Assembly: GCA_001829415.1 (NCBI GenBank)
Contig: MIBE01000053.1
Location: 28,812-92,811 of the forward strand
DNA length: 64,000 nt
Source of the DNA: Spirochaetes bacterium GWF1_51_8
GTDB lineage: Bacteria > Spirochaetota > Brevinematia > Brevinematales > GWF1-51-8
Reading direction: 5' to 3'
Every line of letters starts with the position of its first letter. Position 1 is the stretch's first letter. Below the pieces are notes generated by a model. It was not told the origin of the DNA and made no database searches. It was given only the letters and a program-made list of their open reading frames with translations. The position numbers were made by a program, and so were the translations under genes. Shown piece by piece: positions 1 to 64,000 of this stretch.

Positions 1-1308
1 CCGCCGTTCATCACCAGTACCCTTCAGCAGGCGTCCAATACCGTGCTCGGTTTCTCGTCCACCCGCACGATGATGATCGCTCAGGAACTCTACGAAGGTA
101 TCAACCTGAAGAATACGCGCACGGGTTTGATCACATATATGCGTACGGACTCGACCCGTATCTCGCCGATAGCGATGGAAGCGGTGCGGAAGTATGTCGC
201 CGAGACGTTCGGCGGGGACTACCTGCCTTCCGAGCCGAACCTCTACGCGAACAAGCGTACCGCGCAGGACGCTCACGAGGCGATCCGTCCGAGCGATGTT
301 CTCCTGCATCCCGACGAGATAAAAAAGTACCTTTCCGCCGACCAGTATAAACTCTACAACCTGATCTGGAGACGTTTCGTCGCCTCGCAGATGACGCAGT
401 CGAAGAGCGAAACCTACACTATCGAAGTGACGAACGGCGACAAGCTCTTTACCGCGTCCGACTCTCATACCGTGTTCGAAGGGCATCAGGCGGTATACCA
501 GTTCTCGAAGTCGAAGAAGGAGAAGCCGTTACCCCGCGACCTGAAGGCAGGGGACGCGCTCGCGACCTCAAATATCGCGAAGGACCAGAAGTTTACCGAG
601 CCCCCGGCGCGTTATACCGACGCATCGCTTGTCAAGACGATGGAAGAACTTGGGATAGGACGGCCGTCCACCTACGCGCCGACCATCTTCACCCTGACCA
701 AACGCTACTATATCAATAAATCCGGAAAGAGCCTCGTCCCGACCGAACTGGGGCGGGTAGTCAATAAACTGCTTGTCGATAACTTTCCCGATCTCATCAA
801 TGTCGGATTCACCGCGCGGATGGAAGACGAACTCGACGACGTGGAAGACGGAGCCAAGGAATGGAAGGGAGTCGTCCGCCACTTCTACGAGCCGTTCACC
901 AAGGTGCTGACTAAGGCCTATGCCGAGATCGACAACCTGAAGGGCAGTTTCGACGAAGAGACCGAGTATGTCTGCGAGAAGTGCGGCAAGAAGATGCTGA
1001 AGAAACTCGGGCGTTTCGGGTACTTCCTCGCGTGCTCGGGGTGGCCGGAGTGCCGTAACGCCAAACCGTTACCGCTCGGGAAATGCCCCAAGTGCGAGAC
1101 AGGACAGGTGGTGAAGAAAAAGGGCGGGCGCGGGAAGTTTTTCTACGGGTGCTCGACCTATCCGGCATGCGACTTCGCGAGCTTCCTCGAACCCTCGGGC
1201 GAAGCTTGTCCCAACGACGGAAGCGTACTTTTCAAAAAGCGCGAGAAGGGCGAAACAAAACTAATTTGTCTTAAAGAAGGATGCGGATATGAGAAAGCTT
1301 CGGAATAG
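1..1308 (+). CDS. topA: DNA topoisomerase I, C-terminal part (5' truncated by window edge; frame open from base 1)
   Basis: Frame 1 reads PPFITSTLQQASNTVLGFSSTRTMMIAQELYEG...GLITYMRTDS, then ELGIGRPSTYAPTI, then Cys4 zinc ribbons (CEKCGKKM..CSGWPEC; CPKCETG..CSTYPAC; CPNDGS..CLKEGC). Confidence 0.97.
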   Translation, partial: PPFITSTLQQASNTVLGFSSTRTMMIAQELYEGINLKNTRTGLITYMRTDSTRISPIAMEAVRKYVAETFGGDYLPSEPNLYANKRTAQDAHEAIRPSDVLLHPDEIKKYLSADQYKLYNLIWRRFVASQMTQSKSETYTIEVTNGDKLFTASDSHTVFEGHQAVYQFSKSKKEKPLPRDLKAGDALATSNIAKDQKFTEPPARYTDASLVKTMEELGIGRPSTYAPTIFTLTKRYYINKSGKSLVPTELGRVVNKLLVDNFPDLINVGFTARMEDELDDVEDGAKEWKGVVRHFYEPFTKVLTKAYAEIDNLKGSFDEETEYVCEKCGKKMLKKLGRFGYFLACSGWPECRNAKPLPLGKCPKCETGQVVKKKGGRGKFFYGCSTYPACDFASFLEPSGEACPNDGSVLFKKREKGETKLICLKEGCGYEKASE

Positions 1309-2578
1309 CCTAATCTTTATTTTTTTATTCAGCGGGTCGGTGTTCGGTGTGAACGCCACGATCAACGAGATCGACGCGCCGATCTATAAAAACCCCATGC
1401 CGGAGGCCCCGATGGGCAATCTCCAGATCGGGATGAATGTTAAGATCGAGAAGGAGCAGGGCGACTATTACCTGATCTCGAACGGATGGCTGAGGGGATG
1501 GATTGCGAAAAAGTCCCTGACGCCGTTTACCCCGGTCTATTCCAATGTCAAGGAAAAGATCATTCTCGGAAGCAGGATATACACCGAGGGCGAAAAGAAC
1601 TACCTTGTCTATTACTATAACAACACGGTTTACAAAATGGATATCGTCACCCACCAGATCGTAAACGCCGTCGAAGTCGGCCCGATCAACGCTCTTCATG
1701 CGTCGCACCACGGGGAGTACTTTCTTGTCGAGGGCGCTTACACCAACGAAACCGATATCTACACCTACCGCGTGCTCAACCTGAAAAGCGGCAAGATCGT
1801 GTTTGTCGGGGTGTTCGATCACGATAAATCCTATGTCTTCTCCATCGATTTCTCCGGCAACGACCGTTATTTCGTAATGAGCTGTAAGCACGGCGAGAAG
1901 AAATCCGCGGCTGTTTTCGAAACCGAACGGGGCGAATTTATTTCTTACGCCAACCAGATCGAGAATGTGGAATGGCTGAGCAACACGCTGGTGATGAACA
2001 ACAAGGATTATTTCTGGGCGTGTGATTTCGATAAAAAATCCGGCGATCCGAATATGAGCTTCCGTCCCGAATTTCAGCTTACCGCTGTCAGCAAGGACTG
2101 GATTGTCGAGGGTGTGGTCGAATACGAGATTTTCGGGAAAAGTATCTATATCAATACCAAGAAGGGCGTGCTGTCGTTCAACACGGTGACCAAGGAACTC
2201 GGCGCCACGCCGTATAACGGGCTTCTGATCGACTCGTCGGGCGGGTACAACTACTTCCTGACCGCGTCCGGCGGAAATATGAAAGACGTCGCGAAAAACG
2301 TCCTGTTGAAGGAATTCGCCGGGGGAAAACCCCAGTATAAGTTCGAAATGTTTATCAAGGACAGCATCCTTTACTTCCAGACGAAAGATAAGATCGAGTC
2401 GCTGTACCTGTATAACCCCGCGATGAACTATACCTATAAGTACAAGACTATCAGCGAAGTAATGGCATGGAACGAGCAGGGCATCATCGCGGAAAGTTTC
2501 GGCGATAAGAACGTCATCATGATCGCGATAGAGAACCCGATGGAAAAAAAGTTTTCTTTCCTCGTGCTGAAGGACTGA
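1289..2578 (+). CDS. Exported protein with N-terminal SH3b-like region and beta-rich body, function unknown
   Basis: Signal peptide MRKLRNSLIFIFLFSGSVFGVNA; SH3b-like IYKNPMPEAPMGNLQIGMNVKIEKEQGDYYLISNGWLRGWI; overlaps topA by 20 bp. Confidence 0.75.
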   Translation: MRKLRNSLIFIFLFSGSVFGVNATINEIDAPIYKNPMPEAPMGNLQIGMNVKIEKEQGDYYLISNGWLRGWIAKKSLTPFTPVYSNVKEKIILGSRIYTEGEKNYLVYYYNNTVYKMDIVTHQIVNAVEVGPINALHASHHGEYFLVEGAYTNETDIYTYRVLNLKSGKIVFVGVFDHDKSYVFSIDFSGNDRYFVMSCKHGEKKSAAVFETERGEFISYANQIENVEWLSNTLVMNNKDYFWACDFDKKSGDPNMSFRPEFQLTAVSKDWIVEGVVEYEIFGKSIYINTKKGVLSFNTVTKELGATPYNGLLIDSSGGYNYFLTASGGNMKDVAKNVLLKEFAGGKPQYKFEMFIKDSILYFQTKDKIESLYLYNPAMNYTYKYKTISEVMAWNEQGIIAESFGDKNVIMIAIENPMEKKFSFLVLKD

Positions 2579-2585
2579 ACGGGAA

Positions 2586-3362
2586 TTAGTTTTTGATAAA
2601 AAGGAATTTCCTCGACAGCTCGATCGTCTTCTTGTCGATCGATGTCGCGCGGATATAAATGAAATAAGAACCGGATTTCAGCCGGTCTTTATCGGCCTGC
2701 TCCTGCGGTTTCCAATACACCTCGTAACTTCCCTGAGTGAAATATTTCTGTTTGACTATGTAATGCACAATCGTGCCCCATTCGTCGTACACGATCATAT
2801 CGATAGTCGCGGGAATATGAAGCTTGAACTGCGCCGTCAGGTTTGTCATCCCGTAAAAGCAGAGTTCGGGGTAGATCGTGAAGTCTTCCTGCTTGATCAC
2901 CTCGCGGGGAATACGTTTGAACCCCAGAGAAAAAAGCTGGAGGTTGGTGCCGTGAAACTCCGCGACAAGGTAAATATTCTTATGAAAGATATTGGTCAGA
3001 CTGAGCGTGCCGGATTGGGTGAAGACTTTTTTTATAAGAATCTCGTCACTGATGGAGTCCCGGACAGTTAAGGTGAGCGAGGAGTCGGTGGACGAGTTCT
3101 CGATATTGACGAACGCGTTTTCCGGGAGGAAGTCTTCGCCGGTGAAAACGTCGTAGGTGCGGAGCCACGAGTTCGTCGGGTCGGACGCCTGCACGTAATT
3201 GCCCTTGACGGAAATGTTTTCATAGTCGAGGAACGAGGCATAGGGGTTTTCCGGTGAAACCTTGAATTTGATCACGTTGTTCGCCGCCCACTGGAAGGCG
3301 GATAATGTTCCGGCGATCAGGACGCCCGCGATTGTCAGGAGCAATAGGGAAGTCCGTCTCAT
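2586..3362 (-). CDS. Exported protein with C-terminal FlgD-Ig-like segment, function unknown
   Basis: N-terminal hydrophobic segment; C-terminal VYDEWGTIVHYIV...GSYEVYWKPQEQADKDRLKSGSYFIYIRA. Confidence 0.7.
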   Translation of the reverse strand: MRRTSLLLLTIAGVLIAGTLSAFQWAANNVIKFKVSPENPYASFLDYENISVKGNYVQASDPTNSWLRTYDVFTGEDFLPENAFVNIENSSTDSSLTLTVRDSISDEILIKKVFTQSGTLSLTNIFHKNIYLVAEFHGTNLQLFSLGFKRIPREVIKQEDFTIYPELCFYGMTNLTAQFKLHIPATIDMIVYDEWGTIVHYIVKQKYFTQGSYEVYWKPQEQADKDRLKSGSYFIYIRATSIDKKTIELSRKFLFIKN

Positions 3363-4417
3363 TTCTCATGCTCCGACTGGCCGATATAATGTTCGATCCA
3401 TTGCAGGTTCTTCTCGGTCTTCGTATCCTCGTCGGTCTCTTCGTCCTCGGACATCTTCGGACTCTGCGGGATATCGACCACCAGCTTGCCGTCCAGCCTC
3501 TTCAGCCGCGAGGCGTTCGATTTCAGGTATCTCATGACCCGCCTGTCGATAATGAACACGAGGAGACCCAGCCCGAAGAAGAGAAGCGTTTTCAGGATGA
3601 CAAGTAGGTAGCTCACGAAACTGCGCGCGGGGTAAAGGATGCCCGCGTAGCCCAGGCTATTTCCCTCGACGGCGATCGGGATTTTCTTCAGGATATTCAG
3701 CCCGCTGTGGATCTCGTCGTTGTTCTGCAATGTGTCCTTATAGAGCCGGAAGTCGTCGATAGAGAACAGGTCGTTACGTAATAAGGTGTCGCCGATATAG
3801 ACGAACGCCGGAAGGGGCTGGCCGATCACTTCGCCCGAAATGGCGGTGAAATCGAAGAGCGCGATGATCTGGAAGTTGATATCGAGCACAGGGTCTTTGC
3901 CCTGCAGGACAAGCCCGTAAAGGTTGTTGAAGTTCTTCGCGTAGATATTGTTGGTATAGTTGTAAAACTCCACCGAGAAACTTTCCGAGCCGGACTTATA
4001 GATAACGTTCATTTTTTTATCGATGATGATGAGGTCTTTGAAATCCGCGAACGGGCTGAAGTACTCGTGAGTGATATCCCCGATCTCGGTCAGTTCGCGC
4101 GAGAGGACGTAGGAAAATATCTGGTCGTAGAAACGCTGGGTCGAGGCATATCCCTCGAGAGTCGCGATCCGGATATGGAATATCTCCTTTAGGCTGCTCT
4201 GGAACTTCTGGACCTTTGCTACCGTTTCGCTGAAATAGGGATCGGTCAGGATGAACTCCTTGATGCCCGAGTAGACCGATGCCACTCCCGCGGAGATCGG
4301 GTTGCTCTCAGCGAGAGCCTTGCCGTCGCCGATTGCCTCGTACACGAATATATTGACAACAAAGACGATGAGAACAACGAAGAAAAAAATCTTTACACCG
4401 AGATATACCCTGTTCAT
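3359..4417 (-). CDS. Two-TM membrane protein with extracytoplasmic (sensor-like) domain
   Basis: TM near N-terminus and TM SYLLVILKTLLFFGLGLLVFIID; short overlaps with neighbours suggest an operon. Confidence 0.65.
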   Translation of the reverse strand: MNRVYLGVKIFFFVVLIVFVVNIFVYEAIGDGKALAESNPISAGVASVYSGIKEFILTDPYFSETVAKVQKFQSSLKEIFHIRIATLEGYASTQRFYDQIFSYVLSRELTEIGDITHEYFSPFADFKDLIIIDKKMNVIYKSGSESFSVEFYNYTNNIYAKNFNNLYGLVLQGKDPVLDINFQIIALFDFTAISGEVIGQPLPAFVYIGDTLLRNDLFSIDDFRLYKDTLQNNDEIHSGLNILKKIPIAVEGNSLGYAGILYPARSFVSYLLVILKTLLFFGLGLLVFIIDRRVMRYLKSNASRLKRLDGKLVVDIPQSPKMSEDEETDEDTKTEKNLQWIEHYIGQSEHEK

Positions 4418-4929
4418 ACACCCGCCTTTTTTTCAATCTTCATCATGATCTGCCGGACACATTCGTTAATACTGTTTTTCCCGGTGTCTATGGTCATCAT
4501 CGCGACTTCTTCGTAGAACGCGCGCCGTTTATCCATCAGCTCGACTATTTCCGTCATCGGATCTTTCCCTGTCAGCGACGGCCTATTCGAGTCGAGATGA
4601 ATCCGTTCGAAAATCACGTTCGGGCCGGCGGTCAGGTAGACGCAAAACCCGCTGTTTCGGACAACCGCCCGATTCTCCGGTTTCAGCACCATTCCGCCCC
4701 CGGTGGAAATGACCGTATTCCCCACGGATGAGACCCTGACAAGAACACCCGCTTCGATCTCACGGAACTTCGCCTCGCCCAAACGCGAGAATATCTCCGG
4801 GACGGGCATCCCGGCCTCACGGACTATCTCGTCGTCGGTATCGACAAACTCGTAATCCAGCCTATCCGCGAGAGTCCGCCCGATAGCCGTCTTTCCGGTG
4901 CCCCGGTACCCGACAAATATGATGTTCAT
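4414..4929 (-). CDS. aroK: Shikimate kinase
   Basis: MNIIFVGYRGTGKTAIGRTLADRLDYEFVDTDDEI...STGGGMVL; internal ATG at 4929 preferred over the ORF start 5064 because of an ATGA overlap with the upstream gene. Confidence 0.92.
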   Translation of the reverse strand: MNIIFVGYRGTGKTAIGRTLADRLDYEFVDTDDEIVREAGMPVPEIFSRLGEAKFREIEAGVLVRVSSVGNTVISTGGGMVLKPENRAVVRNSGFCVYLTAGPNVIFERIHLDSNRPSLTGKDPMTEIVELMDKRRAFYEEVAMMTIDTGKNSINECVRQIMMKIEKKAGV

Positions 4930-5342
4930 GCCGAGGGCCTCATTCCCGCCAGCATTACGATATTCCCCCCGACAATCAAGAGGAGGGTGATGCCGCCGAT
5001 CAGGAACAGGCGGTACTTGATATACTCGAAGTCCGTTTCGGGCAAGGCTTTCCCGATACCGCATTCCGGAGCGACCTCGTCATAACGGAAAATCACGGTC
5101 GACGGGAGCTTCTTGCCGCTGAGGGCGAGAAGGTTCGGATCGGGCTCGGAGAGATGTTTCAGGTGCGAGAATTGGAGCCGCATATTCTCGATCTCTACCT
5201 GCAATTCTTTCTTCTCGATCTCCATCCGGTATATCCGGTCGATCTTTTCGAGGTTGTCCATGATTCCCCCCTTGCTGAAAGTAAACGCAAAGAGGATATA
5301 GATCGCGATCGCGTTGAATACCGCGAGAAATACATACTTCAT
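4926..5342 (-). CDS. Small membrane protein with two TM segments and a coiled coil, unknown
   Basis: 138 aa with TMs at both ends; ATGA-coupled to aroK. Confidence 0.6.
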   Translation of the reverse strand: MKYVFLAVFNAIAIYILFAFTFSKGGIMDNLEKIDRIYRMEIEKKELQVEIENMRLQFSHLKHLSEPDPNLLALSGKKLPSTVIFRYDEVAPECGIGKALPETDFEYIKYRLFLIGGITLLLIVGGNIVMLAGMRPSA

Positions 5343-5444
5343 AGGCCATCCTTGTTCAGGCTATATTATGTTTCGGCATAAAATAAGAGGGATTTAGGTT
5401 TAACGCGGAACAAGTAAAAAATATTCAACGGCCCCCTTTTTCTC

Positions 5445-5473
5445 TTGACAGAAACGCCCCGTGGGATTATGTT
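5445..5473 (+). promoter_or_regulatory. Sigma70-type promoter TTGACA-N17-TATGTT
   Basis: ttgaca gaaacgccccgtgggat tatgtt. Confidence 0.6.
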
Positions 5474-5485
5474 CTGAGAATATAA

Positions 5486-5641
5486 AAATTTGAGTATTTT
5501 GTCGGCAATGGTGATTATGAAGGTTTCGAGGTATGTGAAGCCGTGGAAATTTATCCCGCGAGGAACGCGTACGCTGATCGCAATAAAAAAGGTGAAATAG
5601 TGATAGAACATGCAGATTTCTTTATAAAAGAAGCCCCGTAA
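5486..5641 (+). pseudogene. Possible 3' gene remnant (about 50 codons, no start codon)
   Basis: In-frame KFEYFVGNGDYEGFEVCEAVEIYPARNAYADRNKKGEIVIEHADFFIKEAP*; protein-like but lacks ATG/GTG/TTG at its 5' end. Confidence 0.35.
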
Positions 5642-5659
5642 ATATTCTTACGGGGCTTC
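5629..5659 (-). terminator. Rho-independent terminator for the 5682-6407 gene
   Basis: Inverted repeat gaagccccgtaa/ttacggggcttc; minus strand continues ...GGGGCTTCTTTTATAAAG. Confidence 0.8.
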
Positions 5660-5681
5660 GGTTTAATTAAAAGCTATTAGA

Positions 5682-6407
5682 TTACTGCTTCACATACTGA
5701 CTGCCGCACAGCGCGGGAACATTTGTACCGCTAACAAGGAGAAAGTTACCTATCTTCAAGAAATACTGGACAGATCCCATATCGAAGGAATGCCAGTCAT
5801 CCGAAGAAGTATTTGTCCAATTCAGAACGGTACCCACGGGCGGCGCAGACGGATTCGCGTAATAAACGCCGACTCCGTTTGTCGAAGTGAAATTGGTCGC
5901 ATCCGAAATGGTAATATTTGAGGTTGTCGAAGTCAAGACCATGAAATTGGAATTGATAATATTTGTGCCGTTTTCAGTTCTGGAAGAATAGCCGAAGTTC
6001 TTATATACACCCGACCAGCCCGAACCGCTAACCAGCACAAAGATGTTTCCCGTACTGTAATAGAGGTTATTACCGTCAATAAAAGCGATGTTCTTTTCCG
6101 TGAAAACATTCGTGTAGCCGTCGCTTAAAAGGTTGTTCAGTATCAGAGTATCTGTGATAAAAACGTAGGCACCGGAGTTGGTGCTGACCGATACGCCCTT
6201 TAGGATCCGCGTATAATTATTGTCAGCGCCGAAAGCATAGGTGTTCGTATAACTGCTATAATAATAATTCACCCATGTTCCGATTATAGACGCCACAGAG
6301 GGGGTTCCCCCGCCCGGAGTAGTACTTGCAGCCGGAGCACATGCCATAACCATCACCCCCATCAATACCAACATCAAAAAACTTGTGAGAGAAAGCATTT
6401 TTCTCAT
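5682..6407 (-). CDS. Putative lipoprotein
   Basis: MRKMLSLTSFLMLVLMGVMVMAC lipobox; Ser/Thr/Asn-rich beta-type sequence. Confidence 0.75.
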   Translation of the reverse strand: MRKMLSLTSFLMLVLMGVMVMACAPAASTTPGGGTPSVASIIGTWVNYYYSSYTNTYAFGADNNYTRILKGVSVSTNSGAYVFITDTLILNNLLSDGYTNVFTEKNIAFIDGNNLYYSTGNIFVLVSGSGWSGVYKNFGYSSRTENGTNIINSNFMVLTSTTSNITISDATNFTSTNGVGVYYANPSAPPVGTVLNWTNTSSDDWHSFDMGSVQYFLKIGNFLLVSGTNVPALCGSQYVKQ

Positions 6408-6819
6408 AAAAAACCTCCTGGAAAATTTTAAAACATTTCAGATATTTTGTCGTATTATACTGAATCACCTTTTTTTTGTCAATATGATTCCTTGAAATAT
6501 TGGAAATAATTCACGATACTGATGTCATTCAATGCAATCCCAATAACGCAAAAAAGATTGATGTTATTTAAAACAGGGAATGGACGGGGGAAACTTATTA
6601 GGGAATGGAGAAAATCAGCAAATCTATCCAAATATGATCGCACATGCGAATCCTATTCCCTGAAAGGAATCTTCCGCGAATACACTGAATATCGCCGCGG
6701 AAGCGGCGAACTTTCCGCCGGATTTTTTCATCCGAAACACAATTTGCCTGCGGCAGGCGCTATTCCCGTTTTACGAAATGGGTTTTACGCAAACGCTAAG
6801 ACACAAACACTGAATCCTC

Positions 6820-6848
6820 TTGACAGAAACGCACAGCGGGATTAAAAT
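6820..6848 (+). promoter_or_regulatory. Sigma70-type promoter TTGACA-N17-TAAAAT upstream of the rsgA leader
   Basis: ttgaca gaaacgcacagcgggat taaaat. Confidence 0.7.
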
Positions 6849-6878
6849 TAATCTCAAAATAAATTGAAGGAGCATTGG

Positions 6879-6926
6879 ATGAGTGTCCGAATAGTCCGAT
6901 TTTTTAACCGGAAGGTTATGTTCTAA
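6879..6926 (+). CDS. Possible 15-aa leader peptide MSVRIVRFFNRKVMF
   Basis: GAAGGAG Shine-Dalgarno, 6 nt spacing, ATG; lies directly downstream of the 6820 promoter. Confidence 0.4.
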   Translation: MSVRIVRFFNRKVMF

Positions 6927-6993
6927 CGGAGGACACCGGCTCTTGAAGGCCTGATTTTATATTGTACACCCTTCTTTAGGCGGTTCCTCCGCG

Positions 6994-7118
6994 TGTGGTC
7001 GTTTCCGAAGGATTAATTAAGGAGATGACTACTTGTGATCATTTCCAATGATACAATAGAGATGACTACTTGTGGTCATTTCAATTGCTATTAAAAAGGA
7101 ATGACCACTGTTAGCGTA
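6994..7118. repeat. Degenerate tandem repeats, period about 37-40 bp, upstream of rsgA
   Basis: gagatgactacttgtgatcatttc (7022) and gagatgactacttgtggtcatttc (7059), with weaker tgtggtcgtttcc (6994) and atgaccactgttagcgtatt (7101). Confidence 0.6.
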
Positions 7119-7138
7119 TTTAATGGAGGAATCGAGTC

Positions 7139-8197
7139 ATGACATTAGAACAGCTTGGATGGAATCCCTTTTTCTGGGATGCCTCCGGTAATTTTTTCAA
7201 TCAAAACCTTATTCCCGCGCGTGTGACCGAAGCGTATTACAACCGTTATAAAACAATCTCCGTTCACGGCGAAACGCTCGTGGCGTTGACAGGGAAACTG
7301 CGCGCCGAATGCGAAAGCGCGGGGAATTACCCCGTGACGGGCGATTGGCTGATGATCGAAGGCGCCGCCGCGCATGTGCTGCTGCCGAGACGGACGGTGC
7401 TCGCGCGAAAGTCCGTCGGCAAGCAGACCGCCGGGCAGACGATCTGCGCGAACATGGACAGGGTGCTTGTGGTGGGCGCTCTCGACGGCGAATGGAATCC
7501 CCGCCGGATCGAACGTTTCCTGACAGCGGGGTGGAATAGCGGCGCGACCCCGGCGGTCGTTCTCAATAAGCGCGACGCCTGCGGGGATTGGGAAGCCGCG
7601 CTCGCCGAGACCGAGGCGTCCGCGCCCGGGGTCGAGGTGCTTGCGGTGAGCGCGCGCGACGGCGGCGGGATGGACGAACTCGCCCGGCTGATCCCGCCGT
7701 GCGCGACCGCCGTGATGATCGGCTCGTCGGGAGTGGGGAAGTCGTCGTTACTCAACACCCTCGCGGGTACGGTTCTTCGCGATACGGGGGATGTCCATGC
7801 CGCGACCTCGCAGGGCAGGCATACCACATCGTCGCGCGGGCTGTTCTTCCTGCCGAACGGCGGGATGATGATCGACACGCCGGGGCTCCGCGAGCTAGGG
7901 CTATGGGCGGAAGAGGACGCCCTCTCCGGGGTGTTCTCTGACATCATCGAAATAGCGGCGGGATGCCGTTACCGCGACTGCATGCACGAGAACGAGCCGG
8001 ATTGCGCTGTCCGCGAGGCGCTCGCCAATGGAAGCATCACCCGGGGACATTACGAGAACTACCTCAAGCAGAGGCGGGAGATCGCGTATGTCGAACGGAT
8101 GGCTGATCCGAGGCTGGAACGCGAGAACCGCGAGAAATGGAAAAAAATCAACAAGTTCCAGAAAGAGATCGAGAAACACGGGAAAAGGAAAATATAA
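7139..8197 (+). CDS. rsgA: Ribosome small-subunit biogenesis GTPase RsgA
   Basis: GSSGVGKSSLLNTLAG, NKRD, circularly permuted GTPase order, C-terminal zinc motif CRYRDCMHENEPDCAV. Confidence 0.95.
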   Translation: MTLEQLGWNPFFWDASGNFFNQNLIPARVTEAYYNRYKTISVHGETLVALTGKLRAECESAGNYPVTGDWLMIEGAAAHVLLPRRTVLARKSVGKQTAGQTICANMDRVLVVGALDGEWNPRRIERFLTAGWNSGATPAVVLNKRDACGDWEAALAETEASAPGVEVLAVSARDGGGMDELARLIPPCATAVMIGSSGVGKSSLLNTLAGTVLRDTGDVHAATSQGRHTTSSRGLFFLPNGGMMIDTPGLRELGLWAEEDALSGVFSDIIEIAAGCRYRDCMHENEPDCAVREALANGSITRGHYENYLKQRREIAYVERMADPRLERENREKWKKINKFQKEIEKHGKRKI

Positions 8198-8940
8198 TGG
8201 ATAGAAGAGAATTGTTTTTCGAGGTGCATACTGGCGAGACGCGTGAAGGGCCGGGAAGCCCTGAGTCGACACGGAAGGCTTTTTCGTATATTTCGGGGAT
8301 AGATAAGAATTCGAAGGTCATCGATATCGGATGCGGGCCGGGATGGCAAACACTTGAACTAGCCCGGCTTTGCGGGGGGGAGATTACCGCGATTGACCTG
8401 CATGAGCCGTTTTTGGACATCCTGAAAACGAGCGCCCTGAAAGCCGGGTACGGCAATAGGCTAACGGCGCGTAAGATGTCTATGACGGAGATCGATTTTC
8501 CCGATGGGGCTTTCGATCTTGTGTGGTCCGAGGGCGCGATATATTTTATCGGATTCACCCGCGGTTTGAAAGAATTCCGCCGGCTATTGAAAACCGGGGG
8601 TTATCTCGCAGTGTCGGAGGCGACATGGCTGAAACCAAATCCGCCTGATGAAGTGAAGGAGTTCTGGAATAGAGAATATCCGGCTATGGGGACGCTGGAA
8701 TCGAATCTGGCTTCGATAGACTATCACGAATACGAGATTGCGGGATACTTTGTCCTTCCGCCGTCGGATTGGGAGGAATATTTTTCCCCATTGAAGGCGA
8801 GGTTTGAGCAGATGCTTGCACGGCATCCCGGCGACCCGGACGCGGAGGAGTATTACCGTGAGGAGCTTCACGAGTTCGCGATGTACGATAAGTACCGGGA
8901 ATTTTATGGGTATGTGTTTTATATCCTGAAGGCTATATAA
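8197..8940 (+). CDS. Class I SAM-dependent methyltransferase
   Basis: VIDIGCGPGWQTLELA...ITAIDLHEPFLDI...FDLVWSEGAIYFIG; ATG overlaps the rsgA stop (taATG). Confidence 0.88.
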   Translation: MDRRELFFEVHTGETREGPGSPESTRKAFSYISGIDKNSKVIDIGCGPGWQTLELARLCGGEITAIDLHEPFLDILKTSALKAGYGNRLTARKMSMTEIDFPDGAFDLVWSEGAIYFIGFTRGLKEFRRLLKTGGYLAVSEATWLKPNPPDEVKEFWNREYPAMGTLESNLASIDYHEYEIAGYFVLPPSDWEEYFSPLKARFEQMLARHPGDPDAEEYYREELHEFAMYDKYREFYGYVFYILKAI

Positions 8941-8942
8941 AA

Positions 8943-8973
8943 AAAAGCCCGGGTCGAAACGACCCGGGCTTTT
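8943..8973. terminator. Bidirectional terminator between convergent genes
   Basis: aaaagcccgggtcg aaa cgacccgggctttt. Confidence 0.88.
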
Positions 8974-8984
8974 CAATTATTGCC

Positions 8985-9431
8985 TTACTTGACTGTCAGG
9001 TGCTCGATGCCGTTCTTCTCGAACTCTTCGGCATACTTGTCGATCAGGGGCGATTCCTTGTCGATCAGCTCCTCGACCGACATCGCCTCAAGCGCGTCAT
9101 GACCGAACTTATTGTGCATATCCCTCGACGCGAGACGGTGAATCAGGTCGTCCCAGAATACGATCTCCTCGAACGATTCGAGGATTTCGCCGCATTCCTC
9201 TTCGAGCTTGTGGGAGACGACATTCTTTTTCTTCTTTGGGTCGATCTCGATATCGTCGCCGGACTTAAAATCGTCCGCGCGGGCTACCACATAGTCGAGA
9301 AGCTCGGCATACTCTTTCTCGTCGAGATCGATCTCGGAATCGAGTTCCGCGACTTCGCCGGTAATCACAGTCGAAATAAAAAGTGCGCGTGTCAAAACAC
9401 GGAACTGATTATCTGTCAAATCGATGGTCAT
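8985..9431 (-). CDS. Acidic protein of unknown function
   Basis: 148 aa, upstream of a terminator, Shine-Dalgarno aggag. Confidence 0.65.
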   Translation of the reverse strand: MTIDLTDNQFRVLTRALFISTVITGEVAELDSEIDLDEKEYAELLDYVVARADDFKSGDDIEIDPKKKKNVVSHKLEEECGEILESFEEIVFWDDLIHRLASRDMHNKFGHDALEAMSVEELIDKESPLIDKYAEEFEKNGIEHLTVK

Positions 9432-9442
9432 TTTATCTCCTT

Positions 9443-10336
9443 TTAGCGCTTATGAGCGCGTCTTCTTAATAACAACTCTATTTTCTTGAAATAGTCCATA
9501 CTGTCGTTGATCTCCGTGTAGTCGAGCGAAAGTTTCGCGAACACCTTCCGGTAATAGTCGCGGTAACGCGCGATCTCGGAGAATCTCTGTTCGGACAAAT
9601 CGATCGTGCGTGTCTCGCCGGTCTCGATATCCTCGACATCGATCAGGACAGGGAGTCTTCCGCCGCCCTTGATCCTCAGCCGTTCTTCCATCAGGTCGTT
9701 CACTGCGATCGGGATGACCTCGTGCTTCTTGCTCAGCCCGATCAACGGTTTCTCGAAACCGGCATCGAAGAAGTCCGAGAGCAGGAAGATGATGGTTTTC
9801 TTCTTTAAAAGGTTCATCATCCGTGTAAGCGACGTCCCGATATCCGTGCCCTTGAGCACGGGAGTGCTGTACCAGCAGTCACGGATAATCCTCAGAAGGT
9901 GCGACTCGTTTTTTAACGGCGGGATGACCTTCTCGATATCCGAGCTGAAAAGGATCAGCCCGGCGCGGTCGTTATTGTAGAACGACGCAAAACCGAGCAA
10001 CGCCGTTATCTCCGCCATGATCTGCCGTTTGGACTTCTTACTTCCGAAGAACATCGAGTCGCTGATATCCACCGCGAAAATGACGGTCAACTGGCGGTCT
10101 TCTATATATGTCTTGATGAACGGCTGATTCATGCGGGCGGTGACGTTCCAGTCGATATCGCGGACATCGTCGCCGGGCTGGTAACTCCGCACCTCGTTGA
10201 ACTCGATGCCCCGTCCCTTGAACACGCTGTGGTAATCGCTCTGCAAAGTGTCGGCGACAAGTTTCCGCGCGCGGATTTCGAGGTTCTTGACACGGCGGAT
10301 GATCTGGTTGATCGAAATGTCGGGGGTGCGTTCCAT
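9443..10336 (-). CDS. DUF58-family protein
   Basis: GRGIEFNEVRSYQPGDDVRDIDWNVTARMNQPFIKTYIEDRQLTVIFAVDISDSM. Confidence 0.93.
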   Translation of the reverse strand: MERTPDISINQIIRRVKNLEIRARKLVADTLQSDYHSVFKGRGIEFNEVRSYQPGDDVRDIDWNVTARMNQPFIKTYIEDRQLTVIFAVDISDSMFFGSKKSKRQIMAEITALLGFASFYNNDRAGLILFSSDIEKVIPPLKNESHLLRIIRDCWYSTPVLKGTDIGTSLTRMMNLLKKKTIIFLLSDFFDAGFEKPLIGLSKKHEVIPIAVNDLMEERLRIKGGGRLPVLIDVEDIETGETRTIDLSEQRFSEIARYRDYYRKVFAKLSLDYTEINDSMDYFKKIELLLRRRAHKR

Positions 10337-10345
10337 AGGCGGGCC

Positions 10346-10612
10346 TTAGTTTTTCTTCGACGGTTCTTCGTCGTCGGTGATAGAGAGCACCGTCGCCTGC
10401 GTGATCTTACGGCCTTTCTCGTCGAACTGCTCTTCGTTCTTATGGAACATTTTGCGGTTCCTGGAGTTCTGGATAAACAGATACGCGCCGTAACCCACTA
10501 TCGCGAGTACGAGAAAAAAAATCATTACCGGCGAGAACATCACGAGAAGGTAGAATACGGTCAGTAAGCCCAGAATGCTGAATATCAGACTTGAACCCTC
10601 ATAACGGTACAT
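10346..10612 (-). CDS. Small two-TM membrane protein
   Basis: Tightly linked to the DUF58 gene; hydrophobic LLTVFYLLVMFSPVMIFFLVLAIVGYGAYLFI. Confidence 0.55.
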   Translation of the reverse strand: MYRYEGSSLIFSILGLLTVFYLLVMFSPVMIFFLVLAIVGYGAYLFIQNSRNRKMFHKNEEQFDEKGRKITQATVLSITDDEEPSKKN

Positions 10613-10669
10613 GTCAGGGCTCCTTCGATTTCTGGTAAAGTATAATATATTTGGGCGCGAAAGGCAAAA

Positions 10670-12265
10670 TTATTCTTCCTCGGGCGATTCTTCGGGCTTC
10701 TCGTACAGCTCGATCTCGTTCACAGTGACCTGTCTCTTATCGTCGACCGCCAGTACCAGCGGATTCCCGTTACTCCCGGGGAGAATAAGCGCGCTCCGGA
10801 AGGTACCGATCTCCTCGAAGTTCATGATTAATGTCGTCTGGGCGCTGTCGCCGTGCGAAACAATCTGGATTTCACCGTCGGGAGTACAGTAGAACGACGG
10901 GATCGTCCTCAGCTCGATAATCTCGCGGCCGTCGATGTTCATACAAAGATAGTAGCGGTCGTAGGAAAAAAGGAACCTGAAACCCTGTTTATCGTTGTAA
11001 AAGACCGGCAAGCCGTGAAGGAAGGAATAATCGCCGTAGACTTGGCCGTTGATATTCAGGTAGTAGAAACCGGACTGGACGTAGCTGAACGCAAATCCTT
11101 TACCGTCGGGGGAAATCTCGATATGGTTCATCATCTCGCCGGCTTCGTATGTTTCGCCCTTGAAAACGAAGAACCATTCTCCGTCTTTGAGGTATGCGTA
11201 TGCATACTGTGTGCCGTCGATGGAGAAGACCAAGTCGAAAATCTGGTCGTAACCGCCGAGCACGGTTTCGCCGACTTTGATAAACCATTGCCCGGACTCG
11301 CCGCGTTCCTCGTCGAAACCAATGTTATACGAGTATGCGAACTTCGACCCGTCGCGACTGAAAACGAGAATACCCGCGTCGTCGTAGTCCCCGTACTGTG
11401 AGTCGTTTATTGTAAATCTCCATTTGTATCCTGATTTGTATGCAAATCCGAAATTCTCACCCGGCCCTATCACGGGATTGTGCAGTTTCTCGAACGGGCC
11501 GTACTGTTTGCCGTTCAGGAGCATTCCCCACGATCCGCTTTCAACATACAGTTCGAACGCATCCTCATCGAAAACGGGGTTGTTCACATAGACAAGGCAG
11601 ACATTACCATTTTGAAGCATGCGGAAGTAATGGATGTAATCGAACCCGGTCGAAGTATCGTTCCCTTGTTTCAGGTACCATTTGCCGCCTCTGACCGAAC
11701 CGGATTCGTCGGGAAAACCTCCTATATTGTATACGATCACGGGCTTTTCGTACTTCTCGTCGAACTCGGCGTTCATAACAGAATCGTATGCCTGCGATGT
11801 GATCCCGTCGATATTGACATACCATTTTGAAAGCGGCGGAAGTTCTTCGCCTTCATCGTTATAGCTATGATATTCATCCGGAATATCCTGCTCTATCCTG
11901 TATACGAAGCAGTACCGGCTGAGGTCGGGACTGATATCCGGCTGATGAATCTCGTCGTACGGCCCGAACTCCCGTTCTCCGATCCGGATATGCCACTTCC
12001 CGCCCACAGCTCCGCCGCTGCCGTCCGGTGTGGTCTCCTCACGGTATACATACCAGATTTTACCGCCGTCGGGCGAAATGTTGAAGTATTCGATCGTATC
12101 GTGTCCGCCGAAAATCTCCTCGTTAATCGAATAATAGGTTTTATTGTCCCTGCGGAAAATCAGCACGGCTTTCTTCCCGTTTTCGGTAAGGAATCCGCCC
12201 CGGAGTGAAAGATAGTCGATATTTAATGGAAATTCGTAGAGCGGTTTCAGTCTGGCGGATTTCAT
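10670..12265 (-). CDS. Repeat protein, probable beta-propeller, apparently cytoplasmic
   Basis: About 8 copies of a ~55-65 aa motif such as GQWFIKVGETVLGGYDQIFDLVFSIDGTQYAYAYLKDGEWF; no signal peptide; start chosen at MKSARLKPLYEF. Confidence 0.65.
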   Translation of the reverse strand: MKSARLKPLYEFPLNIDYLSLRGGFLTENGKKAVLIFRRDNKTYYSINEEIFGGHDTIEYFNISPDGGKIWYVYREETTPDGSGGAVGGKWHIRIGEREFGPYDEIHQPDISPDLSRYCFVYRIEQDIPDEYHSYNDEGEELPPLSKWYVNIDGITSQAYDSVMNAEFDEKYEKPVIVYNIGGFPDESGSVRGGKWYLKQGNDTSTGFDYIHYFRMLQNGNVCLVYVNNPVFDEDAFELYVESGSWGMLLNGKQYGPFEKLHNPVIGPGENFGFAYKSGYKWRFTINDSQYGDYDDAGILVFSRDGSKFAYSYNIGFDEERGESGQWFIKVGETVLGGYDQIFDLVFSIDGTQYAYAYLKDGEWFFVFKGETYEAGEMMNHIEISPDGKGFAFSYVQSGFYYLNINGQVYGDYSFLHGLPVFYNDKQGFRFLFSYDRYYLCMNIDGREIIELRTIPSFYCTPDGEIQIVSHGDSAQTTLIMNFEEIGTFRSALILPGSNGNPLVLAVDDKRQVTVNEIELYEKPEESPEEE

Positions 12266-12395
12266 AGGCACCTCGCGGGCGATTTTGGGCAATATTATAA
12301 CACGGCGGGCGGGTATGTCAACAGATACGGCGGAGTACAAAGCAGATTTGCTTGATAAGGGGGGCTTATATGCTATACTTATTATGGAGGTAATA

Positions 12396-12584
12396 ATGGT
12401 CTATACAGCGGTTATCGAGCATTGTAAGGAAACCGGGCTTTATGTAGGGTACATCCCCGGTTTCAAAGGCGCTCATTCACAGGGCGAAGCTATCGAGGAA
12501 CTGAATACGAACCTAATCGAAGTGGTGAGAATGCTGCTTGAGGACGGCGGACTCACGAATGAAGATTTAGTTGTCATTTGCTGA
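12396..12584 (+). CDS. HicB-like antitoxin-fold protein (orphan)
   Basis: MVYTAVIEHCKETGLYVGYIPGFKGAHSQGEAIEELNTNLIEVVRMLLEDGG; TATACT -10 and ggagg Shine-Dalgarno upstream. Confidence 0.75.
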   Translation: MVYTAVIEHCKETGLYVGYIPGFKGAHSQGEAIEELNTNLIEVVRMLLEDGGLTNEDLVVIC

Positions 12585-13535
12585 TTATTTCGCGCCGGCT
12601 TTTTTCAGGAGATTGATAATTTTAGAATTTTTTGTTTTATAAGCATGATCTATTACACTCCAATCGAAACAATCAATTACATTTACATCAGCACCCGCTT
12701 CAATTAGAACATTAACTACATCAGGGTTGATACCCTCCACAGCGTACATGAGTGCTGTTTTTTTAAATGTGTCTTCAGCGTTAATTTTCGCTCCACCTTC
12801 GATAAGTGCTTTCACAACATTTGCATGTCCTTTTTCCGCCGCAAACATAAGTATTGTTTCTTTGGCTGTACCCCACGCTAATCCTAAATCCGCACCGGCC
12901 TTTATTAATTCTTTAACTACTTCCACGTGGCCATTCATAGCAGCAATCATAAGTGCGCTTTCATTAAAGTTCGCTTCGTAATCATTATTGACAGGATCGC
13001 CAGTCAATTCATTAACATCCGCCTCATTGAAGATTAGTACTTGAACTGCACCAAGTTTTCCGTTTTTTGCTGCTATCATAAGGGCTGTATATCCATTTTT
13101 GTTTTGGAAAAACACCTTTGCACCTGCTTCTATAAGTTGATGAATAATGTTTGTATTTCCCTTTTGCGACGCATACATCAATGGGTTGTTTTCATCTTTA
13201 TCAACTGCCTCAACGTCTGCGCCAGAAGAAATTAATACGCGGACAGCATCTGCATTCCCTTTTTCTGAGGCAAACATCAACGCGGTTTTTCCAGCATTAT
13301 CAACATAATCGATATCGGCATTGAGCTTCAATAGCGCTTTGATTACGGAAATATTACCAATTTCAGATGCCATTATTAATGCTGTAGTACCGTTTTTATC
13401 AAGGGATTCATCTATATCGCCCTTGTAACTTTCTATGAACTTTAGATCGCCTTTCTTTACAGCATCGAGTAATGTCTGTTTCGGATAAAGAAGAACAGGG
13501 AAAAGTAACAATAAAAAAACGAAAAATCTTTTCAT
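12585..13535 (-). CDS. Exported ankyrin-repeat protein
   Basis: Signal peptide MKRFFVFLLLLFPVLLYPKQ; about 8 ankyrin repeats (GKTALMFASEKGNADAVRVLISSGADV). Confidence 0.9.
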   Translation of the reverse strand: MKRFFVFLLLLFPVLLYPKQTLLDAVKKGDLKFIESYKGDIDESLDKNGTTALIMASEIGNISVIKALLKLNADIDYVDNAGKTALMFASEKGNADAVRVLISSGADVEAVDKDENNPLMYASQKGNTNIIHQLIEAGAKVFFQNKNGYTALMIAAKNGKLGAVQVLIFNEADVNELTGDPVNNDYEANFNESALMIAAMNGHVEVVKELIKAGADLGLAWGTAKETILMFAAEKGHANVVKALIEGGAKINAEDTFKKTALMYAVEGINPDVVNVLIEAGADVNVIDCFDWSVIDHAYKTKNSKIINLLKKAGAK

Positions 13536-13667
13536 ATAGCCACTCCTTCAAATAAACTGAATACTACATTGTTTCATTTTATAGCTGAATCTTTGGGGTG
13601 TCAAGAATGCGAGTGATAATACGAGTAAGGTTGGCGTGTATAAGAATCCGTTTCTTTTCATCCGCGA

Positions 13668-14110
13668 TGATCCGTGTCATCTGCGTCATCTGCGTGGAAT
13701 TGGGGTTAAATATTCAATCCCAATAGAACGCTGATTTGCGGGATAAAATATCCGAATTTTCACCAATGAGTAGATTTTGAAACCCATGCCCAATCGAAAA
13801 CTTCACACGGAGTACGCAGAGGTGTTACCATAAACGTTTGATGAGAGATTCTGTTTTACTTTCGCGGTATCATGCTCTTAAAACAATTCTTTCAGAATGA
13901 GATAACAAAAACAGCTATGGTAGCATGATAAAATCTCTTGAATATACATCACTGCTTCTTCCTCGGTGTGCTCTGCGTGAAACTTTTTGTTGTTCAAGCG
14001 GTTGTTATCGAACTGGCAAATCCACATGATCCGCGTCATCTGTGGGGAATTGGAGTTTAAATTTGTATCCCAATAGAACACGGATTTGCGCGGATTTTAC
14101 GGATTTACGC
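13668..14110. repeat. Intergenic 'ATCCGCGTCATCTGCG' type dispersed repeats (two copies)
   Basis: tgatccgtgtcatctgcg...gtggaattgggg...caatcccaatagaacgctgatttgcggg vs tgatccgcgtcatctgtggggaattggag...tatcccaatagaacacggatttgcgcgg. Confidence 0.6.
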
Positions 14111-14215
14111 AGATTTAGAAAGGTTTATTCTCCGTACCTTCTTTCCTCTTCACTTTTTTAGTTTCCACTTTATACTTTTCACTTATGTCTTTTCACTTAC
14201 CCACTTATTTTGACG

Positions 14216-14249
14216 AATCGCCGTCTTTCTTCTATAATAATCGATTACG
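14216..14249 (+). promoter_or_regulatory. Sigma70-type promoter for ileS
   Basis: ttgacg aatcgccgtctttcttc tataat (17-nt spacer). Confidence 0.7.
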
Positions 14250-14282
14250 TTTTTTTATTACACCCTCTAAAGGAGAAGGAAA

Positions 14283-17069
14283 ATGGACTATTCCAAAACG
14301 GTCAATCTCCCGGACACGCCGTTCAGTATGAAGGCCGGGCTGACCAATCTCGAACCTTTATACCTCCAGAAATGGGACAAGGCGGAGATTTACCAACGCC
14401 AACAGGAGAACAGGAAAGACGCGGACGTCTTCATCCTGCATGACGGTCCCCCTTACGCTAACGGCGAGATTCATATCGGGCACGGTATTAACAAAATTTA
14501 TAAGGATATTATTCTCAAATATAAGTTTCTCCGCGGTTTCAAGACCCCGTATATTCCCGGGTGGGATTGCCACGGTCTGCCTATCGAACTTAAAGCGATG
14601 GAACAACTGGGGCAGGACGTAAAAGAAATGCAGCCGTTGAAGATTATCGGGAAATGCCGCGATTACGCGATGAAATATGTAAAAATCCAGATGGAAGGAT
14701 TCAAACGGCTGGGCGTGTTTGCCGACTGGGAAAATCCGTACCTTACCCTGTCGAGCCAGTATGAAGGTTCGATCGTAGAGGCGTTCGGCAGGCTGGTCGA
14801 GAAGGGATATATCTATCGCGGACTTCGCCCGATCCTCTGGTGTCCCAACTGCGGTACCGCGCTGGCGGACGCTGAGGTCGAATACCATGACCATACGTCG
14901 CCGGCGATTTTTGTGCTCTTCCCGGTGAAATCGCATCAGGTCCCCGGATTGGACAAACCCGTGTCCGTAATGATCTGGACGACCACGCCGTGGACGCTCC
15001 CCGCGAATACCGGACTGTCGTTCCATCCCGAAGAGGAATACGCGGCGTATCTGCTTCACGGGGAATACATCATTATGGCTCGAAAACTTGCCGATTCGGT
15101 GCTTTCAATCCACGGTCATGCCGCGGAAAAGGAGGTTCGACTCACCCGCGCCGATTTGGAAAACCTTTCGGTCGCGCATCCATGGATCGACCGCGAATCG
15201 AAGATCGTGTTCGGCGAACATGTCACAATGGATACCGGAACCGGTGTGGTGCATACCGCGCCCGGTCACGGTATGGAGGACTATTTCGCGGGGTTAGCCT
15301 ACGGGCTACCGATGCTTTCACCGGTCGACGACGAAGGCCGTTTCACCGACGATGTTCCCGAATGGAAAGGGATGAAGGTCGGCGAAGCGAATAACGCGAT
15401 TATCGAATTTCTCTCCGCGAAGGGACGTCTCTATCACAGGAGCGACCTGCTCCATTCATATCCGCATTGCTGGAGATGTAAAAAGCCGGTTATATTCCGG
15501 TCGAAGCCGCAATGGTTCTTCAAGGTTTCGGATAAAGAATTGTCGAAAAACACGATAAGCTTCCTTGATAAAATTAAATGGTACCCGAAGTGGGGCGAGG
15601 AACGTTTCCGCAATATGCTCGAGGGCAGGCCGGATTGGTGTCTGTCGCGCCAGCGCAGATGGGGCGTGCCGATTCCCGCGTTTTACTGCAAGAAGTGCGG
15701 CGACGCGGTGACAAATAAAGAAATCATCGATAAAGTAAAACCGATTATTTCAGCGGAAGGCATTGAAGCGTGGTACAAGCGCGATATCGCCGATTTCATT
15801 CCGGAAGGCCTGGCGTGCCCGAAATGCGGACATCAGGAATTTGAGAAAGAAAAGGACATCCTCGATGTCTGGTTCGATTCGGGGGTCAGCCATTTTGCAG
15901 TCCTCGACCGACGCGATAACCTTCACAGCCCCGCCGATGTCTATCTCGAGGGTAACGACCAGTACCGGGGGTGGTTCCAGTCGTCGATGTGGATGTCGAT
16001 GGCGATTCACGGACGCCCGCCGTACAAGGCTGTCATTACCCACGGTATGGCCCTCGACGAGCAGGGCAAGCCGATGCACAAGAGCCACGGGAACACCATT
16101 GCGCCGAAAGCGGTGTACGAAAAGTTCGGGGCGGACGTGTTCCGGCTCTGGTTTGTCACCGAGGATTCGACCCACGAAATGCGTATCGGCGAGGTAATGA
16201 TCCAAAAAAGCGTCGACTCGTACCGTAAGATACGGAACACGTTCCGCTACCTGATGGGCAACCTTAAGCATTTTGATCAGACTGAGCCGCTCGCATATAA
16301 AGAGATGATGGATATCGACAAATACGCTCTCGCGCTCCTCCACGGCCTCACTCAGCGCGTGGAGAAGTTCTACGACGGCTACGAGTTCTTTAGGGGCTTC
16401 CGCGAGATCTACAATTTCTGCGCGATCGATATGAGCAACCGTTACCTCGATATCCTGAAGGACAGACTCTACATCTATCCCGCCGATTCCGTCGAAGGAC
16501 GTTCGGGGCGCACCGCGCTGTCTTATATCCTGAAGTCGCTGATGACGATGCTCGCGCCGATATTGCCGTTTACTATGGAAGAAGTGTTTCAGAAATTCTA
16601 CGCGGCCGAAAAGGAGACTTTTAACGAATCGGTGCATTTGGGCGCATGGATCGGCGCGGCGGCGGAATGGGACAACCCAGCTATTGTGAAGAAGTTCGAC
16701 GAGATCATGAATATCCGCGAGACCGCTCTGAAGGCGCTCGAAAATCTCCGCACTGCGGGGATGATAGGGAATTCCGTCGACGCGAAAATAACGATCAAAC
16801 CGGCTAACCCGGAACAGAAAAAACTGCTCGAAGAGTATAAAGATCAGCTCCGGTACTTCTTCATCGTGTCGCGCGCGGAAGCGGCCGATACGGTAACATT
16901 GCCGACAGCCGAAGAGAACGGCGTCGCGGTGTATGCGGAGAAGGCTGAGGGGGAGAAGTGCGACCGCTGCTGGAACTACTCGACGCATGTCGGGGAAGAC
17001 CACGATCACCCGACCCTTTGCGAGCGCTGCGCCCCGATTGTCAAAGTATCCGGATTTAAAGCCGAATAG
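14283..17069 (+). CDS. ileS: Isoleucyl-tRNA synthetase
   Basis: DGPPYANGEIHIGHGINKIYKDIILKY; PGWDCHGLPIE; KMSKS-like KPMHKSHGNTI; C-terminal Zn motif CDRCWNYS...CERC. Confidence 0.97.
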   Translation: MDYSKTVNLPDTPFSMKAGLTNLEPLYLQKWDKAEIYQRQQENRKDADVFILHDGPPYANGEIHIGHGINKIYKDIILKYKFLRGFKTPYIPGWDCHGLPIELKAMEQLGQDVKEMQPLKIIGKCRDYAMKYVKIQMEGFKRLGVFADWENPYLTLSSQYEGSIVEAFGRLVEKGYIYRGLRPILWCPNCGTALADAEVEYHDHTSPAIFVLFPVKSHQVPGLDKPVSVMIWTTTPWTLPANTGLSFHPEEEYAAYLLHGEYIIMARKLADSVLSIHGHAAEKEVRLTRADLENLSVAHPWIDRESKIVFGEHVTMDTGTGVVHTAPGHGMEDYFAGLAYGLPMLSPVDDEGRFTDDVPEWKGMKVGEANNAIIEFLSAKGRLYHRSDLLHSYPHCWRCKKPVIFRSKPQWFFKVSDKELSKNTISFLDKIKWYPKWGEERFRNMLEGRPDWCLSRQRRWGVPIPAFYCKKCGDAVTNKEIIDKVKPIISAEGIEAWYKRDIADFIPEGLACPKCGHQEFEKEKDILDVWFDSGVSHFAVLDRRDNLHSPADVYLEGNDQYRGWFQSSMWMSMAIHGRPPYKAVITHGMALDEQGKPMHKSHGNTIAPKAVYEKFGADVFRLWFVTEDSTHEMRIGEVMIQKSVDSYRKIRNTFRYLMGNLKHFDQTEPLAYKEMMDIDKYALALLHGLTQRVEKFYDGYEFFRGFREIYNFCAIDMSNRYLDILKDRLYIYPADSVEGRSGRTALSYILKSLMTMLAPILPFTMEEVFQKFYAAEKETFNESVHLGAWIGAAAEWDNPAIVKKFDEIMNIRETALKALENLRTAGMIGNSVDAKITIKPANPEQKKLLEEYKDQLRYFFIVSRAEAADTVTLPTAEENGVAVYAEKAEGEKCDRCWNYSTHVGEDHDHPTLCERCAPIVKVSGFKAE

Positions 17070-17078
17070 GGAGATAAA

Positions 17079-17618
17079 ATGAAAAAGATTACCTGGAAAC
17101 AGATCGTTTACCCGTGTATCGCCGTGTTTATCGGCCTGTTGGATCTCGTGACGAAGTATTTCATCGTGAAGAACGTCCCGCCGAACCAGCCTATAGAAAT
17201 TCTCGGCGTGTTCTTCCGTTTCGTCTATATCCGCAATTCCGGGATGGTGTTCGGAATACTGAGCGGTGTGGACGCTGCATGGAAAATGCCCGCGCTGGTC
17301 ATCGCATCGCTGATCGCGGTCGCGGTCGTGATCTATTTCTATATCAAGATCGATAAGTTTATCAAGGACGGCGCCCCGCAGGACTGGGGCAGGATCGCGT
17401 TGATGGGGATACTCGGCGGCGCGATCGGAAACAACTTCGAACGGATCGCATTCGGCTCGGTCACCGACTTCCTCGACTGCGGGATCAACGAATCCATCCG
17501 CTGGTTCGTGTTCAATGTCAGCGACAGCTTCGTGGTGGTCGGGAGTATCATCCTCGCCGTTCTGCTTATCTTCTTCGAGAAGAAACATCCGAAGGTCGAA
17601 GAGAAGGCCGGGAAGTAG
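17079..17618 (+). CDS. lspA: Lipoprotein signal peptidase
   Basis: DLVTKYFIVKNV; YIRNSGMVFGIL; GGAIGNNFERIAFGSVTDFLDCGI...FNVSDSFVVVG. Confidence 0.95.
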   Translation: MKKITWKQIVYPCIAVFIGLLDLVTKYFIVKNVPPNQPIEILGVFFRFVYIRNSGMVFGILSGVDAAWKMPALVIASLIAVAVVIYFYIKIDKFIKDGAPQDWGRIALMGILGGAIGNNFERIAFGSVTDFLDCGINESIRWFVFNVSDSFVVVGSIILAVLLIFFEKKHPKVEEKAGK

Positions 17619-17687
17619 AGCAGGGTGCTTTGACGGTAGCTGAGCGCCCATATAAATTTAATGCATCGTTCCGGCCTGTTTAATCCG

Positions 17688-17792
17688 CGCGAATCCGTAG
17701 AATCCGTGCTTATCCGTGTGAAATGGGATTCTTTAGTAGTACCCCAATTATTCGCGGATGACACGAATAACACGGATCAACATGGATTAACA
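17688..17792. repeat. Third intergenic ATCCGTG-type repeat segment
   Basis: cgcgaatccgtagaatccgtgcttatccgtgtgaaatgg...attcgcggatgacacgaataacacggatcaacatggatt. Confidence 0.45.
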
Positions 17793-17882
17793 TTACGCCT
17801 GCCTTCAGTTTTCGGTTGGCAACGCTTGATTTTTCCATGTCTTGAGATTATAATTTTCATCATCTGAAGAAGGAGCAGTATA

Positions 17883-19418
17883 TTGAGACGTTTTATATAT
17901 GCCGTTTCTTTCGGTTATATTATCGTTTCCGCCATGCTTTTATCCTGCGCCCCGGAACCGGCGGCTCCAGTCTATACCGTCAAGGTAGCTCCGTTGTCCG
18001 TTCAGGTTTCTAACCCTAAGCTCCTCATCGTTTTTTATGCTTGGGGACGGAATAACCTGATCTACAACCTGTTTGACGATATCGCGGAAATGGCGTCGAA
18101 TGTCGGCGTACTTCAGTCCTCGAATGTCGATATCGTCCTCTGCGTATCCAGCTGGGACGATTATTATTATTCGTATATTTGGGATGGGAAGCTGATCAAG
18201 AATAAGGATATCGAACTTACAAACTACTGGTATTCCGGAGTGTATTATTATAACAAGACTTCCGGATGGTTCGAGCGGGTATACTACAACGGAGACCGGT
18301 TTGATAATACCGCGACGGCTGCGGCCATGATCGATAATCTATCCTGGGTAAAATCTCATTTCGATACATCCGACGTCTGGCTCAATCTTTGGGACCACGG
18401 GTATAACGTACTTGAAATGGGGCTGAACGATACCGCGGTCGAAAAAACGAATACTTGGAGCGTTATAAGCCCTCTTTATATCGGGTATGATGAAATCCAC
18501 AGTAAAGGAGTTTCCGACGACGAAGTTACTTACGCGATAAAGACGACGCTCGGGTCGGTGAGAGTCCTTTCGTTCGACGCTTGTGAAATGATGATACTGG
18601 AAAGCCTTTATACCTATAAGGACGTCGCGGACTGGCTTGTCGGGAGCATGGGATCGCTGCCGACTGAAGGGTTTAACTATGATGAACTCTTTGAAAGGAT
18701 ATCGGTCTCGAACGGTACTTCTTTTACGATCGCAAAACAGATCGTTGACAGTTATTATGACTATATTCATACCGACTTATCGAACTATTTTATCACTTGG
18801 GGGTCCGGTTCTCAATCCGATATTCCTTACCTTACCGCGGTAACGAAAGAGGGAATGACAAGAACGATCGGATATATTGAGCAGACCTATGACTATCTCG
18901 AAACGCTGACGGAAACAAATAATAATTGGTTTTACGGATATTGGGATTATGCTACAAACGCCGGAGTTCCTTATTACCCGCCTCTCGGTGTCGCTGTTTG
19001 GATCAATAGATGGGGTTCAGTTGATACATACCATTGCTGGTTCAGACCTTCGATAGGTGAGGGAGGATCTTATACAAGTATAGCGGGAATGTTGCTTGAC
19101 TGTATGAAAGGCGATGAAAATATTCATTTGACTGGCGTACAGAAAACGGCGTTATCGAACATTCTTAATGCTTATGAAACAAATGTAGAAGATGATGTTT
19201 TGGTCCTGTATTACGGACAGGGTAAATCCCGATACGGTCTTTGGTATCATAATTTCTATTACGGTCATTACCCTAATTATCAAAATGCTGGGATATCCAG
19301 ACAGAGACCGAAATACTTTACGCCATCAACGCTTCTTCTTTTCCGAGATTACCCGAAGGTATGGGAGCTTCTCGGCGGTATGAAATATAATATCAATGAC
19401 CACAGATTTAACTATTAA
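17883..19418 (+). CDS. Clostripain-family (peptidase C11) lipoprotein, TTG start
   Basis: Lipobox VSAMLLSC; LLIVFYAWGRNNLIYNLFDDI; catalytic His in NLWDHGYN; catalytic Cys in VLSFDACEMMILES. Confidence 0.8.
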   Translation: MRRFIYAVSFGYIIVSAMLLSCAPEPAAPVYTVKVAPLSVQVSNPKLLIVFYAWGRNNLIYNLFDDIAEMASNVGVLQSSNVDIVLCVSSWDDYYYSYIWDGKLIKNKDIELTNYWYSGVYYYNKTSGWFERVYYNGDRFDNTATAAAMIDNLSWVKSHFDTSDVWLNLWDHGYNVLEMGLNDTAVEKTNTWSVISPLYIGYDEIHSKGVSDDEVTYAIKTTLGSVRVLSFDACEMMILESLYTYKDVADWLVGSMGSLPTEGFNYDELFERISVSNGTSFTIAKQIVDSYYDYIHTDLSNYFITWGSGSQSDIPYLTAVTKEGMTRTIGYIEQTYDYLETLTETNNNWFYGYWDYATNAGVPYYPPLGVAVWINRWGSVDTYHCWFRPSIGEGGSYTSIAGMLLDCMKGDENIHLTGVQKTALSNILNAYETNVEDDVLVLYYGQGKSRYGLWYHNFYYGHYPNYQNAGISRQRPKYFTPSTLLLFRDYPKVWELLGGMKYNINDHRFNY

Positions 19419-19442
19419 TAAACAAGAGAGATCAATAAAAAC

Positions 19443-19467
19443 CCCCGGAAGCATTTTACTTCCGGGG
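19443..19467 (+). terminator. Hairpin downstream of the clostripain gene
   Basis: ccccggaag...cttccgggg. Confidence 0.6.
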
Positions 19468-19490
19468 CTTGTTGTAATCCCGGAAAATAA

Positions 19491-19524
19491 AAAACGTCCC
19501 GCAAAAAACGGGACGTTTTTTTGC
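19491..19524. terminator. Rho-independent terminator
   Basis: aaaacgtcccg caaaaaa cgggacgtttttttg. Confidence 0.8.
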
Positions 19525-19644
19525 GAAATTCCTAAAGGGAATTCCGCAAATGACGATACAAATAGTGTAAGAAAATAACCAGGGACCCTCAACAATCAGA
19601 TTTCGTTAGACTATATCCTAGCGTAGTAGGGTATCAGCCTATCC

Positions 19645-20532
19645 CTAACCAAGGAGCCTCAGCACCAGCTGGGGCTTTAAATTTGCCTGAGCCAGCATCG
19701 AGACGTTAGCTTGCGCCAGGATCTGGTTCTTCACAAATTCACTCATCTGTTCCGCCATATTGGTATCCCGGATGCGGGATTCCGCCGCCTGAGTGTTTTC
19801 AAACGCTATGTATAAGCCCTTGAAAAGCTTCTCGAAACGGTTCTGATATGAGCCGAGATCGGTTCTCTGCTTGGCCACTTTTTCAAGCGCCTGGTCGATG
19901 AGGCCGATCGAACGGTTGGCGGTTTCGGGCAATTCAGCCGAAACTTTCGGGGACTTATCTTCCATAAGACCCAGCGCCGCGGCATTCATAGTACCGATAA
20001 AAACCTGAACTTTTTGGTTCATATTCGGTCCGATATGGAACCATATGCCTGTTTCCTCCGCAGTCGCCGGAGCGCCGCCCGCCGAAGCGGGAGTGTTGAC
20101 GTTCGGTTCAGCGAAACGGCCCAGAAAGATGTCCATACCGTTAAACTGCGCGTGGGAGGCGATACGGTTCAATTCGTCCAGCAGCTGATTGATTTCAACG
20201 TTAATCAACGAGCGATCCTCAGTGCTGTAGACACCGTTACCCGCCTGCACCGACAATTCGCGGATTCTCTGGAGTACTTGCGTAGTTTCTTCCAGGTATC
20301 CTTCAGCGGTCTGAAGGAAGGAAACCGCGTCTTCGGTATTGCGCATAGCCTGGTATAGGCCCTTAATCTGCGTCCGCATTTTCTCGGAAACAGCCAGACC
20401 GGAAGCGTCGTCGCCGGCCTTATTGATTCTCAAACCGGAGGAAAGTTTTTCGATATCCGAGTTCAAGCTTAGCTCGGTAATCTTAAACTGCCTGTTCGCG
20501 AAAACAGAACTGATATTGTGATTGATGATCAT
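19645..20532 (-). CDS. flaB: Flagellin (FlaB type)
   Basis: [17 protein letters not shown]...[28 protein letters not shown]...[44 protein letters not shown]. Confidence 0.96.
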
Positions 20533-20708
20533 TTCTACCCTCCTTGAAAAAAAATATCCATCCCTGCGATTGTTGGGGTCCCTGGTATGCGTACCCTGAA
20601 AAGTGCGGAGAAGGAATCCGGGGGTAGACGATCACTTGCCTATTACCGAAATAATAAAACGCAGTTATCCCGATCAACGATCGGGAAATTTAAAAAGATA
20701 AAAATGAG

Positions 20709-20740
20709 TAGTTATCCCGATGGCGGCGGGATAACTACTA
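20709..20740 (-). terminator. Terminator between the two flagellin genes
   Basis: gtagttatcccg atggcg gcgggataactac with flanking A/T tract. Confidence 0.65.
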
Positions 20741-20785
20741 TAAAAACTTTATTCTATTATACCTATCCCTGAGCAGGAACCCTAA

Positions 20786-21646
20786 TTACCGCAGCAGAGC
20801 CAAGACTAGCTGAGGCTTTTGGTTCGCCTGAGCGAGCATGGCGGTAGCAGCCTGAGTGAGGATTTGGTTCTTCACAAAATCGCTCATTTCGGTAGCCATG
20901 TTCGTGTCGCGGATACGGGATTCCGCGGCTTGCAGGTTTTCAGCACCGATCATTAAAGCTTTCGAGGTATACTCGAGGCGATTCTGATACGCGCCGAGGT
21001 CCGCTCTCTGCTTGTTGACTTTTACCAAGGCAACGTCGATCTGACCGATTGCCATATTGGCGTTTTCAGGGGTGCTGAGGCTTAAGATCTGATTGTTGAC
21101 CGGATTTCTCATTCCGAGCGCCGAGGCGGTCATCGTGTTGATGAAGGCCTGTACTCTCTGATCCATGTTTGCTCCGAGGTGGAACCACATACTCGCGGTC
21201 GGGTTGTTGCCGATCACGGGCTGTGCGAAACGGCCGGTAAGCATGTTCATGCCGTTAAACTGCGCATGAGAAGCGATACGGTCGAGTTCGTCGATCATCT
21301 GGGAGACTTCCACCTGGATCATCATGCGATCGGTGACGTCGTAGATACCGTTCGCGGCCTGAATTGAAAGTTCGCGCAGACGCTGAAGAATGTCTGTCGA
21401 TTCCTGCAAATAACCTTCGGTAGTCTGGATAAAGGAAATGGCGTCCTCAGTGTTCTTGACAGCTCGCCATAAGCCGCGAACCTGTGAACGCATCTTCTCT
21501 GACACCGCCAACCCGGAAGCGTCGTCGCCGGCTTTGTTAATACGCATGCCGGAAGAGAGCTTCTCGATGTTTTTGTCCATCTCGAGACCGTCATTTTTCA
21601 ACGAACGGTTTGCGAAGATAGCGCTGAGGTTGTGGTTGATAATCAT
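20786..21646 (-). CDS. flaB: Flagellin (FlaB type), second paralogue
   Basis: [17 protein letters not shown]...[33 protein letters not shown]...[10 protein letters not shown]-type C-terminus. Confidence 0.96.
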
Positions 21647-21794
21647 ATCAATCCTCCTTGATATATTGAACCCGGCGTCCTTGCCGGATTTTTTTCGTAG
21701 GAAAAGCTAAAGCATTTTCGGAAAGTTCCGAAAATTAAGTTAGGGGAAGAACGGGAATTCTCATTTGCAAAGAAACACAACTTCCTTGCTCTTT

Positions 21795-21822
21795 TTATCG
21801 ACGCCCCGCCATGTTTACTTTA
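21795..21822 (-). promoter_or_regulatory. Possible sigma28 (FliA) promoter for the upstream flagellin gene
   Basis: Minus strand TAAA-N16-GTCGATAA (consensus TAAA-N15-GCCGATAA), about 150 bp upstream of the start codon. Confidence 0.45.
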
Positions 21823-22010
21823 GAGCGTGATGATAAAATATTTTTGATTCCTGGGAAATCTATAAACTCAGGATTGTTCAGGGTAATCCGAACTTCGGAA
21901 TTTGCATGAATAACCGATCCGAATGGATAAGCCGATAGTATTGAAAGATTCCCCTAAAAACCAAATTATGGATAGAAGAAATAATATTTTGAAAAAATAT
22001 CAAAAAACGC

Positions 22011-22039
22011 TTGACATGGAAACGTTTCCATAATATAAT
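22011..22039 (+). promoter_or_regulatory. Consensus sigma70 promoter with embedded LacI/CcpA-family operator
   Basis: TTGACA-N17-TATAAT; spacer contains perfect palindrome TGGAAACGTTTCCA (22017-22030). Confidence 0.85.
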
Positions 22040-22132
22040 TCTCTATAATAAAATGAGGGGGTAATAAGATAAGAAAAATCCGATTCGGTTAGATGAAAAT
22101 AAATATTTTCTTTCGATGAAGGAAAAAAGTAT

Positions 22133-22160
22133 TGACAAAATGTTAAAATCGGTTAAACTA
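22133..22160 (+). promoter_or_regulatory. Second possible promoter of the glucan operon
   Basis: TTGACA aaatgttaaaatcggt TAAACT (16-nt spacer), followed by Shine-Dalgarno ggtggagg before 22200. Confidence 0.5.
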
Positions 22161-22199
22161 ACAGCACAATGCAAAATTTGAAAAGGTGGAGGTTAAAAT

Positions 22200-23585
22200 A
22201 TGAAGTTAGTCAGAGTCTTCTTAATATTCATGACGGCTCTATTGATCGCGAACAATCTATATCCGAAGAGCGCGGCGGATAAGAGCTATTTGTTGGCTTA
22301 TATCTCAAATTTAACTGTAACAGTTACAAACTGGGCTGGCACAAATTATGGTTGGGATGCTGACGATATGCTGATCAGCGAGAATATGGTATTAAGCTAC
22401 CCGAAGTATTCTACAAATTCCATTTCAAATACTAAGGCGTATATATATCCTCCCAAAACCGCGGAAAACATTTGTGAACTTTCAGATGATTCTAAAATGT
22501 CATCTCCCACGGAAAGAACATCCGGTGAAATATTCGGTTTCTGGTTTACTTGGGATACCAACGGCTTCTATTATGCTATTCAGGGGCAAGCCTCCGGCCA
22601 GGAAAACAACTTGATGCTTCTCATCGATCGTGTCACGAATGTCGGTACAAGGTCGATGGCTAATATGAACAGCGGCTGGAAAAGAAATATCAACCTTTAT
22701 GAATGGGATGTGGATTTCTATACCGGTTTTTGGTTAAAAGACCATGACATCACTTGGACAGGCGGCGGCGGCTTTCAGGTATGGAGGACTATTTCAATCG
22801 ACCCAAGTGGCGGCTTGAGTGCTACTTGGGAAAGCATTTATTCTTTTAACGGTACAGTCTATACTCCTGGTTCGGGATTTTCCGCAAATTCTGTGTTCCT
22901 GAATTTTACAACAAAAGAAACTGAAAAAACCAAGCATGTCGCGACAGGTTTTGTTAAATGGACTGTTTTTACGAATGGGATGTCACCTATTTATATTTCA
23001 AACTTGACTATTAAAGTCACCGCGGTGAGTACTGGACCTGCCGATGGAAGCCCGGTCTTTGATTTTTGTCCAGATAACCTCGGGGGTATCAATTCGATCA
23101 ATCCGCGTGTTTCGCAGGACAATTATTTTATTCTGAATGTATTTACCAACGGTCATGTCAACACAAATTTCTCACCTCAGTTCAACGGGAAAATATATGC
23201 ATTACCTGGGGCGAGCGATTATTCACATACGATTATTCCTTTCTTCAGTGGATCGAAGGATAATTTCGGAAATGATACTTCTTATCTAATCCCGGATCAA
23301 GGCGGTACTGTGACATTCAGTGTCGATACCAATGTTTTAAAATCGATCGGATACTTGTATGGTGTGAAAATAACCGTGTATGATCTGATCGGGAATAAGG
23401 TTGCAACAATCTATGATGACCCCCAAACTCTTGATGTCAATAATATATCACCATATCTTGTTTGGGATGGTAAAGATGAGAATAATAATCTTGTAGGTAT
23501 GGGAACATATATTGTAGTCTTAAGCGGGTTCAATCCTTCCAGCGATGCTGTCAAGCTGAAAGGGTATGTCAACGTACTGAGATAG
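22200..23585 (+). CDS. Exported beta-rich protein with C-terminal FlgD-Ig-like domain
   Basis: Signal peptide; C-terminus VKITVYDLIGNKVATIYDDPQTLDVNNISPYLVWDGKDENNNLVGMGTYIVVLSG. Confidence 0.75.
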   Translation: MKLVRVFLIFMTALLIANNLYPKSAADKSYLLAYISNLTVTVTNWAGTNYGWDADDMLISENMVLSYPKYSTNSISNTKAYIYPPKTAENICELSDDSKMSSPTERTSGEIFGFWFTWDTNGFYYAIQGQASGQENNLMLLIDRVTNVGTRSMANMNSGWKRNINLYEWDVDFYTGFWLKDHDITWTGGGGFQVWRTISIDPSGGLSATWESIYSFNGTVYTPGSGFSANSVFLNFTTKETEKTKHVATGFVKWTVFTNGMSPIYISNLTIKVTAVSTGPADGSPVFDFCPDNLGGINSINPRVSQDNYFILNVFTNGHVNTNFSPQFNGKIYALPGASDYSHTIIPFFSGSKDNFGNDTSYLIPDQGGTVTFSVDTNVLKSIGYLYGVKITVYDLIGNKVATIYDDPQTLDVNNISPYLVWDGKDENNNLVGMGTYIVVLSGFNPSSDAVKLKGYVNVLR

Positions 23586-23600
23586 AACTAGGAGGATTGT

Positions 23601-24542
23601 ATGCGGAATAAAGTATTTATCTTTGCAATTGGTTTAACCCTAGTTTTTTCTTCCATTAGCGGAATGTTTGGGGAAATTCTGGAAGGCCGCTATGTAGGAG
23701 GAAAAGTTGTGGGGAAAGGGGGCGCTATCAATGCCGATTCTATGGGTGTCTCCTCAATATTTTTTAACTCCGCGGCTTTGGCGGATGTAAAAAAGAATTT
23801 GGAAATCTGGTTTTCCTACGGCGCACCGTATGAAGATGTCCCCGGATCATCAATGCATGAATTTGCTTTTGCCGCCGGATATAACTTGGGATTTATGAAG
23901 ACTGCGGTTGGGTTTAAGTCAACAGGGGATTTCACTGCGTTGTCGTATAACTATATCTATGCAACCGGTGCTACATCCTTTGAAATAGGGAATTCCATTC
24001 TAAAAAGTGTTTCCGTAGGATTGAGCTTAAAAATGGTTGATATACATGCAGGAAACCTGCCCAGCTATACCGGTTTTAGTGTAAATAGCGATGGAATAGG
24101 TTTTTCATTTGATGTCGGTACACAGTTGCATCTCTTCAGCGATGTTTTAGTGTTGGGTATTAACGGAAGAAATCTATTTTCTTCAAGTATTTCATTAATA
24201 GGTACTGGTGGGGATTCACTGAAAAGAGACTTGTTCCTGGGTTTGAAGTGTTACATCACAAAGTTTCTTAATCTTACTGTAGATTACAATGCCCTTGGTT
24301 CGGCACATACGGTTCCATATATCAATCTTTTCGGTGATAGTGTGTCATTTGCAAATCTATATTTTGGGATTGAATTCGATTATCTTGAGAATATGGAAAT
24401 TTATACCGGATTTAACGAAGGGTCGTTAACCCTGGGAGTTGGAGTGACCGACTCGGATTATTTTAAGTTGGATTTCGGGATTTGGGTATTACCCGGGTTG
24501 AAAATGTATAGCCATGTCGGTTTGTCTGTCAGCCCGTTCTGA
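23601..24542 (+). CDS. UPF0164/PorV-like outer-membrane protein
   Basis: Signal peptide; AINADSMGVSSIFFNSAALADV...FAFAAGYNLGFMKTAVGFKS; alternating beta-strand pattern to the C-terminal aromatic residue. Confidence 0.65.
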   Translation: MRNKVFIFAIGLTLVFSSISGMFGEILEGRYVGGKVVGKGGAINADSMGVSSIFFNSAALADVKKNLEIWFSYGAPYEDVPGSSMHEFAFAAGYNLGFMKTAVGFKSTGDFTALSYNYIYATGATSFEIGNSILKSVSVGLSLKMVDIHAGNLPSYTGFSVNSDGIGFSFDVGTQLHLFSDVLVLGINGRNLFSSSISLIGTGGDSLKRDLFLGLKCYITKFLNLTVDYNALGSAHTVPYINLFGDSVSFANLYFGIEFDYLENMEIYTGFNEGSLTLGVGVTDSDYFKLDFGIWVLPGLKMYSHVGLSVSPF

Positions 24543-24563
24543 TGATCAAGTGAGGAGGAAAGA

Positions 24564-26174
24564 ATGAAAAAGAAACTACTATTAGCTTTATTGCTTCTGT
24601 TTACTTCCTTACACAGCGCATTTGCGGGGATAACATGGAATGCGTTCATGGAAGGTGGGATTCAATGGTACAACGACGCTACCGGTTCGGTAGTGAGCAA
24701 TGGAACATGGAAGATATATCCCTATAGTGATAACAAATATGGATATTATGAATTAAAGATGAATCTTCTAAGTGATAACGGATGGACGGGGTGGGGAAAT
24801 TTAAAAGTTAACCTTCTTGATTCGTCCGGCGCGGAAATGCAGATAAAAAATGAAATGGTACATTTCTCCTATAAACCTAATAAAATTAACTTTTCTCTCA
24901 TCAGAAATGAGAACTGGACTTGGTTAGGACAGCCTTATCTTAGCATTTTCGGTCAAAAAAATACCGATCAGAAGACAGTTACTTTTGTTTTTGAGCAAAG
25001 TGAACAGATCTTAAAAGGACTTCATACTAAAACGGTTTTGTACGGAAAAGATATCAATGATAACTATTTCGGTACCCGTTTTGACGGCGGATATAAACTG
25101 AATAAGTTTTTCACCGGGTCTTTAGGTTTTACTTTTTCTATGAAGCGGTGGCAGGCAAAGAGTAACAATTCAGTTTTAGGTTTCGGATATGATGTAAACG
25201 CGAATATAATTCTCCCCGCGAGTATTAATCTTTTCATGGGACTTGAATTCAATCATATCGACGAGGCTTGGAGAGGACCGTTATCCAATACTCCTTTTTT
25301 GGGTGCAATAGATGGATTTGCATATCGGTTTGAATTCAAATCTTCTTTCCCTACTTTAGCCGGGAATTTCAATTTGAATGGCAGTATTATGTATAAAGGA
25401 AAAAACTATGACGCCGATGCGCAGTTTGGTGGTACAGGCGGAAACTGGTTTGAGGAGTTTATACAGCTTCTCTATGCTTTCCCGCTGAAAATGATAGATT
25501 TTGAGTTTAACATCAAATACGGGCATCCAGTATATGCAACTTCGGCAAAACTTGGAAGCCCCTCTGTCCCGACATCCATAATAGCAAATACACCTTGGCT
25601 TTGGGGATATCATATCTGGGACTATAGGGAAGGGGTGTATACTACCGGACAGGTTTTCAATTATTATACAAAGTTGAGTGTTCAGTTTAAAAAGGGTATC
25701 AAGTTCTTTGCGAGTTATGTACTTTATATGCCTGGAAGTATTGAACTTTGGGGCGGCAATAATAAATATGACGATAACAAGAAAAATGATGCCTTATTCT
25801 TTGAATTGAAATTTGAAAATGAAACTGGAAAGATTAATTTACAGTATAAGATATATCGAGCCTTCTATGATGATCCTACTTATCGGATTGAGGCTGGCGG
25901 ATTGGAACTTGTTGCAAATATCACTCCGCAGATTAAGCTATACTCACGCATACTGCTTATGAATAGCGGCGGTGCAATTCTTACTGCATCGGGTTCTTCG
26001 ACATGGTGGAACTATTTTGGACAAATCCAGTATTATCCGGTGAATAATATGGGGATATTTCTTGAATTCGGAAATGGCGGAGATTCTGATCGTTTGACAA
26101 GTACAGTTTCTTCCACCTATTCTGCTAAGGAATTTGAGAGAAAGATTGTGTTGAAGTTTAACTACAATATATAG
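24564..26174 (+). CDS. Outer-membrane beta-barrel protein
   Basis: Signal peptide; amphipathic aromatic-rich strands; C-terminus ERKIVLKFNYNI. Confidence 0.65.
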   Translation: MKKKLLLALLLLFTSLHSAFAGITWNAFMEGGIQWYNDATGSVVSNGTWKIYPYSDNKYGYYELKMNLLSDNGWTGWGNLKVNLLDSSGAEMQIKNEMVHFSYKPNKINFSLIRNENWTWLGQPYLSIFGQKNTDQKTVTFVFEQSEQILKGLHTKTVLYGKDINDNYFGTRFDGGYKLNKFFTGSLGFTFSMKRWQAKSNNSVLGFGYDVNANIILPASINLFMGLEFNHIDEAWRGPLSNTPFLGAIDGFAYRFEFKSSFPTLAGNFNLNGSIMYKGKNYDADAQFGGTGGNWFEEFIQLLYAFPLKMIDFEFNIKYGHPVYATSAKLGSPSVPTSIIANTPWLWGYHIWDYREGVYTTGQVFNYYTKLSVQFKKGIKFFASYVLYMPGSIELWGGNNKYDDNKKNDALFFELKFENETGKINLQYKIYRAFYDDPTYRIEAGGLELVANITPQIKLYSRILLMNSGGAILTASGSSTWWNYFGQIQYYPVNNMGIFLEFGNGGDSDRLTSTVSSTYSAKEFERKIVLKFNYNI

Positions 26175-26191
26175 AAAACAGGAGGAGACAA

Positions 26192-27763
26192 ATGAATATA
26201 TTCAAAAGATTGGGAATAGCTTTTTTATTCATGGTATTTTCAACAATCGGAGTTGTAAATTCATCTTATGGAGCCATGTTGCTTTTTAAAGGAGAAGGTT
26301 TCTTTTTATTAAATATGGTGTTAGATGTTTCGAATGGGGTAATTAACACTACTGGAACAGGCCAGCCATATTTGAACAATGTTTCATTTTTAAAACTTAA
26401 TCTCTATCCTACTTTAGAGGATAAGGAGTATAAATCTACCTTCAAGATTAAGATTAATCCGTATGCTACGGGCAATGATTATTTGATTGCTGATGGGTTT
26501 AACTTTATCTATGATACAGATAAAGCAAATGTTACGATCTTCGTAAATAGATACGGCTTTAGATTTAACGATCCGATGTTCTCTGGATTTGAGAATTATG
26601 GATGGGAATACTCGAAATATAGTTATGACAAGCCGGTATATTTTGCTTATAATAACACTATTCATACTCCTGCTTTCTACGATGGAAACACCGATGATCG
26701 TTTTATGAGATTGGGGTATGGATTGACCGGATTGTATCTATCGGGTAAGGGTGATTTAGGTTATGAAGTAGCAGCCTACCTGAATAAATGGCAGACCAGT
26801 TCTCATATTCAGGGAAATGTAAACTACAATCTTGGAATGTTGAAACTGGGTGTATTGGCCAAGGTTGATAATCATCCTAATAATGATATCGCAAAAGGTT
26901 CTGCTCATAATGCAACCAATTTCCAGTCAGCATTATCCCAGAAATATAATACAGCGTTTGTTGTTTACTCTTTAGGACTTTTTGGAAATGTTGATCTTTC
27001 AATCATGAATCTTTTCTTTGAAGGGGTATATAGAAGTGGTAAAGGTTTGCCTGGAAACGCTCTTTCTACCGCGAAAACCGGATTGATAGATATATATGCC
27101 GGTATCGGAACAGGTATGTTTGAGGGTAATGAAGTTGAACTGTCTGCATTCTATAGAATGGATACTATTACCAACAGTACGCGAATGAACATTGACTTAA
27201 AGGCATACTCAGCACTCGAATTCGGAGATATGCAGTTATTCCAATTGGCATGGATTGATTTTTTATTTGCTAATCAGACGGGAACAGCTATTTCAGGAAA
27301 TTCGATAAATCTGAGTTTGCGTTTTATCATGTTTGATACTTTTGGAATTAGATTAGCTGGGTCTTATGAGAATTATGCTGTTTCGAGTAATGTTTCTTCG
27401 GACCTCTCTGTGAAAGCTGCGTTCGATTTTTATATCGATGAAATGTTGACGGTTTATGCTGGTGTTACTGCATACGGTTTGCTGGCTACTACAACCGGAA
27501 ATCCGATTTATAGCGGTGGTTTTTACTTCCTTCCTGTAGTCGGTTTGATATCTTCGCCTTTCGAATCCCTCAGGCTTTCGTTGACATTTGGGTACGATGT
27601 TGAATCATTCAGATACGATTTTGATGGTGCAAACCATGAAAACATGGTTACAAAGAAACTGCAATCTCAGGTGATTGATTCTGTAAATCAGACCTTTGCT
27701 GTGGACTGGTTGACATATGTAGCAAATCCTTCGATTGCATTCACTGCTTCAATTGTATTCTAA
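26192..27763 (+). CDS. Outer-membrane beta-barrel protein
   Basis: Signal peptide; aromatic-rich amphipathic strands; C-terminus NPSIAFTASIVF (terminal Phe). Confidence 0.65.
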   Translation: MNIFKRLGIAFLFMVFSTIGVVNSSYGAMLLFKGEGFFLLNMVLDVSNGVINTTGTGQPYLNNVSFLKLNLYPTLEDKEYKSTFKIKINPYATGNDYLIADGFNFIYDTDKANVTIFVNRYGFRFNDPMFSGFENYGWEYSKYSYDKPVYFAYNNTIHTPAFYDGNTDDRFMRLGYGLTGLYLSGKGDLGYEVAAYLNKWQTSSHIQGNVNYNLGMLKLGVLAKVDNHPNNDIAKGSAHNATNFQSALSQKYNTAFVVYSLGLFGNVDLSIMNLFFEGVYRSGKGLPGNALSTAKTGLIDIYAGIGTGMFEGNEVELSAFYRMDTITNSTRMNIDLKAYSALEFGDMQLFQLAWIDFLFANQTGTAISGNSINLSLRFIMFDTFGIRLAGSYENYAVSSNVSSDLSVKAAFDFYIDEMLTVYAGVTAYGLLATTTGNPIYSGGFYFLPVVGLISSPFESLRLSLTFGYDVESFRYDFDGANHENMVTKKLQSQVIDSVNQTFAVDWLTYVANPSIAFTASIVF

Positions 27764-27790
27764 GTGTTAAGAAAAACAATGGAGGGAAAA

Positions 27791-28276
27791 ATGAAACTGA
27801 AAAAGAACCTCCTACTTTCAGTCTTGGGAATGTTTCTTATAGCATTTAATTCCTGCGGCGTTCTTGACGCTGTAAAGGATAGATATATTCCCTTTGAAAT
27901 GGTAGGAATAGAAGGGAGCGAAGTTTTAGTGAAGTTTGTGTTCGACGCCCCTTCCGCAAAGGAAGTTTGGCTTGCGGGATCGTTTAATAACTGGTCGCAG
28001 AGCAAAAGTAATCCCGCATATCCCGCAGTGCCTTTACAGCAGAATGCACGTGTGGTAATGGAACTGGATCCGAAAACCGGATATTGGATTGCGGTTATTC
28101 CTCTTGCGCCGGGAAGGTATCAGTATAAGTACATTGTCGATACCTCGAACTGGCAGGAAGACCCAAACACACCTGAACATGTCGACGATGGCTTTGGCGG
28201 GAATAACTCTATTATCATGGTAACCATGCCGGCTGAAGCAAAGCAAGATGCGCCTGAAGAACAACCTGCGCAATAG
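27791..28276 (+). CDS. Lipoprotein with glycogen-binding (AMPK/CBM48-like) domain
   Basis: Lipobox LIAFNSC; VLVKFVFDAPSAKEVWLAGSFNNWSQSKSNPAYPAVPLQQ...ELDPKTGYWIAVIPLAPGRYQYKYIVD; ggaggg Shine-Dalgarno. Confidence 0.85.
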   Translation: MKLKKNLLLSVLGMFLIAFNSCGVLDAVKDRYIPFEMVGIEGSEVLVKFVFDAPSAKEVWLAGSFNNWSQSKSNPAYPAVPLQQNARVVMELDPKTGYWIAVIPLAPGRYQYKYIVDTSNWQEDPNTPEHVDDGFGGNNSIIMVTMPAEAKQDAPEEQPAQ

Positions 28277-28291
28277 CACAAAGGTAGAAAA

Positions 28292-28750
28292 ATGTTAGTA
28301 TTTTCCGGAAGAAAAGTTTTTAGCAGTCTTATGCTGACCCTGATCCTTACACTCGCCGTCACATCGTGTGAAGAGGGCGAGGTAATGGATCGGGTTCAGC
28401 CGTATAAGGTACTCGGGTCGTTCGGCACTAGTGAAGTGCATGTAAAGTTTAACTTTGACGAACCGACCGCGAGGCAGGTTTGGCTGATCGGCGATTTCAA
28501 CAATTGGGCTATCGGGAAATCGAATCCGTTTTATCCCGATGTCCCGTTATCCCAAGGCGCTAAAGTCGCGATGCAGAAAGATCCGTCAACCGGATTCTGG
28601 ACTGTGACAATCCCGCTCAATCCCGGACGGTACCTTTATCAATATGCAATCGACGAAGGGATTTTCATTGTCGGAGACCCTAACAATAATGATAAGTATG
28701 AGCTCGCCGACGGGACCTATAAGTCTATTGTCTATGTGATCGATAAGTAA
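28292..28750 (+). CDS. Lipoprotein with glycogen-binding (AMPK/CBM48-like) domain, tandem paralogue
   Basis: Lipobox LAVTSC; VHVKFNFDEPTARQVWLIGDFNNWAIGKSNPFYPDVPLSQ...KDPSTGFWTVTIPLNPGRYLYQYAID. Confidence 0.85.
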   Translation: MLVFSGRKVFSSLMLTLILTLAVTSCEEGEVMDRVQPYKVLGSFGTSEVHVKFNFDEPTARQVWLIGDFNNWAIGKSNPFYPDVPLSQGAKVAMQKDPSTGFWTVTIPLNPGRYLYQYAIDEGIFIVGDPNNNDKYELADGTYKSIVYVIDK

Positions 28751-28767
28751 AAGCTTTGGAGGCATAC

Positions 28768-30153
28768 ATGGCAAGATATTTTTGGATGGTAGCGTGTTTA
28801 TTCCTGCTCGCGCTTCCCGCGTGTGACGGAAAAGGCGGCGGCGGGACCAACGATTCAGTTGCTAACGAGTTTAAGCTGGATGAAACCGGGGATACAGTTT
28901 TGACATTCCTGATGTGGGGGACTCCTGAAGAAAAGTCCTCTGTCTATGCTGTTCTTAAAGAGTTCCAGAAACAGCAGGATGCGAAGGGCGATCATATCGG
29001 TCTGAAAGTCATCTCCGTTGACTCCCTGAATTATTCAGATAAACTTCAGACAATGTTCGCGGGCGGCACCTATCCCGATGTATTTTATCTGCATATCCAG
29101 GACTTCTTTAAATATGCCAGTAAGGGTAACCTCGCTGCTCTTGACGATTATGTAAAGGAACCCGATTTCAATGTCGGAGACTTCTATCCCGCCCTTATGG
29201 AGAAGTTTACCTTCGAAGGGACATTGTACGGCGTTCCGAAGGACTGGACTTCTTTTGTGCTCTACTATAACATGGACATGTTCGATAAAGCCGGACTCTC
29301 TTATCCCGACGATACTTGGACATGGGAAGATTTCCTCAATGCCGCGAAAAAGCTGACTGTCGACTATAACGGGGACAAGAAGATCGACCAGTACGGTTTC
29401 ATTATCGAAACTTGGGCTGACTGGTATAATTCGTGGATTATGCAGAACGACGGTATGATCTTCGACGACAAGGGCAACTGGGTGTTCTCACGCGGCGCCA
29501 ATGTCGATAAAAATGCCAAGGCCATTCAGTATGTCGCCGACCTGATCAATGTAGTCGGTGTCGCGCCCTCTATCGACCAGTCCAAGCAGTTGGGCGGCGG
29601 TGAAGCGTTTATGTCCGGCCGTGTCGCGATGTGTATGTACGGTCGCTGGCAGATGCTGAAGTTCAAGAAGATCAAAGACTTCAAGTGGGGTTACGCTGTT
29701 CTTCCGCAGAACGTGAAGAAGGCCGCTACTGTGGTCGCGGTTTCTCTCGCAATCGCCGAACAGTCTCCCAATAAAGACGCGGCTTGGAAGCTCCTGAAGT
29801 TCATCACAAGCTTCGAAGGCCAGATTTATACCGCTGAAGCGGGACTTGCGGTTCCTTCCAGAATTTCGCTGGTTGAATCGGATCATTATCTCAAGGCTCC
29901 AGAGGTCATTAAGTATCAGCCCCATCTGGCTATGAATAGTTCGAAGGAAGACCCGTTTATCATCGAACTCGCCTATGGTAAGTTTGCTCCCGCCAACGCT
30001 TATTGGCTGGAAGTTCGCCAGAAAATGGACGAACAGTTCGACGAAGTATTCCTCGGTAAGCAGCAGGCTAAGGATGTTATCTTGAGACTTGACAAGATCA
30101 TCAACGATATCATCGAGCCTCAGGCTATTGAAAATGTAGAAGTCTCTGAATAA
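28768..30153 (+). CDS. ABC transporter sugar-binding lipoprotein (family 1 extracellular solute-binding protein)
   Basis: Lipobox LLALPAC; LMWGTPEEKSSVYAVLKEFQKQ...YPDVFYLHIQDFFKYASKGNLAALDDYV...YGVPKDWTSFVLYYNMDMFDKAGL. Confidence 0.92.
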   Translation: MARYFWMVACLFLLALPACDGKGGGGTNDSVANEFKLDETGDTVLTFLMWGTPEEKSSVYAVLKEFQKQQDAKGDHIGLKVISVDSLNYSDKLQTMFAGGTYPDVFYLHIQDFFKYASKGNLAALDDYVKEPDFNVGDFYPALMEKFTFEGTLYGVPKDWTSFVLYYNMDMFDKAGLSYPDDTWTWEDFLNAAKKLTVDYNGDKKIDQYGFIIETWADWYNSWIMQNDGMIFDDKGNWVFSRGANVDKNAKAIQYVADLINVVGVAPSIDQSKQLGGGEAFMSGRVAMCMYGRWQMLKFKKIKDFKWGYAVLPQNVKKAATVVAVSLAIAEQSPNKDAAWKLLKFITSFEGQIYTAEAGLAVPSRISLVESDHYLKAPEVIKYQPHLAMNSSKEDPFIIELAYGKFAPANAYWLEVRQKMDEQFDEVFLGKQQAKDVILRLDKIINDIIEPQAIENVEVSE

Positions 30154-30164
30154 GAGATAGATTT

Positions 30165-30198
30165 AAGCCCCGCGGAATTTCCCGCGGGGCTTTTTTTT
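30165..30198 (+). terminator. Rho-independent terminator of the glucan operon
   Basis: gccccgcgg aatttc ccgcggggc tttttttt. Confidence 0.9.
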
Positions 30199-32266
30199 AT
30201 CCCGAACGAAGATAATCCGAAGGCAGGAAATCGAGGATCCCCTTTTTCAGGGACTGATGGGCTGGTTTTTCGAGTTCCGGGTCTTTTTCAAGTATCACCC
30301 TAGCATCCTCACGCGCCACTTTTAACAGCTTCTCGTCACGTAAAAAATCAGCGATCTTTAATTCCGGCATGCCGGACTGCCTCACCCCGAGTATCTCGCC
30401 GGGGCCTCTGAGCTTCAAGTCTTCCTCGGCGATTCGAAATCCGTCGTTCGTCTCCGTCATGATCTTCATTCGCCGGACGGTATCCTCGGAATCGTCGCTG
30501 CCGGTGACAAGGAAGCAATATGACTGGTAAGGCCCCCGTCCGACACGGCCCCGGAACTGATGGAGTTGTGACAGGCCGAATCGCTCCGCGTTTTCGATGA
30601 CCATCACCGTAGAATTCGGTACGTCGATCCCAACCTCGATCACGCTGGTCGAGACAAGGATATGGATTTTGCCCTGTTTGAATTCGGTCATAATCTCGTT
30701 CTTTTCCGCAGGGCGCATTTTACCATGTACGAGGCCGATCGCGAGGTTTTTATAAAAACGCTGGAGCTTGACGAACATTTCCTTTGCGGCCTTACTCTCG
30801 AGGTAGACGGATTCCTCGATCAGCGGATAGATAAAAAACGCCTGCCTGCCGCGTTCGATCTCTTTCTGGATAAAATCGAGCATCACCTCGTACTTCGAGT
30901 GCGTGACCCATTTGGTGGAGATCGGCAGGCGGTGCGACGGAAGTTCGTCGATCAGCGAGACTTCGAGGTCGCCGTAGATGGTGAGAGTCAGCGTTCTCGG
31001 GATCGGCGTCGCGGTCATCACAAGGACGTCGGGCGCGGAAGTCTTCTTGGATAACGCGATCCTCTGTTCCACCCCGAACTTGTGCTGTTCGTCCACGATA
31101 ATCAGGCTGAGGCTTTTAAACTCGATGTCATTCTGGAAAAGGGCGTGCGTCCCTACAGCGAGATTTGCCGAACCGGATTTAAGGAGCTCGTTCGCGGCGG
31201 TTTTTTCGGCGGCGCTTAACGATCCAGTCAGGAGAACAGGCGTCAGGCCCAACGGTTCGGCGATAGTCTTCAGTGTCTCGTAATGCTGAACGGCGAGCAC
31301 CTCGGTCGGAACCATCAACGCGCTCTGGTAACCGTTCTCGGCGCTGAAGATCATCGCGCCCATCGCCACGGTCGTCTTGCCGCTCCCGACATCCCCGTGA
31401 AGGAGCCGGTGCATCGGGTGCGCCGAGCGCATATCGAGGATCGTCTCCTCGAGCGCCTTATACTGCGCCTTTGTCGGTTTGTAGGGAAGCGAGATGAGAT
31501 ATTTCTTCATCAAGTCCTGTTTCTCATACCGGTAGGGTTTTTCCACGGATTGAAAGATAGTGCGCTTTTTTATTACAGCGAGCTGGATCGCGAAAAACTC
31601 CTCGAACGCAAGCCGGAGTTTCGCCCTTTTCAGGAGTTGGGAGTCCTCGGGGTAATGGATATTCCGAAGCGCGTCCTGCTTCCCGAGAATATTGTGCTGT
31701 TTGATCATGTACACGGGAAGCTCGTCGTCGATCTTCGGAAGGAAGATGTCGAGCGTATTGCGGACCATGTTCCGCAGTTCCTTCATATAGAGCTTTTCAG
31801 TCAACTGGTACACCGGCAGGATCGCGCCGAAATTCGATGCGTCCTCGCCCTCGATATATTCCTCGAAATCGAAACCTCCAGCCTGGATTTTGTTGAACTT
31901 ATAGATAAAATGCGCGGTGAGCCAGTACTTCTGCCCGATCTTTAACGACTGGACAAGGTAGGGGCGGTTGAACCCGATCAGGAAGGCTTGGGATTCGCCG
32001 TCCTGCACCGCGATCTTCGGGTGCGGTTTCCGGTTATAGAAGATGCTTTGATGATCGGTGACCGTGACTATCACCGTGACAGGCTTATCCTGCGTCAGGC
32101 TGTCGCGGATCGATTCGACATGGCTCCGGTCTTCATAGCGGAACGGGAAATAGGTCAGGAGATCGTAGACTGAAAATAAATCCAGCTTCGAGAGGAGATT
32201 CTTTTGACGCGAGGTGATATGCTTCTGCGCCCGGAGATCGATGTTGTTCAGTTCATTCAGATACAT
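30197..32266 (-). CDS. recG: ATP-dependent DNA helicase RecG
   Basis: HRLLHGDVGSGKTTVAMGAM; IVDEQHKFGVEQR; MTATPIPRTL; QFRGRVGRGPYQSYC. Confidence 0.96.
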   Translation of the reverse strand: MYLNELNNIDLRAQKHITSRQKNLLSKLDLFSVYDLLTYFPFRYEDRSHVESIRDSLTQDKPVTVIVTVTDHQSIFYNRKPHPKIAVQDGESQAFLIGFNRPYLVQSLKIGQKYWLTAHFIYKFNKIQAGGFDFEEYIEGEDASNFGAILPVYQLTEKLYMKELRNMVRNTLDIFLPKIDDELPVYMIKQHNILGKQDALRNIHYPEDSQLLKRAKLRLAFEEFFAIQLAVIKKRTIFQSVEKPYRYEKQDLMKKYLISLPYKPTKAQYKALEETILDMRSAHPMHRLLHGDVGSGKTTVAMGAMIFSAENGYQSALMVPTEVLAVQHYETLKTIAEPLGLTPVLLTGSLSAAEKTAANELLKSGSANLAVGTHALFQNDIEFKSLSLIIVDEQHKFGVEQRIALSKKTSAPDVLVMTATPIPRTLTLTIYGDLEVSLIDELPSHRLPISTKWVTHSKYEVMLDFIQKEIERGRQAFFIYPLIEESVYLESKAAKEMFVKLQRFYKNLAIGLVHGKMRPAEKNEIMTEFKQGKIHILVSTSVIEVGIDVPNSTVMVIENAERFGLSQLHQFRGRVGRGPYQSYCFLVTGSDDSEDTVRRMKIMTETNDGFRIAEEDLKLRGPGEILGVRQSGMPELKIADFLRDEKLLKVAREDARVILEKDPELEKPAHQSLKKGILDFLPSDYLRSG

Positions 32267-32283
32267 GGATTCCGCCCGTTATG

Positions 32284-33783
32284 CTATTCCTGCGATAAGC
32301 GGAAGGTTTGTTCTTTTTTCCAGAGCTCGTTGTAGTAAAATCCCTTCAGGCTGAGCTTTTCCTTGAGGTCGTCGGGGAAGGGTACGAAGCGCCAGAAGAT
32401 ATAGCGGACGTCCTTATGCAGTTTTTGGATACCCTGCGCTTCCTTTGAGAGCCAGAGCATATAGTCTTCGATGAAGGCCGTCTTGATGTCGCCCTTCAGT
32501 TTTTCTTTCGTGAAGTATTCATAGTAACGGCCGGTCAGGCCTTCGTCCATCCAGTGATATGACGCGAGTTCCTTCGCGGTCTGCCAACGGAAATCCGCCA
32601 GCGCCATTTGGATAGTCAGATCGGGGATTCTCGTGAAGATCGGGATGGCGATTCTTCCTTTACTTGTCGCCTTGTTGTACTTATCGTATGGTTCCCAGCA
32701 GATGCCGAAATTACCGTAGCCGGGCACGAGGATGAGATAGGGCAGAATGCGGTTGGTCGCCTGACGGAATGTGCGGGAGAACACCGACCCGTCGAGCCCT
32801 TCCACCCCCGCGAGCCTGTCGACCACGGACGATTTGAAGTTATATTCACGGGTTTCCTTCGGGATGAACGCCGACGTCAGGATTGGGAAATGGTTCCCCT
32901 GACGGCCTACGCACATCTTGATCATCTGGCGGAGCGCACCGGCTTCGTTCTCTATTGTGCGCGCGTCCACTTCGTAGAGCTGGGGCGTCATGCCCTCGCC
33001 GTCCTGCCCGGACGCCTGCACCATCTGTTTTTCCATCTCGTTCACTTCTTCAAACTTGCTCGAGTAGTTATTCCGCGCAAGCTGCATTTCCTTTTGGAGC
33101 CTGCGGAGTTCGCGGCTGATTTCAGGGAGTTCTTCCAGCTTCGCGAGCTGGTCGTCGGAATAGATATCCGGCATGGCGAGAAGTTGTTCGTTCGGGTGAT
33201 TGACAATCAGGTTCGCTATCGATAAAAGGTTTTCCTCGACAAGTTTCCTTTTTTCTAAAAGGTTCTGGTAGTTCAGGCGTTCCGCTTCGGCCGCACCCAC
33301 TATTCTCTCATATTTGGAACGGTTGCCCGACGGGTCGTCGCCACCGCTGCTTCCGCCGACAGTGGAGAGCTTTTTCTGCTTCGGCTGTTCGTCGGTCATA
33401 CTGGGCTTGACTTTTCCCTCGGCGACCGCGATCAGCCATTCGTCGATATAGTATACTGTAGTATCGGGATCGTTTTCGTCTTTTGGGCGGCTGAGAATCA
33501 TCTTCTGGTCGTCGGCGTTGAGGTAACGCATATCCAGACAGCCGAAACGAAGGAGGAGCCGCTTCTGGGCGGGCATATCGGGACTGACCTTCTTCGCGAC
33601 CTCGGTATAGACTTGCCAGAATGTGGTGGCAAGACGTTCCCTATAGACGACTTTTTCGTCTTTGTCCTGGCTGTCGCGGTACTTAGCCTGAAGATTGAGC
33701 AGACGATCGACCAGCTCGGGATCTTCTCCCTCGAGGGCTTTTTTAAGAAAGCCGTCGGGCAATGAATCGTACAATTTCCCCAT
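32284..33783 (-). CDS. Conserved-looking cytoplasmic protein of unknown function
   Basis: 499 aa, coding-like composition, 17 bp upstream of recG. Confidence 0.7.
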   Translation of the reverse strand: MGKLYDSLPDGFLKKALEGEDPELVDRLLNLQAKYRDSQDKDEKVVYRERLATTFWQVYTEVAKKVSPDMPAQKRLLLRFGCLDMRYLNADDQKMILSRPKDENDPDTTVYYIDEWLIAVAEGKVKPSMTDEQPKQKKLSTVGGSSGGDDPSGNRSKYERIVGAAEAERLNYQNLLEKRKLVEENLLSIANLIVNHPNEQLLAMPDIYSDDQLAKLEELPEISRELRRLQKEMQLARNNYSSKFEEVNEMEKQMVQASGQDGEGMTPQLYEVDARTIENEAGALRQMIKMCVGRQGNHFPILTSAFIPKETREYNFKSSVVDRLAGVEGLDGSVFSRTFRQATNRILPYLILVPGYGNFGICWEPYDKYNKATSKGRIAIPIFTRIPDLTIQMALADFRWQTAKELASYHWMDEGLTGRYYEYFTKEKLKGDIKTAFIEDYMLWLSKEAQGIQKLHKDVRYIFWRFVPFPDDLKEKLSLKGFYYNELWKKEQTFRLSQE

Positions 33784-33847
33784 CGTATCCTCTTATATCC
33801 GTATCTTATCACAGTATCTTAAAATAAATCATTGTAATGTCAAGTAT

Positions 33848-34600
33848 TTATTCATTTTCAGGTTTCCCGCGGCCGTCTTCTTTTTCCGCGAGATCCTTCC
33901 GCATCTGGATAATCATTCCGTTGACGCGCTGGAAGAGATTCCTGATAATCACCGTATCGTAATGGTCAAGTCCGGCGCGGTGGAGGATTTTATTGAGATA
34001 CTTCCGGAGGCGCCATTCGGGCACCAGCCTGAAGTAATCGAGGTTTTCGAGGGTGGCGACGATATCCTTGAGCATCGCGTCGAACTCCTCACGGGGCGCG
34101 GTCTTGCGGACATGAGTCCCGCCGACTTCGAGCGTCATATAGAGTTCGTAAAGCGCGACCATGACCGCCTGCGACAGGTTTAGCGAAGGGAACTCCTCGG
34201 TGCTCGGTATGTAGCACATCAGGTCGCAATCGAGAATGTCCTCGTTCGAGAGCCCGTGCTTCTCGTTGCCGAACACGAGGCAGATATTCTTATCGCGGAG
34301 CGGGATGAGATAATTCGCGAGTTCGCGGATACTGTAGTCGCGCTTACGCCATTGGCCTTCCCGGCGGCTGAACGCCACACGGATATCGCTTCCGGCGAAC
34401 GCGCCTGCGAGCGAGGTCTCGGTCTCAGCGTTCAGCAGAATGCTTTTCGCATGCACCGAATGGTTGAGAGCGTTCTCGGAAACCGTGTCGCACTTCGGAT
34501 TGACAAACACGAGTCGTTTGACCCCGGTGTTCATCATCGCGCGCGCGACCGCCCCGACATTACCTTCACCCTCAGGTTCGACCAAAATCACCGTTATCAT
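33848..34600 (-). CDS. trmJ: SpoU/TrmJ-family RNA 2'-O-methyltransferase
   Basis: ITVILVEPEGEGNVGAVARAMMNTGVKRLVFVNPK; CLVFGNEKHGLSNEDI; PSLNLSQAVMVALYEL. Confidence 0.85.
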   Translation of the reverse strand: MITVILVEPEGEGNVGAVARAMMNTGVKRLVFVNPKCDTVSENALNHSVHAKSILLNAETETSLAGAFAGSDIRVAFSRREGQWRKRDYSIRELANYLIPLRDKNICLVFGNEKHGLSNEDILDCDLMCYIPSTEEFPSLNLSQAVMVALYELYMTLEVGGTHVRKTAPREEFDAMLKDIVATLENLDYFRLVPEWRLRKYLNKILHRAGLDHYDTVIIRNLFQRVNGMIIQMRKDLAEKEDGRGKPENE

Positions 34601-34983
34601 TCTCTCGAACCCATCACAGAATTGACGACTTCACTGAAATGCTGGAGGCTGAACGGTTTCAGTAGAAGGGCGTGGATCAGTTTTTCCGGGCGGTTCCGGT
34701 TGGTTTCGTCGATATCGATAGATTCGCCCGACGAGAGCAGGATTGGAAGATCGGGATTAATCTCTTTGATCTTATGCGCAAGCATAATTCCCGGGATATC
34801 CGGGAGATTGAGGTCGAGGATAGCGAGGCCGATTCTATCGGGGAACGCTTTCATGCAATTGAGCGCTTGAGTCCCGTTGGAACACTCGATCACATCATAG
34901 TTAAGGTATTGGAGATAACGCGAGACGAGACGGAGAACCATCTCCTCGTCGTCGGCTAATAATACTTGTTTCAAACAACACAT
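34597..34983 (-). CDS. Response regulator receiver-domain protein
   Basis: VLLADDEEMVLRLVSRYL...LAILDLNLPDIPGI...ILLSSGESID...LLKPFSLQHF. Confidence 0.93.
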   Translation of the reverse strand: MCCLKQVLLADDEEMVLRLVSRYLQYLNYDVIECSNGTQALNCMKAFPDRIGLAILDLNLPDIPGIMLAHKIKEINPDLPILLSSGESIDIDETNRNRPEKLIHALLLKPFSLQHFSEVVNSVMGSRE

Positions 34984-35111
34984 CCCTTTCTGTATATATT
35001 ATTATAACATATTTTCAAAAAAATAAAAATTATTTAGGGATTTCACGGAAATAATTGCAATAAAAAATATTTCTGATATAATGTAAGGGATAAAATAATC
35101 GGAGGAAGACC

Positions 35112-35603
35112 ATGATGAATATAGTGCTTGTGATCGCTACGCTATTCATAGTTATTTTAATTGTATCGGGGGTTTATTTTATCTTCATGAAAAAAGTGCC
35201 CAGCGGAAAGGCAAGAACCTTACTGACCGGAAGCGCGGGTATCTCTATGGTACTAATGATTATACTTGCCATCATCATGCTCTCGACAGTCAATAACAAG
35301 ATGCACGCACAGGAGACCGCGGGTCAGGCATCCGCACAGGTCGAAGGTGCACAGCATGTCGCTCCGCCCGCCAAGGCTCCTCTCGATCCGGTTGCGGGAT
35401 TGGGCTTTCTTGCCGCCGGTCTCGCCGTGGGCTTGGGTTCTATCGGAGCAGGTATCGCAGTGGGTATGTCCGCGTCGGCCGCCTTGGGCGCGATCTCGGA
35501 AGACCCCAGCATCTTCGGTAAAAGTATCCTTTACATAGGTATGGCTGAAGGTATCGCCATCTACGGGCTTATCATCGCCATCATGATATTGGGTAAACTA
35601 TAG
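35112..35603 (+). CDS. atpK: V-type ATP synthase subunit K (proteolipid) with N-terminal two-TM extension
   Basis: GLGSIGAGIAVGMSASAALGAISEDPSIFGKSILYIGMAEGIAIYGLIIAIMILG. Confidence 0.93.
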   Translation: MMNIVLVIATLFIVILIVSGVYFIFMKKVPSGKARTLLTGSAGISMVLMIILAIIMLSTVNNKMHAQETAGQASAQVEGAQHVAPPAKAPLDPVAGLGFLAAGLAVGLGSIGAGIAVGMSASAALGAISEDPSIFGKSILYIGMAEGIAIYGLIIAIMILGKL

Positions 35604-35610
35604 AGGTTTT

Positions 35611-35916
35611 ATGAAAACCGTGGTATTAGGAGACAAGTATACCGTTCTCCTTTTTTCATTCGCGGGACTGGAAGGCCGGATAGTAGAGAACGAGGCCCAG
35701 GCTATCGAGCAGGTCAAGGATATCCGGCGTAATAAGGAATACGGGTTAATGATCGTGACGGAACGGATCGCGCAGTGGGCGAACACCTGGATCAATAAGA
35801 CGAGGTTTTCGAAGTCCAATCTGCTGATCGTGGAAGTTCCCGACCGGAGCGGTCATATCGAGACGGGGAAATCCTTGTCCGACTTTATCCGTGAAGCTGT
35901 CGGTATTAGAATCTGA
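35611..35916 (+). CDS. atpF: V-type ATP synthase subunit F
   Basis: Short F-subunit pattern (VVLGDKYTVLLFSFAGL...YGLMIVTERIAQ...LIVEVPDRSGH) and operon position. Confidence 0.85.
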   Translation: MKTVVLGDKYTVLLFSFAGLEGRIVENEAQAIEQVKDIRRNKEYGLMIVTERIAQWANTWINKTRFSKSNLLIVEVPDRSGHIETGKSLSDFIREAVGIRI

Positions 35917-35934
35917 TATTCAGGCAGGGTTTTC

Positions 35935-36525
35935 ATGGGATTAAAAGAAATATTGGAAGAGATCGGAAAAGAATCCGACGAACGGGCTCTGACTGTTATT
36001 AACGAGGCGAAGGTCAAAGCCGCGCAGATAGTCGCCCAGAAGATCGACGAGCTCGAAGAGTATTACCGTAAGAAACGCGAAGCGTTTATGAACGATATAG
36101 AGCGCGAAGAAAGAAAAGTATTCGCTAAAGTGGAACTGGACGCGCAGAAAGAACTCAACATTATCGATAATGAAATTATCGAAACCACCCTATCCGAAGC
36201 CTTTACCGAAATCGTCGACCGTCTGAAAAAAGACGAAAAACTTTATCTCTCATTTTTACAGAGGATGGTCGAACAGGCCGTCAAGGTTCTCGGTAAGAAG
36301 GAAGTGGTTGTTTCGCTTAACAGCGACGACGCTAATCTTTTTAAAAAACTCTCGGAACAGACCAAAGTAAAAATTACCCTCGGAGAACCCGCGCATATCC
36401 GCGCCGGGATTATCTGTTCCGCGAAGGATTCTCCCGTGTTTATCGATAACTCGCTGGCTTCGATCTTACGCGACCTGAAACCGGAGTTTATCCGTCTGAT
36501 CGTTTCCGAACTCGCACAGAAGTAG
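35935..36525 (+). CDS. atpE: V-type ATP synthase subunit E
   Basis: Charged coiled coil; ..VFIDNSLASILRDLKPEFIRLIVSEL; operon position. Confidence 0.85.
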   Translation: MGLKEILEEIGKESDERALTVINEAKVKAAQIVAQKIDELEEYYRKKREAFMNDIEREERKVFAKVELDAQKELNIIDNEIIETTLSEAFTEIVDRLKKDEKLYLSFLQRMVEQAVKVLGKKEVVVSLNSDDANLFKKLSEQTKVKITLGEPAHIRAGIICSAKDSPVFIDNSLASILRDLKPEFIRLIVSELAQK

Positions 36526-36533
36526 AGGAATAT

Positions 36534-38309
36534 ATGATAGAAAATGCAGTCGGTACAATTACCCGTGTTAACGGCCCGCTTGTCGAAGCAAAACTGAATA
36601 CCATGGTACAGATGATGGAGCTTGTTCAGGTGTCGGAATGGCGCCTGATCGGCGAAGTCCTCGGTATCGATGACGATATCGCGAATATTCAGGTCTACGA
36701 AGACACAAGCGGCGTCAAGCCGGGCGATTTGATCTACGGGACGGGTTTACCGTTGTCCGTGGAACTCGGGCCGGGATTGATCGGCAACGTGTTCGACGGC
36801 ATCCAGCGCCCGTTGGAGCATATCGCCGAAATCAGCGGTATTTATATCGGGCGAGGGATCAATATCCCGTCATTAGATAGAAAGAAAAAATGGGGATTCA
36901 AGCCGGTTGTTAAGACGGGCGACATAGTCAAACAAGGCACGATTATCGGTGTCGTACAGGAATCCTCGCTGATCGAACATAGAATCCTCATCCCCCCGAA
37001 GGTCGAGGGGAAAGTGGTCAAGATAGTTTCCGAAGGCGATTACCTTGTCGATGAGGTGATGGCGGTGATCCATACCCCGTTCGGTGAAAATGTCGAGGTC
37101 AAGATGTACCAGCGCTGGCCTGTGAAGTTCCCGAGGCCTGTCGCGGAACGTATGATTCCCACCATCCCGCTTCTCACCGGACAGCGTATCGTCGATACGT
37201 TCTTCCCGATGGCGAAGGGCGGGACTGCCGCGATCCCGGGCGGTTTCGGCACCGGGAAAACAATCACCCAGCACCAGCTCGCGAAATGGGCCGACGCGCA
37301 GGTAATTGTCTATATCGGGTGCGGCGAGCGCGGTAACGAGATCACCGAAGTGCTCGAAGAGTTCCCGAAGCTGATCGATCCCCGGACGAACAAGCCGCTG
37401 ATCGAGCGCACGGTATTGATCGCGAACACGTCGAACATGCCGGTGACCGCCCGTGAAGCGTCTATCTATACAGGAATTACCCTCGCGGAATACTACCGCG
37501 ATATGGGATACGATGTCGCGTTGATGGCGGACTCATCTTCCCGTTGGGCGGAAGCCCTGCGCGAACTGTCCGGCCGTCTCGAGGAAATGCCCGCCGAAGA
37601 AGGCTTTCCGGCATACCTCGGCTCACGCCTCGCGGCGTTCTACGAGCGCGCGGGGTACACGAAGACCCTTTCGGGCAAGACCGGCTCGATCACCGTTATC
37701 GGAGCGGTATCTCCTCCCGGAGGCGACTTCTCGGAACCTGTCACTCAGAACACGAAGCGTTTCGTGCGCTGTTTCTGGGAACTCGACAAGTCCCTCGCGA
37801 GCGCCCGCCATTACCCGTCGATCAACTGGATCCGCAGTTACAGCGAGTACGGAGACGCGTGCGAAGGCTGGTGGGTACAGAACGTGTCGCGCAAGTATAA
37901 AGAAATCAGGAACCGCGCGTACGAGATATTGCAGAAGGAAGAGCATCTCCAGAAGATCGTGAAGCTGGTCGGCCCGGACGCGTTGCCCGACTCCGAACGC
38001 CTCGTGATCGAAACCGCGAGAATCATCAAGCTCGGTTTCCTCCAGCAGAGCGCGTACGACGATATCGATATGTACACCTCTCCCCAGAAACAATTGCGAA
38101 TTCTCGAAGTGATCCTGAAGTTCCACGAGCGCGCGGGCGAGATCGTCCGTATGGGCGCGCCGATATTCGAAATAAAGGAAATGAGCACGATCTCGAAGAT
38201 CATCCGTATCAAGATGACCGTCCCGAACGAGGACCTTACCGAGATCGGGAAGATAGAAGACTCGATGATGAAGGAATTTGAAGATATAGAAGAAATCTAT
38301 AAAGAATAG
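36534..38309 (+). CDS. atpA: V-type ATP synthase subunit A (catalytic)
   Basis: GTAAIPGGFGTGKTITQHQLAKW; MADSSSRWAEALRELSGRLEEMPAEEGFPAYL. Confidence 0.98.
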   Translation: MIENAVGTITRVNGPLVEAKLNTMVQMMELVQVSEWRLIGEVLGIDDDIANIQVYEDTSGVKPGDLIYGTGLPLSVELGPGLIGNVFDGIQRPLEHIAEISGIYIGRGINIPSLDRKKKWGFKPVVKTGDIVKQGTIIGVVQESSLIEHRILIPPKVEGKVVKIVSEGDYLVDEVMAVIHTPFGENVEVKMYQRWPVKFPRPVAERMIPTIPLLTGQRIVDTFFPMAKGGTAAIPGGFGTGKTITQHQLAKWADAQVIVYIGCGERGNEITEVLEEFPKLIDPRTNKPLIERTVLIANTSNMPVTAREASIYTGITLAEYYRDMGYDVALMADSSSRWAEALRELSGRLEEMPAEEGFPAYLGSRLAAFYERAGYTKTLSGKTGSITVIGAVSPPGGDFSEPVTQNTKRFVRCFWELDKSLASARHYPSINWIRSYSEYGDACEGWWVQNVSRKYKEIRNRAYEILQKEEHLQKIVKLVGPDALPDSERLVIETARIIKLGFLQQSAYDDIDMYTSPQKQLRILEVILKFHERAGEIVRMGAPIFEIKEMSTISKIIRIKMTVPNEDLTEIGKIEDSMMKEFEDIEEIYKE

Positions 38310-38323
38310 AGGCCGGTCGCTTT

Positions 38324-38722
38324 ATGAATAAGATCGGAGAGTTCAAGGAATTAGTATATATGCTCAAGTACGCTTGCGAGCATGCTGAGAGCGAGATCGA
38401 AGTGGGAGCGGTATTTCACCGTTTCACATCCTGCTTCGACCTTCTGCACGGGATTGTCGCGGAACTCGCGGAATGCCGGGGGATAGGCACCGGTTCGGTT
38501 AGGGAGTGTTTTATTCAGGCGCTTCACTCGGGTATCATCCCGGAGGAAGTTTTCCCGTTGCCGATGCTCGACGACCGTGAGGATATCCGTAACGGCAGCG
38601 CCGAGTCTCACGCGAGCGAAGTGTTCGACAGGATCGGCGGAATATACATCCCGGCGCTCGTAGAGATGGCCGAACAGTTGGACGCCGAGTGGGGCGAGGA
38701 AAATTCCATTGAAGCGGAATAA
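38324..38722 (+). CDS. HI0074/nucleotidyltransferase-substrate-binding (HEPN superfamily)-like protein
   Basis: Helical 132 aa: [47 protein letters not shown]...[14 protein letters not shown]...[32 protein letters not shown]; Rx6H motif. Confidence 0.55.
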
Positions 38723-38747
38723 ACGCGATAGAAATGACGAGGGATAT

Positions 38748-40151
38748 ATGTCTTATCAAATGACGCGGCAGTACCGCGGAATGACAGGGATTAACGGGCC
38801 CATCGCCGTAGTCGAAGGGATCGAAGGTGTCGGATACGACGAGATCGTCGAGATCACCCTTTCCGACGGCACCCGCAGGATGGGAAAGGTTCTCGAGACA
38901 TCGGGGAAGGCCGTTATTCTTCAGGTTTTCGAAGGCACGAGCGGGATCAATCCGCAGAAAACAAGCCTCAAGTTCACCGGGAAACCCCTCGAAGTGGGTC
39001 TTGCGGAAGCGATGCTGGGGCGTGTGTTCAGCGGAATGGGTAATCCTATCGACGGGCTTGGGCCGATCATCGCCGAGCAGACTCGTAATGTGAACGGCGA
39101 ACCGCTCAATCCGGTGGTGCGCGCATATCCGCGCGAGTACATCGAGACCGGGGTATCGGCTATCGACGTGATGAACACGTTGGTACGCGGGCAGAAACTA
39201 CCGATCTTCTCGGCGGCTGGCCTTCCGCATAACGAGCTCGCGGCGCAGATTGCCGCGCAGGCGCGTCTCCCCGGTGGACAGACCGGGAACTTCGCGGTGG
39301 TTTTCGCCGCGATGGGTATCAAGCATGACGACGCCGCGTTCTTCGTCAGCAACTTCGAGGACACCGGCTCGTTAAAGAACGTGGTCATGTTCCTCAACCT
39401 CGCGGACGACCCCTCGATCGAACGTGTCATTACCCCGCGTATCGCGTTGACGACCGCGGAATACCTCGCTTATGAAAAAGGCAAGCACGTGCTTGTGATT
39501 ATGACCGATATGACCAGTTATTGCGAAGCGTTACGCGAGATCGGGACTGCGCGCGGCGAAGTACCCGCGCGTAAAGGGTTCCCGGGATATATGTATTCCG
39601 ACCTGTCCACTCTCTACGAGCGCGCGGGACGTGTAAAGGGTAAAGAGGGAAGCATCACTCAGGTGCCGATCCTCACGATGCCGAACGACGACATCACGCA
39701 TCCCGTGCCCGACCTGACCGGGTATATCACCGAAGGCCAGATCGTGCTCTCCCGCGAACTGAACGGGAAGGGGATTTATCCCGCTATCGACATCCTGCCG
39801 TCGTTGTCCCGTCTGATGAAGGACAGTATCGGCGAGGGATATACCCGCAAGGACCATCCGCACCTGTTTATGCAGATGTATGCGGCGTATTCGCGTGTGA
39901 AGGAAATCCGTTCGATCGCCTCGATTATCGGCGAGGAAGAACTGAGCAAGGTCGATAAAAAGTACCTGAAGTTCGGCTACGAGTTCGAGAACCATTTCGC
40001 CGGGCAGGGATTTACCGAGGACAGGACGCTCGAGACCAGTATGAACATGGCTTGGGAAATCCTTTCCATCCTGCCGTCGTCGGAACTGTCGGGCCTGACG
40101 GAAAAGGAAATCCAGCAGTACTATGTCGGAAAGATCGATTCCGAGGAGTAA
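38748..40151 (+). CDS. atpB: V-type ATP synthase subunit B
   Basis: [20 protein letters not shown]...[21 protein letters not shown]...[14 protein letters not shown]; start at MSYQMTRQY preferred over 38709. Confidence 0.97.
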
Positions 40152-40154
40152 CGG

Positions 40155-40790
40155 ATGAATTTATCGGAAATCGCGCCTACTAAAACGAATTTGCTCGAAT
40201 ATAAAGGACAGTTGAAGTTTTCGCAGGACGGTCACGCGCTTCTGGAGCAAAAACGTGAAGTATTAGTGATGAACCTGCTCGAGATTATCTCGAAGATCAA
40301 AGACCAGCGCAAACGGCTGAACCAGCTCCTCGTGCATGCCTACGAGTTCCTTTCGATACTGGAACTCGAGATCGGAGAGTTCGAGATCGACCGCATCCTG
40401 AAAGGGATTCGTTCCGACCTGCGTCTGGATATTATCGAGAGGAGCGTAATGGGGGTTGCGGTCCCGACAATCAGGAATAAAGAAAAGCTGCCGGTGAAGG
40501 AAGGGCCTCAGGTCTCTATCAGCACCACGACATTGAACTACGATACATTGATGAAAACGGTCGCTGAGATCATGAAACTGATCTTCTACGTCGCCGAGGT
40601 GGAAGTTTCGGCATGGCGGCTGGCATACGAGATCAAGAAGACCCAGAGGCGCGTGAACGCCCTCGAGAACAATTTTATCCCGATGTTCAAGGACATAGTC
40701 AAGTACATTCAGGATACCCTCGAGGAACGCGAACGCGAGACATTTTTCCAGATGAAACGTGTGAAAAACGCCCATCTGGCGGATCAATAG
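40155..40790 (+). CDS. atpD: V-type ATP synthase subunit D
   Basis: APTKTNLLEYKGQLKFSQDGHALLEQKREVLVMNL...TQRRVNALENNFIP. Confidence 0.96.
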   Translation: MNLSEIAPTKTNLLEYKGQLKFSQDGHALLEQKREVLVMNLLEIISKIKDQRKRLNQLLVHAYEFLSILELEIGEFEIDRILKGIRSDLRLDIIERSVMGVAVPTIRNKEKLPVKEGPQVSISTTTLNYDTLMKTVAEIMKLIFYVAEVEVSAWRLAYEIKKTQRRVNALENNFIPMFKDIVKYIQDTLEERERETFFQMKRVKNAHLADQ

Positions 40791-40799
40791 GAGAGAGCG

Positions 40800-41249
40800 A
40801 TGGAGAAAGTCTACATCCCCATTTGCGGTGCGTCGGAAGCGAAACGCGCCATACAAAAGGGAATTGAGTTTGCCAAACGCTTCGATCTCGAAGTGGTGGT
40901 TATTAATGTTCTTGACCAGGAGTCGATCAACAAGCTTCAGCGGTACAAGATATTTATCGACGAGGAATCGGCTCATTTTACCGATAGCCTGAAACGCGAC
41001 GCGGAAAAATACCTGCATTACGCCGAAAAGATCGCGGAACAGGCGGGGATTGGAATTCATAAGGTTCTGCTCGAGGGAGACCCGTTTTCTGAAATCTCCG
41101 AGTACATCAAAAATGACGCCGCCGAGCATTGCTATGTCTGCATCGCGAAACGCCACGAAGCGGTCAATTGCCGGGATATTTTCGGTGTCGTCGAGAAGAA
41201 GCTCTTATCGCAGACCGATTTCGACCTGATTATCGCGGGAGAGAAATGA
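40800..41249 (+). CDS. UspA-like (universal stress protein fold) protein within the V-ATPase operon
   Basis: VYIPICGASEAKRAIQKGIEFAKRFDLEVVVINVLDQ...AEKIAEQAGIGIHKVLLEGDPFSEISEYIK...DFDLIIAGEK. Confidence 0.65.
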   Translation: MEKVYIPICGASEAKRAIQKGIEFAKRFDLEVVVINVLDQESINKLQRYKIFIDEESAHFTDSLKRDAEKYLHYAEKIAEQAGIGIHKVLLEGDPFSEISEYIKNDAAEHCYVCIAKRHEAVNCRDIFGVVEKKLLSQTDFDLIIAGEK

Positions 41250-41560
41250 TGAAGACGATTATCGATTCGATTGTGAAGGCCGAACACGACGTACAGAAAA
41301 ACTATATGGAAGCTGAAAAAGAGGCGAAGACATTGATAGACGAGGCCCGCGCGAAAACGGTCAAACTCGAGGACGAGTATCAGAAAAAGTTCGAAGATGA
41401 AGTCCTGGCAAGAAAAGAAGATATGAAGCTCCGTGCTGAAAAAAGGGTCGCCGAACTGAAGACTACTGTCGAGAAGGAACTGAAGGACAAAAAGTCCGTG
41501 ATCGAAAAAAAGCGCGGTGCAATTAAAGAAAAGATCATAAAGATGGTACTGGAGAAATAA
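41246..41560 (+). CDS. V-type ATP synthase G/H-type peripheral stalk subunit
   Basis: Coiled coil IIDSIVKAEHDVQKNYMEAEKEAKTLIDEARAKTVKLEDEYQKKFEDEV; ATGA overlap with the upstream gene. Confidence 0.75.
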   Translation: MMKTIIDSIVKAEHDVQKNYMEAEKEAKTLIDEARAKTVKLEDEYQKKFEDEVLARKEDMKLRAEKRVAELKTTVEKELKDKKSVIEKKRGAIKEKIIKMVLEK

Positions 41561-42556
41561 ATGTTCGGGATCGAGTTTACGGCGGTCAACCCGAAAGTGC
41601 GCAACTGGATGTCATTCCTGCTCAAACCCGAAGATATGGAATACCTTGTCGGGGCGAGCCTGAACGAGGTGATCGAGACGATCCGCGCGAAGGCAAAAAA
41701 GGAAAGTATCGAGACAGGCGATATCCGCGAAATCGAACAGATCCTGAAAAACGCCATCGTGCAGTACATCCATAGCGGCCTGAATTTCCTTGTAGGGAAA
41801 CCCGCCGATTTTCTCCAGACATGGCTCGAAGTATACCGGATCGAGAATTTGAAGACGATCGCCCGCGCTCTCATAACCGGGAAGCCCGTCGATTTTCTCT
41901 ATAAAATCAAGGACAAAGATTGGCTGACGATGGACTCGGTGAAGGATGTCCGGTCGTTCGACGAGTACCTTGAGTTTCTTCGGCGGACCGATTACTATAC
42001 GATTGCCCAGAAGGCCTTTCCGCGCATTGTCGAGGAAAAGAACACCTTTTTCTGGGAGATCGCGCTGGATAACCAATACGCTCATCTTCTGAAGAAGGCG
42101 GCGCAGAAGCTGTCGCGCCCGAGCAGGGATGCGGTGAAGCGGCTGTTGTTTTTCTCGATGGAGGCCAGCCGGTTTCAATGGATATTCCGGATGCGTTTCC
42201 AGTACGGGCTTTCGGTGGAAGAAACAATTACGTTTATCCCGAACGTCTACAAGTCATTATCGAAACGGGGATACGCGGAACTGCTGGAATCGGAATCGCC
42301 CGCGGCGTTTTTTGAAAAACTGCACCAGCGCGGGATTATCGAGGAAATGGTTACCGACGCGTCGTCGTTCGAGAAACTGATGAATGACGCGATTGTCAAA
42401 CGGACCCACCGTTACCTCGGCGGAATTCCGTTCCAGTTCGGCATATTTTTATCGTTTATTATCTTAAAGAGCATGGATGTCCGAAAATATATCATCCTGC
42501 TCGAGGGAAAACGCGCAGGTGTTGACCGCGCGATACTTGAAAAACTCCTGATCTAA
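41561..42556 (+). CDS. atpC: V-type ATP synthase subunit C (AC39 family)
   Basis: Helical 331 aa with ENLKTIARALITGKP; operon position between G/H and I. Confidence 0.85.
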   Translation: MFGIEFTAVNPKVRNWMSFLLKPEDMEYLVGASLNEVIETIRAKAKKESIETGDIREIEQILKNAIVQYIHSGLNFLVGKPADFLQTWLEVYRIENLKTIARALITGKPVDFLYKIKDKDWLTMDSVKDVRSFDEYLEFLRRTDYYTIAQKAFPRIVEEKNTFFWEIALDNQYAHLLKKAAQKLSRPSRDAVKRLLFFSMEASRFQWIFRMRFQYGLSVEETITFIPNVYKSLSKRGYAELLESESPAAFFEKLHQRGIIEEMVTDASSFEKLMNDAIVKRTHRYLGGIPFQFGIFLSFIILKSMDVRKYIILLEGKRAGVDRAILEKLLI

Positions 42557-42570
42557 GGCGGAAGGAACAG

Positions 42571-44490
42571 ATGTTTTTGCCCCAGAATATGACAAAACTT
42601 GATGTCGTGATCCTGAAACGTCATGTCGATGAAGTCTCCAAGGAAGTAATGAGCTTCGGCGAGTTTGAGATTATCAAGCTCGGCGGTTCGGAGATTCGCG
42701 CTTATTCCCTGAAAAAGGAATCCCTCGAGGATATCACCGGGCGCTTCATGGATTTCCGCAGGCGCCTCAACAATGTCAAGTCGTTTTTTACTAAAATTAC
42801 TTACCTGAAAGAAGAAGAAATTACCGAATATCTCGACGAGATGTCGATTAAGAACATGCTTAAAGAGATCGAGATGGAAGTAAACACTCTGGTGCGTGAA
42901 ATCGAGAGCGTGAAACAACGCCAGACCGATTACCTTGTCAAGCTCGACAGTTACCGTTTCTTCGGCAATCTCGATATGGACCTGACAAAGACGAGCGAAG
43001 TCCAGAATTTCTACATGGGTTTCGGGGGAATACCCACCGCCCAGTACCAGACGTTTATGGACGCCATTTCACTGATCCCGTCGGTAGTCATGAATGTCGG
43101 CACGGTGTCGCAGAAGAACATGGTGTTCTTCACGGTGCCGAATAACACCCGCGAACAGCTCGAGAAAATCCTTCAGAACGTTTTTTACCAGGATTACGGT
43201 ATCCCCGCCGACGCGAAAGAGAATATCCGAAAGCGCATCATGAAATATGCCTTCGAGTATTCTATCGCGCTGGACGAGGAAGAACTGCTCGAAAAGAGGC
43301 GCGACAAAATAATCAAACGCCTCGCGCCGCTTTTTCACAGGATAAACCAGAGTATCGAATACCGCCTGAACCTGACCAAGCTCCGCGGAGAAATGGTCTC
43401 TACCAATTCCGTCGTACTTTTCTCGGGCTGGGTGCCGTCGGGAATGCTCGAAGACCTGAAGCAGAAAATAACCGATATCACCGACAATAAATGCGAGTTC
43501 CTCGACGAGGACGCCGCCGTGCTGTATATGCGCGACGGGATCGTCCCGCCGACTAAGCTCAATAACCCCAGGATACTGAAACCGTTCGAGCTCCTTGTCA
43601 ACCTGTTCGGCACACCTAACTATAAAGAATTCGACCCGACCCCGTTCGCGGCGATCAGCTATATCCTGATGTTCGGCGCGATGTTCGGCGATGTCGGTCA
43701 CGGTCTGGTGCTGAGTGTGGTGGGATTTATCGTCCTGCTCCTCAAGCGCTCGGCGGGAATCGCGAGTATCGCCGCGATCATGGTGTGGGGCGGATTGTCG
43801 TCCACGCTCTTCGGGTTTCTATACGGCGAGGTGTTCGGGAAGCCGCTGATTCCGCCGTTATGGATATCGCCAATTCACAATATCAATACGATCCTGTCGA
43901 CCGCGATCATTTTCGGAGTCGGGATGATCACGGTCGGAATGATCCTCGGGATTATCAATTCATTCATGCGGAAGGATTACGGACGGGCGTTATTCGCCCC
44001 TAATGGCATCGCCGGGATAACGTTCTACTGGGGCCTGCTGTATATGGGATACACGGTGCTGACCGGCGGTACGTTCCCGCAGTTTATTATCTATATCACG
44101 ATCGGCGCGGGCATTCTGATCGCGCTCGAGAAATGGCTCGCGTATAAGCTGTTCCATCACGGCGAGAAGGAAAATCCCGCGCTCGGCGCAATCGACCTTT
44201 TCGAGACCACGTTGTCGATGCTGTCGAATACGATCTCCTTCGTCCGCGTGGGCGCGTTCGCGCTGAACCACGGAGCGTTGATGAGCGCCTTCTTTATCAT
44301 CGCGAATATGACCGACAACCCGTTCATACAGGCGCTGATTATTTTTATCGGGAACCTATTCGTTATCGGGTTCGAAGGCTTGGTGGTTGGGATTCAAGTG
44401 CTGAGGCTCGAGTACTACGAGTTCTTCATGAAGTTCTTCCGTGCCGACGGGCGCGGATTCCATTCGCTGAAAGACTTTAAAAAAGAATAG
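42571..44490 (+). CDS. atpI: V-type ATP synthase subunit I
   Basis: FGAMFGDVGHGLVLSVVGF; SNTISFVRVGAFALNHGALMSAFFIIAN; LVVGIQVLRLEYYEFFMKFFRADGRGFHSLK. Confidence 0.97.
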   Translation: MFLPQNMTKLDVVILKRHVDEVSKEVMSFGEFEIIKLGGSEIRAYSLKKESLEDITGRFMDFRRRLNNVKSFFTKITYLKEEEITEYLDEMSIKNMLKEIEMEVNTLVREIESVKQRQTDYLVKLDSYRFFGNLDMDLTKTSEVQNFYMGFGGIPTAQYQTFMDAISLIPSVVMNVGTVSQKNMVFFTVPNNTREQLEKILQNVFYQDYGIPADAKENIRKRIMKYAFEYSIALDEEELLEKRRDKIIKRLAPLFHRINQSIEYRLNLTKLRGEMVSTNSVVLFSGWVPSGMLEDLKQKITDITDNKCEFLDEDAAVLYMRDGIVPPTKLNNPRILKPFELLVNLFGTPNYKEFDPTPFAAISYILMFGAMFGDVGHGLVLSVVGFIVLLLKRSAGIASIAAIMVWGGLSSTLFGFLYGEVFGKPLIPPLWISPIHNINTILSTAIIFGVGMITVGMILGIINSFMRKDYGRALFAPNGIAGITFYWGLLYMGYTVLTGGTFPQFIIYITIGAGILIALEKWLAYKLFHHGEKENPALGAIDLFETTLSMLSNTISFVRVGAFALNHGALMSAFFIIANMTDNPFIQALIIFIGNLFVIGFEGLVVGIQVLRLEYYEFFMKFFRADGRGFHSLKDFKKE

Positions 44491-44507
44491 AGCGTAGGGA
44501 GGTAAAT

Positions 44508-44990
44508 ATGCGTGCCCTTATTAATTTAATCTTAGTCGGTATCATTATTTTTTCGCTGATCAGCTATTTTTCCGGATCTAAGTTTTCGGATTTGATGAAA
44601 GGTAATGTTTTCAGCGGCGGGGATAATACCGGTGAGGTATCTGCCGTTTCTGAATGGAAATCCGGGATCGAGAAAGCAGGTTTATTGCTGAAAGAATTAG
44701 GTGTTCTGGTGGAGGAATACAACTCCGGCGCGATCGAATCTCCCTCGGATATCGAAGCGAAAGTTATAGAGATCGATCAGTTGATGATCGGCTTGAAGCA
44801 ATATAAGAGTTCCCTTTCCGGCGACGAACGGAAAGAGTTTATCAAGAGCTTCAACGAACTCGAAGACGAATGGGACGATATGCAGGACAATTACAAAGTA
44901 GTGGAAGATATCCTCGAAGAAATGGAGACGGACGGTGATGAAAGCGCCGAGACCAATTCCGGCGTGAAAGAACACTTTTTTGGAGAATAA
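44508..44990 (+). CDS. Small exported/anchored helical protein, unknown
   Basis: N-terminal TM LINLILVGIIIFSLISYF; acidic helical remainder. Confidence 0.6.
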   Translation: MRALINLILVGIIIFSLISYFSGSKFSDLMKGNVFSGGDNTGEVSAVSEWKSGIEKAGLLLKELGVLVEEYNSGAIESPSDIEAKVIEIDQLMIGLKQYKSSLSGDERKEFIKSFNELEDEWDDMQDNYKVVEDILEEMETDGDESAETNSGVKEHFFGE

Positions 44991-45043
44991 TAGTTGAATT
45001 TCAAGTATAGACCGATTGTACATTCCACCCCGGACAACTTATC

Positions 45044-46771
45044 ATGCGGATAAACCCGTCTGTGCTCCTTCTCGTGTCAGTAATCGCCGCGCTTCCGGCG
45101 AATACCGCGTTATTCGCGGGCGCGAAAGTGTTCTCGGTGAGCGCGACCTCGTGCGCCCCCGGTTCGCAGGCGCTGTTCCTTCTCGATAGCGACCCGAAGA
45201 CTGTCTGGAAACCCGCCTCGGGCGATTCCGGCCTCGAAGGTTTTTCCGTATGCTTCACCGAACCTGCCGACATTTCAGTAATCGAAATCTGCACCCCTTC
45301 CGGCTCGAAATCTAAAGCGCCGGTGTTTTACTACCTTGTGAACGGCATCGCGCAGGGGAAGATCGCAGCGAACTCAAAACTCACAGGCCTCGGTCTTAAA
45401 GCGGTCACCGAGCTCGAGTTCCTTTCGACCGGCGCGCAGTCCGATATCGCGATATCCGAGCTCAAGCTCGATCCCTCGACCAACTCGGCATCCGGGGCGG
45501 CGTATCCGCTCTTTATCGACGGGACTGTCAGGATCACCGGAAGCGCGTCGCAGAACGGCGCCCCCGGCCTGCTTTGCGACGGGGACTTCTGTACGGCGTG
45601 GTCGGCGTCATACTCCTCGCAGGAATTCGCCCCCGTCATCGAGATATCGCTTTTATCGAACCTGCTGATCTCGGGGATATACTTTGTGAACGGCAAACAA
45701 GTCGCGGGTGAGACATCCGGCACGGGCGGTAAGATAAAAGCGATAGAAATTTCCGCCGACGGCATACCCGCCGGGACATACACGTTAAAAGATATTTCCA
45801 GCCTCCAAAAGGTCAGGCTCGAGAAACCGTTACTCGGAAAAGAGATCAAGATAAAAGTCCTCTCTGTCTACGGGAAGGAGATGGTTAAAACAGCCGCCCT
45901 GACGGATTTCGCGTTCGATATCGCGGGCGTCCCCGTGTTTGTGAAGATCGCCAAGAAGGAAACTCAGGCGGCAGTACTCCCGAAGTCTATCCCCGCGAAA
46001 ATGCCGGACTTTGTTTCGAAAATCCTTGTTTTCAGCTATATATCCCTGAGCAATACGAACCGGAATTTCACACTGAAATTCAGGCCCGACGGATCGTTCG
46101 CGGCGTTGTCCGAGATATACGGCTACCAGTTCGCCCAGAGCTTCTATATAAAGGGTTCGTGGCAGATCGTGAAGTCCGGCCCGGGTGTCTGGGAAATCGG
46201 GATTGACGGGAAAATCTGGAACAATTGCGAAAAGTTCGCCTCGGTGTCGTTCTCCGAAAATATCGACCTCGCGTGCACGGCCGAGACGGTGAAAGAGACG
46301 ATCAAGGTCTACCTTCCCTCGAAAGTCCCGGCGTTAACCCCGCCCCCGAAAAAGGTCATCATCACGAATTTCGTCAGTTACACGAACGTCTATTCCTATT
46401 CGAAAACGAACCTGACGGTCGATCCGAATAAGCATATCCACCCGTTGAAAAAAACAAATCTCTCGATTTCCGGGAAATCGGAGACCAATATTCAAATACT
46501 CGCCGAAGTCTGCGAAAAGCCCGCCGACGCACCGGCGTCCTTCCAGATCACCGAACGGACTGTGATCGAGACAAATATGGCGCTGCCGCCGGTCTACCAG
46601 GCGGAAGACCTGATCCGTTGGTATATATGGAATAAGAAGCCCGAGTGCTGGAAGATCGAAGGGAAATGGATATGGGGACTTTACCCCGCGGTGGTCTCCG
46701 AACTGGACTATCTCGAGGAGTTCCAACTGGGCGAGCCGATCGATATGGACTTGATCAAGGCTAAAGAATGA
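45044..46771 (+). CDS. Exported protein with discoidin/NADase-type glycan-binding-like N-terminal domain
   Basis: SVSATSCAPGSQALFLLDSDPKTVWKPASGDSGLEGFSVCFTEPADISVIEICT; second similar copy LLCDGDFCTAWSASYSSQEFAPVIEISLL. Confidence 0.65.
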   Translation: MRINPSVLLLVSVIAALPANTALFAGAKVFSVSATSCAPGSQALFLLDSDPKTVWKPASGDSGLEGFSVCFTEPADISVIEICTPSGSKSKAPVFYYLVNGIAQGKIAANSKLTGLGLKAVTELEFLSTGAQSDIAISELKLDPSTNSASGAAYPLFIDGTVRITGSASQNGAPGLLCDGDFCTAWSASYSSQEFAPVIEISLLSNLLISGIYFVNGKQVAGETSGTGGKIKAIEISADGIPAGTYTLKDISSLQKVRLEKPLLGKEIKIKVLSVYGKEMVKTAALTDFAFDIAGVPVFVKIAKKETQAAVLPKSIPAKMPDFVSKILVFSYISLSNTNRNFTLKFRPDGSFAALSEIYGYQFAQSFYIKGSWQIVKSGPGVWEIGIDGKIWNNCEKFASVSFSENIDLACTAETVKETIKVYLPSKVPALTPPPKKVIITNFVSYTNVYSYSKTNLTVDPNKHIHPLKKTNLSISGKSETNIQILAEVCEKPADAPASFQITERTVIETNMALPPVYQAEDLIRWYIWNKKPECWKIEGKWIWGLYPAVVSELDYLEEFQLGEPIDMDLIKAKE

Positions 46772-46784
46772 CTCTTTTGCGACT

Positions 46785-46813
46785 TGACGGGACGAAAAAG
46801 TTATAGTATAATA
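46785..46813 (+). promoter_or_regulatory. Sigma70-type promoter for tRNA-Gly
   Basis: ttgacg ggacgaaaaagttatag tataat (17-nt spacer). Confidence 0.75.
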
Positions 46814-46823
46814 TTTCTACAAC

Positions 46824-46894
46824 GCGGCCATCATACAGTGGCAGTATCTTAGCCTTCCAAGCTAATGACGCGGGTCCGATTCCCGCTGGCCGCT
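46824..46894 (+). tRNA. tRNA-Gly(TCC), CCA not encoded
   Basis: gcggcca...ttagc cttccaa gctaa...gcggg tccgatt cccgc tggccgc t; all four stems pair. Confidence 0.93.
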
Positions 46895-46898
46895 ATCG

Positions 46899-46927
46899 CG
46901 GGGCTGTCCTCAGGGACGGCCCTTTTG
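46899..46927 (+). terminator. Terminator after tRNA-Gly
   Basis: gggctgtcc tcag ggacggccc tttt. Confidence 0.65.
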
Positions 46928-47022
46928 TATGACACCTCTTTTTTGACAATTCGCTTACCGCCGATTAGAATAATCGGATACATGCTATTCAATGCGGCCG
47001 GAAATACCTCTGCGGGAGCACC

Positions 47023-48474
47023 ATGATGATGATAAAATTCACCAAGACGGTTTTTACGATCGGGCCGGCATCGCGGGACCCGAACACTATTAAAAGCCTC
47101 ATTTTCGAAGGGGGGGATGTCGCGCGTTTGAACTTCTCGCACGAGGACTTTGCGGCGCACGCGAGATCGGTAGAGTATGTCCGGCTTGCTTCCGAGGAGC
47201 TCCATAAGCCCGTCGGTATCTTCCAGGACCTTCAGGGGCCGAAGATCAGGATCGGGAAGCTCAAGACCGAGTTTATCGAACTGAAGGAAGACGGCGAACT
47301 GATTATCACGACAGACCAGATCGAGGGCGACGAGAAAAGGGTTAGTATCGACTATCCCTATCTTCACGAGGAAGTGTCGCCTGGAAGCAGGATACTGCTC
47401 GACGACGGCCTAATGGAACTGAGGGTCGAATCTATTTCCGGGAAGGACATCCGCTGTAAAGTAATCAGCGGCGGTAAGCTCAAGCCCCGGAAGGGCGTCA
47501 ACCTTCCGCATATCCGCCTGCATAAAATTTCCTCGATCACCGAGAAAGACCGCGCCGATTTGGCGTTCTCGTTCGAACAGGATCTCGATTTTGTCGCACT
47601 GTCGTTTGTCCGCAGTTCAGCCGATGTCAAGGAACTCAAAGAGCTGATGAAGTCCAAGTACGGCCGGATCATCCCGGTCATTTCTAAAATTGAGAAGCCC
47701 GAGGCGGTGGACGATATCGATAATATCATCGATGTGAGCGACGCGATCATGGTGGCGCGCGGAGACTTGGGGGTGGAGACGTCGCCTGAGGACGTGCCGA
47801 TGATCCAAAAGACACTGATCCGCAAGTGCAACCTTGTCGGGAAGCCCGTGATCACCGCGACCCAGATGCTGGAGTCGATGATCACGAATCCGCGCCCCAC
47901 GCGCGCCGAGGCCAACGATGTGGCGAACGCGATATTGGACGGTTCGAGCGCGGTAATGCTATCGGGCGAAACCGCCGCCGGGAAATACCCGGTCGAATCG
48001 GTCAGGATGATGAAGCTGATCGCGCAGAAGACGGAATCCAGTATGCAGTTCCGCAAACTCGTGCTCGGTAAGATGCTCAATATAGACGATCTGGCCGCAC
48101 GGAGAACCGGGAACTACGAGGACGCGGTCGGGCATGCGGCGGTAGACCTTGCCGAAGAGATCGGCGCGCAATTCATTGTGTGCTTCACTCACGGCGGCGG
48201 AACGGCGCGCCTGATTTCGAAATACCGCCCGGATATCCGTGTGATCGGGTTCAGTCCGCTCAAGTCGACTGTCCGTCAGCTCGCGCTGGCGTGGGGAATC
48301 CACCCTCTCGAGACCCGTGAGGTGAACACTGTGGACGAGCTCCTCGACGGCGCGGCGGAAGCCTTGAAATTCAAGGGGTGGGTGGAACCGGGGCAGACGA
48401 TCGTGATCACCGCCGGAGTCCCGGTGGGGAAGCCGGGCAAAACAAATATGGTGAAGGTAGTTCAAATTGAGTAA
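47023..48474 (+). CDS. pyk: Pyruvate kinase
   Basis: FTKTVFTIGPASRD..ARLNFSHEDF; MVARGDLGVE; ATQMLESMITNPRPTRAEANDVANAILDGSSAVMLSGETAAGKYP. Confidence 0.98.
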   Translation: MMMIKFTKTVFTIGPASRDPNTIKSLIFEGGDVARLNFSHEDFAAHARSVEYVRLASEELHKPVGIFQDLQGPKIRIGKLKTEFIELKEDGELIITTDQIEGDEKRVSIDYPYLHEEVSPGSRILLDDGLMELRVESISGKDIRCKVISGGKLKPRKGVNLPHIRLHKISSITEKDRADLAFSFEQDLDFVALSFVRSSADVKELKELMKSKYGRIIPVISKIEKPEAVDDIDNIIDVSDAIMVARGDLGVETSPEDVPMIQKTLIRKCNLVGKPVITATQMLESMITNPRPTRAEANDVANAILDGSSAVMLSGETAAGKYPVESVRMMKLIAQKTESSMQFRKLVLGKMLNIDDLAARRTGNYEDAVGHAAVDLAEEIGAQFIVCFTHGGGTARLISKYRPDIRVIGFSPLKSTVRQLALAWGIHPLETREVNTVDELLDGAAEALKFKGWVEPGQTIVITAGVPVGKPGKTNMVKVVQIE

Positions 48475-48483
48475 TCAATTCTT

Positions 48484-48512
48484 TGACGGTTTTTGCGTTT
48501 TAGTATATACTA
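48484..48512 (+). promoter_or_regulatory. Sigma70-type promoter for yajC-secDF
   Basis: ttgacg gtttttgcgttttagta tatact. Confidence 0.65.
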
Positions 48513-48551
48513 TCAGACCTGTATTTTATTGAAACCATAATGGAGGATTCA

Positions 48552-48959
48552 ATGTATCAGTTTGTTTTAGACGGCGCAGTTTTCGCTCAGACCGCTCCCG
48601 CGGCTCAGGGCGCTCCTCAGGCTCCAGCTGTTCCCGTACAGGGCACACCCGCGGCGGCTCCCGGTGTTCAGCCTAAACCCCAGGGCGGCGATTTAACTTC
48701 GCTGTTGATCATGCTCGGTATACCGGTACTTTTCTTCGTGATCCTCTTCGTACCTGAAATGCGCAGAAGAAAGAAAATGAAACAGCAGCTTGCGTCACTC
48801 AAGCAGGGCGATAAAGTCATTACCGCCGGCGGTGTTGTCGGTACAATCGATTTTGTCGGCGAACGGACTGTCTATATCAAGTCCCAGGATACCAAAATGG
48901 AAGTCGCTAAAGAATATGTCGGCTTCGTATTTTCCAACGAACCTGAACAAAAAAAGTAA
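48552..48959 (+). CDS. yajC: Preprotein translocase subunit YajC
   Basis: LLIMLGIPVLFFVILFVPEMRRRKKMKQQLASLKQGDKVITAGGVVGTIDFV. Confidence 0.95.
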   Translation: MYQFVLDGAVFAQTAPAAQGAPQAPAVPVQGTPAAAPGVQPKPQGGDLTSLLIMLGIPVLFFVILFVPEMRRRKKMKQQLASLKQGDKVITAGGVVGTIDFVGERTVYIKSQDTKMEVAKEYVGFVFSNEPEQKK

Positions 48960-49021
48960 ATTCGCTCCATAAAGACGATAGGGATTTCCCTACCGGAAGG
49001 ATTATCACCGGAGGCTTTTGA

Positions 49022-50566
49022 ATGAATAAGGGTTTTCGCTTTTTCGTATTGCTGTTATTTACGGGACTGGCGTTCTACTTTCTGTATCCCACGATTCAGT
49101 GGTATTTTGTGCTTACTCCCGAACAGCAGAATATTATCGGCCTTCCCGAAGAAAAGGTAGCCGATTTATCCAAAGAACAGAAGCAGCAGTTCAAGGATGT
49201 CAAAGAAATCCGCCAGCGTTCGATCAAGCTCGGTCTTGACCTTCAGGGCGGTGTGTTCATCCTGATGCAGATCAATGAAGACGATCTTCGCAAGAAGCTT
49301 CTGGAAACTTACGGCGATTCGAATGTTGTCAACGAAAAATGGGAAGACGAGTATAAGTCCGCAGTCCAGCAGACGCTCGATGTTCTCAAAAGCCGTATGG
49401 ACAAATTCGGTGTCAGCGAACCGGTTATTCAGAAAACCTACTCCGGCCAGATATCCGTTCAACTGCCCGGCCTCGACAATCCCCAGCTTATCAGGGACGC
49501 GCTCTCCAAAGTCGGAAAGCTCGAGTTCCATATGGTGGACGAGGAATCGATGGGATTTCTTATGAAGTACCCCGGCATCCAGATGTCGAACGGGACGGTC
49601 GTATCGAAGGAATCTATTCCGACGAACTTCTTCCTCCCGCCCGATTCCGCGTGGTATCCCTATTTTGAAAACGATCTGGAAGGCAGTCCGAGACTTGTCG
49701 GATGGTATATCCTGAAGACGACAGTCGAGCTCGACGGTACCTATGTCGAAAAAGCGATGCAGGGCTCCGACAACGACGGTAATCCCAGTGTCAACTTCCA
49801 GCTCTCGCCCGAAGGCGGCGATATCTTTTATATAGTGACATCCAAGAATACGAATAAACGTCTCGCTATCGTGCTGGACGAAAAAGTAAAAAGCGCTCCT
49901 TATATCCGCGCGGTCATTAGCGACAGCGGTACTATCACCTCGGAAAGCTTCAAGCACAACCCCAACGAAGTGCTCTTCCTTATCAATGTGCTGAAAGCTG
50001 GCGCGCTCCCTGTTAAGATCGATATCGTACAGGAAAATGTGATCGGCCCGACCCTCGGTCAGGACTCGATCAACGCCGGTATTCAGGCGGCCGCATGGGG
50101 CGCGTTGGCAGTCGTGATATTCATGATACTCTACTACAGGGTAAGCGGCTTCATCTCGATGGTCGGCCTTGTATTCAATATGTGGTTCCTGATGGGAACG
50201 ATGGGCTTGATGGGCAACACGATGACACTGTCCGGTATCGCGGGTATCGCGCTCACTGTCGGTATGGCGGTGGACGCAAGCGTGATCATCTTCGAACGTA
50301 TCCGTGAGGAGATGCGGCGCGCGAGGTCGTTCAAGCATGCTCTCGAGAACGGCTACGAAATGGCGAAATCGACGATTTGGGACTCGAACATTACGACATT
50401 GATCGCATCGGCAGCGCTCGCAATGAGCGATGTAGAAGCTGTCAGAGGCTTCGGTCTGACATTATCGTTCGGTATCATCGCGAACATCTTTGCGTCTCTT
50501 TATGTCATGCGCTTTTTCTTCGATTGGCTGTTAGACACTTTCAAGCTGAAAAAGCTGAGCATATAA
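49022..50566 (+). CDS. secD: Protein translocase subunit SecD
   Basis: IKLGLDLQGGVFILMQI; LPGLDNPQLIRDALSKVGKLEFHMV; GIALTVGMAVDASVIIFERIREEMR. Confidence 0.97.
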   Translation: MNKGFRFFVLLLFTGLAFYFLYPTIQWYFVLTPEQQNIIGLPEEKVADLSKEQKQQFKDVKEIRQRSIKLGLDLQGGVFILMQINEDDLRKKLLETYGDSNVVNEKWEDEYKSAVQQTLDVLKSRMDKFGVSEPVIQKTYSGQISVQLPGLDNPQLIRDALSKVGKLEFHMVDEESMGFLMKYPGIQMSNGTVVSKESIPTNFFLPPDSAWYPYFENDLEGSPRLVGWYILKTTVELDGTYVEKAMQGSDNDGNPSVNFQLSPEGGDIFYIVTSKNTNKRLAIVLDEKVKSAPYIRAVISDSGTITSESFKHNPNEVLFLINVLKAGALPVKIDIVQENVIGPTLGQDSINAGIQAAAWGALAVVIFMILYYRVSGFISMVGLVFNMWFLMGTMGLMGNTMTLSGIAGIALTVGMAVDASVIIFERIREEMRRARSFKHALENGYEMAKSTIWDSNITTLIASAALAMSDVEAVRGFGLTLSFGIIANIFASLYVMRFFFDWLLDTFKLKKLSI

Positions 50567-50581
50567 GGTTAGGAGCGAGTA

Positions 50582-51553
50582 ATGGAAAATCAGAATACAA
50601 CACCCCAGGAAAAGACTCAGAAAGTTTGGGGTTTGAAAGTTCATAAACGTGTGCACTTCATCGGAATGCGGAAGTTTTCTTTTCTGTTTTCCGCGCTGAT
50701 ACTTCTTGCCGGTATCGCTCTCTATTTTGTGAAGGGCGGTTTCAAGATGGGTATCGATTTCCAGGGCGGTACGCGCGTGGAAGTCAATATCAACGCGGCT
50801 AATGTAAATATCGACAGTATCCGCCAGTTGTTCATGAAAGACAATTTCGACTCTTCCGTCAATACGGTCGGCGACCCTACGAAACAGCATTACCTGATTA
50901 CCGTCTCCGATCTGACCGAAAAGACCGTAATTGCTCCTACTAATATCACGATGATCTTGGAACAGAAATTCGGTTCCAACACGATTGAGCTTTTGGGAAG
51001 CGAAGAAATCGGGCCCAAGGTCGCGGAGAACACGGGACAGAGATTGATCACGCTCCTGCTGTTCGTATCGCTCCTGATTCTGCTTTTCGTCGCGCTGCGG
51101 TTCAACTTCCTTTACGGTGCGGGTGCCGTTTTAGCTCTTTTCCACGATATCGCGATCATGGCGGCGTTCGCTCTCTTCCTCGATATCCCGATCGACTCGA
51201 CGATTATCGCGGCGTTTCTGACCATTCTCGGTTATTCGATCAACGACACCATCGTGGTATTCGATAGAGTGAGAGAGAGCCATAAACTTAATCCCGAAGA
51301 GGATTATGAGATGGTGATGGACAGAAGTATCACCGTCACCCTTTCAAGAACATTGGTAACATCGCTGACCACATTATTTGTCGCGATCTCCATCACGATC
51401 TGGGGCGGACGCGTGTTGTCGAACTTCGGTCTGATGCTGTGTATCGGTATCGTGAGCGGTACTTATTCGTCGATTTTTGTCGCGTCGCCGATATCGTTCA
51501 TGCTCCGTAATGCGATGCACAAGAAGAAACCGTCGGAGAAGAAGGCGAAGTAG
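50582..51553 (+). CDS. secF: Protein translocase subunit SecF
   Basis: FKMGIDFQGGTRVEV; TILGYSINDTIVVFDRVRE; SRTLVTSLTTLF. Confidence 0.97.
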   Translation: MENQNTTPQEKTQKVWGLKVHKRVHFIGMRKFSFLFSALILLAGIALYFVKGGFKMGIDFQGGTRVEVNINAANVNIDSIRQLFMKDNFDSSVNTVGDPTKQHYLITVSDLTEKTVIAPTNITMILEQKFGSNTIELLGSEEIGPKVAENTGQRLITLLLFVSLLILLFVALRFNFLYGAGAVLALFHDIAIMAAFALFLDIPIDSTIIAAFLTILGYSINDTIVVFDRVRESHKLNPEEDYEMVMDRSITVTLSRTLVTSLTTLFVAISITIWGGRVLSNFGLMLCIGIVSGTYSSIFVASPISFMLRNAMHKKKPSEKKAK

Positions 51554-51568
51554 GTAAAAGCTGAAAAT

Positions 51569-51597
51569 TTGACAGGCGTCATAGAATGGAGTATAAT
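51569..51597 (+). promoter_or_regulatory. Consensus sigma70 promoter for the tRNA-Lys/tRNA-Asn unit
   Basis: ttgaca ggcgtcatagaatggag tataat. Confidence 0.85.
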
Positions 51598-51616
51598 ACT
51601 GGACGCTAAATGAGAC

Positions 51617-51689
51617 GGGTCGCTAGCTCAGCCGGTAGAGCATCGCCCTTTTAAGGCGAGGGCCCTGGGTTCGATCCCCAGGCGACTCA
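51617..51689 (+). tRNA. tRNA-Lys(TTT)
   Basis: gggtcgc tagctcagccggtagagca tcgcc cttttaa ggcga...ctggg ttcgatc cccag gcgactc a. Confidence 0.96.
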
Positions 51690-51710
51690 ATCTTATCAAT
51701 TACGAAATAT

Positions 51711-51783
51711 TCCTCCGTAGCTCAGTTGGCAGAGCGGGTGACTGTTAATCACTAGGTCGCAGGTTCGAGCCCTGCCGGGGGAG
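51711..51783 (+). tRNA. tRNA-Asn(GTT)
   Basis: tcctccg tagctcagttggcagagcg ggtga ctgttaa tcact...gcagg ttcgagc cctgc cggggga g. Confidence 0.96.
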
Positions 51784-51791
51784 AAATAGAT

Positions 51792-51822
51792 AGGGCTACC
51801 CCGACGGGAAAGCCCTTTTTTT
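51792..51822 (+). terminator. Terminator after the tRNA pair
   Basis: agggct accccgacgggaa agccct ttttt. Confidence 0.8.
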
Positions 51823-53485
51823 ATCGTTTGATCTCTTCGGTATCTTTCAATATCCAGAACATTGTCAGCATGGCAAGCAGGACGAAAAACACAACAGGAT
51901 TGTTCCTGAACATAAAAAGGAGCGCGATCTCCTTTTCGAGTTTCTCGTTACCGCGGACGCCCTCGAAATATTCCTTCCAGTTATCGACCGACGAGACATA
52001 ATGCAGATTGGACGAGATCGTCTTCGCGGCGGAAACATCCGGCGGAAGTCCGGCATGCTCGGCGGGATTGAGAGAGATTGATACCGGGTGGGTCTGGCCC
52101 TTTAGGCTGACAGTGTAGACACCCGGTAAATTCGTCCCGGCGGGGTTCATGCTCCCGGCGACATAGTTCAGCTTGTCCGGCAGGTTAACGCTATCCGCGC
52201 CGCCGATAAGGAAATTGAGCTGGTTCCGCCAGAAGTCCGAATGGATACCAAGGTCGATCCCCATTGCGAGGGTCAGGAAATCCCATTTCCATGTGTCCCA
52301 GCCGAGGAAAATCCGGATATTCTGCGCGGTCTCGAAAAGAAGCGGAGTGTTCGCGAACCCGGTCTTCACCACGAGTTCCTGCCCGTTATAAAGAAATTTC
52401 GTTTCGCCGGGTTTGAACTCGGGCGAATCGAACCCCAGCGCTTCGAGCAGGGAAGCGGCTTCGGCTTTCTTCTTCACTCCCGGCTGGTAGAAGACCTTCT
52501 TTTTCGTCGACGACAGCGTCTGTAAATCTTCAAGCTGACTGCCGGAGAGGTCGAGCAGGATGATCGCGTTATAGGTGTCGATACCCTTCAAGGAATAGGT
52601 CTCCTCTTTCGACTTCAGCACGGCGTATTCCGGGGAAATCCAACGGATCTTGTCGAGGAAGCGTTTCAGCGCGGCGTACTCCTCGGACGGCCTCCCCGCT
52701 ACGACAAGGAGCTTGTAGTACGACGGCATGATGTTCACCGCCCACTTGAGCGAGTTGTTGTTCGTAGCCGTATCGCCGCCATTGACGGCCACCCCGAGTA
52801 TCTTATACCCCTGTGACTGGAAGGTGTGCGGGATTTTTGCCGGATTGATCCCTGGCTTGAGGGCGAGCTGTTTAGTCATCACGGCCTTCCCGTTCTCGGA
52901 GAGGACAAGCGTTACGCTTTTCGCGCTATCGGAATAGACTTCGATGTTCATCATGGCAGGCTCGCCGCCCTGAATATACTCGTCGGCGGAGAACGAATAG
53001 ATCGAGAGAGTGTCGCCCATACCCCCGTAGACGAGCGGGTAGACATGCGGCGACCACTCCGGTTTCCCGATGGACGAGTTATCCAAAAAGTCGCTTACGG
53101 TGACGATCTTCGAGCCCGGGGCGATCTTGTTCCCGAGCGTCCTGACTGCGTCGAACACGAGCGAAAACTCGGGGTTGAGGGTGCCGACGTCCTGAGAGAT
53201 TGTGTCCGCGAAATAGAACGTTTTATCGCCGCCCGCGAGCGCGATCAGTTCGCCCAGCGTGGGTGACAAGCCGTTACAACTCGCGCTTTGATCGATCAGC
53301 AGGTAGACGTCGGGGTAGTCGCGGATGGTATACTTAATCTCGATCCGCGTATCGAAGGCGAAGTGCGCGGCGGTAAAGAGCGCGGCGCCGAAAAGGAGCG
53401 ACGCGGCAACGGAGTTTTTCCGCACGAGCCGGACAAAGAGAAATCCCGCCGTGAAGAGCGTAGCCGAAACAATCCATCCGGCCAT
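51821..53485 (-). CDS. BatA/VWA-like membrane protein (aerotolerance-type), unknown
   Basis: N-terminal TMs; PDVYLLIDQSASCNGLSPTLGELIALAGG; C-terminal TM FFVLLAMLTMFWIL. Confidence 0.6.
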   Translation of the reverse strand: MAGWIVSATLFTAGFLFVRLVRKNSVAASLLFGAALFTAAHFAFDTRIEIKYTIRDYPDVYLLIDQSASCNGLSPTLGELIALAGGDKTFYFADTISQDVGTLNPEFSLVFDAVRTLGNKIAPGSKIVTVSDFLDNSSIGKPEWSPHVYPLVYGGMGDTLSIYSFSADEYIQGGEPAMMNIEVYSDSAKSVTLVLSENGKAVMTKQLALKPGINPAKIPHTFQSQGYKILGVAVNGGDTATNNNSLKWAVNIMPSYYKLLVVAGRPSEEYAALKRFLDKIRWISPEYAVLKSKEETYSLKGIDTYNAIILLDLSGSQLEDLQTLSSTKKKVFYQPGVKKKAEAASLLEALGFDSPEFKPGETKFLYNGQELVVKTGFANTPLLFETAQNIRIFLGWDTWKWDFLTLAMGIDLGIHSDFWRNQLNFLIGGADSVNLPDKLNYVAGSMNPAGTNLPGVYTVSLKGQTHPVSISLNPAEHAGLPPDVSAAKTISSNLHYVSSVDNWKEYFEGVRGNEKLEKEIALLFMFRNNPVVFFVLLAMLTMFWILKDTEEIKR

Positions 53486-53486
53486 G

Positions 53487-53894
53487 CTAACCTTCCATGC
53501 ACTTAATCATAAAACGCCGCCTGCGGGGGCCGTCGAACTCGCAGAAGTAAATCCCCTGCCATGTCCCGAGCACAAGCCGGCCGCCGTGAATAATGACCGT
53601 TAGGCTCGGCCCCGCGAGCGTGGATTTGATATGCGAGTCGGAATTGCCCTCGGAGTGGCGGAAGTCGCCCCTCGGCGGGACCATCGACGACAGGTGAATC
53701 TCCATATCACGGACGACGTCGGGGTCGGCGTTCTCGTTAATCGTCACCCCCGCCGTGGTGTGCGGGATGTGTACGACGCACAGACCTTCGGCGACACCGG
53801 ACTCCGCGACCGCACGGGAAACCTCGTGCGTGATGTCGAGGAACTCGTTCCGTTTGGATGTGGAGATGGAAAGTTCGAAGTAAGTCGGGGGCAT
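53487..53894 (-). CDS. YjbQ/UPF0047 family protein
   Basis: EGLCVVHIPHTTAGVTINENADPDVVRDMEIHL...HSEGNSDSHIKSTLAGPSLTVIIHGGRLVLGTWQGIYFCEFDGPRRRR. Confidence 0.95.
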   Translation of the reverse strand: MPPTYFELSISTSKRNEFLDITHEVSRAVAESGVAEGLCVVHIPHTTAGVTINENADPDVVRDMEIHLSSMVPPRGDFRHSEGNSDSHIKSTLAGPSLTVIIHGGRLVLGTWQGIYFCEFDGPRRRRFMIKCMEG

Positions 53895-53936
53895 AGGACC
53901 GCCTTGAAAGTTTTATATCAAATTAGTATAAAAAGA

Positions 53937-54128
53937 TTAAGATGATTTGGATTTTAATTTCAGTGAATCTATAAAGAATTCAGTGTAAGTAGGGGAGATT
54001 TCTTTTAACTCATTCTTTATAAATTTCTGAAAACTTAATCCTGACTTTTTATAGTCAGATGTAATCTTATCCTTGGTATCCCAAATCATTTTCATCGTTT
54101 TATCGTAACCGCTATTTTCGTTTTTCAT
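53937..54128 (-). CDS. Small charged protein (63 aa), possibly antitoxin-like
   Basis: MKNENSGYDKTMKMIWDTKDKITSDYKKSGLSFQKFIKNELKEISPTYTEFF; AT-rich. Confidence 0.45.
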   Translation of the reverse strand: MKNENSGYDKTMKMIWDTKDKITSDYKKSGLSFQKFIKNELKEISPTYTEFFIDSLKLKSKSS

Positions 54129-54243
54129 TTTGTACCTTTATAGTATAGAGTATTATACATGCCGCAGGTATATTTAGCAAGAAGCGGGAAATACTTGCTG
54201 AGAGCGTGGGGGAGAGGTATAATAGTATGAAGGAGAAAATGAA

Positions 54244-55833
54244 ATGGCTTTTCCAGAATTTAAAGTTACTCAAGAGATGCTTGAATTTATTAAGAATTCA
54301 ATACAAAACTATACTCCTCCTCAAGGATTGTTTTCAATTCTAGATGAGATAATATTGATTATGAATAAAAGTCCTTCAATAAAAATCATCGGTAGTTTAT
54401 TAGTTTATTTTATTTATCTAATATCGTGTTTATTGGTAAATCGGGCTATAAATAATAAATTGCTAAGAATAGCTTATAAAGTGCTTTTCTGTTTCTCACT
54501 TATAAGCGTTGTTGTATGGACATTGATAATTATTACAGAATCTTTTTGGATATTTAGTATTTATATTGTTACAATTATTTTTTATTTCTTATGTTGGGAG
54601 ATGTCTAAAAATAAACTGATCATTCAACCTTTTAGCATTCCTAAAGAATTTATCGATAAGTATCCGGGTAATAATGGAGAAGTATTAGCAAATCTTATAT
54701 CAACAAAAATTAAACATATTATTTGTACGATAAATCATGGAGAACACAATGATCAAATTGAAGAAGGAAAGTCTTTAATAAAAAAGGGATTAGCAGATAA
54801 AGCGTTTTCATTAAACATGAAAGATATTTTATCTAGTCCAAATACTTATCCTGAAATATCAGTAAAAGAGATAAAAATATCCATTGGAAATATTATTGAT
54901 TCTTTAAAAAAGGAAGGAATGTTAAAAAAACTATTCAAATATAATTATTTTAACTTTTGTGGATGCATTGTAAAAAATTATCAAAAATGGGAGCTAATCA
55001 TAACAGGCGGTGATATAAAAAGTATTGTTACGATACATGAAACGCTTAATATATTCAGCGTTTTTAACGATGATAGCTTACTTAAGGCGGTATATAAAAT
55101 TCTTATTAATGTATTAAGAAAAAAGCCAAACGATGGTCAGAATGATAAAGAAAAAAGTTCTGATGAAGAGATATATTATTCTTGCTTAGCAAGTGACTAT
55201 ATTGATAAAAAAGAATTTCAAAAAGCAAAAGAATTATTATCAATCGGGCTAAAAAAATACCCAGAATCAGTAGGTATATTGTATGGATGTGCGAAATACT
55301 ATTATTATATAAGCGACTGGCAAAAAGTCATGGAATTCTGTGAGAAGATAATTACTATTAGAAATGATGATTATAGAGATTATGGTCGCTTAGGTATGGC
55401 ATATTCAGAACTAGGAAAATACAATGAGGCAATACAACAGTATAATATTGCTCTGTCTATGAAAAATGACGATTGGTTAGTTGATTATAACATTGGATTG
55501 GTTTATTTGAAAACCGAAAATATTGAAGAAGCAATAAAAAGTTTTGAAAATGCAAAAAAGAAGAATAATAATGAATGGAAAATTTACTACTATTTAGGTG
55601 ATTTATATAAACAGAATAATAACAATGTTAAAGCCATAGAAAATTTCGAGTATGTTAAGAATAATAAAAAAAATGTTATTGATGTTTATCAATGTCTTGG
55701 AAAAATATATAAGGAGCAAAGGGAAAAACAAAAAGCTATTGAAAACTATGAATTGTATATATTCTACGAAAAAGAGAATAAAAAAGAATTAGGTTTAGCG
55801 AAAAAGGCTTTAGATGAGTTGTATAAAGAATAA
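54244..55833 (+). CDS. Membrane-anchored TPR-repeat protein, AT-rich accessory gene
   Basis: Three N-terminal TM segments; C-terminal TPRs (YRDYGRLGMAYSELGKYNEAIQQYNIALSMKNDD); -10 TATAAT upstream. Confidence 0.85.
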   Translation: MAFPEFKVTQEMLEFIKNSIQNYTPPQGLFSILDEIILIMNKSPSIKIIGSLLVYFIYLISCLLVNRAINNKLLRIAYKVLFCFSLISVVVWTLIIITESFWIFSIYIVTIIFYFLCWEMSKNKLIIQPFSIPKEFIDKYPGNNGEVLANLISTKIKHIICTINHGEHNDQIEEGKSLIKKGLADKAFSLNMKDILSSPNTYPEISVKEIKISIGNIIDSLKKEGMLKKLFKYNYFNFCGCIVKNYQKWELIITGGDIKSIVTIHETLNIFSVFNDDSLLKAVYKILINVLRKKPNDGQNDKEKSSDEEIYYSCLASDYIDKKEFQKAKELLSIGLKKYPESVGILYGCAKYYYYISDWQKVMEFCEKIITIRNDDYRDYGRLGMAYSELGKYNEAIQQYNIALSMKNDDWLVDYNIGLVYLKTENIEEAIKSFENAKKKNNNEWKIYYYLGDLYKQNNNNVKAIENFEYVKNNKKNVIDVYQCLGKIYKEQREKQKAIENYELYIFYEKENKKELGLAKKALDELYKE

Positions 55834-55887
55834 AAAAAAGAAAAGTTAGGCAGAAATGGTATTCACCTGACAGTCGAATCTAAAACA

Positions 55888-55917
55888 TAGAGCCCCGCCT
55901 TTCGACGAGGCTTCCTT
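55888..55917 (-). terminator. Terminator for leuC
   Basis: Minus strand AGCCTCG tcgaaagg CGGGGCT. Confidence 0.5.
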
Positions 55918-55925
55918 ATTATAAC

Positions 55926-57188
55926 CTATTTCAGTTCATCAGGATGGGCTATATATCCCTTGACAGCGCTTGCGGCGGCGACAGCGGGACTAGTCAAATA
56001 GACCTCGCTGCCGGGATCGCCCATACGCCCGACAAAGTTACGGTTCGAGGTCGCGACCGCGCGCTCGCCCTTAGCGAGGATACCCATATGCCCGCCGAGG
56101 CAAGGCCCGCAGGTCGGGGTGGAGAACACCGCGCCGGCTTCGACCAATATCTCCGCGAGACCGTTCTTGATCGCCTGCATCCAGACCGCCTGTGTCGCGG
56201 GGATGACCAAGAGACGCACATCGGGATGCACCTTCCTGCCCTTGAGCAGGTTCGCGGCGATCTCGATATCCTCGTACTTGCCGTTCGTGCACGCCCCCAC
56301 AAAGACCTGATCGATCTTCACGCCGGACGCCTCGGAGACGTTCTTCGTGTTCTCGGGAAGGTGCGGAAACGAGACCTGCGGCTCTATCTTTGAAACGTCG
56401 TACTCATGCGTCTCGCAGTACTTCGCGTCGGGGTCGGAGTCGTACGCCTTGTACGGGCGTTTCGCGCGGGGCTTGATATAGTCGAGGGTGACATTGTCCA
56501 CCGCGAAGATACCGTTCTTTGCCCCGGCTTCGATCGCCATATTCGCCATCGTCGCGCGGCTGTGGATCGTGAGGCCCTTGAGCGTCTCGCCGGTAAATTC
56601 CATCGTCTTGTATAACGCGCCGTCGACGCCGATCTTGCCTATCGTATAAAGGATCAGGTCCTTGGAACTGACCCATTTACCCAGCTTGCCGTTGTAAATA
56701 AACTTAATCTGCTCGGGTACTTTGAACCAAGTCTTGCCGGTCAGCATGGTAAACGCCAGGTCGGTCGAGCCGACACCGGTCGAGAACGCGCCGAACGCGC
56801 CGTAGGTACAGGTGTGAGAGTCCGCGCCGATGATCACATCGCCGGGCAAAGTGAGGCCCAGTTCGGGAAGCAGGACATGTTCCACGCCCACACGGCCCAT
56901 CTCGAAAAAGTACTTGATCCCGTATTCTTTAGCGAAATCGCGGAGGATTTTCACCTGCTCCGCGCTTTTAATATCTTTGTTGGGGGTAAAATGGTCGGGC
57001 ACGAGCGCGATTCGTTCTGCATCCCAGACCTTTTTCGCGCCTAACTTGCGGATGTTCTGAATCGAGATCGGCGCGGTCACATCGTTACCGAGACAGAAAT
57101 CGACCTTGACGTCGATGATCTCACCGGGTTCCACAAAATCCTTTCCCGCGTGCGCGGCGAGGATTTTTTCCGACATTGTCATGCCCAT
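55926..57188 (-). CDS. leuC: 3-isopropylmalate dehydratase large subunit (aconitase superfamily, ~420-aa type)
   Basis: [75 protein letters not shown]. Confidence 0.93.
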
Positions 57189-57332
57189 AAGAGTCCTCCG
57201 TAAACATGAATGAGGGCGATTCCTTAAACTATTTGTTTACCAACAACAGTTTAGTGAATACTAATAATCCGCCCCATGGGCGCTTCCTTGCCGCCTTAAA
57301 AAGGCGGTTTATTAAAACGGCCGGGGAGATTA

Positions 57333-57361
57333 TAATACGGATAGGGAAAAATGTAAAGGAA
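57333..57361 (-). promoter_or_regulatory. Sigma70-type promoter for leuC with ~150-nt leader
   Basis: Minus strand TTTACA-N17-TATAAT; leader hairpin CCGCCTT ttt AAGGCGG. Confidence 0.6.
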
Positions 57362-57430
57362 TGCCGGGCAAAACAAAACCCCGCATACTCGGATTTGCCG
57401 GATATACGGGGTAGATTGGGTAAATGTTAT

Positions 57431-59602
57431 TTACGGGTTGACTGTCGAGCTCATATAAATATAAGCGGTTCCCGCCGGGACGATTATATTCGTCGCGGCA
57501 CCGGGGAAGACAACCGAACTCAAACCGGGAACCTCGCCTGAAGCGGCGGTTCCGTTACACATCACGTACCACGTTCCGGCTTTAGTGATCGAGTAGGTTT
57601 GCGCGGACGAATAAAAGTTTACGAGAACGATGAAGTCGCGCGCGCCGGAAACACTGTAATACCTGTATCCGATTGAGCCGTTCGCCCATGACGAGACTAC
57701 CCAGTCGAATCCAGTGGGATTTGTCGCGTTTTGATTGAGCACCGGATTATTCTTGCGGAGCTTGATCAGCTCGGATGCGAAATCGACCAGATCGGCGTTC
57801 GTAACCGCGAGATCCCAGATCATCTTATTATTCGCTTCGTCGGTATTGTTCGCGATATAGTTTCCGTAGTGCAGTCGCATAAACTCGTCACCCATCCAGA
57901 ACATCGGTGTCCCCATCGCTGTCATCATATGCGCATAAGCGAGCTTGATTTTTACTTTTGTAGAAGACCAGCGTCCCGCGAGAGTACCCTCGTCGTGCGA
58001 ACTGGTGTAGTTGATGATATGTGTACCCTTCTTCCAGCCTCCATTATTGCAATGGTATGAAAGGTCTCCAAGATATCCGGGAGCCGAATTGAAGAGAGCC
58101 TCCCAGACACCGTTGCGGAAGCCGTTGCCCCATGACGCGACATAATCGCCGTAGCTCAAGTTAAACGCCTGAATCGAGGAATTATGCGAACCGCTGAATT
58201 CTTCGAAAATATAATACCTATCGCCGTACCCATTGTCAACAAGAGCTTTCACGACCGCAAGTGTTGCGTCGATATCCATATTTTCGGTCGAATCAAGACG
58301 GAAGCCGTCGACATGAAACACATCCATGAAATATTTCATGTTATCGTACATGAGCTTTTTCACTAACGGCCGCCATGTGGCCAGTTTATTTCCCCATGCG
58401 GTCGAGTCGTTATTCGGGTCACCGTCGTTATTGTAATCGAAGTAATAGACATCATCGACTGTCCAAAGATGATTATCGCTGCTTGCGGTGTGATTATAGA
58501 CCACATCGAGGATCACCGCGATTCCGGCGTTATGAAGCTCGTCGACAAGTTGTTTAAATTCGGTGACCTGTGCCCCGGTGTTTGCCGATGCGTATCCCGA
58601 TTCGGGAGCGAAATAGAGAGAGTTATTGTAGCCCCAGCTATACCCGGCATCGGGGAATTCCGAGATCGGCATCAATTCCACCGCATTGATCCCGAGATTG
58701 GTCAGGTAGGTAAGTTTTTCGAGGATACCCAGATACTTACCCTTGTTACCCGCCGTCACTCCGCTCGATGCGTCGGAAGTGAAGTCCTTGACATGCATCT
58801 CATAAATCACAAGTTCGGTGCGGGTGGGGCGGACATACCCGGAATCCGTCCATGCATAGTTTGTAGCGATGATCAGGCTGTTCCCCGATGAGTACATGTT
58901 TGCTTTCGCGTAGGGGTCGCATGTCCATGTGCTTGCACCGAGGATGAATTTGTACTGTTTCCCGTTAGGACTGGCGATATTAGTCTTCAGCCACCAGTAC
59001 TTACCATCGGGGGTGAGATACATGTTCTTCGCACCGTCCCCCCAATCAGGAACAGTAAAATCACCGGCTACCTTGGCGGAAGTAAAATTCGGGGCGAATA
59101 TAGAGAAATAGACCGTCGTGCCGTCGGTGTCGATATTCGCGCCGAGCATGTTGGTCACTTTAGCCATACTATCGGGATTGGAAAGCTTTGTCACCAAAGA
59201 TGAGTCCCAGAGCTGGCGGTTATAAGAGATGGCGAATTTCTCAATCGCCGCCGTGCCGACCGGAAGCGTTCTATCGGCGGGAAAGCCGTAGAGAGCCTTT
59301 TCGTAGCTCGTGCCGCTCCTGAACTGGAGACCGTATGTGGAACTCTGCGCGGCGATCGTCTTAAAGATCAAAAACGTATACCCCCCGATATTGGTCGTTC
59401 CGGAATTAGTGACCTGCGATCCGGCGGCTCCCGTTTTCCAGAACCACATATTCGGCGACGCCATATTATAACCGTTCAAAAAATAGATTGTGACCGGGAC
59501 AGTCGGGATGGCGTTCGTGGTGCCCGGATCGACAGGTACGGGCCCGCCGCACGCAGATAGCACGACGGAAAATATGATTCCGAGAATCGACAATTGCTTC
59601 AT
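57431..59602 (-). CDS. GH13 alpha-glucan hydrolase lipoprotein (pullulanase/amylase type) with N-terminal CBM48-like domain
   Basis: Lipobox VVLSAC; VILDVVYNHTA; GFRLDSTENMDI; YYIFEEFSG; NYTSSHDEGTL. Confidence 0.92.
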   Translation of the reverse strand: MKQLSILGIIFSVVLSACGGPVPVDPGTTNAIPTVPVTIYFLNGYNMASPNMWFWKTGAAGSQVTNSGTTNIGGYTFLIFKTIAAQSSTYGLQFRSGTSYEKALYGFPADRTLPVGTAAIEKFAISYNRQLWDSSLVTKLSNPDSMAKVTNMLGANIDTDGTTVYFSIFAPNFTSAKVAGDFTVPDWGDGAKNMYLTPDGKYWWLKTNIASPNGKQYKFILGASTWTCDPYAKANMYSSGNSLIIATNYAWTDSGYVRPTRTELVIYEMHVKDFTSDASSGVTAGNKGKYLGILEKLTYLTNLGINAVELMPISEFPDAGYSWGYNNSLYFAPESGYASANTGAQVTEFKQLVDELHNAGIAVILDVVYNHTASSDNHLWTVDDVYYFDYNNDGDPNNDSTAWGNKLATWRPLVKKLMYDNMKYFMDVFHVDGFRLDSTENMDIDATLAVVKALVDNGYGDRYYIFEEFSGSHNSSIQAFNLSYGDYVASWGNGFRNGVWEALFNSAPGYLGDLSYHCNNGGWKKGTHIINYTSSHDEGTLAGRWSSTKVKIKLAYAHMMTAMGTPMFWMGDEFMRLHYGNYIANNTDEANNKMIWDLAVTNADLVDFASELIKLRKNNPVLNQNATNPTGFDWVVSSWANGSIGYRYYSVSGARDFIVLVNFYSSAQTYSITKAGTWYVMCNGTAASGEVPGLSSVVFPGAATNIIVPAGTAYIYMSSTVNP

Positions 59603-59750
59603 AAAAAAACCTCCGGAAAAATTTTGAGGAAGAGCGGATAAGATGAGATACAACCCTATATATACTATAACTCAAAAATCCGAAAAGTCAAGGTGAAAAA
59701 CGGACTAATTCCGCTTCTAAGAAGTATTTACTGCGGGATTCGAAAAGTAT

Positions 59751-59870
59751 TCATGTAGATATTTCCAATTCCTGACGAGTGATAGGTTCCATCAGTTTAA
59801 TGCGGGGTTGTCCGGCCTGTTTCAAGCAGACACGGAAAACTCCAGCGAGGGGTTTATGTCCCGGAAGCAT
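59751..59870 (-). pseudogene. Short ORF/remnant resembling the C-terminal region of nicotinate phosphoribosyltransferase
   Basis: MLPGHKPLAGVFRVCLKQAGQPRIKLMEPITRQELEIST*; resembles the LGGVYKLV...GQPRxKLxE motif. Confidence 0.3.
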
Positions 59871-59898
59871 GCGGCAGGATGCGGCCTCACTCGCCGTC

Positions 59899-60621
59899 TC
59901 AGACGGCAAGAGACTGGCGGCCCAATTCCGCTGGCACGGCGCGTGTCATCCGGCAGTAATGAACGATGTCTTCCATACTGATATACGGCTTCGGGGCGAA
60001 AAACTCGAACAAGCCGTTCACATGATAATAGTCCTGCTGGGTGTCCACTGTCACACGGGCGTTCGGCTCGTAGTAAATTCCGGTCGATACCGGTTCGAGC
60101 ACCTTAAAGAACTGACGGTTCTTGTACAGATAGGGCGTGACATGTTCGAGATCGTAGATCTGCGAGGCCGAACGGTATGCCATAGCGAGCGAGTCTGCGG
60201 AAATCACCTCGACCCCCGTCCCGAGCGGTATCCCGAGGTAATGGGTCAGGTCGGCCTCCGCGTCGAGGTGCATTTCCACGGCCTTGTCGAGGAAATCGGG
60301 GTCTGTTAACGGGTTATCGCCGGTAACACGGACGACAAAGTCCGAATCGTACTTTTTCGCCGCCTTATGAAAACGGTCGAGGACATTATCCTTGCTTCCC
60401 GCGAAGTATTTGACGAAATCGTAATCGGCGAGGATGCTCCTGAGCGGGGAAAGCGATTCTTCGGTCGTCGCGATAATGATGTGCCGGATGTATTCCGAAA
60501 GTGTCAGCCGTTCGATGATATGCGCCACTAACGGTTTCCCGAGGATCGGCAGAGCGGCCTTTCCGGGAAGCCTCGACGAATCCATGCGTACCTGTAGTAC
60601 CGCGTCTATGGCGTATTTCAT
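59899..60621 (-). CDS. SpsF/NeuA-like cytidylyltransferase
   Basis: AVLQVRMDSSRLPGKAALPILGKPLVAHIIERL...FAGSKDNVLDRFHKAAKKYDSDFVVRVTGDNPLTDP. Confidence 0.9.
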   Translation of the reverse strand: MKYAIDAVLQVRMDSSRLPGKAALPILGKPLVAHIIERLTLSEYIRHIIIATTEESLSPLRSILADYDFVKYFAGSKDNVLDRFHKAAKKYDSDFVVRVTGDNPLTDPDFLDKAVEMHLDAEADLTHYLGIPLGTGVEVISADSLAMAYRSASQIYDLEHVTPYLYKNRQFFKVLEPVSTGIYYEPNARVTVDTQQDYYHVNGLFEFFAPKPYISMEDIVHYCRMTRAVPAELGRQSLAV

Positions 60622-60634
60622 AAATCCTCCTTGC

Positions 60635-61597
60635 CTAATCCAGGTCTCTGTTCACTGTGCGGAACACCGTCATATCGTCCACCGCGACCTGCTTATTCGA
60701 GGCCGTGTTCGCGCGGACTTCGCGGATCGCCTTCATCAGTTGACCGATCTTGCCGAAACGGAAAGTAAAAATCCATTTGAGGATGATAAAAAAGATCGTC
60801 CTGCCTCTTCCGCGTGTGATACTTTTATCTGAGAACTGGGAATAGTTGAAACGGATATAGTCCGCGTCGTTCGAATCGAATTGGATATCGGGCTTGGGCG
60901 CGCCGAGGAGCCGCACCTTGAAATCCGTCACCTGCAGGATCAGATAGCTCTGCCGCCAGATCGAGAGGCCCAATTCCGCGAGACAGAAACGGGGATCGCG
61001 GTAGTCCGAAAGTTCCATTGCTGTGGAGAGGAACATGTCGCGGTTAATGATGAAGCACGGGTATTTCGGGTAGAACGACGAAAGCGCAGTGCCCTTTTTA
61101 TCGATAGAGATTGTGTCGAGGAAACCGTTCTTCAGCGACGCCTTCACTATATTCGGTACCGGTTCCTCGTACTGGTTGAGTATCTCCGGTATCAGAAGAC
61201 CCGTACTGTTCTGCGAGAAGTAGGTTTGAAGGATTTCCATATCGATCGATTTGATTTTGAAGTCTTCGTCGATCATTAGGACGAAACGGGAAAGACTCTC
61301 GCGTATTCCGAGGGTGATGACTTGAGAAAGGTCGAGTTTTTCCTTAGGTAGGAGAATCCTGAGCGCGGGAAAGCTCGCGAGAAGCCTGTCGTACTTATAG
61401 CCCTCTTTATCGACATTGATCAGCAGGACTTCCGTTTTGAAAACCGTCTGGGTGGTAAAGTTATAGATGGAATTGATCGTATCGACCGGATCGGACAGCT
61501 TATTGATCACGAGGCACACCGTCAGGTCGATAGCGAGCTTCTTACCGTCTTTCCGCGTGGTAAAGTTTGATAATTCCGTGTAGTCGGGAAGTACCAT
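60635..61597 (-). CDS. GT2-like glycosyltransferase-fold protein
   Basis: LTVCLVINKLSDPVDTINSIYNFTTQTVFKTEVLLINVD...SLSRFVLMIDEDFKI; adjacent to the cytidylyltransferase. Confidence 0.6.
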   Translation of the reverse strand: MVLPDYTELSNFTTRKDGKKLAIDLTVCLVINKLSDPVDTINSIYNFTTQTVFKTEVLLINVDKEGYKYDRLLASFPALRILLPKEKLDLSQVITLGIRESLSRFVLMIDEDFKIKSIDMEILQTYFSQNSTGLLIPEILNQYEEPVPNIVKASLKNGFLDTISIDKKGTALSSFYPKYPCFIINRDMFLSTAMELSDYRDPRFCLAELGLSIWRQSYLILQVTDFKVRLLGAPKPDIQFDSNDADYIRFNYSQFSDKSITRGRGRTIFFIILKWIFTFRFGKIGQLMKAIREVRANTASNKQVAVDDMTVFRTVNRDLD

Positions 61598-61672
61598 GCA
61601 AGTCTCCCTTTTCTTTCTCTTTATTCCTATCGGAATAAACAGAAAAATGACGAGACCGGCGGGCGGGAAAAG

Positions 61673-62308
61673 TTATTCTTTTTTTTCTTCCGTTTTTTCG
61701 GCAGACTTATCGCCGTCTTTCTTTCCGCTGATCAGTTTCGCGATATTGCTCCGGTGCATGACAATGATGAGGAGCGCCGCCGCGATTGTAACTACCATGA
61801 CGACAGTCCGGTGCGGTTCAAGGATGACGATAGTGATGGGTAGCGCGATTGCCGCGACTATCGAGCCGATTGCGACCACCTTCGTGATGAGATAAAGCAG
61901 GAGGAACACGCCAATCGCGATCGCGCATGGTATCGGGGCGATTACGAGGAATACCCCGGCCGCCGTGGCGACACCCTTACCCCCCTTGAACTTGACATAA
62001 ACCGGGAAGAGATGCCCGAGGATCGACGCCATCCCCACGATCATCATGCTGAGATCGAGGTCGGCGGCCACAGTTCCGATCAGGCGGACTATCAGCACCG
62101 GGATCGCACCCTTGAGACAGTCGAGGATGAAGATCGGGACGAATCCGCCCCAAAATCCGAACTGACGTCCGACATTGGTCGCGCCGATATTCCCGGAGCC
62201 GACCTTGCGGATATCCACGCCGCGCATCTTCGAGTAGATAAGGCCGAACGGGATCGAGCCGAAAAGGTATGCCGCTGCTGTGACGGCGATCAGGATTTCT
62301 ATGGACAT
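61673..62308 (-). CDS. plsY: Glycerol-3-phosphate acyltransferase PlsY
   Basis: AYLFGSIPFGLIYSKMRGVDIRKVGSGNIGATNVGRQFG...ILGHLFPVYVKFKGGKGVATAAG. Confidence 0.97.
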   Translation of the reverse strand: MSIEILIAVTAAAYLFGSIPFGLIYSKMRGVDIRKVGSGNIGATNVGRQFGFWGGFVPIFILDCLKGAIPVLIVRLIGTVAADLDLSMMIVGMASILGHLFPVYVKFKGGKGVATAAGVFLVIAPIPCAIAIGVFLLLYLITKVVAIGSIVAAIALPITIVILEPHRTVVMVVTIAAALLIIVMHRSNIAKLISGKKDGDKSAEKTEEKKE

Positions 62309-62311
62309 AGG

Positions 62312-64000
62312 TTATTCCTCCGATTGAATAATTGCTTCGGCTCGTCTGGCTACTTCGTAGATTGCATCGAGCTTTTCAGTAACCTCGGGGTCGATTTCTT
62401 CAGGTTTGGCATATTGAAGTAGTAAATAATATTTTGATTTATTCATAATTGACGAACTTTGATTAGTTTGTAACAGGTAGGTCTCGAAAATTTTATCTAA
62501 GAAATCATCTGTCATTTTTGTATCATTCCACCAAGAATCTGTAGGATTTTCCAATGCAACTGGTGGTATTCTTTTATTGATGATTTCGTTCAAGAGAGGT
62601 ATGTTTTGTTGGAAGAACAAACCTGAAAAATTTAAATTTTCTAGATACCTAGTTAAAGTATAAGGAATGGGAATATAGTTTTCAATTTCCCGTCTGTTCC
62701 ACGACAATGTAATAAAATCAGAAATATCTGTCGGGGGTAATTGTTTTGTTTTATCAGTAAGTAAAACTCCTAACAAATCATTTTGTGCATTTTTCATCGC
62801 TGAAAAATGCTTTAGTGCTTCATTAATCTGATCATTGTGTAAAAAATACACAAAAGGTTTATTTAAATAGGGTAGTGACTCAGTTTTTTTCAATTTTGCA
62901 AATTCACGTAAAATTTTCAGATCAGTATCACCTTCCAAATAAAGAATCCATCTATTTTGATTTGCTAGAAAATATTGCTCCATTCCATACTTTGATAAAG
63001 ATGAAATCAAATGTTTTTTATTTCCTTCGTTTAGTAACAGCTGTTTATTAATTAAAAAAGTATAAATCAAATCATTTGAAAACGCTTCATTAATAATTAC
63101 CTCAGAATGAGATGCAATAATTATTTGAAAGTTTGATTTTTTTATTTCATGGGTTAATCTATTATAGATTTCTCTTTGTCTTAAGACTTCCAAATGTGCA
63201 TCGGGTTCATCTATTAGAAGAATAGTACTGTCGTGTGTGTAAATATAAGAGAAAATCAATAAAACTTGAAGAAGTCCACGACCAGAGTTTAAAATATTTA
63301 GTTCTTTTTTATTTTCTTTATATGTTAAATCAATTTGTCCGTTAATAGAATTATATGTAGGTGCTTGTAATTCAATTAAAAATAAATCTTCCATCAATTC
63401 TTTTAACTTTTGCCATTTATCATTTTTATGTGTATCAGAATCGCTGTATAAATTCCAGCATAGGTTTCTTAGTACTTGCGCGGTCTGTCCCTCCCCAATT
63501 CTTGCATTTATAGATCCCATTTCAAGTTTATCTTCGGTGGAGGAAAGACCCGACATGGGGGGTAAATACCCGACTTTTTCATTTATGATAGATAAATGTT
63601 GATAAAGCTTTTTTCCAGTAAGAGTATCATCATCACTTAAAATTCGGCAATAAATTGATTCCTGATTACCATAGATAAATTCAAATCCAATAGTCCATTT
63701 TTGATTATTTGTTTCTCCATCAGCAATAATTTCAATATTTATATTCTCAGTTTTTCCTTTATCAATTCCTTTTCTAACATTATATGATTTCCAAAGCTGT
63801 ATCGCATGGCTGTTAGGAATTGCTAAGATATTTTTCCTGTTTATGGTTAATCCGGTTGTTCTTTTTGAATTTGGTTTTGTAGCCAAGTGACTCTTCCATG
63901 AATTAAGTCCCAGTTCCCATAAATAAATCGCCTGTAACGCCGTGGTTTTGCCGTAATTATTCGGACCGACGAAAACAACGACAGAATCAAGGTCGAACTC
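62312..64000 (-). CDS. AAA ATPase with TOPRIM-like C-terminus (OLD/AAA_15-type), 5' truncated by window edge
   Basis: Minus frame from 64000 reads EFDLDSVVVFVGPNNYGKTTALQAIYLWELG (Walker A); LNSGRGLLQVLLIFSYIYTHDSTILLIDEPDAHLE; IIIASHSEVIINE; TOPRIM-like ILYLEGDTDLKIL and RREIENYI. Confidence 0.85.
   Translation of the reverse strand, partial: EFDLDSVVVFVGPNNYGKTTALQAIYLWELGLNSWKSHLATKPNSKRTTGLTINRKNILAIPNSHAIQLWKSYNVRKGIDKGKTENINIEIIADGETNNQKWTIGFEFIYGNQESIYCRILSDDDTLTGKKLYQHLSIINEKVGYLPPMSGLSSTEDKLEMGSINARIGEGQTAQVLRNLCWNLYSDSDTHKNDKWQKLKELMEDLFLIELQAPTYNSINGQIDLTYKENKKELNILNSGRGLLQVLLIFSYIYTHDSTILLIDEPDAHLEVLRQREIYNRLTHEIKKSNFQIIIASHSEVIINEAFSNDLIYTFLINKQLLLNEGNKKHLISSLSKYGMEQYFLANQNRWILYLEGDTDLKILREFAKLKKTESLPYLNKPFVYFLHNDQINEALKHFSAMKNAQNDLLGVLLTDKTKQLPPTDISDFITLSWNRREIENYIPIPYTLTRYLENLNFSGLFFQQNIPLLNEIINKRIPPVALENPTDSWWNDTKMTDDFLDKIFETYLLQTNQSSSIMNKSKYYLLLQYAKPEEIDPEVTEKLDAIYEVARRAEAIIQSEE

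Follow-up and report, generated by a model that had tools for sequence, protein, structure and literature searches.

The window, which is the whole 64-kb stretch of DNA analysed, comes from an uncultured spirochaete of the Brevinematales and contains seven forward-strand open reading frames spanning 22200-30153 and separated by intergenic gaps of about 5–30 bases. On inspection, the products of all seven have apparent export signals. Two predicted promoters and an operator-like palindrome lie upstream of the array, and an intrinsic terminator lies downstream. The features are as follows:

22011-22039, forward strand: promoter P1, 12 of 12 matches to the sigma-70 consensus, TTGACA-17-TATAAT
22017-22030, no strand: LacI-type operator TGGAAACGTTTCCA, a perfect palindrome inside the P1 spacer
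22132-22159, forward strand: promoter P2, TTGACA-16-TAAACT, a genus-conserved element also present 5′ of g1 at loci L024 and L019
22200-23585, forward strand: g1, exported protein with a C-terminal FlgD-Ig/CHU_C-like tail
23601-24542, forward strand: g2, PorV/PorQ-family-like outer membrane protein
24564-26174, forward strand: g3, exported barrel candidate, the large component with the widest conservation
26192-27763, forward strand: g4, second exported barrel candidate, with a C-terminal Phe
27791-28276 (GTG alternative at 27764), forward strand: g5, CBM48/AMPK-type lipoprotein with a complete set of glucan-contact residues
28292-28750, forward strand: g6, tandem CBM48-like lipoprotein paralogue, its platform reduced to the first Trp
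28768-30153 (TTG alternative at 28756), forward strand: g7, family-1 sugar-binding lipoprotein
30165-30192, forward strand: intrinsic terminator, an 11-pair stem with 9 GC pairs followed by a T tract

A sequence-only reading of the window had described these genes as a single same-strand unit running from one promoter region to one strong terminator. This is borne out by the perfect promoter at 22011-22039 and the strong terminator at 30165-30192. Conservation of the order, proposed there as a check, is borne out by a comparison that covered 345 Spirochaetota genomes, together with a scan for g3 in genome contigs that reached close relatives only. The gene order is the same in all four genomes of the genus as far as their contigs extend (one contig starts within g3), with recG downstream and, where the contig extends that far, flaB upstream. 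Because the order is kept in four genomes, the array is not due to chance, and the observation stands. Elsewhere in the window, at 17883-19418 on the forward strand, is a gene for a clostripain-family (C11) peptidase.

Related operons occur well outside the genus. In a family of the sister class (G014, G015 and G016) the array consists of g1-g2-g3, further large exported barrel candidates and, where the contig extends, a single CBM48 lipoprotein; these operons contain no sugar-binding protein and no flaB. Four more distant genomes (G019, G029, G041 and G051) carry a g3 homologue in an array that contains a FlgD-Ig protein, a PorV-like protein, the g3 homologue and a fusion protein of 664–698 aa in which an N-terminal CBM48 domain is joined to a barrel candidate. 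The array of G041 is cut off by the contig end after the fusion gene, and in G051 the contig begins within the FlgD-Ig gene. In G019, G029 and G051 the fusion gene is accompanied by genes for one more barrel candidate, a CBM48 lipoprotein and an additional PorV-like protein, the last with similarity to PorP/SprF (one protein above the curated cut-off). At all three distant loci where the contig continues, the next gene in line encodes a giant exported protein of about 2700–3070 aa or longer, with a GH13 catalytic domain in G019 and G029; the G051 copy leaves the contig before that region. The G019 giant protein also has a glucodextranase-type module, and the opposite flank of that operon encodes TrmB, a regulator, and a GH13 protein resembling pullulanase. 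Taken as genomic context, the GH13 giant protein, the pullulanase and TrmB at these distant loci provide the strongest evidence for an alpha-glucan substrate. The earlier description of the operon as a glucan system stands as to gene order and substrate but was too narrow, as the module is scattered over the phylum. In G029 a gene for a Peripla_BP_4 sugar-binding-like lipoprotein, of a different family from g7, is located just upstream of the operon (L057:10160-11146, reverse strand).

The first two gene products resemble known families to different degrees. The FlgD-Ig-like tail assigned to the exported g1 protein is weak in g1 itself (0.07) but present in all six homologues, with a best value of 7.8e-7 (Pfam), and two of the g1 homologues show similarity to CHU_C. 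These homologues are full-length in the genus and the sister family and shorter, at 375 aa, in the distant spirochaetes; the g1 profile matches 124 of the 345 phylum genomes, mostly via the FlgD-Ig tail. The g2 protein had been called UPF0164/PorV-like, of which the second part is retained: similarity to PorV/PorQ is found in six of six homologues, at best 1.2e-9 and under the curated cut-off, whereas neither g2 nor its homologues match UPF0164 in Pfam scans. The g2 profile has no relevant match in the PDB.

The two large proteins in the middle of the operon, g3 and g4, match no recognised family, g3 having no hit in Pfam, NCBIfam or the PDB and g4 none in Pfam or NCBIfam. The TonB-receptor profile matches none of g2, g3 and g4. 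AlphaFold models built from three-sequence alignments have pLDDT values of 32.5 for g3 and 28.7 for g4, too low for fold searches. Both remain barrel candidates only: an alternation count is slightly above that of other window proteins used as controls, and a C-terminal Phe is present in g4 and most homologues. Profile A8, built from g3 together with its homologues, matches 12 of the 345 phylum genomes. The g4 profile gives no significant match to the barrel candidates of the sister family and the distant loci, and g4 was dropped as their sequence homologue; it is therefore treated as genus-specific by sequence and as a positional counterpart only, both of barrel candidates X/Y and of those fused to CBM48.

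The tandem lipoproteins g5 and g6 had been credited with glycogen-binding-like domains, and both score above the profile cut-offs: g5 matches AMPK1_CBM at 3.6e-10 (40.3 bits; cut-off 26.8) and also CBM_48, and g6 matches CBM_48 at 2.2e-5 (25.1 bits; cut-off 22.4; all Pfam). The significant PDB match of g5 is AMPK beta-1; branching-enzyme models also match g5 weakly, and both g5 and g6 have a faint likeness to the T9SS plug, located on the CBM-like fold. The glucan contacts of AMPK beta are W100, K126, W133 and N150 (PMC9788615). In an alignment for which the AMPK segment was taken only in part from the PDB alignment, and with N150 assigned by counting along the AMPK sequence to the first Asn of VNN, equivalents of all four residues are present in g5, in its orthologues and in the distant lipoproteins. 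In g6 W100 alone is kept in all four genomes, with K replaced by Q, W by I or V, and N by K. The refuting condition set out with the original reading, lack of an aromatic glucan-binding platform, is consequently not seen in g5 (four of four contacts) but does apply to g6, which has lost three of the four in every genome.

The final gene, g7, is a family-1 sugar-binding lipoprotein as originally annotated, matching SBP_bac_8 at 7e-36 (Pfam) and showing an LPAC lipobox on inspection. Its nearest solved relative in the PDB is Lmo0181, the ligand of which is a cyclic alpha-glucotetrasaccharide (PMC7676653). Among the operons compared g7 is confined to those of the genus, which removes it from the core components; since it is missing from all operons outside the genus, its distribution marks it as a genus-level addition and an accessory. 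No permease gene adjoins g7, and the CUT1-type sets on contigs C27 and C33 are candidate permeases for it. The C27 set already has a binding protein of its own: this operon encodes a MalE-like protein with two permeases, then a small lipoprotein and a MalK/UgpC-like ATPase, and its last gene (L090:13249-13770, reverse strand) is for a g5-type lipoprotein. This CBM48 lipoprotein of the MalE-like/MalFG ABC operon, the third of its kind, has equivalents of W100, K126 and W133, with Cys in place of N150. The genome encodes five SBP_bac_8 proteins, and a permease pair on contig C63 resembles, on inspection, a phosphate transporter. The assembly is 93.5% complete, and missing genes, such as a permease, may therefore be assembly gaps.

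The operator within P1 links the operon to other glucan genes. First, an exact copy of TGGAAACGTTTCCA occurs once more in the genome, 5′ of a GH13 lipoprotein gene and in a TTGACAT promoter-spacer context. Second, a copy with one mismatch lies 5′ of a lacI-family gene that is followed by a GH31 gene, likewise in a TTGACAT context. The remaining one-mismatch site in the genome is within an ORF, and of eight sites with two mismatches seven are within ORFs, for which reason the two-mismatch sites were judged to be chance occurrences. By Pfam and NCBIfam the genes linked to the operator encode a cyclomaltodextrinase-like GH13 protein, a LacI protein and a GH31 alpha-glucosidase similar to MalA, with export signals apparent in the GH13 and GH31 products. 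Third, in two genus relatives, G001 and G003, this promoter-operator arrangement is again found 5′ of the orthologues of the GH13 and lacI genes. It is likely that a LacI-family repressor controls P1 in the window genome, and we infer that the LacI protein encoded with GH31 on contig C5 is a plausible binder of TGGAAACGTTTCCA. Two further observations concern one-mismatch copies of the operator. In G001 and G003 a lipoprotein gene has one at its start (L127 and L128), the G003 gene (L128) being GH63/trehalase-like, and a related gene in G002 (L137) has one also.

The operon copies in G001 and G003 share P2 and lack both P1 and the upstream operator, so that control through P1 and the operator is specific to the lineage of the window. 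The intergenic region at 21647-22199 exceeds its counterpart in the genus relatives by about 200 bases, and the additional segment, which carries P1 and the operator, is missing from both of the genus relatives aligned. This suggests a lineage-specific promoter gain.

The genome has about 28 GH13 genes, counted as distinct places, and several encode large proteins with apparent lipoprotein signals. A tandem cluster of such proteins, about 960–1290 aa or longer and also with apparent lipoprotein signals, is located at L094:11599-19347 (forward strand) and L095. Within the window a GH13 gene with a CBM48 domain occupies 57431-59653 on the reverse strand, its nearest models being type I pullulanase and GlgX. 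None of the seven genes of the operon encodes a glycoside hydrolase. The number of GH13 genes was considered as a marker of operon carriers and rejected, because relatives in the order that have no operon (G004, G007 and G010) are also rich in GH13 candidates.

Together, the GH13 giant protein, pullulanase and TrmB adjoining the distant operons, the fusions of CBM48 to barrel candidates, the operator common to GH13 and GH31 genes and the abundance of GH13 leave the originally proposed alpha-glucan role well supported. We consider it probable that the operon is a module of the Spirochaetota for capture and uptake of an alpha-glucan (starch, glycogen or maltodextrin) at the outer surface, analogous to Sus and assembled from other parts. 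The glucan-binding residues, conserved gene order, enzyme neighbours, domain fusion and common operator are features of the sequences that point to this proposal, from which we infer a surface location, glucan binding and transport. Glucan would be held at the cell surface by g5 and, in the distant relatives, also by the CBM48-barrel-candidate fusion. It would then be cut by surface or secreted GH13 enzymes. In the distant relatives this would be the giant protein encoded next in line; the window genome would rely on GH13 enzymes from other loci, one of which has the same operator as the operon. The resulting oligosaccharides would cross the outer membrane via g3 and g4, g7 and other CUT1 binding proteins would pass them to an ABC importer, and GH31 and GH13 enzymes would complete the breakdown. 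A more specific proposal, possible though somewhat short of probable, is that g3, g4 and their homologues constitute, with the CBM48 lipoproteins and the PorV-like protein, a new outer-membrane machine for oligosaccharide import that is scattered over the Spirochaetota and independent both of TonB/SusCD and of LamB.

The principal alternative is that the operon encodes a surface-secretion or display module in the style of type IX secretion, in which g1 would carry a C-terminal sorting tail and g2 would act as a PorV-type shuttle. The barrel candidates and CBM lipoproteins would then anchor secreted amylases at the surface with no import of sugar. The CHU_C similarity of two g1 homologues, the resemblance of g2 to PorV/PorQ and of the extra PorV-like protein to PorP/SprF, the faint likeness of g5 and g6 to the T9SS plug, and the giant secreted GH13 protein within the same array are all consistent with this. 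However, PorP_SprF of one protein excepted, these matches are under the curated cut-offs, the T9SS-plug match sits on the CBM-like fold, and SprA_N has no match in the genome in a search that had no positive control, no control genome having matched. Moreover, an operon with two or three large barrel candidates and, in the genus, a sugar-binding protein is better suited to uptake, and we regard this alternative as unlikely. A second possibility is a role in sensing or handling glycogen of the cell itself, or a surface polysaccharide, and not an external glucan, in keeping with the occurrence of CBM48/AMPK domains in glycogen enzymes and with the weak branching-enzyme matches of g5. The apparent export signals on all seven products, the amylase and pullulanase neighbours in relatives, and an operator common to GH13 and GH31 genes whose products are themselves apparently exported make it very improbable. 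Finally, a flagellar or motility cluster, suggested by the two flagellin genes just upstream, by flaB adjoining the operon in the window and two genus relatives, and by the FlgD-like domain of g1, can scarcely be credited and was rejected, since flaB is transcribed divergently, its association with the operon is limited to the genus and absent from the sister family and distant spirochaetes, and FlgD-Ig is a common tail domain, as the 124 genomes matched by the g1 profile attest.

What is understood of how large glycans are captured at the outer membrane comes chiefly from the TonB-dependent SusCD systems, and we found no description of a locus such as this one in the open-access literature. 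An outer-surface glucan-use locus with outer-membrane parts unrelated to those of Sus is the most likely reading of the operon. If true, it would be a second solution to the capture of large glycans and would account for the use of starch or glycogen by free-living spirochaetes; two large exported protein families that have had no assigned role would gain a testable function, for which the CBM48-barrel-candidate fusion offers a direct experimental handle.

Comparison with known systems shows partial likenesses to each. As in the enterobacterial LamB/MalEFGK system, the genome encodes a CUT1 ABC importer that includes a MalE-like protein, but LamB (PF02264) has no match in the genome in a search whose control matched, and the glucan-binding lipoproteins, predicted to lie at the surface, are additional. 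The g2 protein scores within the PorV/PorQ family, to be compared also with treponemal FadL-like proteins, yet it does so under the curated cut-off and in a genome with no SprA match (in the same search without a positive control). In g5 the glucan-contact residues and the PDB match are those of AMPK beta, whereas the spirochaetal CBM48 domains are stand-alone lipoproteins or are fused to barrel candidates. The closest functional parallel is the Sus or utilisome system of Bacteroidota (SusCDEF, SusA, SusB and SusR). With it the spirochaete loci share the grouping, within a single locus or regulon, of glucan-binding lipoproteins presumed to lie at the surface, large outer-membrane protein candidates and GH13 enzymes, and an expected division of labour into capture, cutting and import. 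The parts themselves differ, in agreement with the initial statement that SusC and SusD are not recognisable here: SusD (PF07980) has no match in the genome, although a Bacteroides control matched, and the single TonB receptor is encoded on another contig (C43). Neither g3 nor g4 of the spirochaetes has a family match, CBM48 domains take the place of the Sus binding folds, and the regulators are of the LacI or TrmB type in place of SusR.
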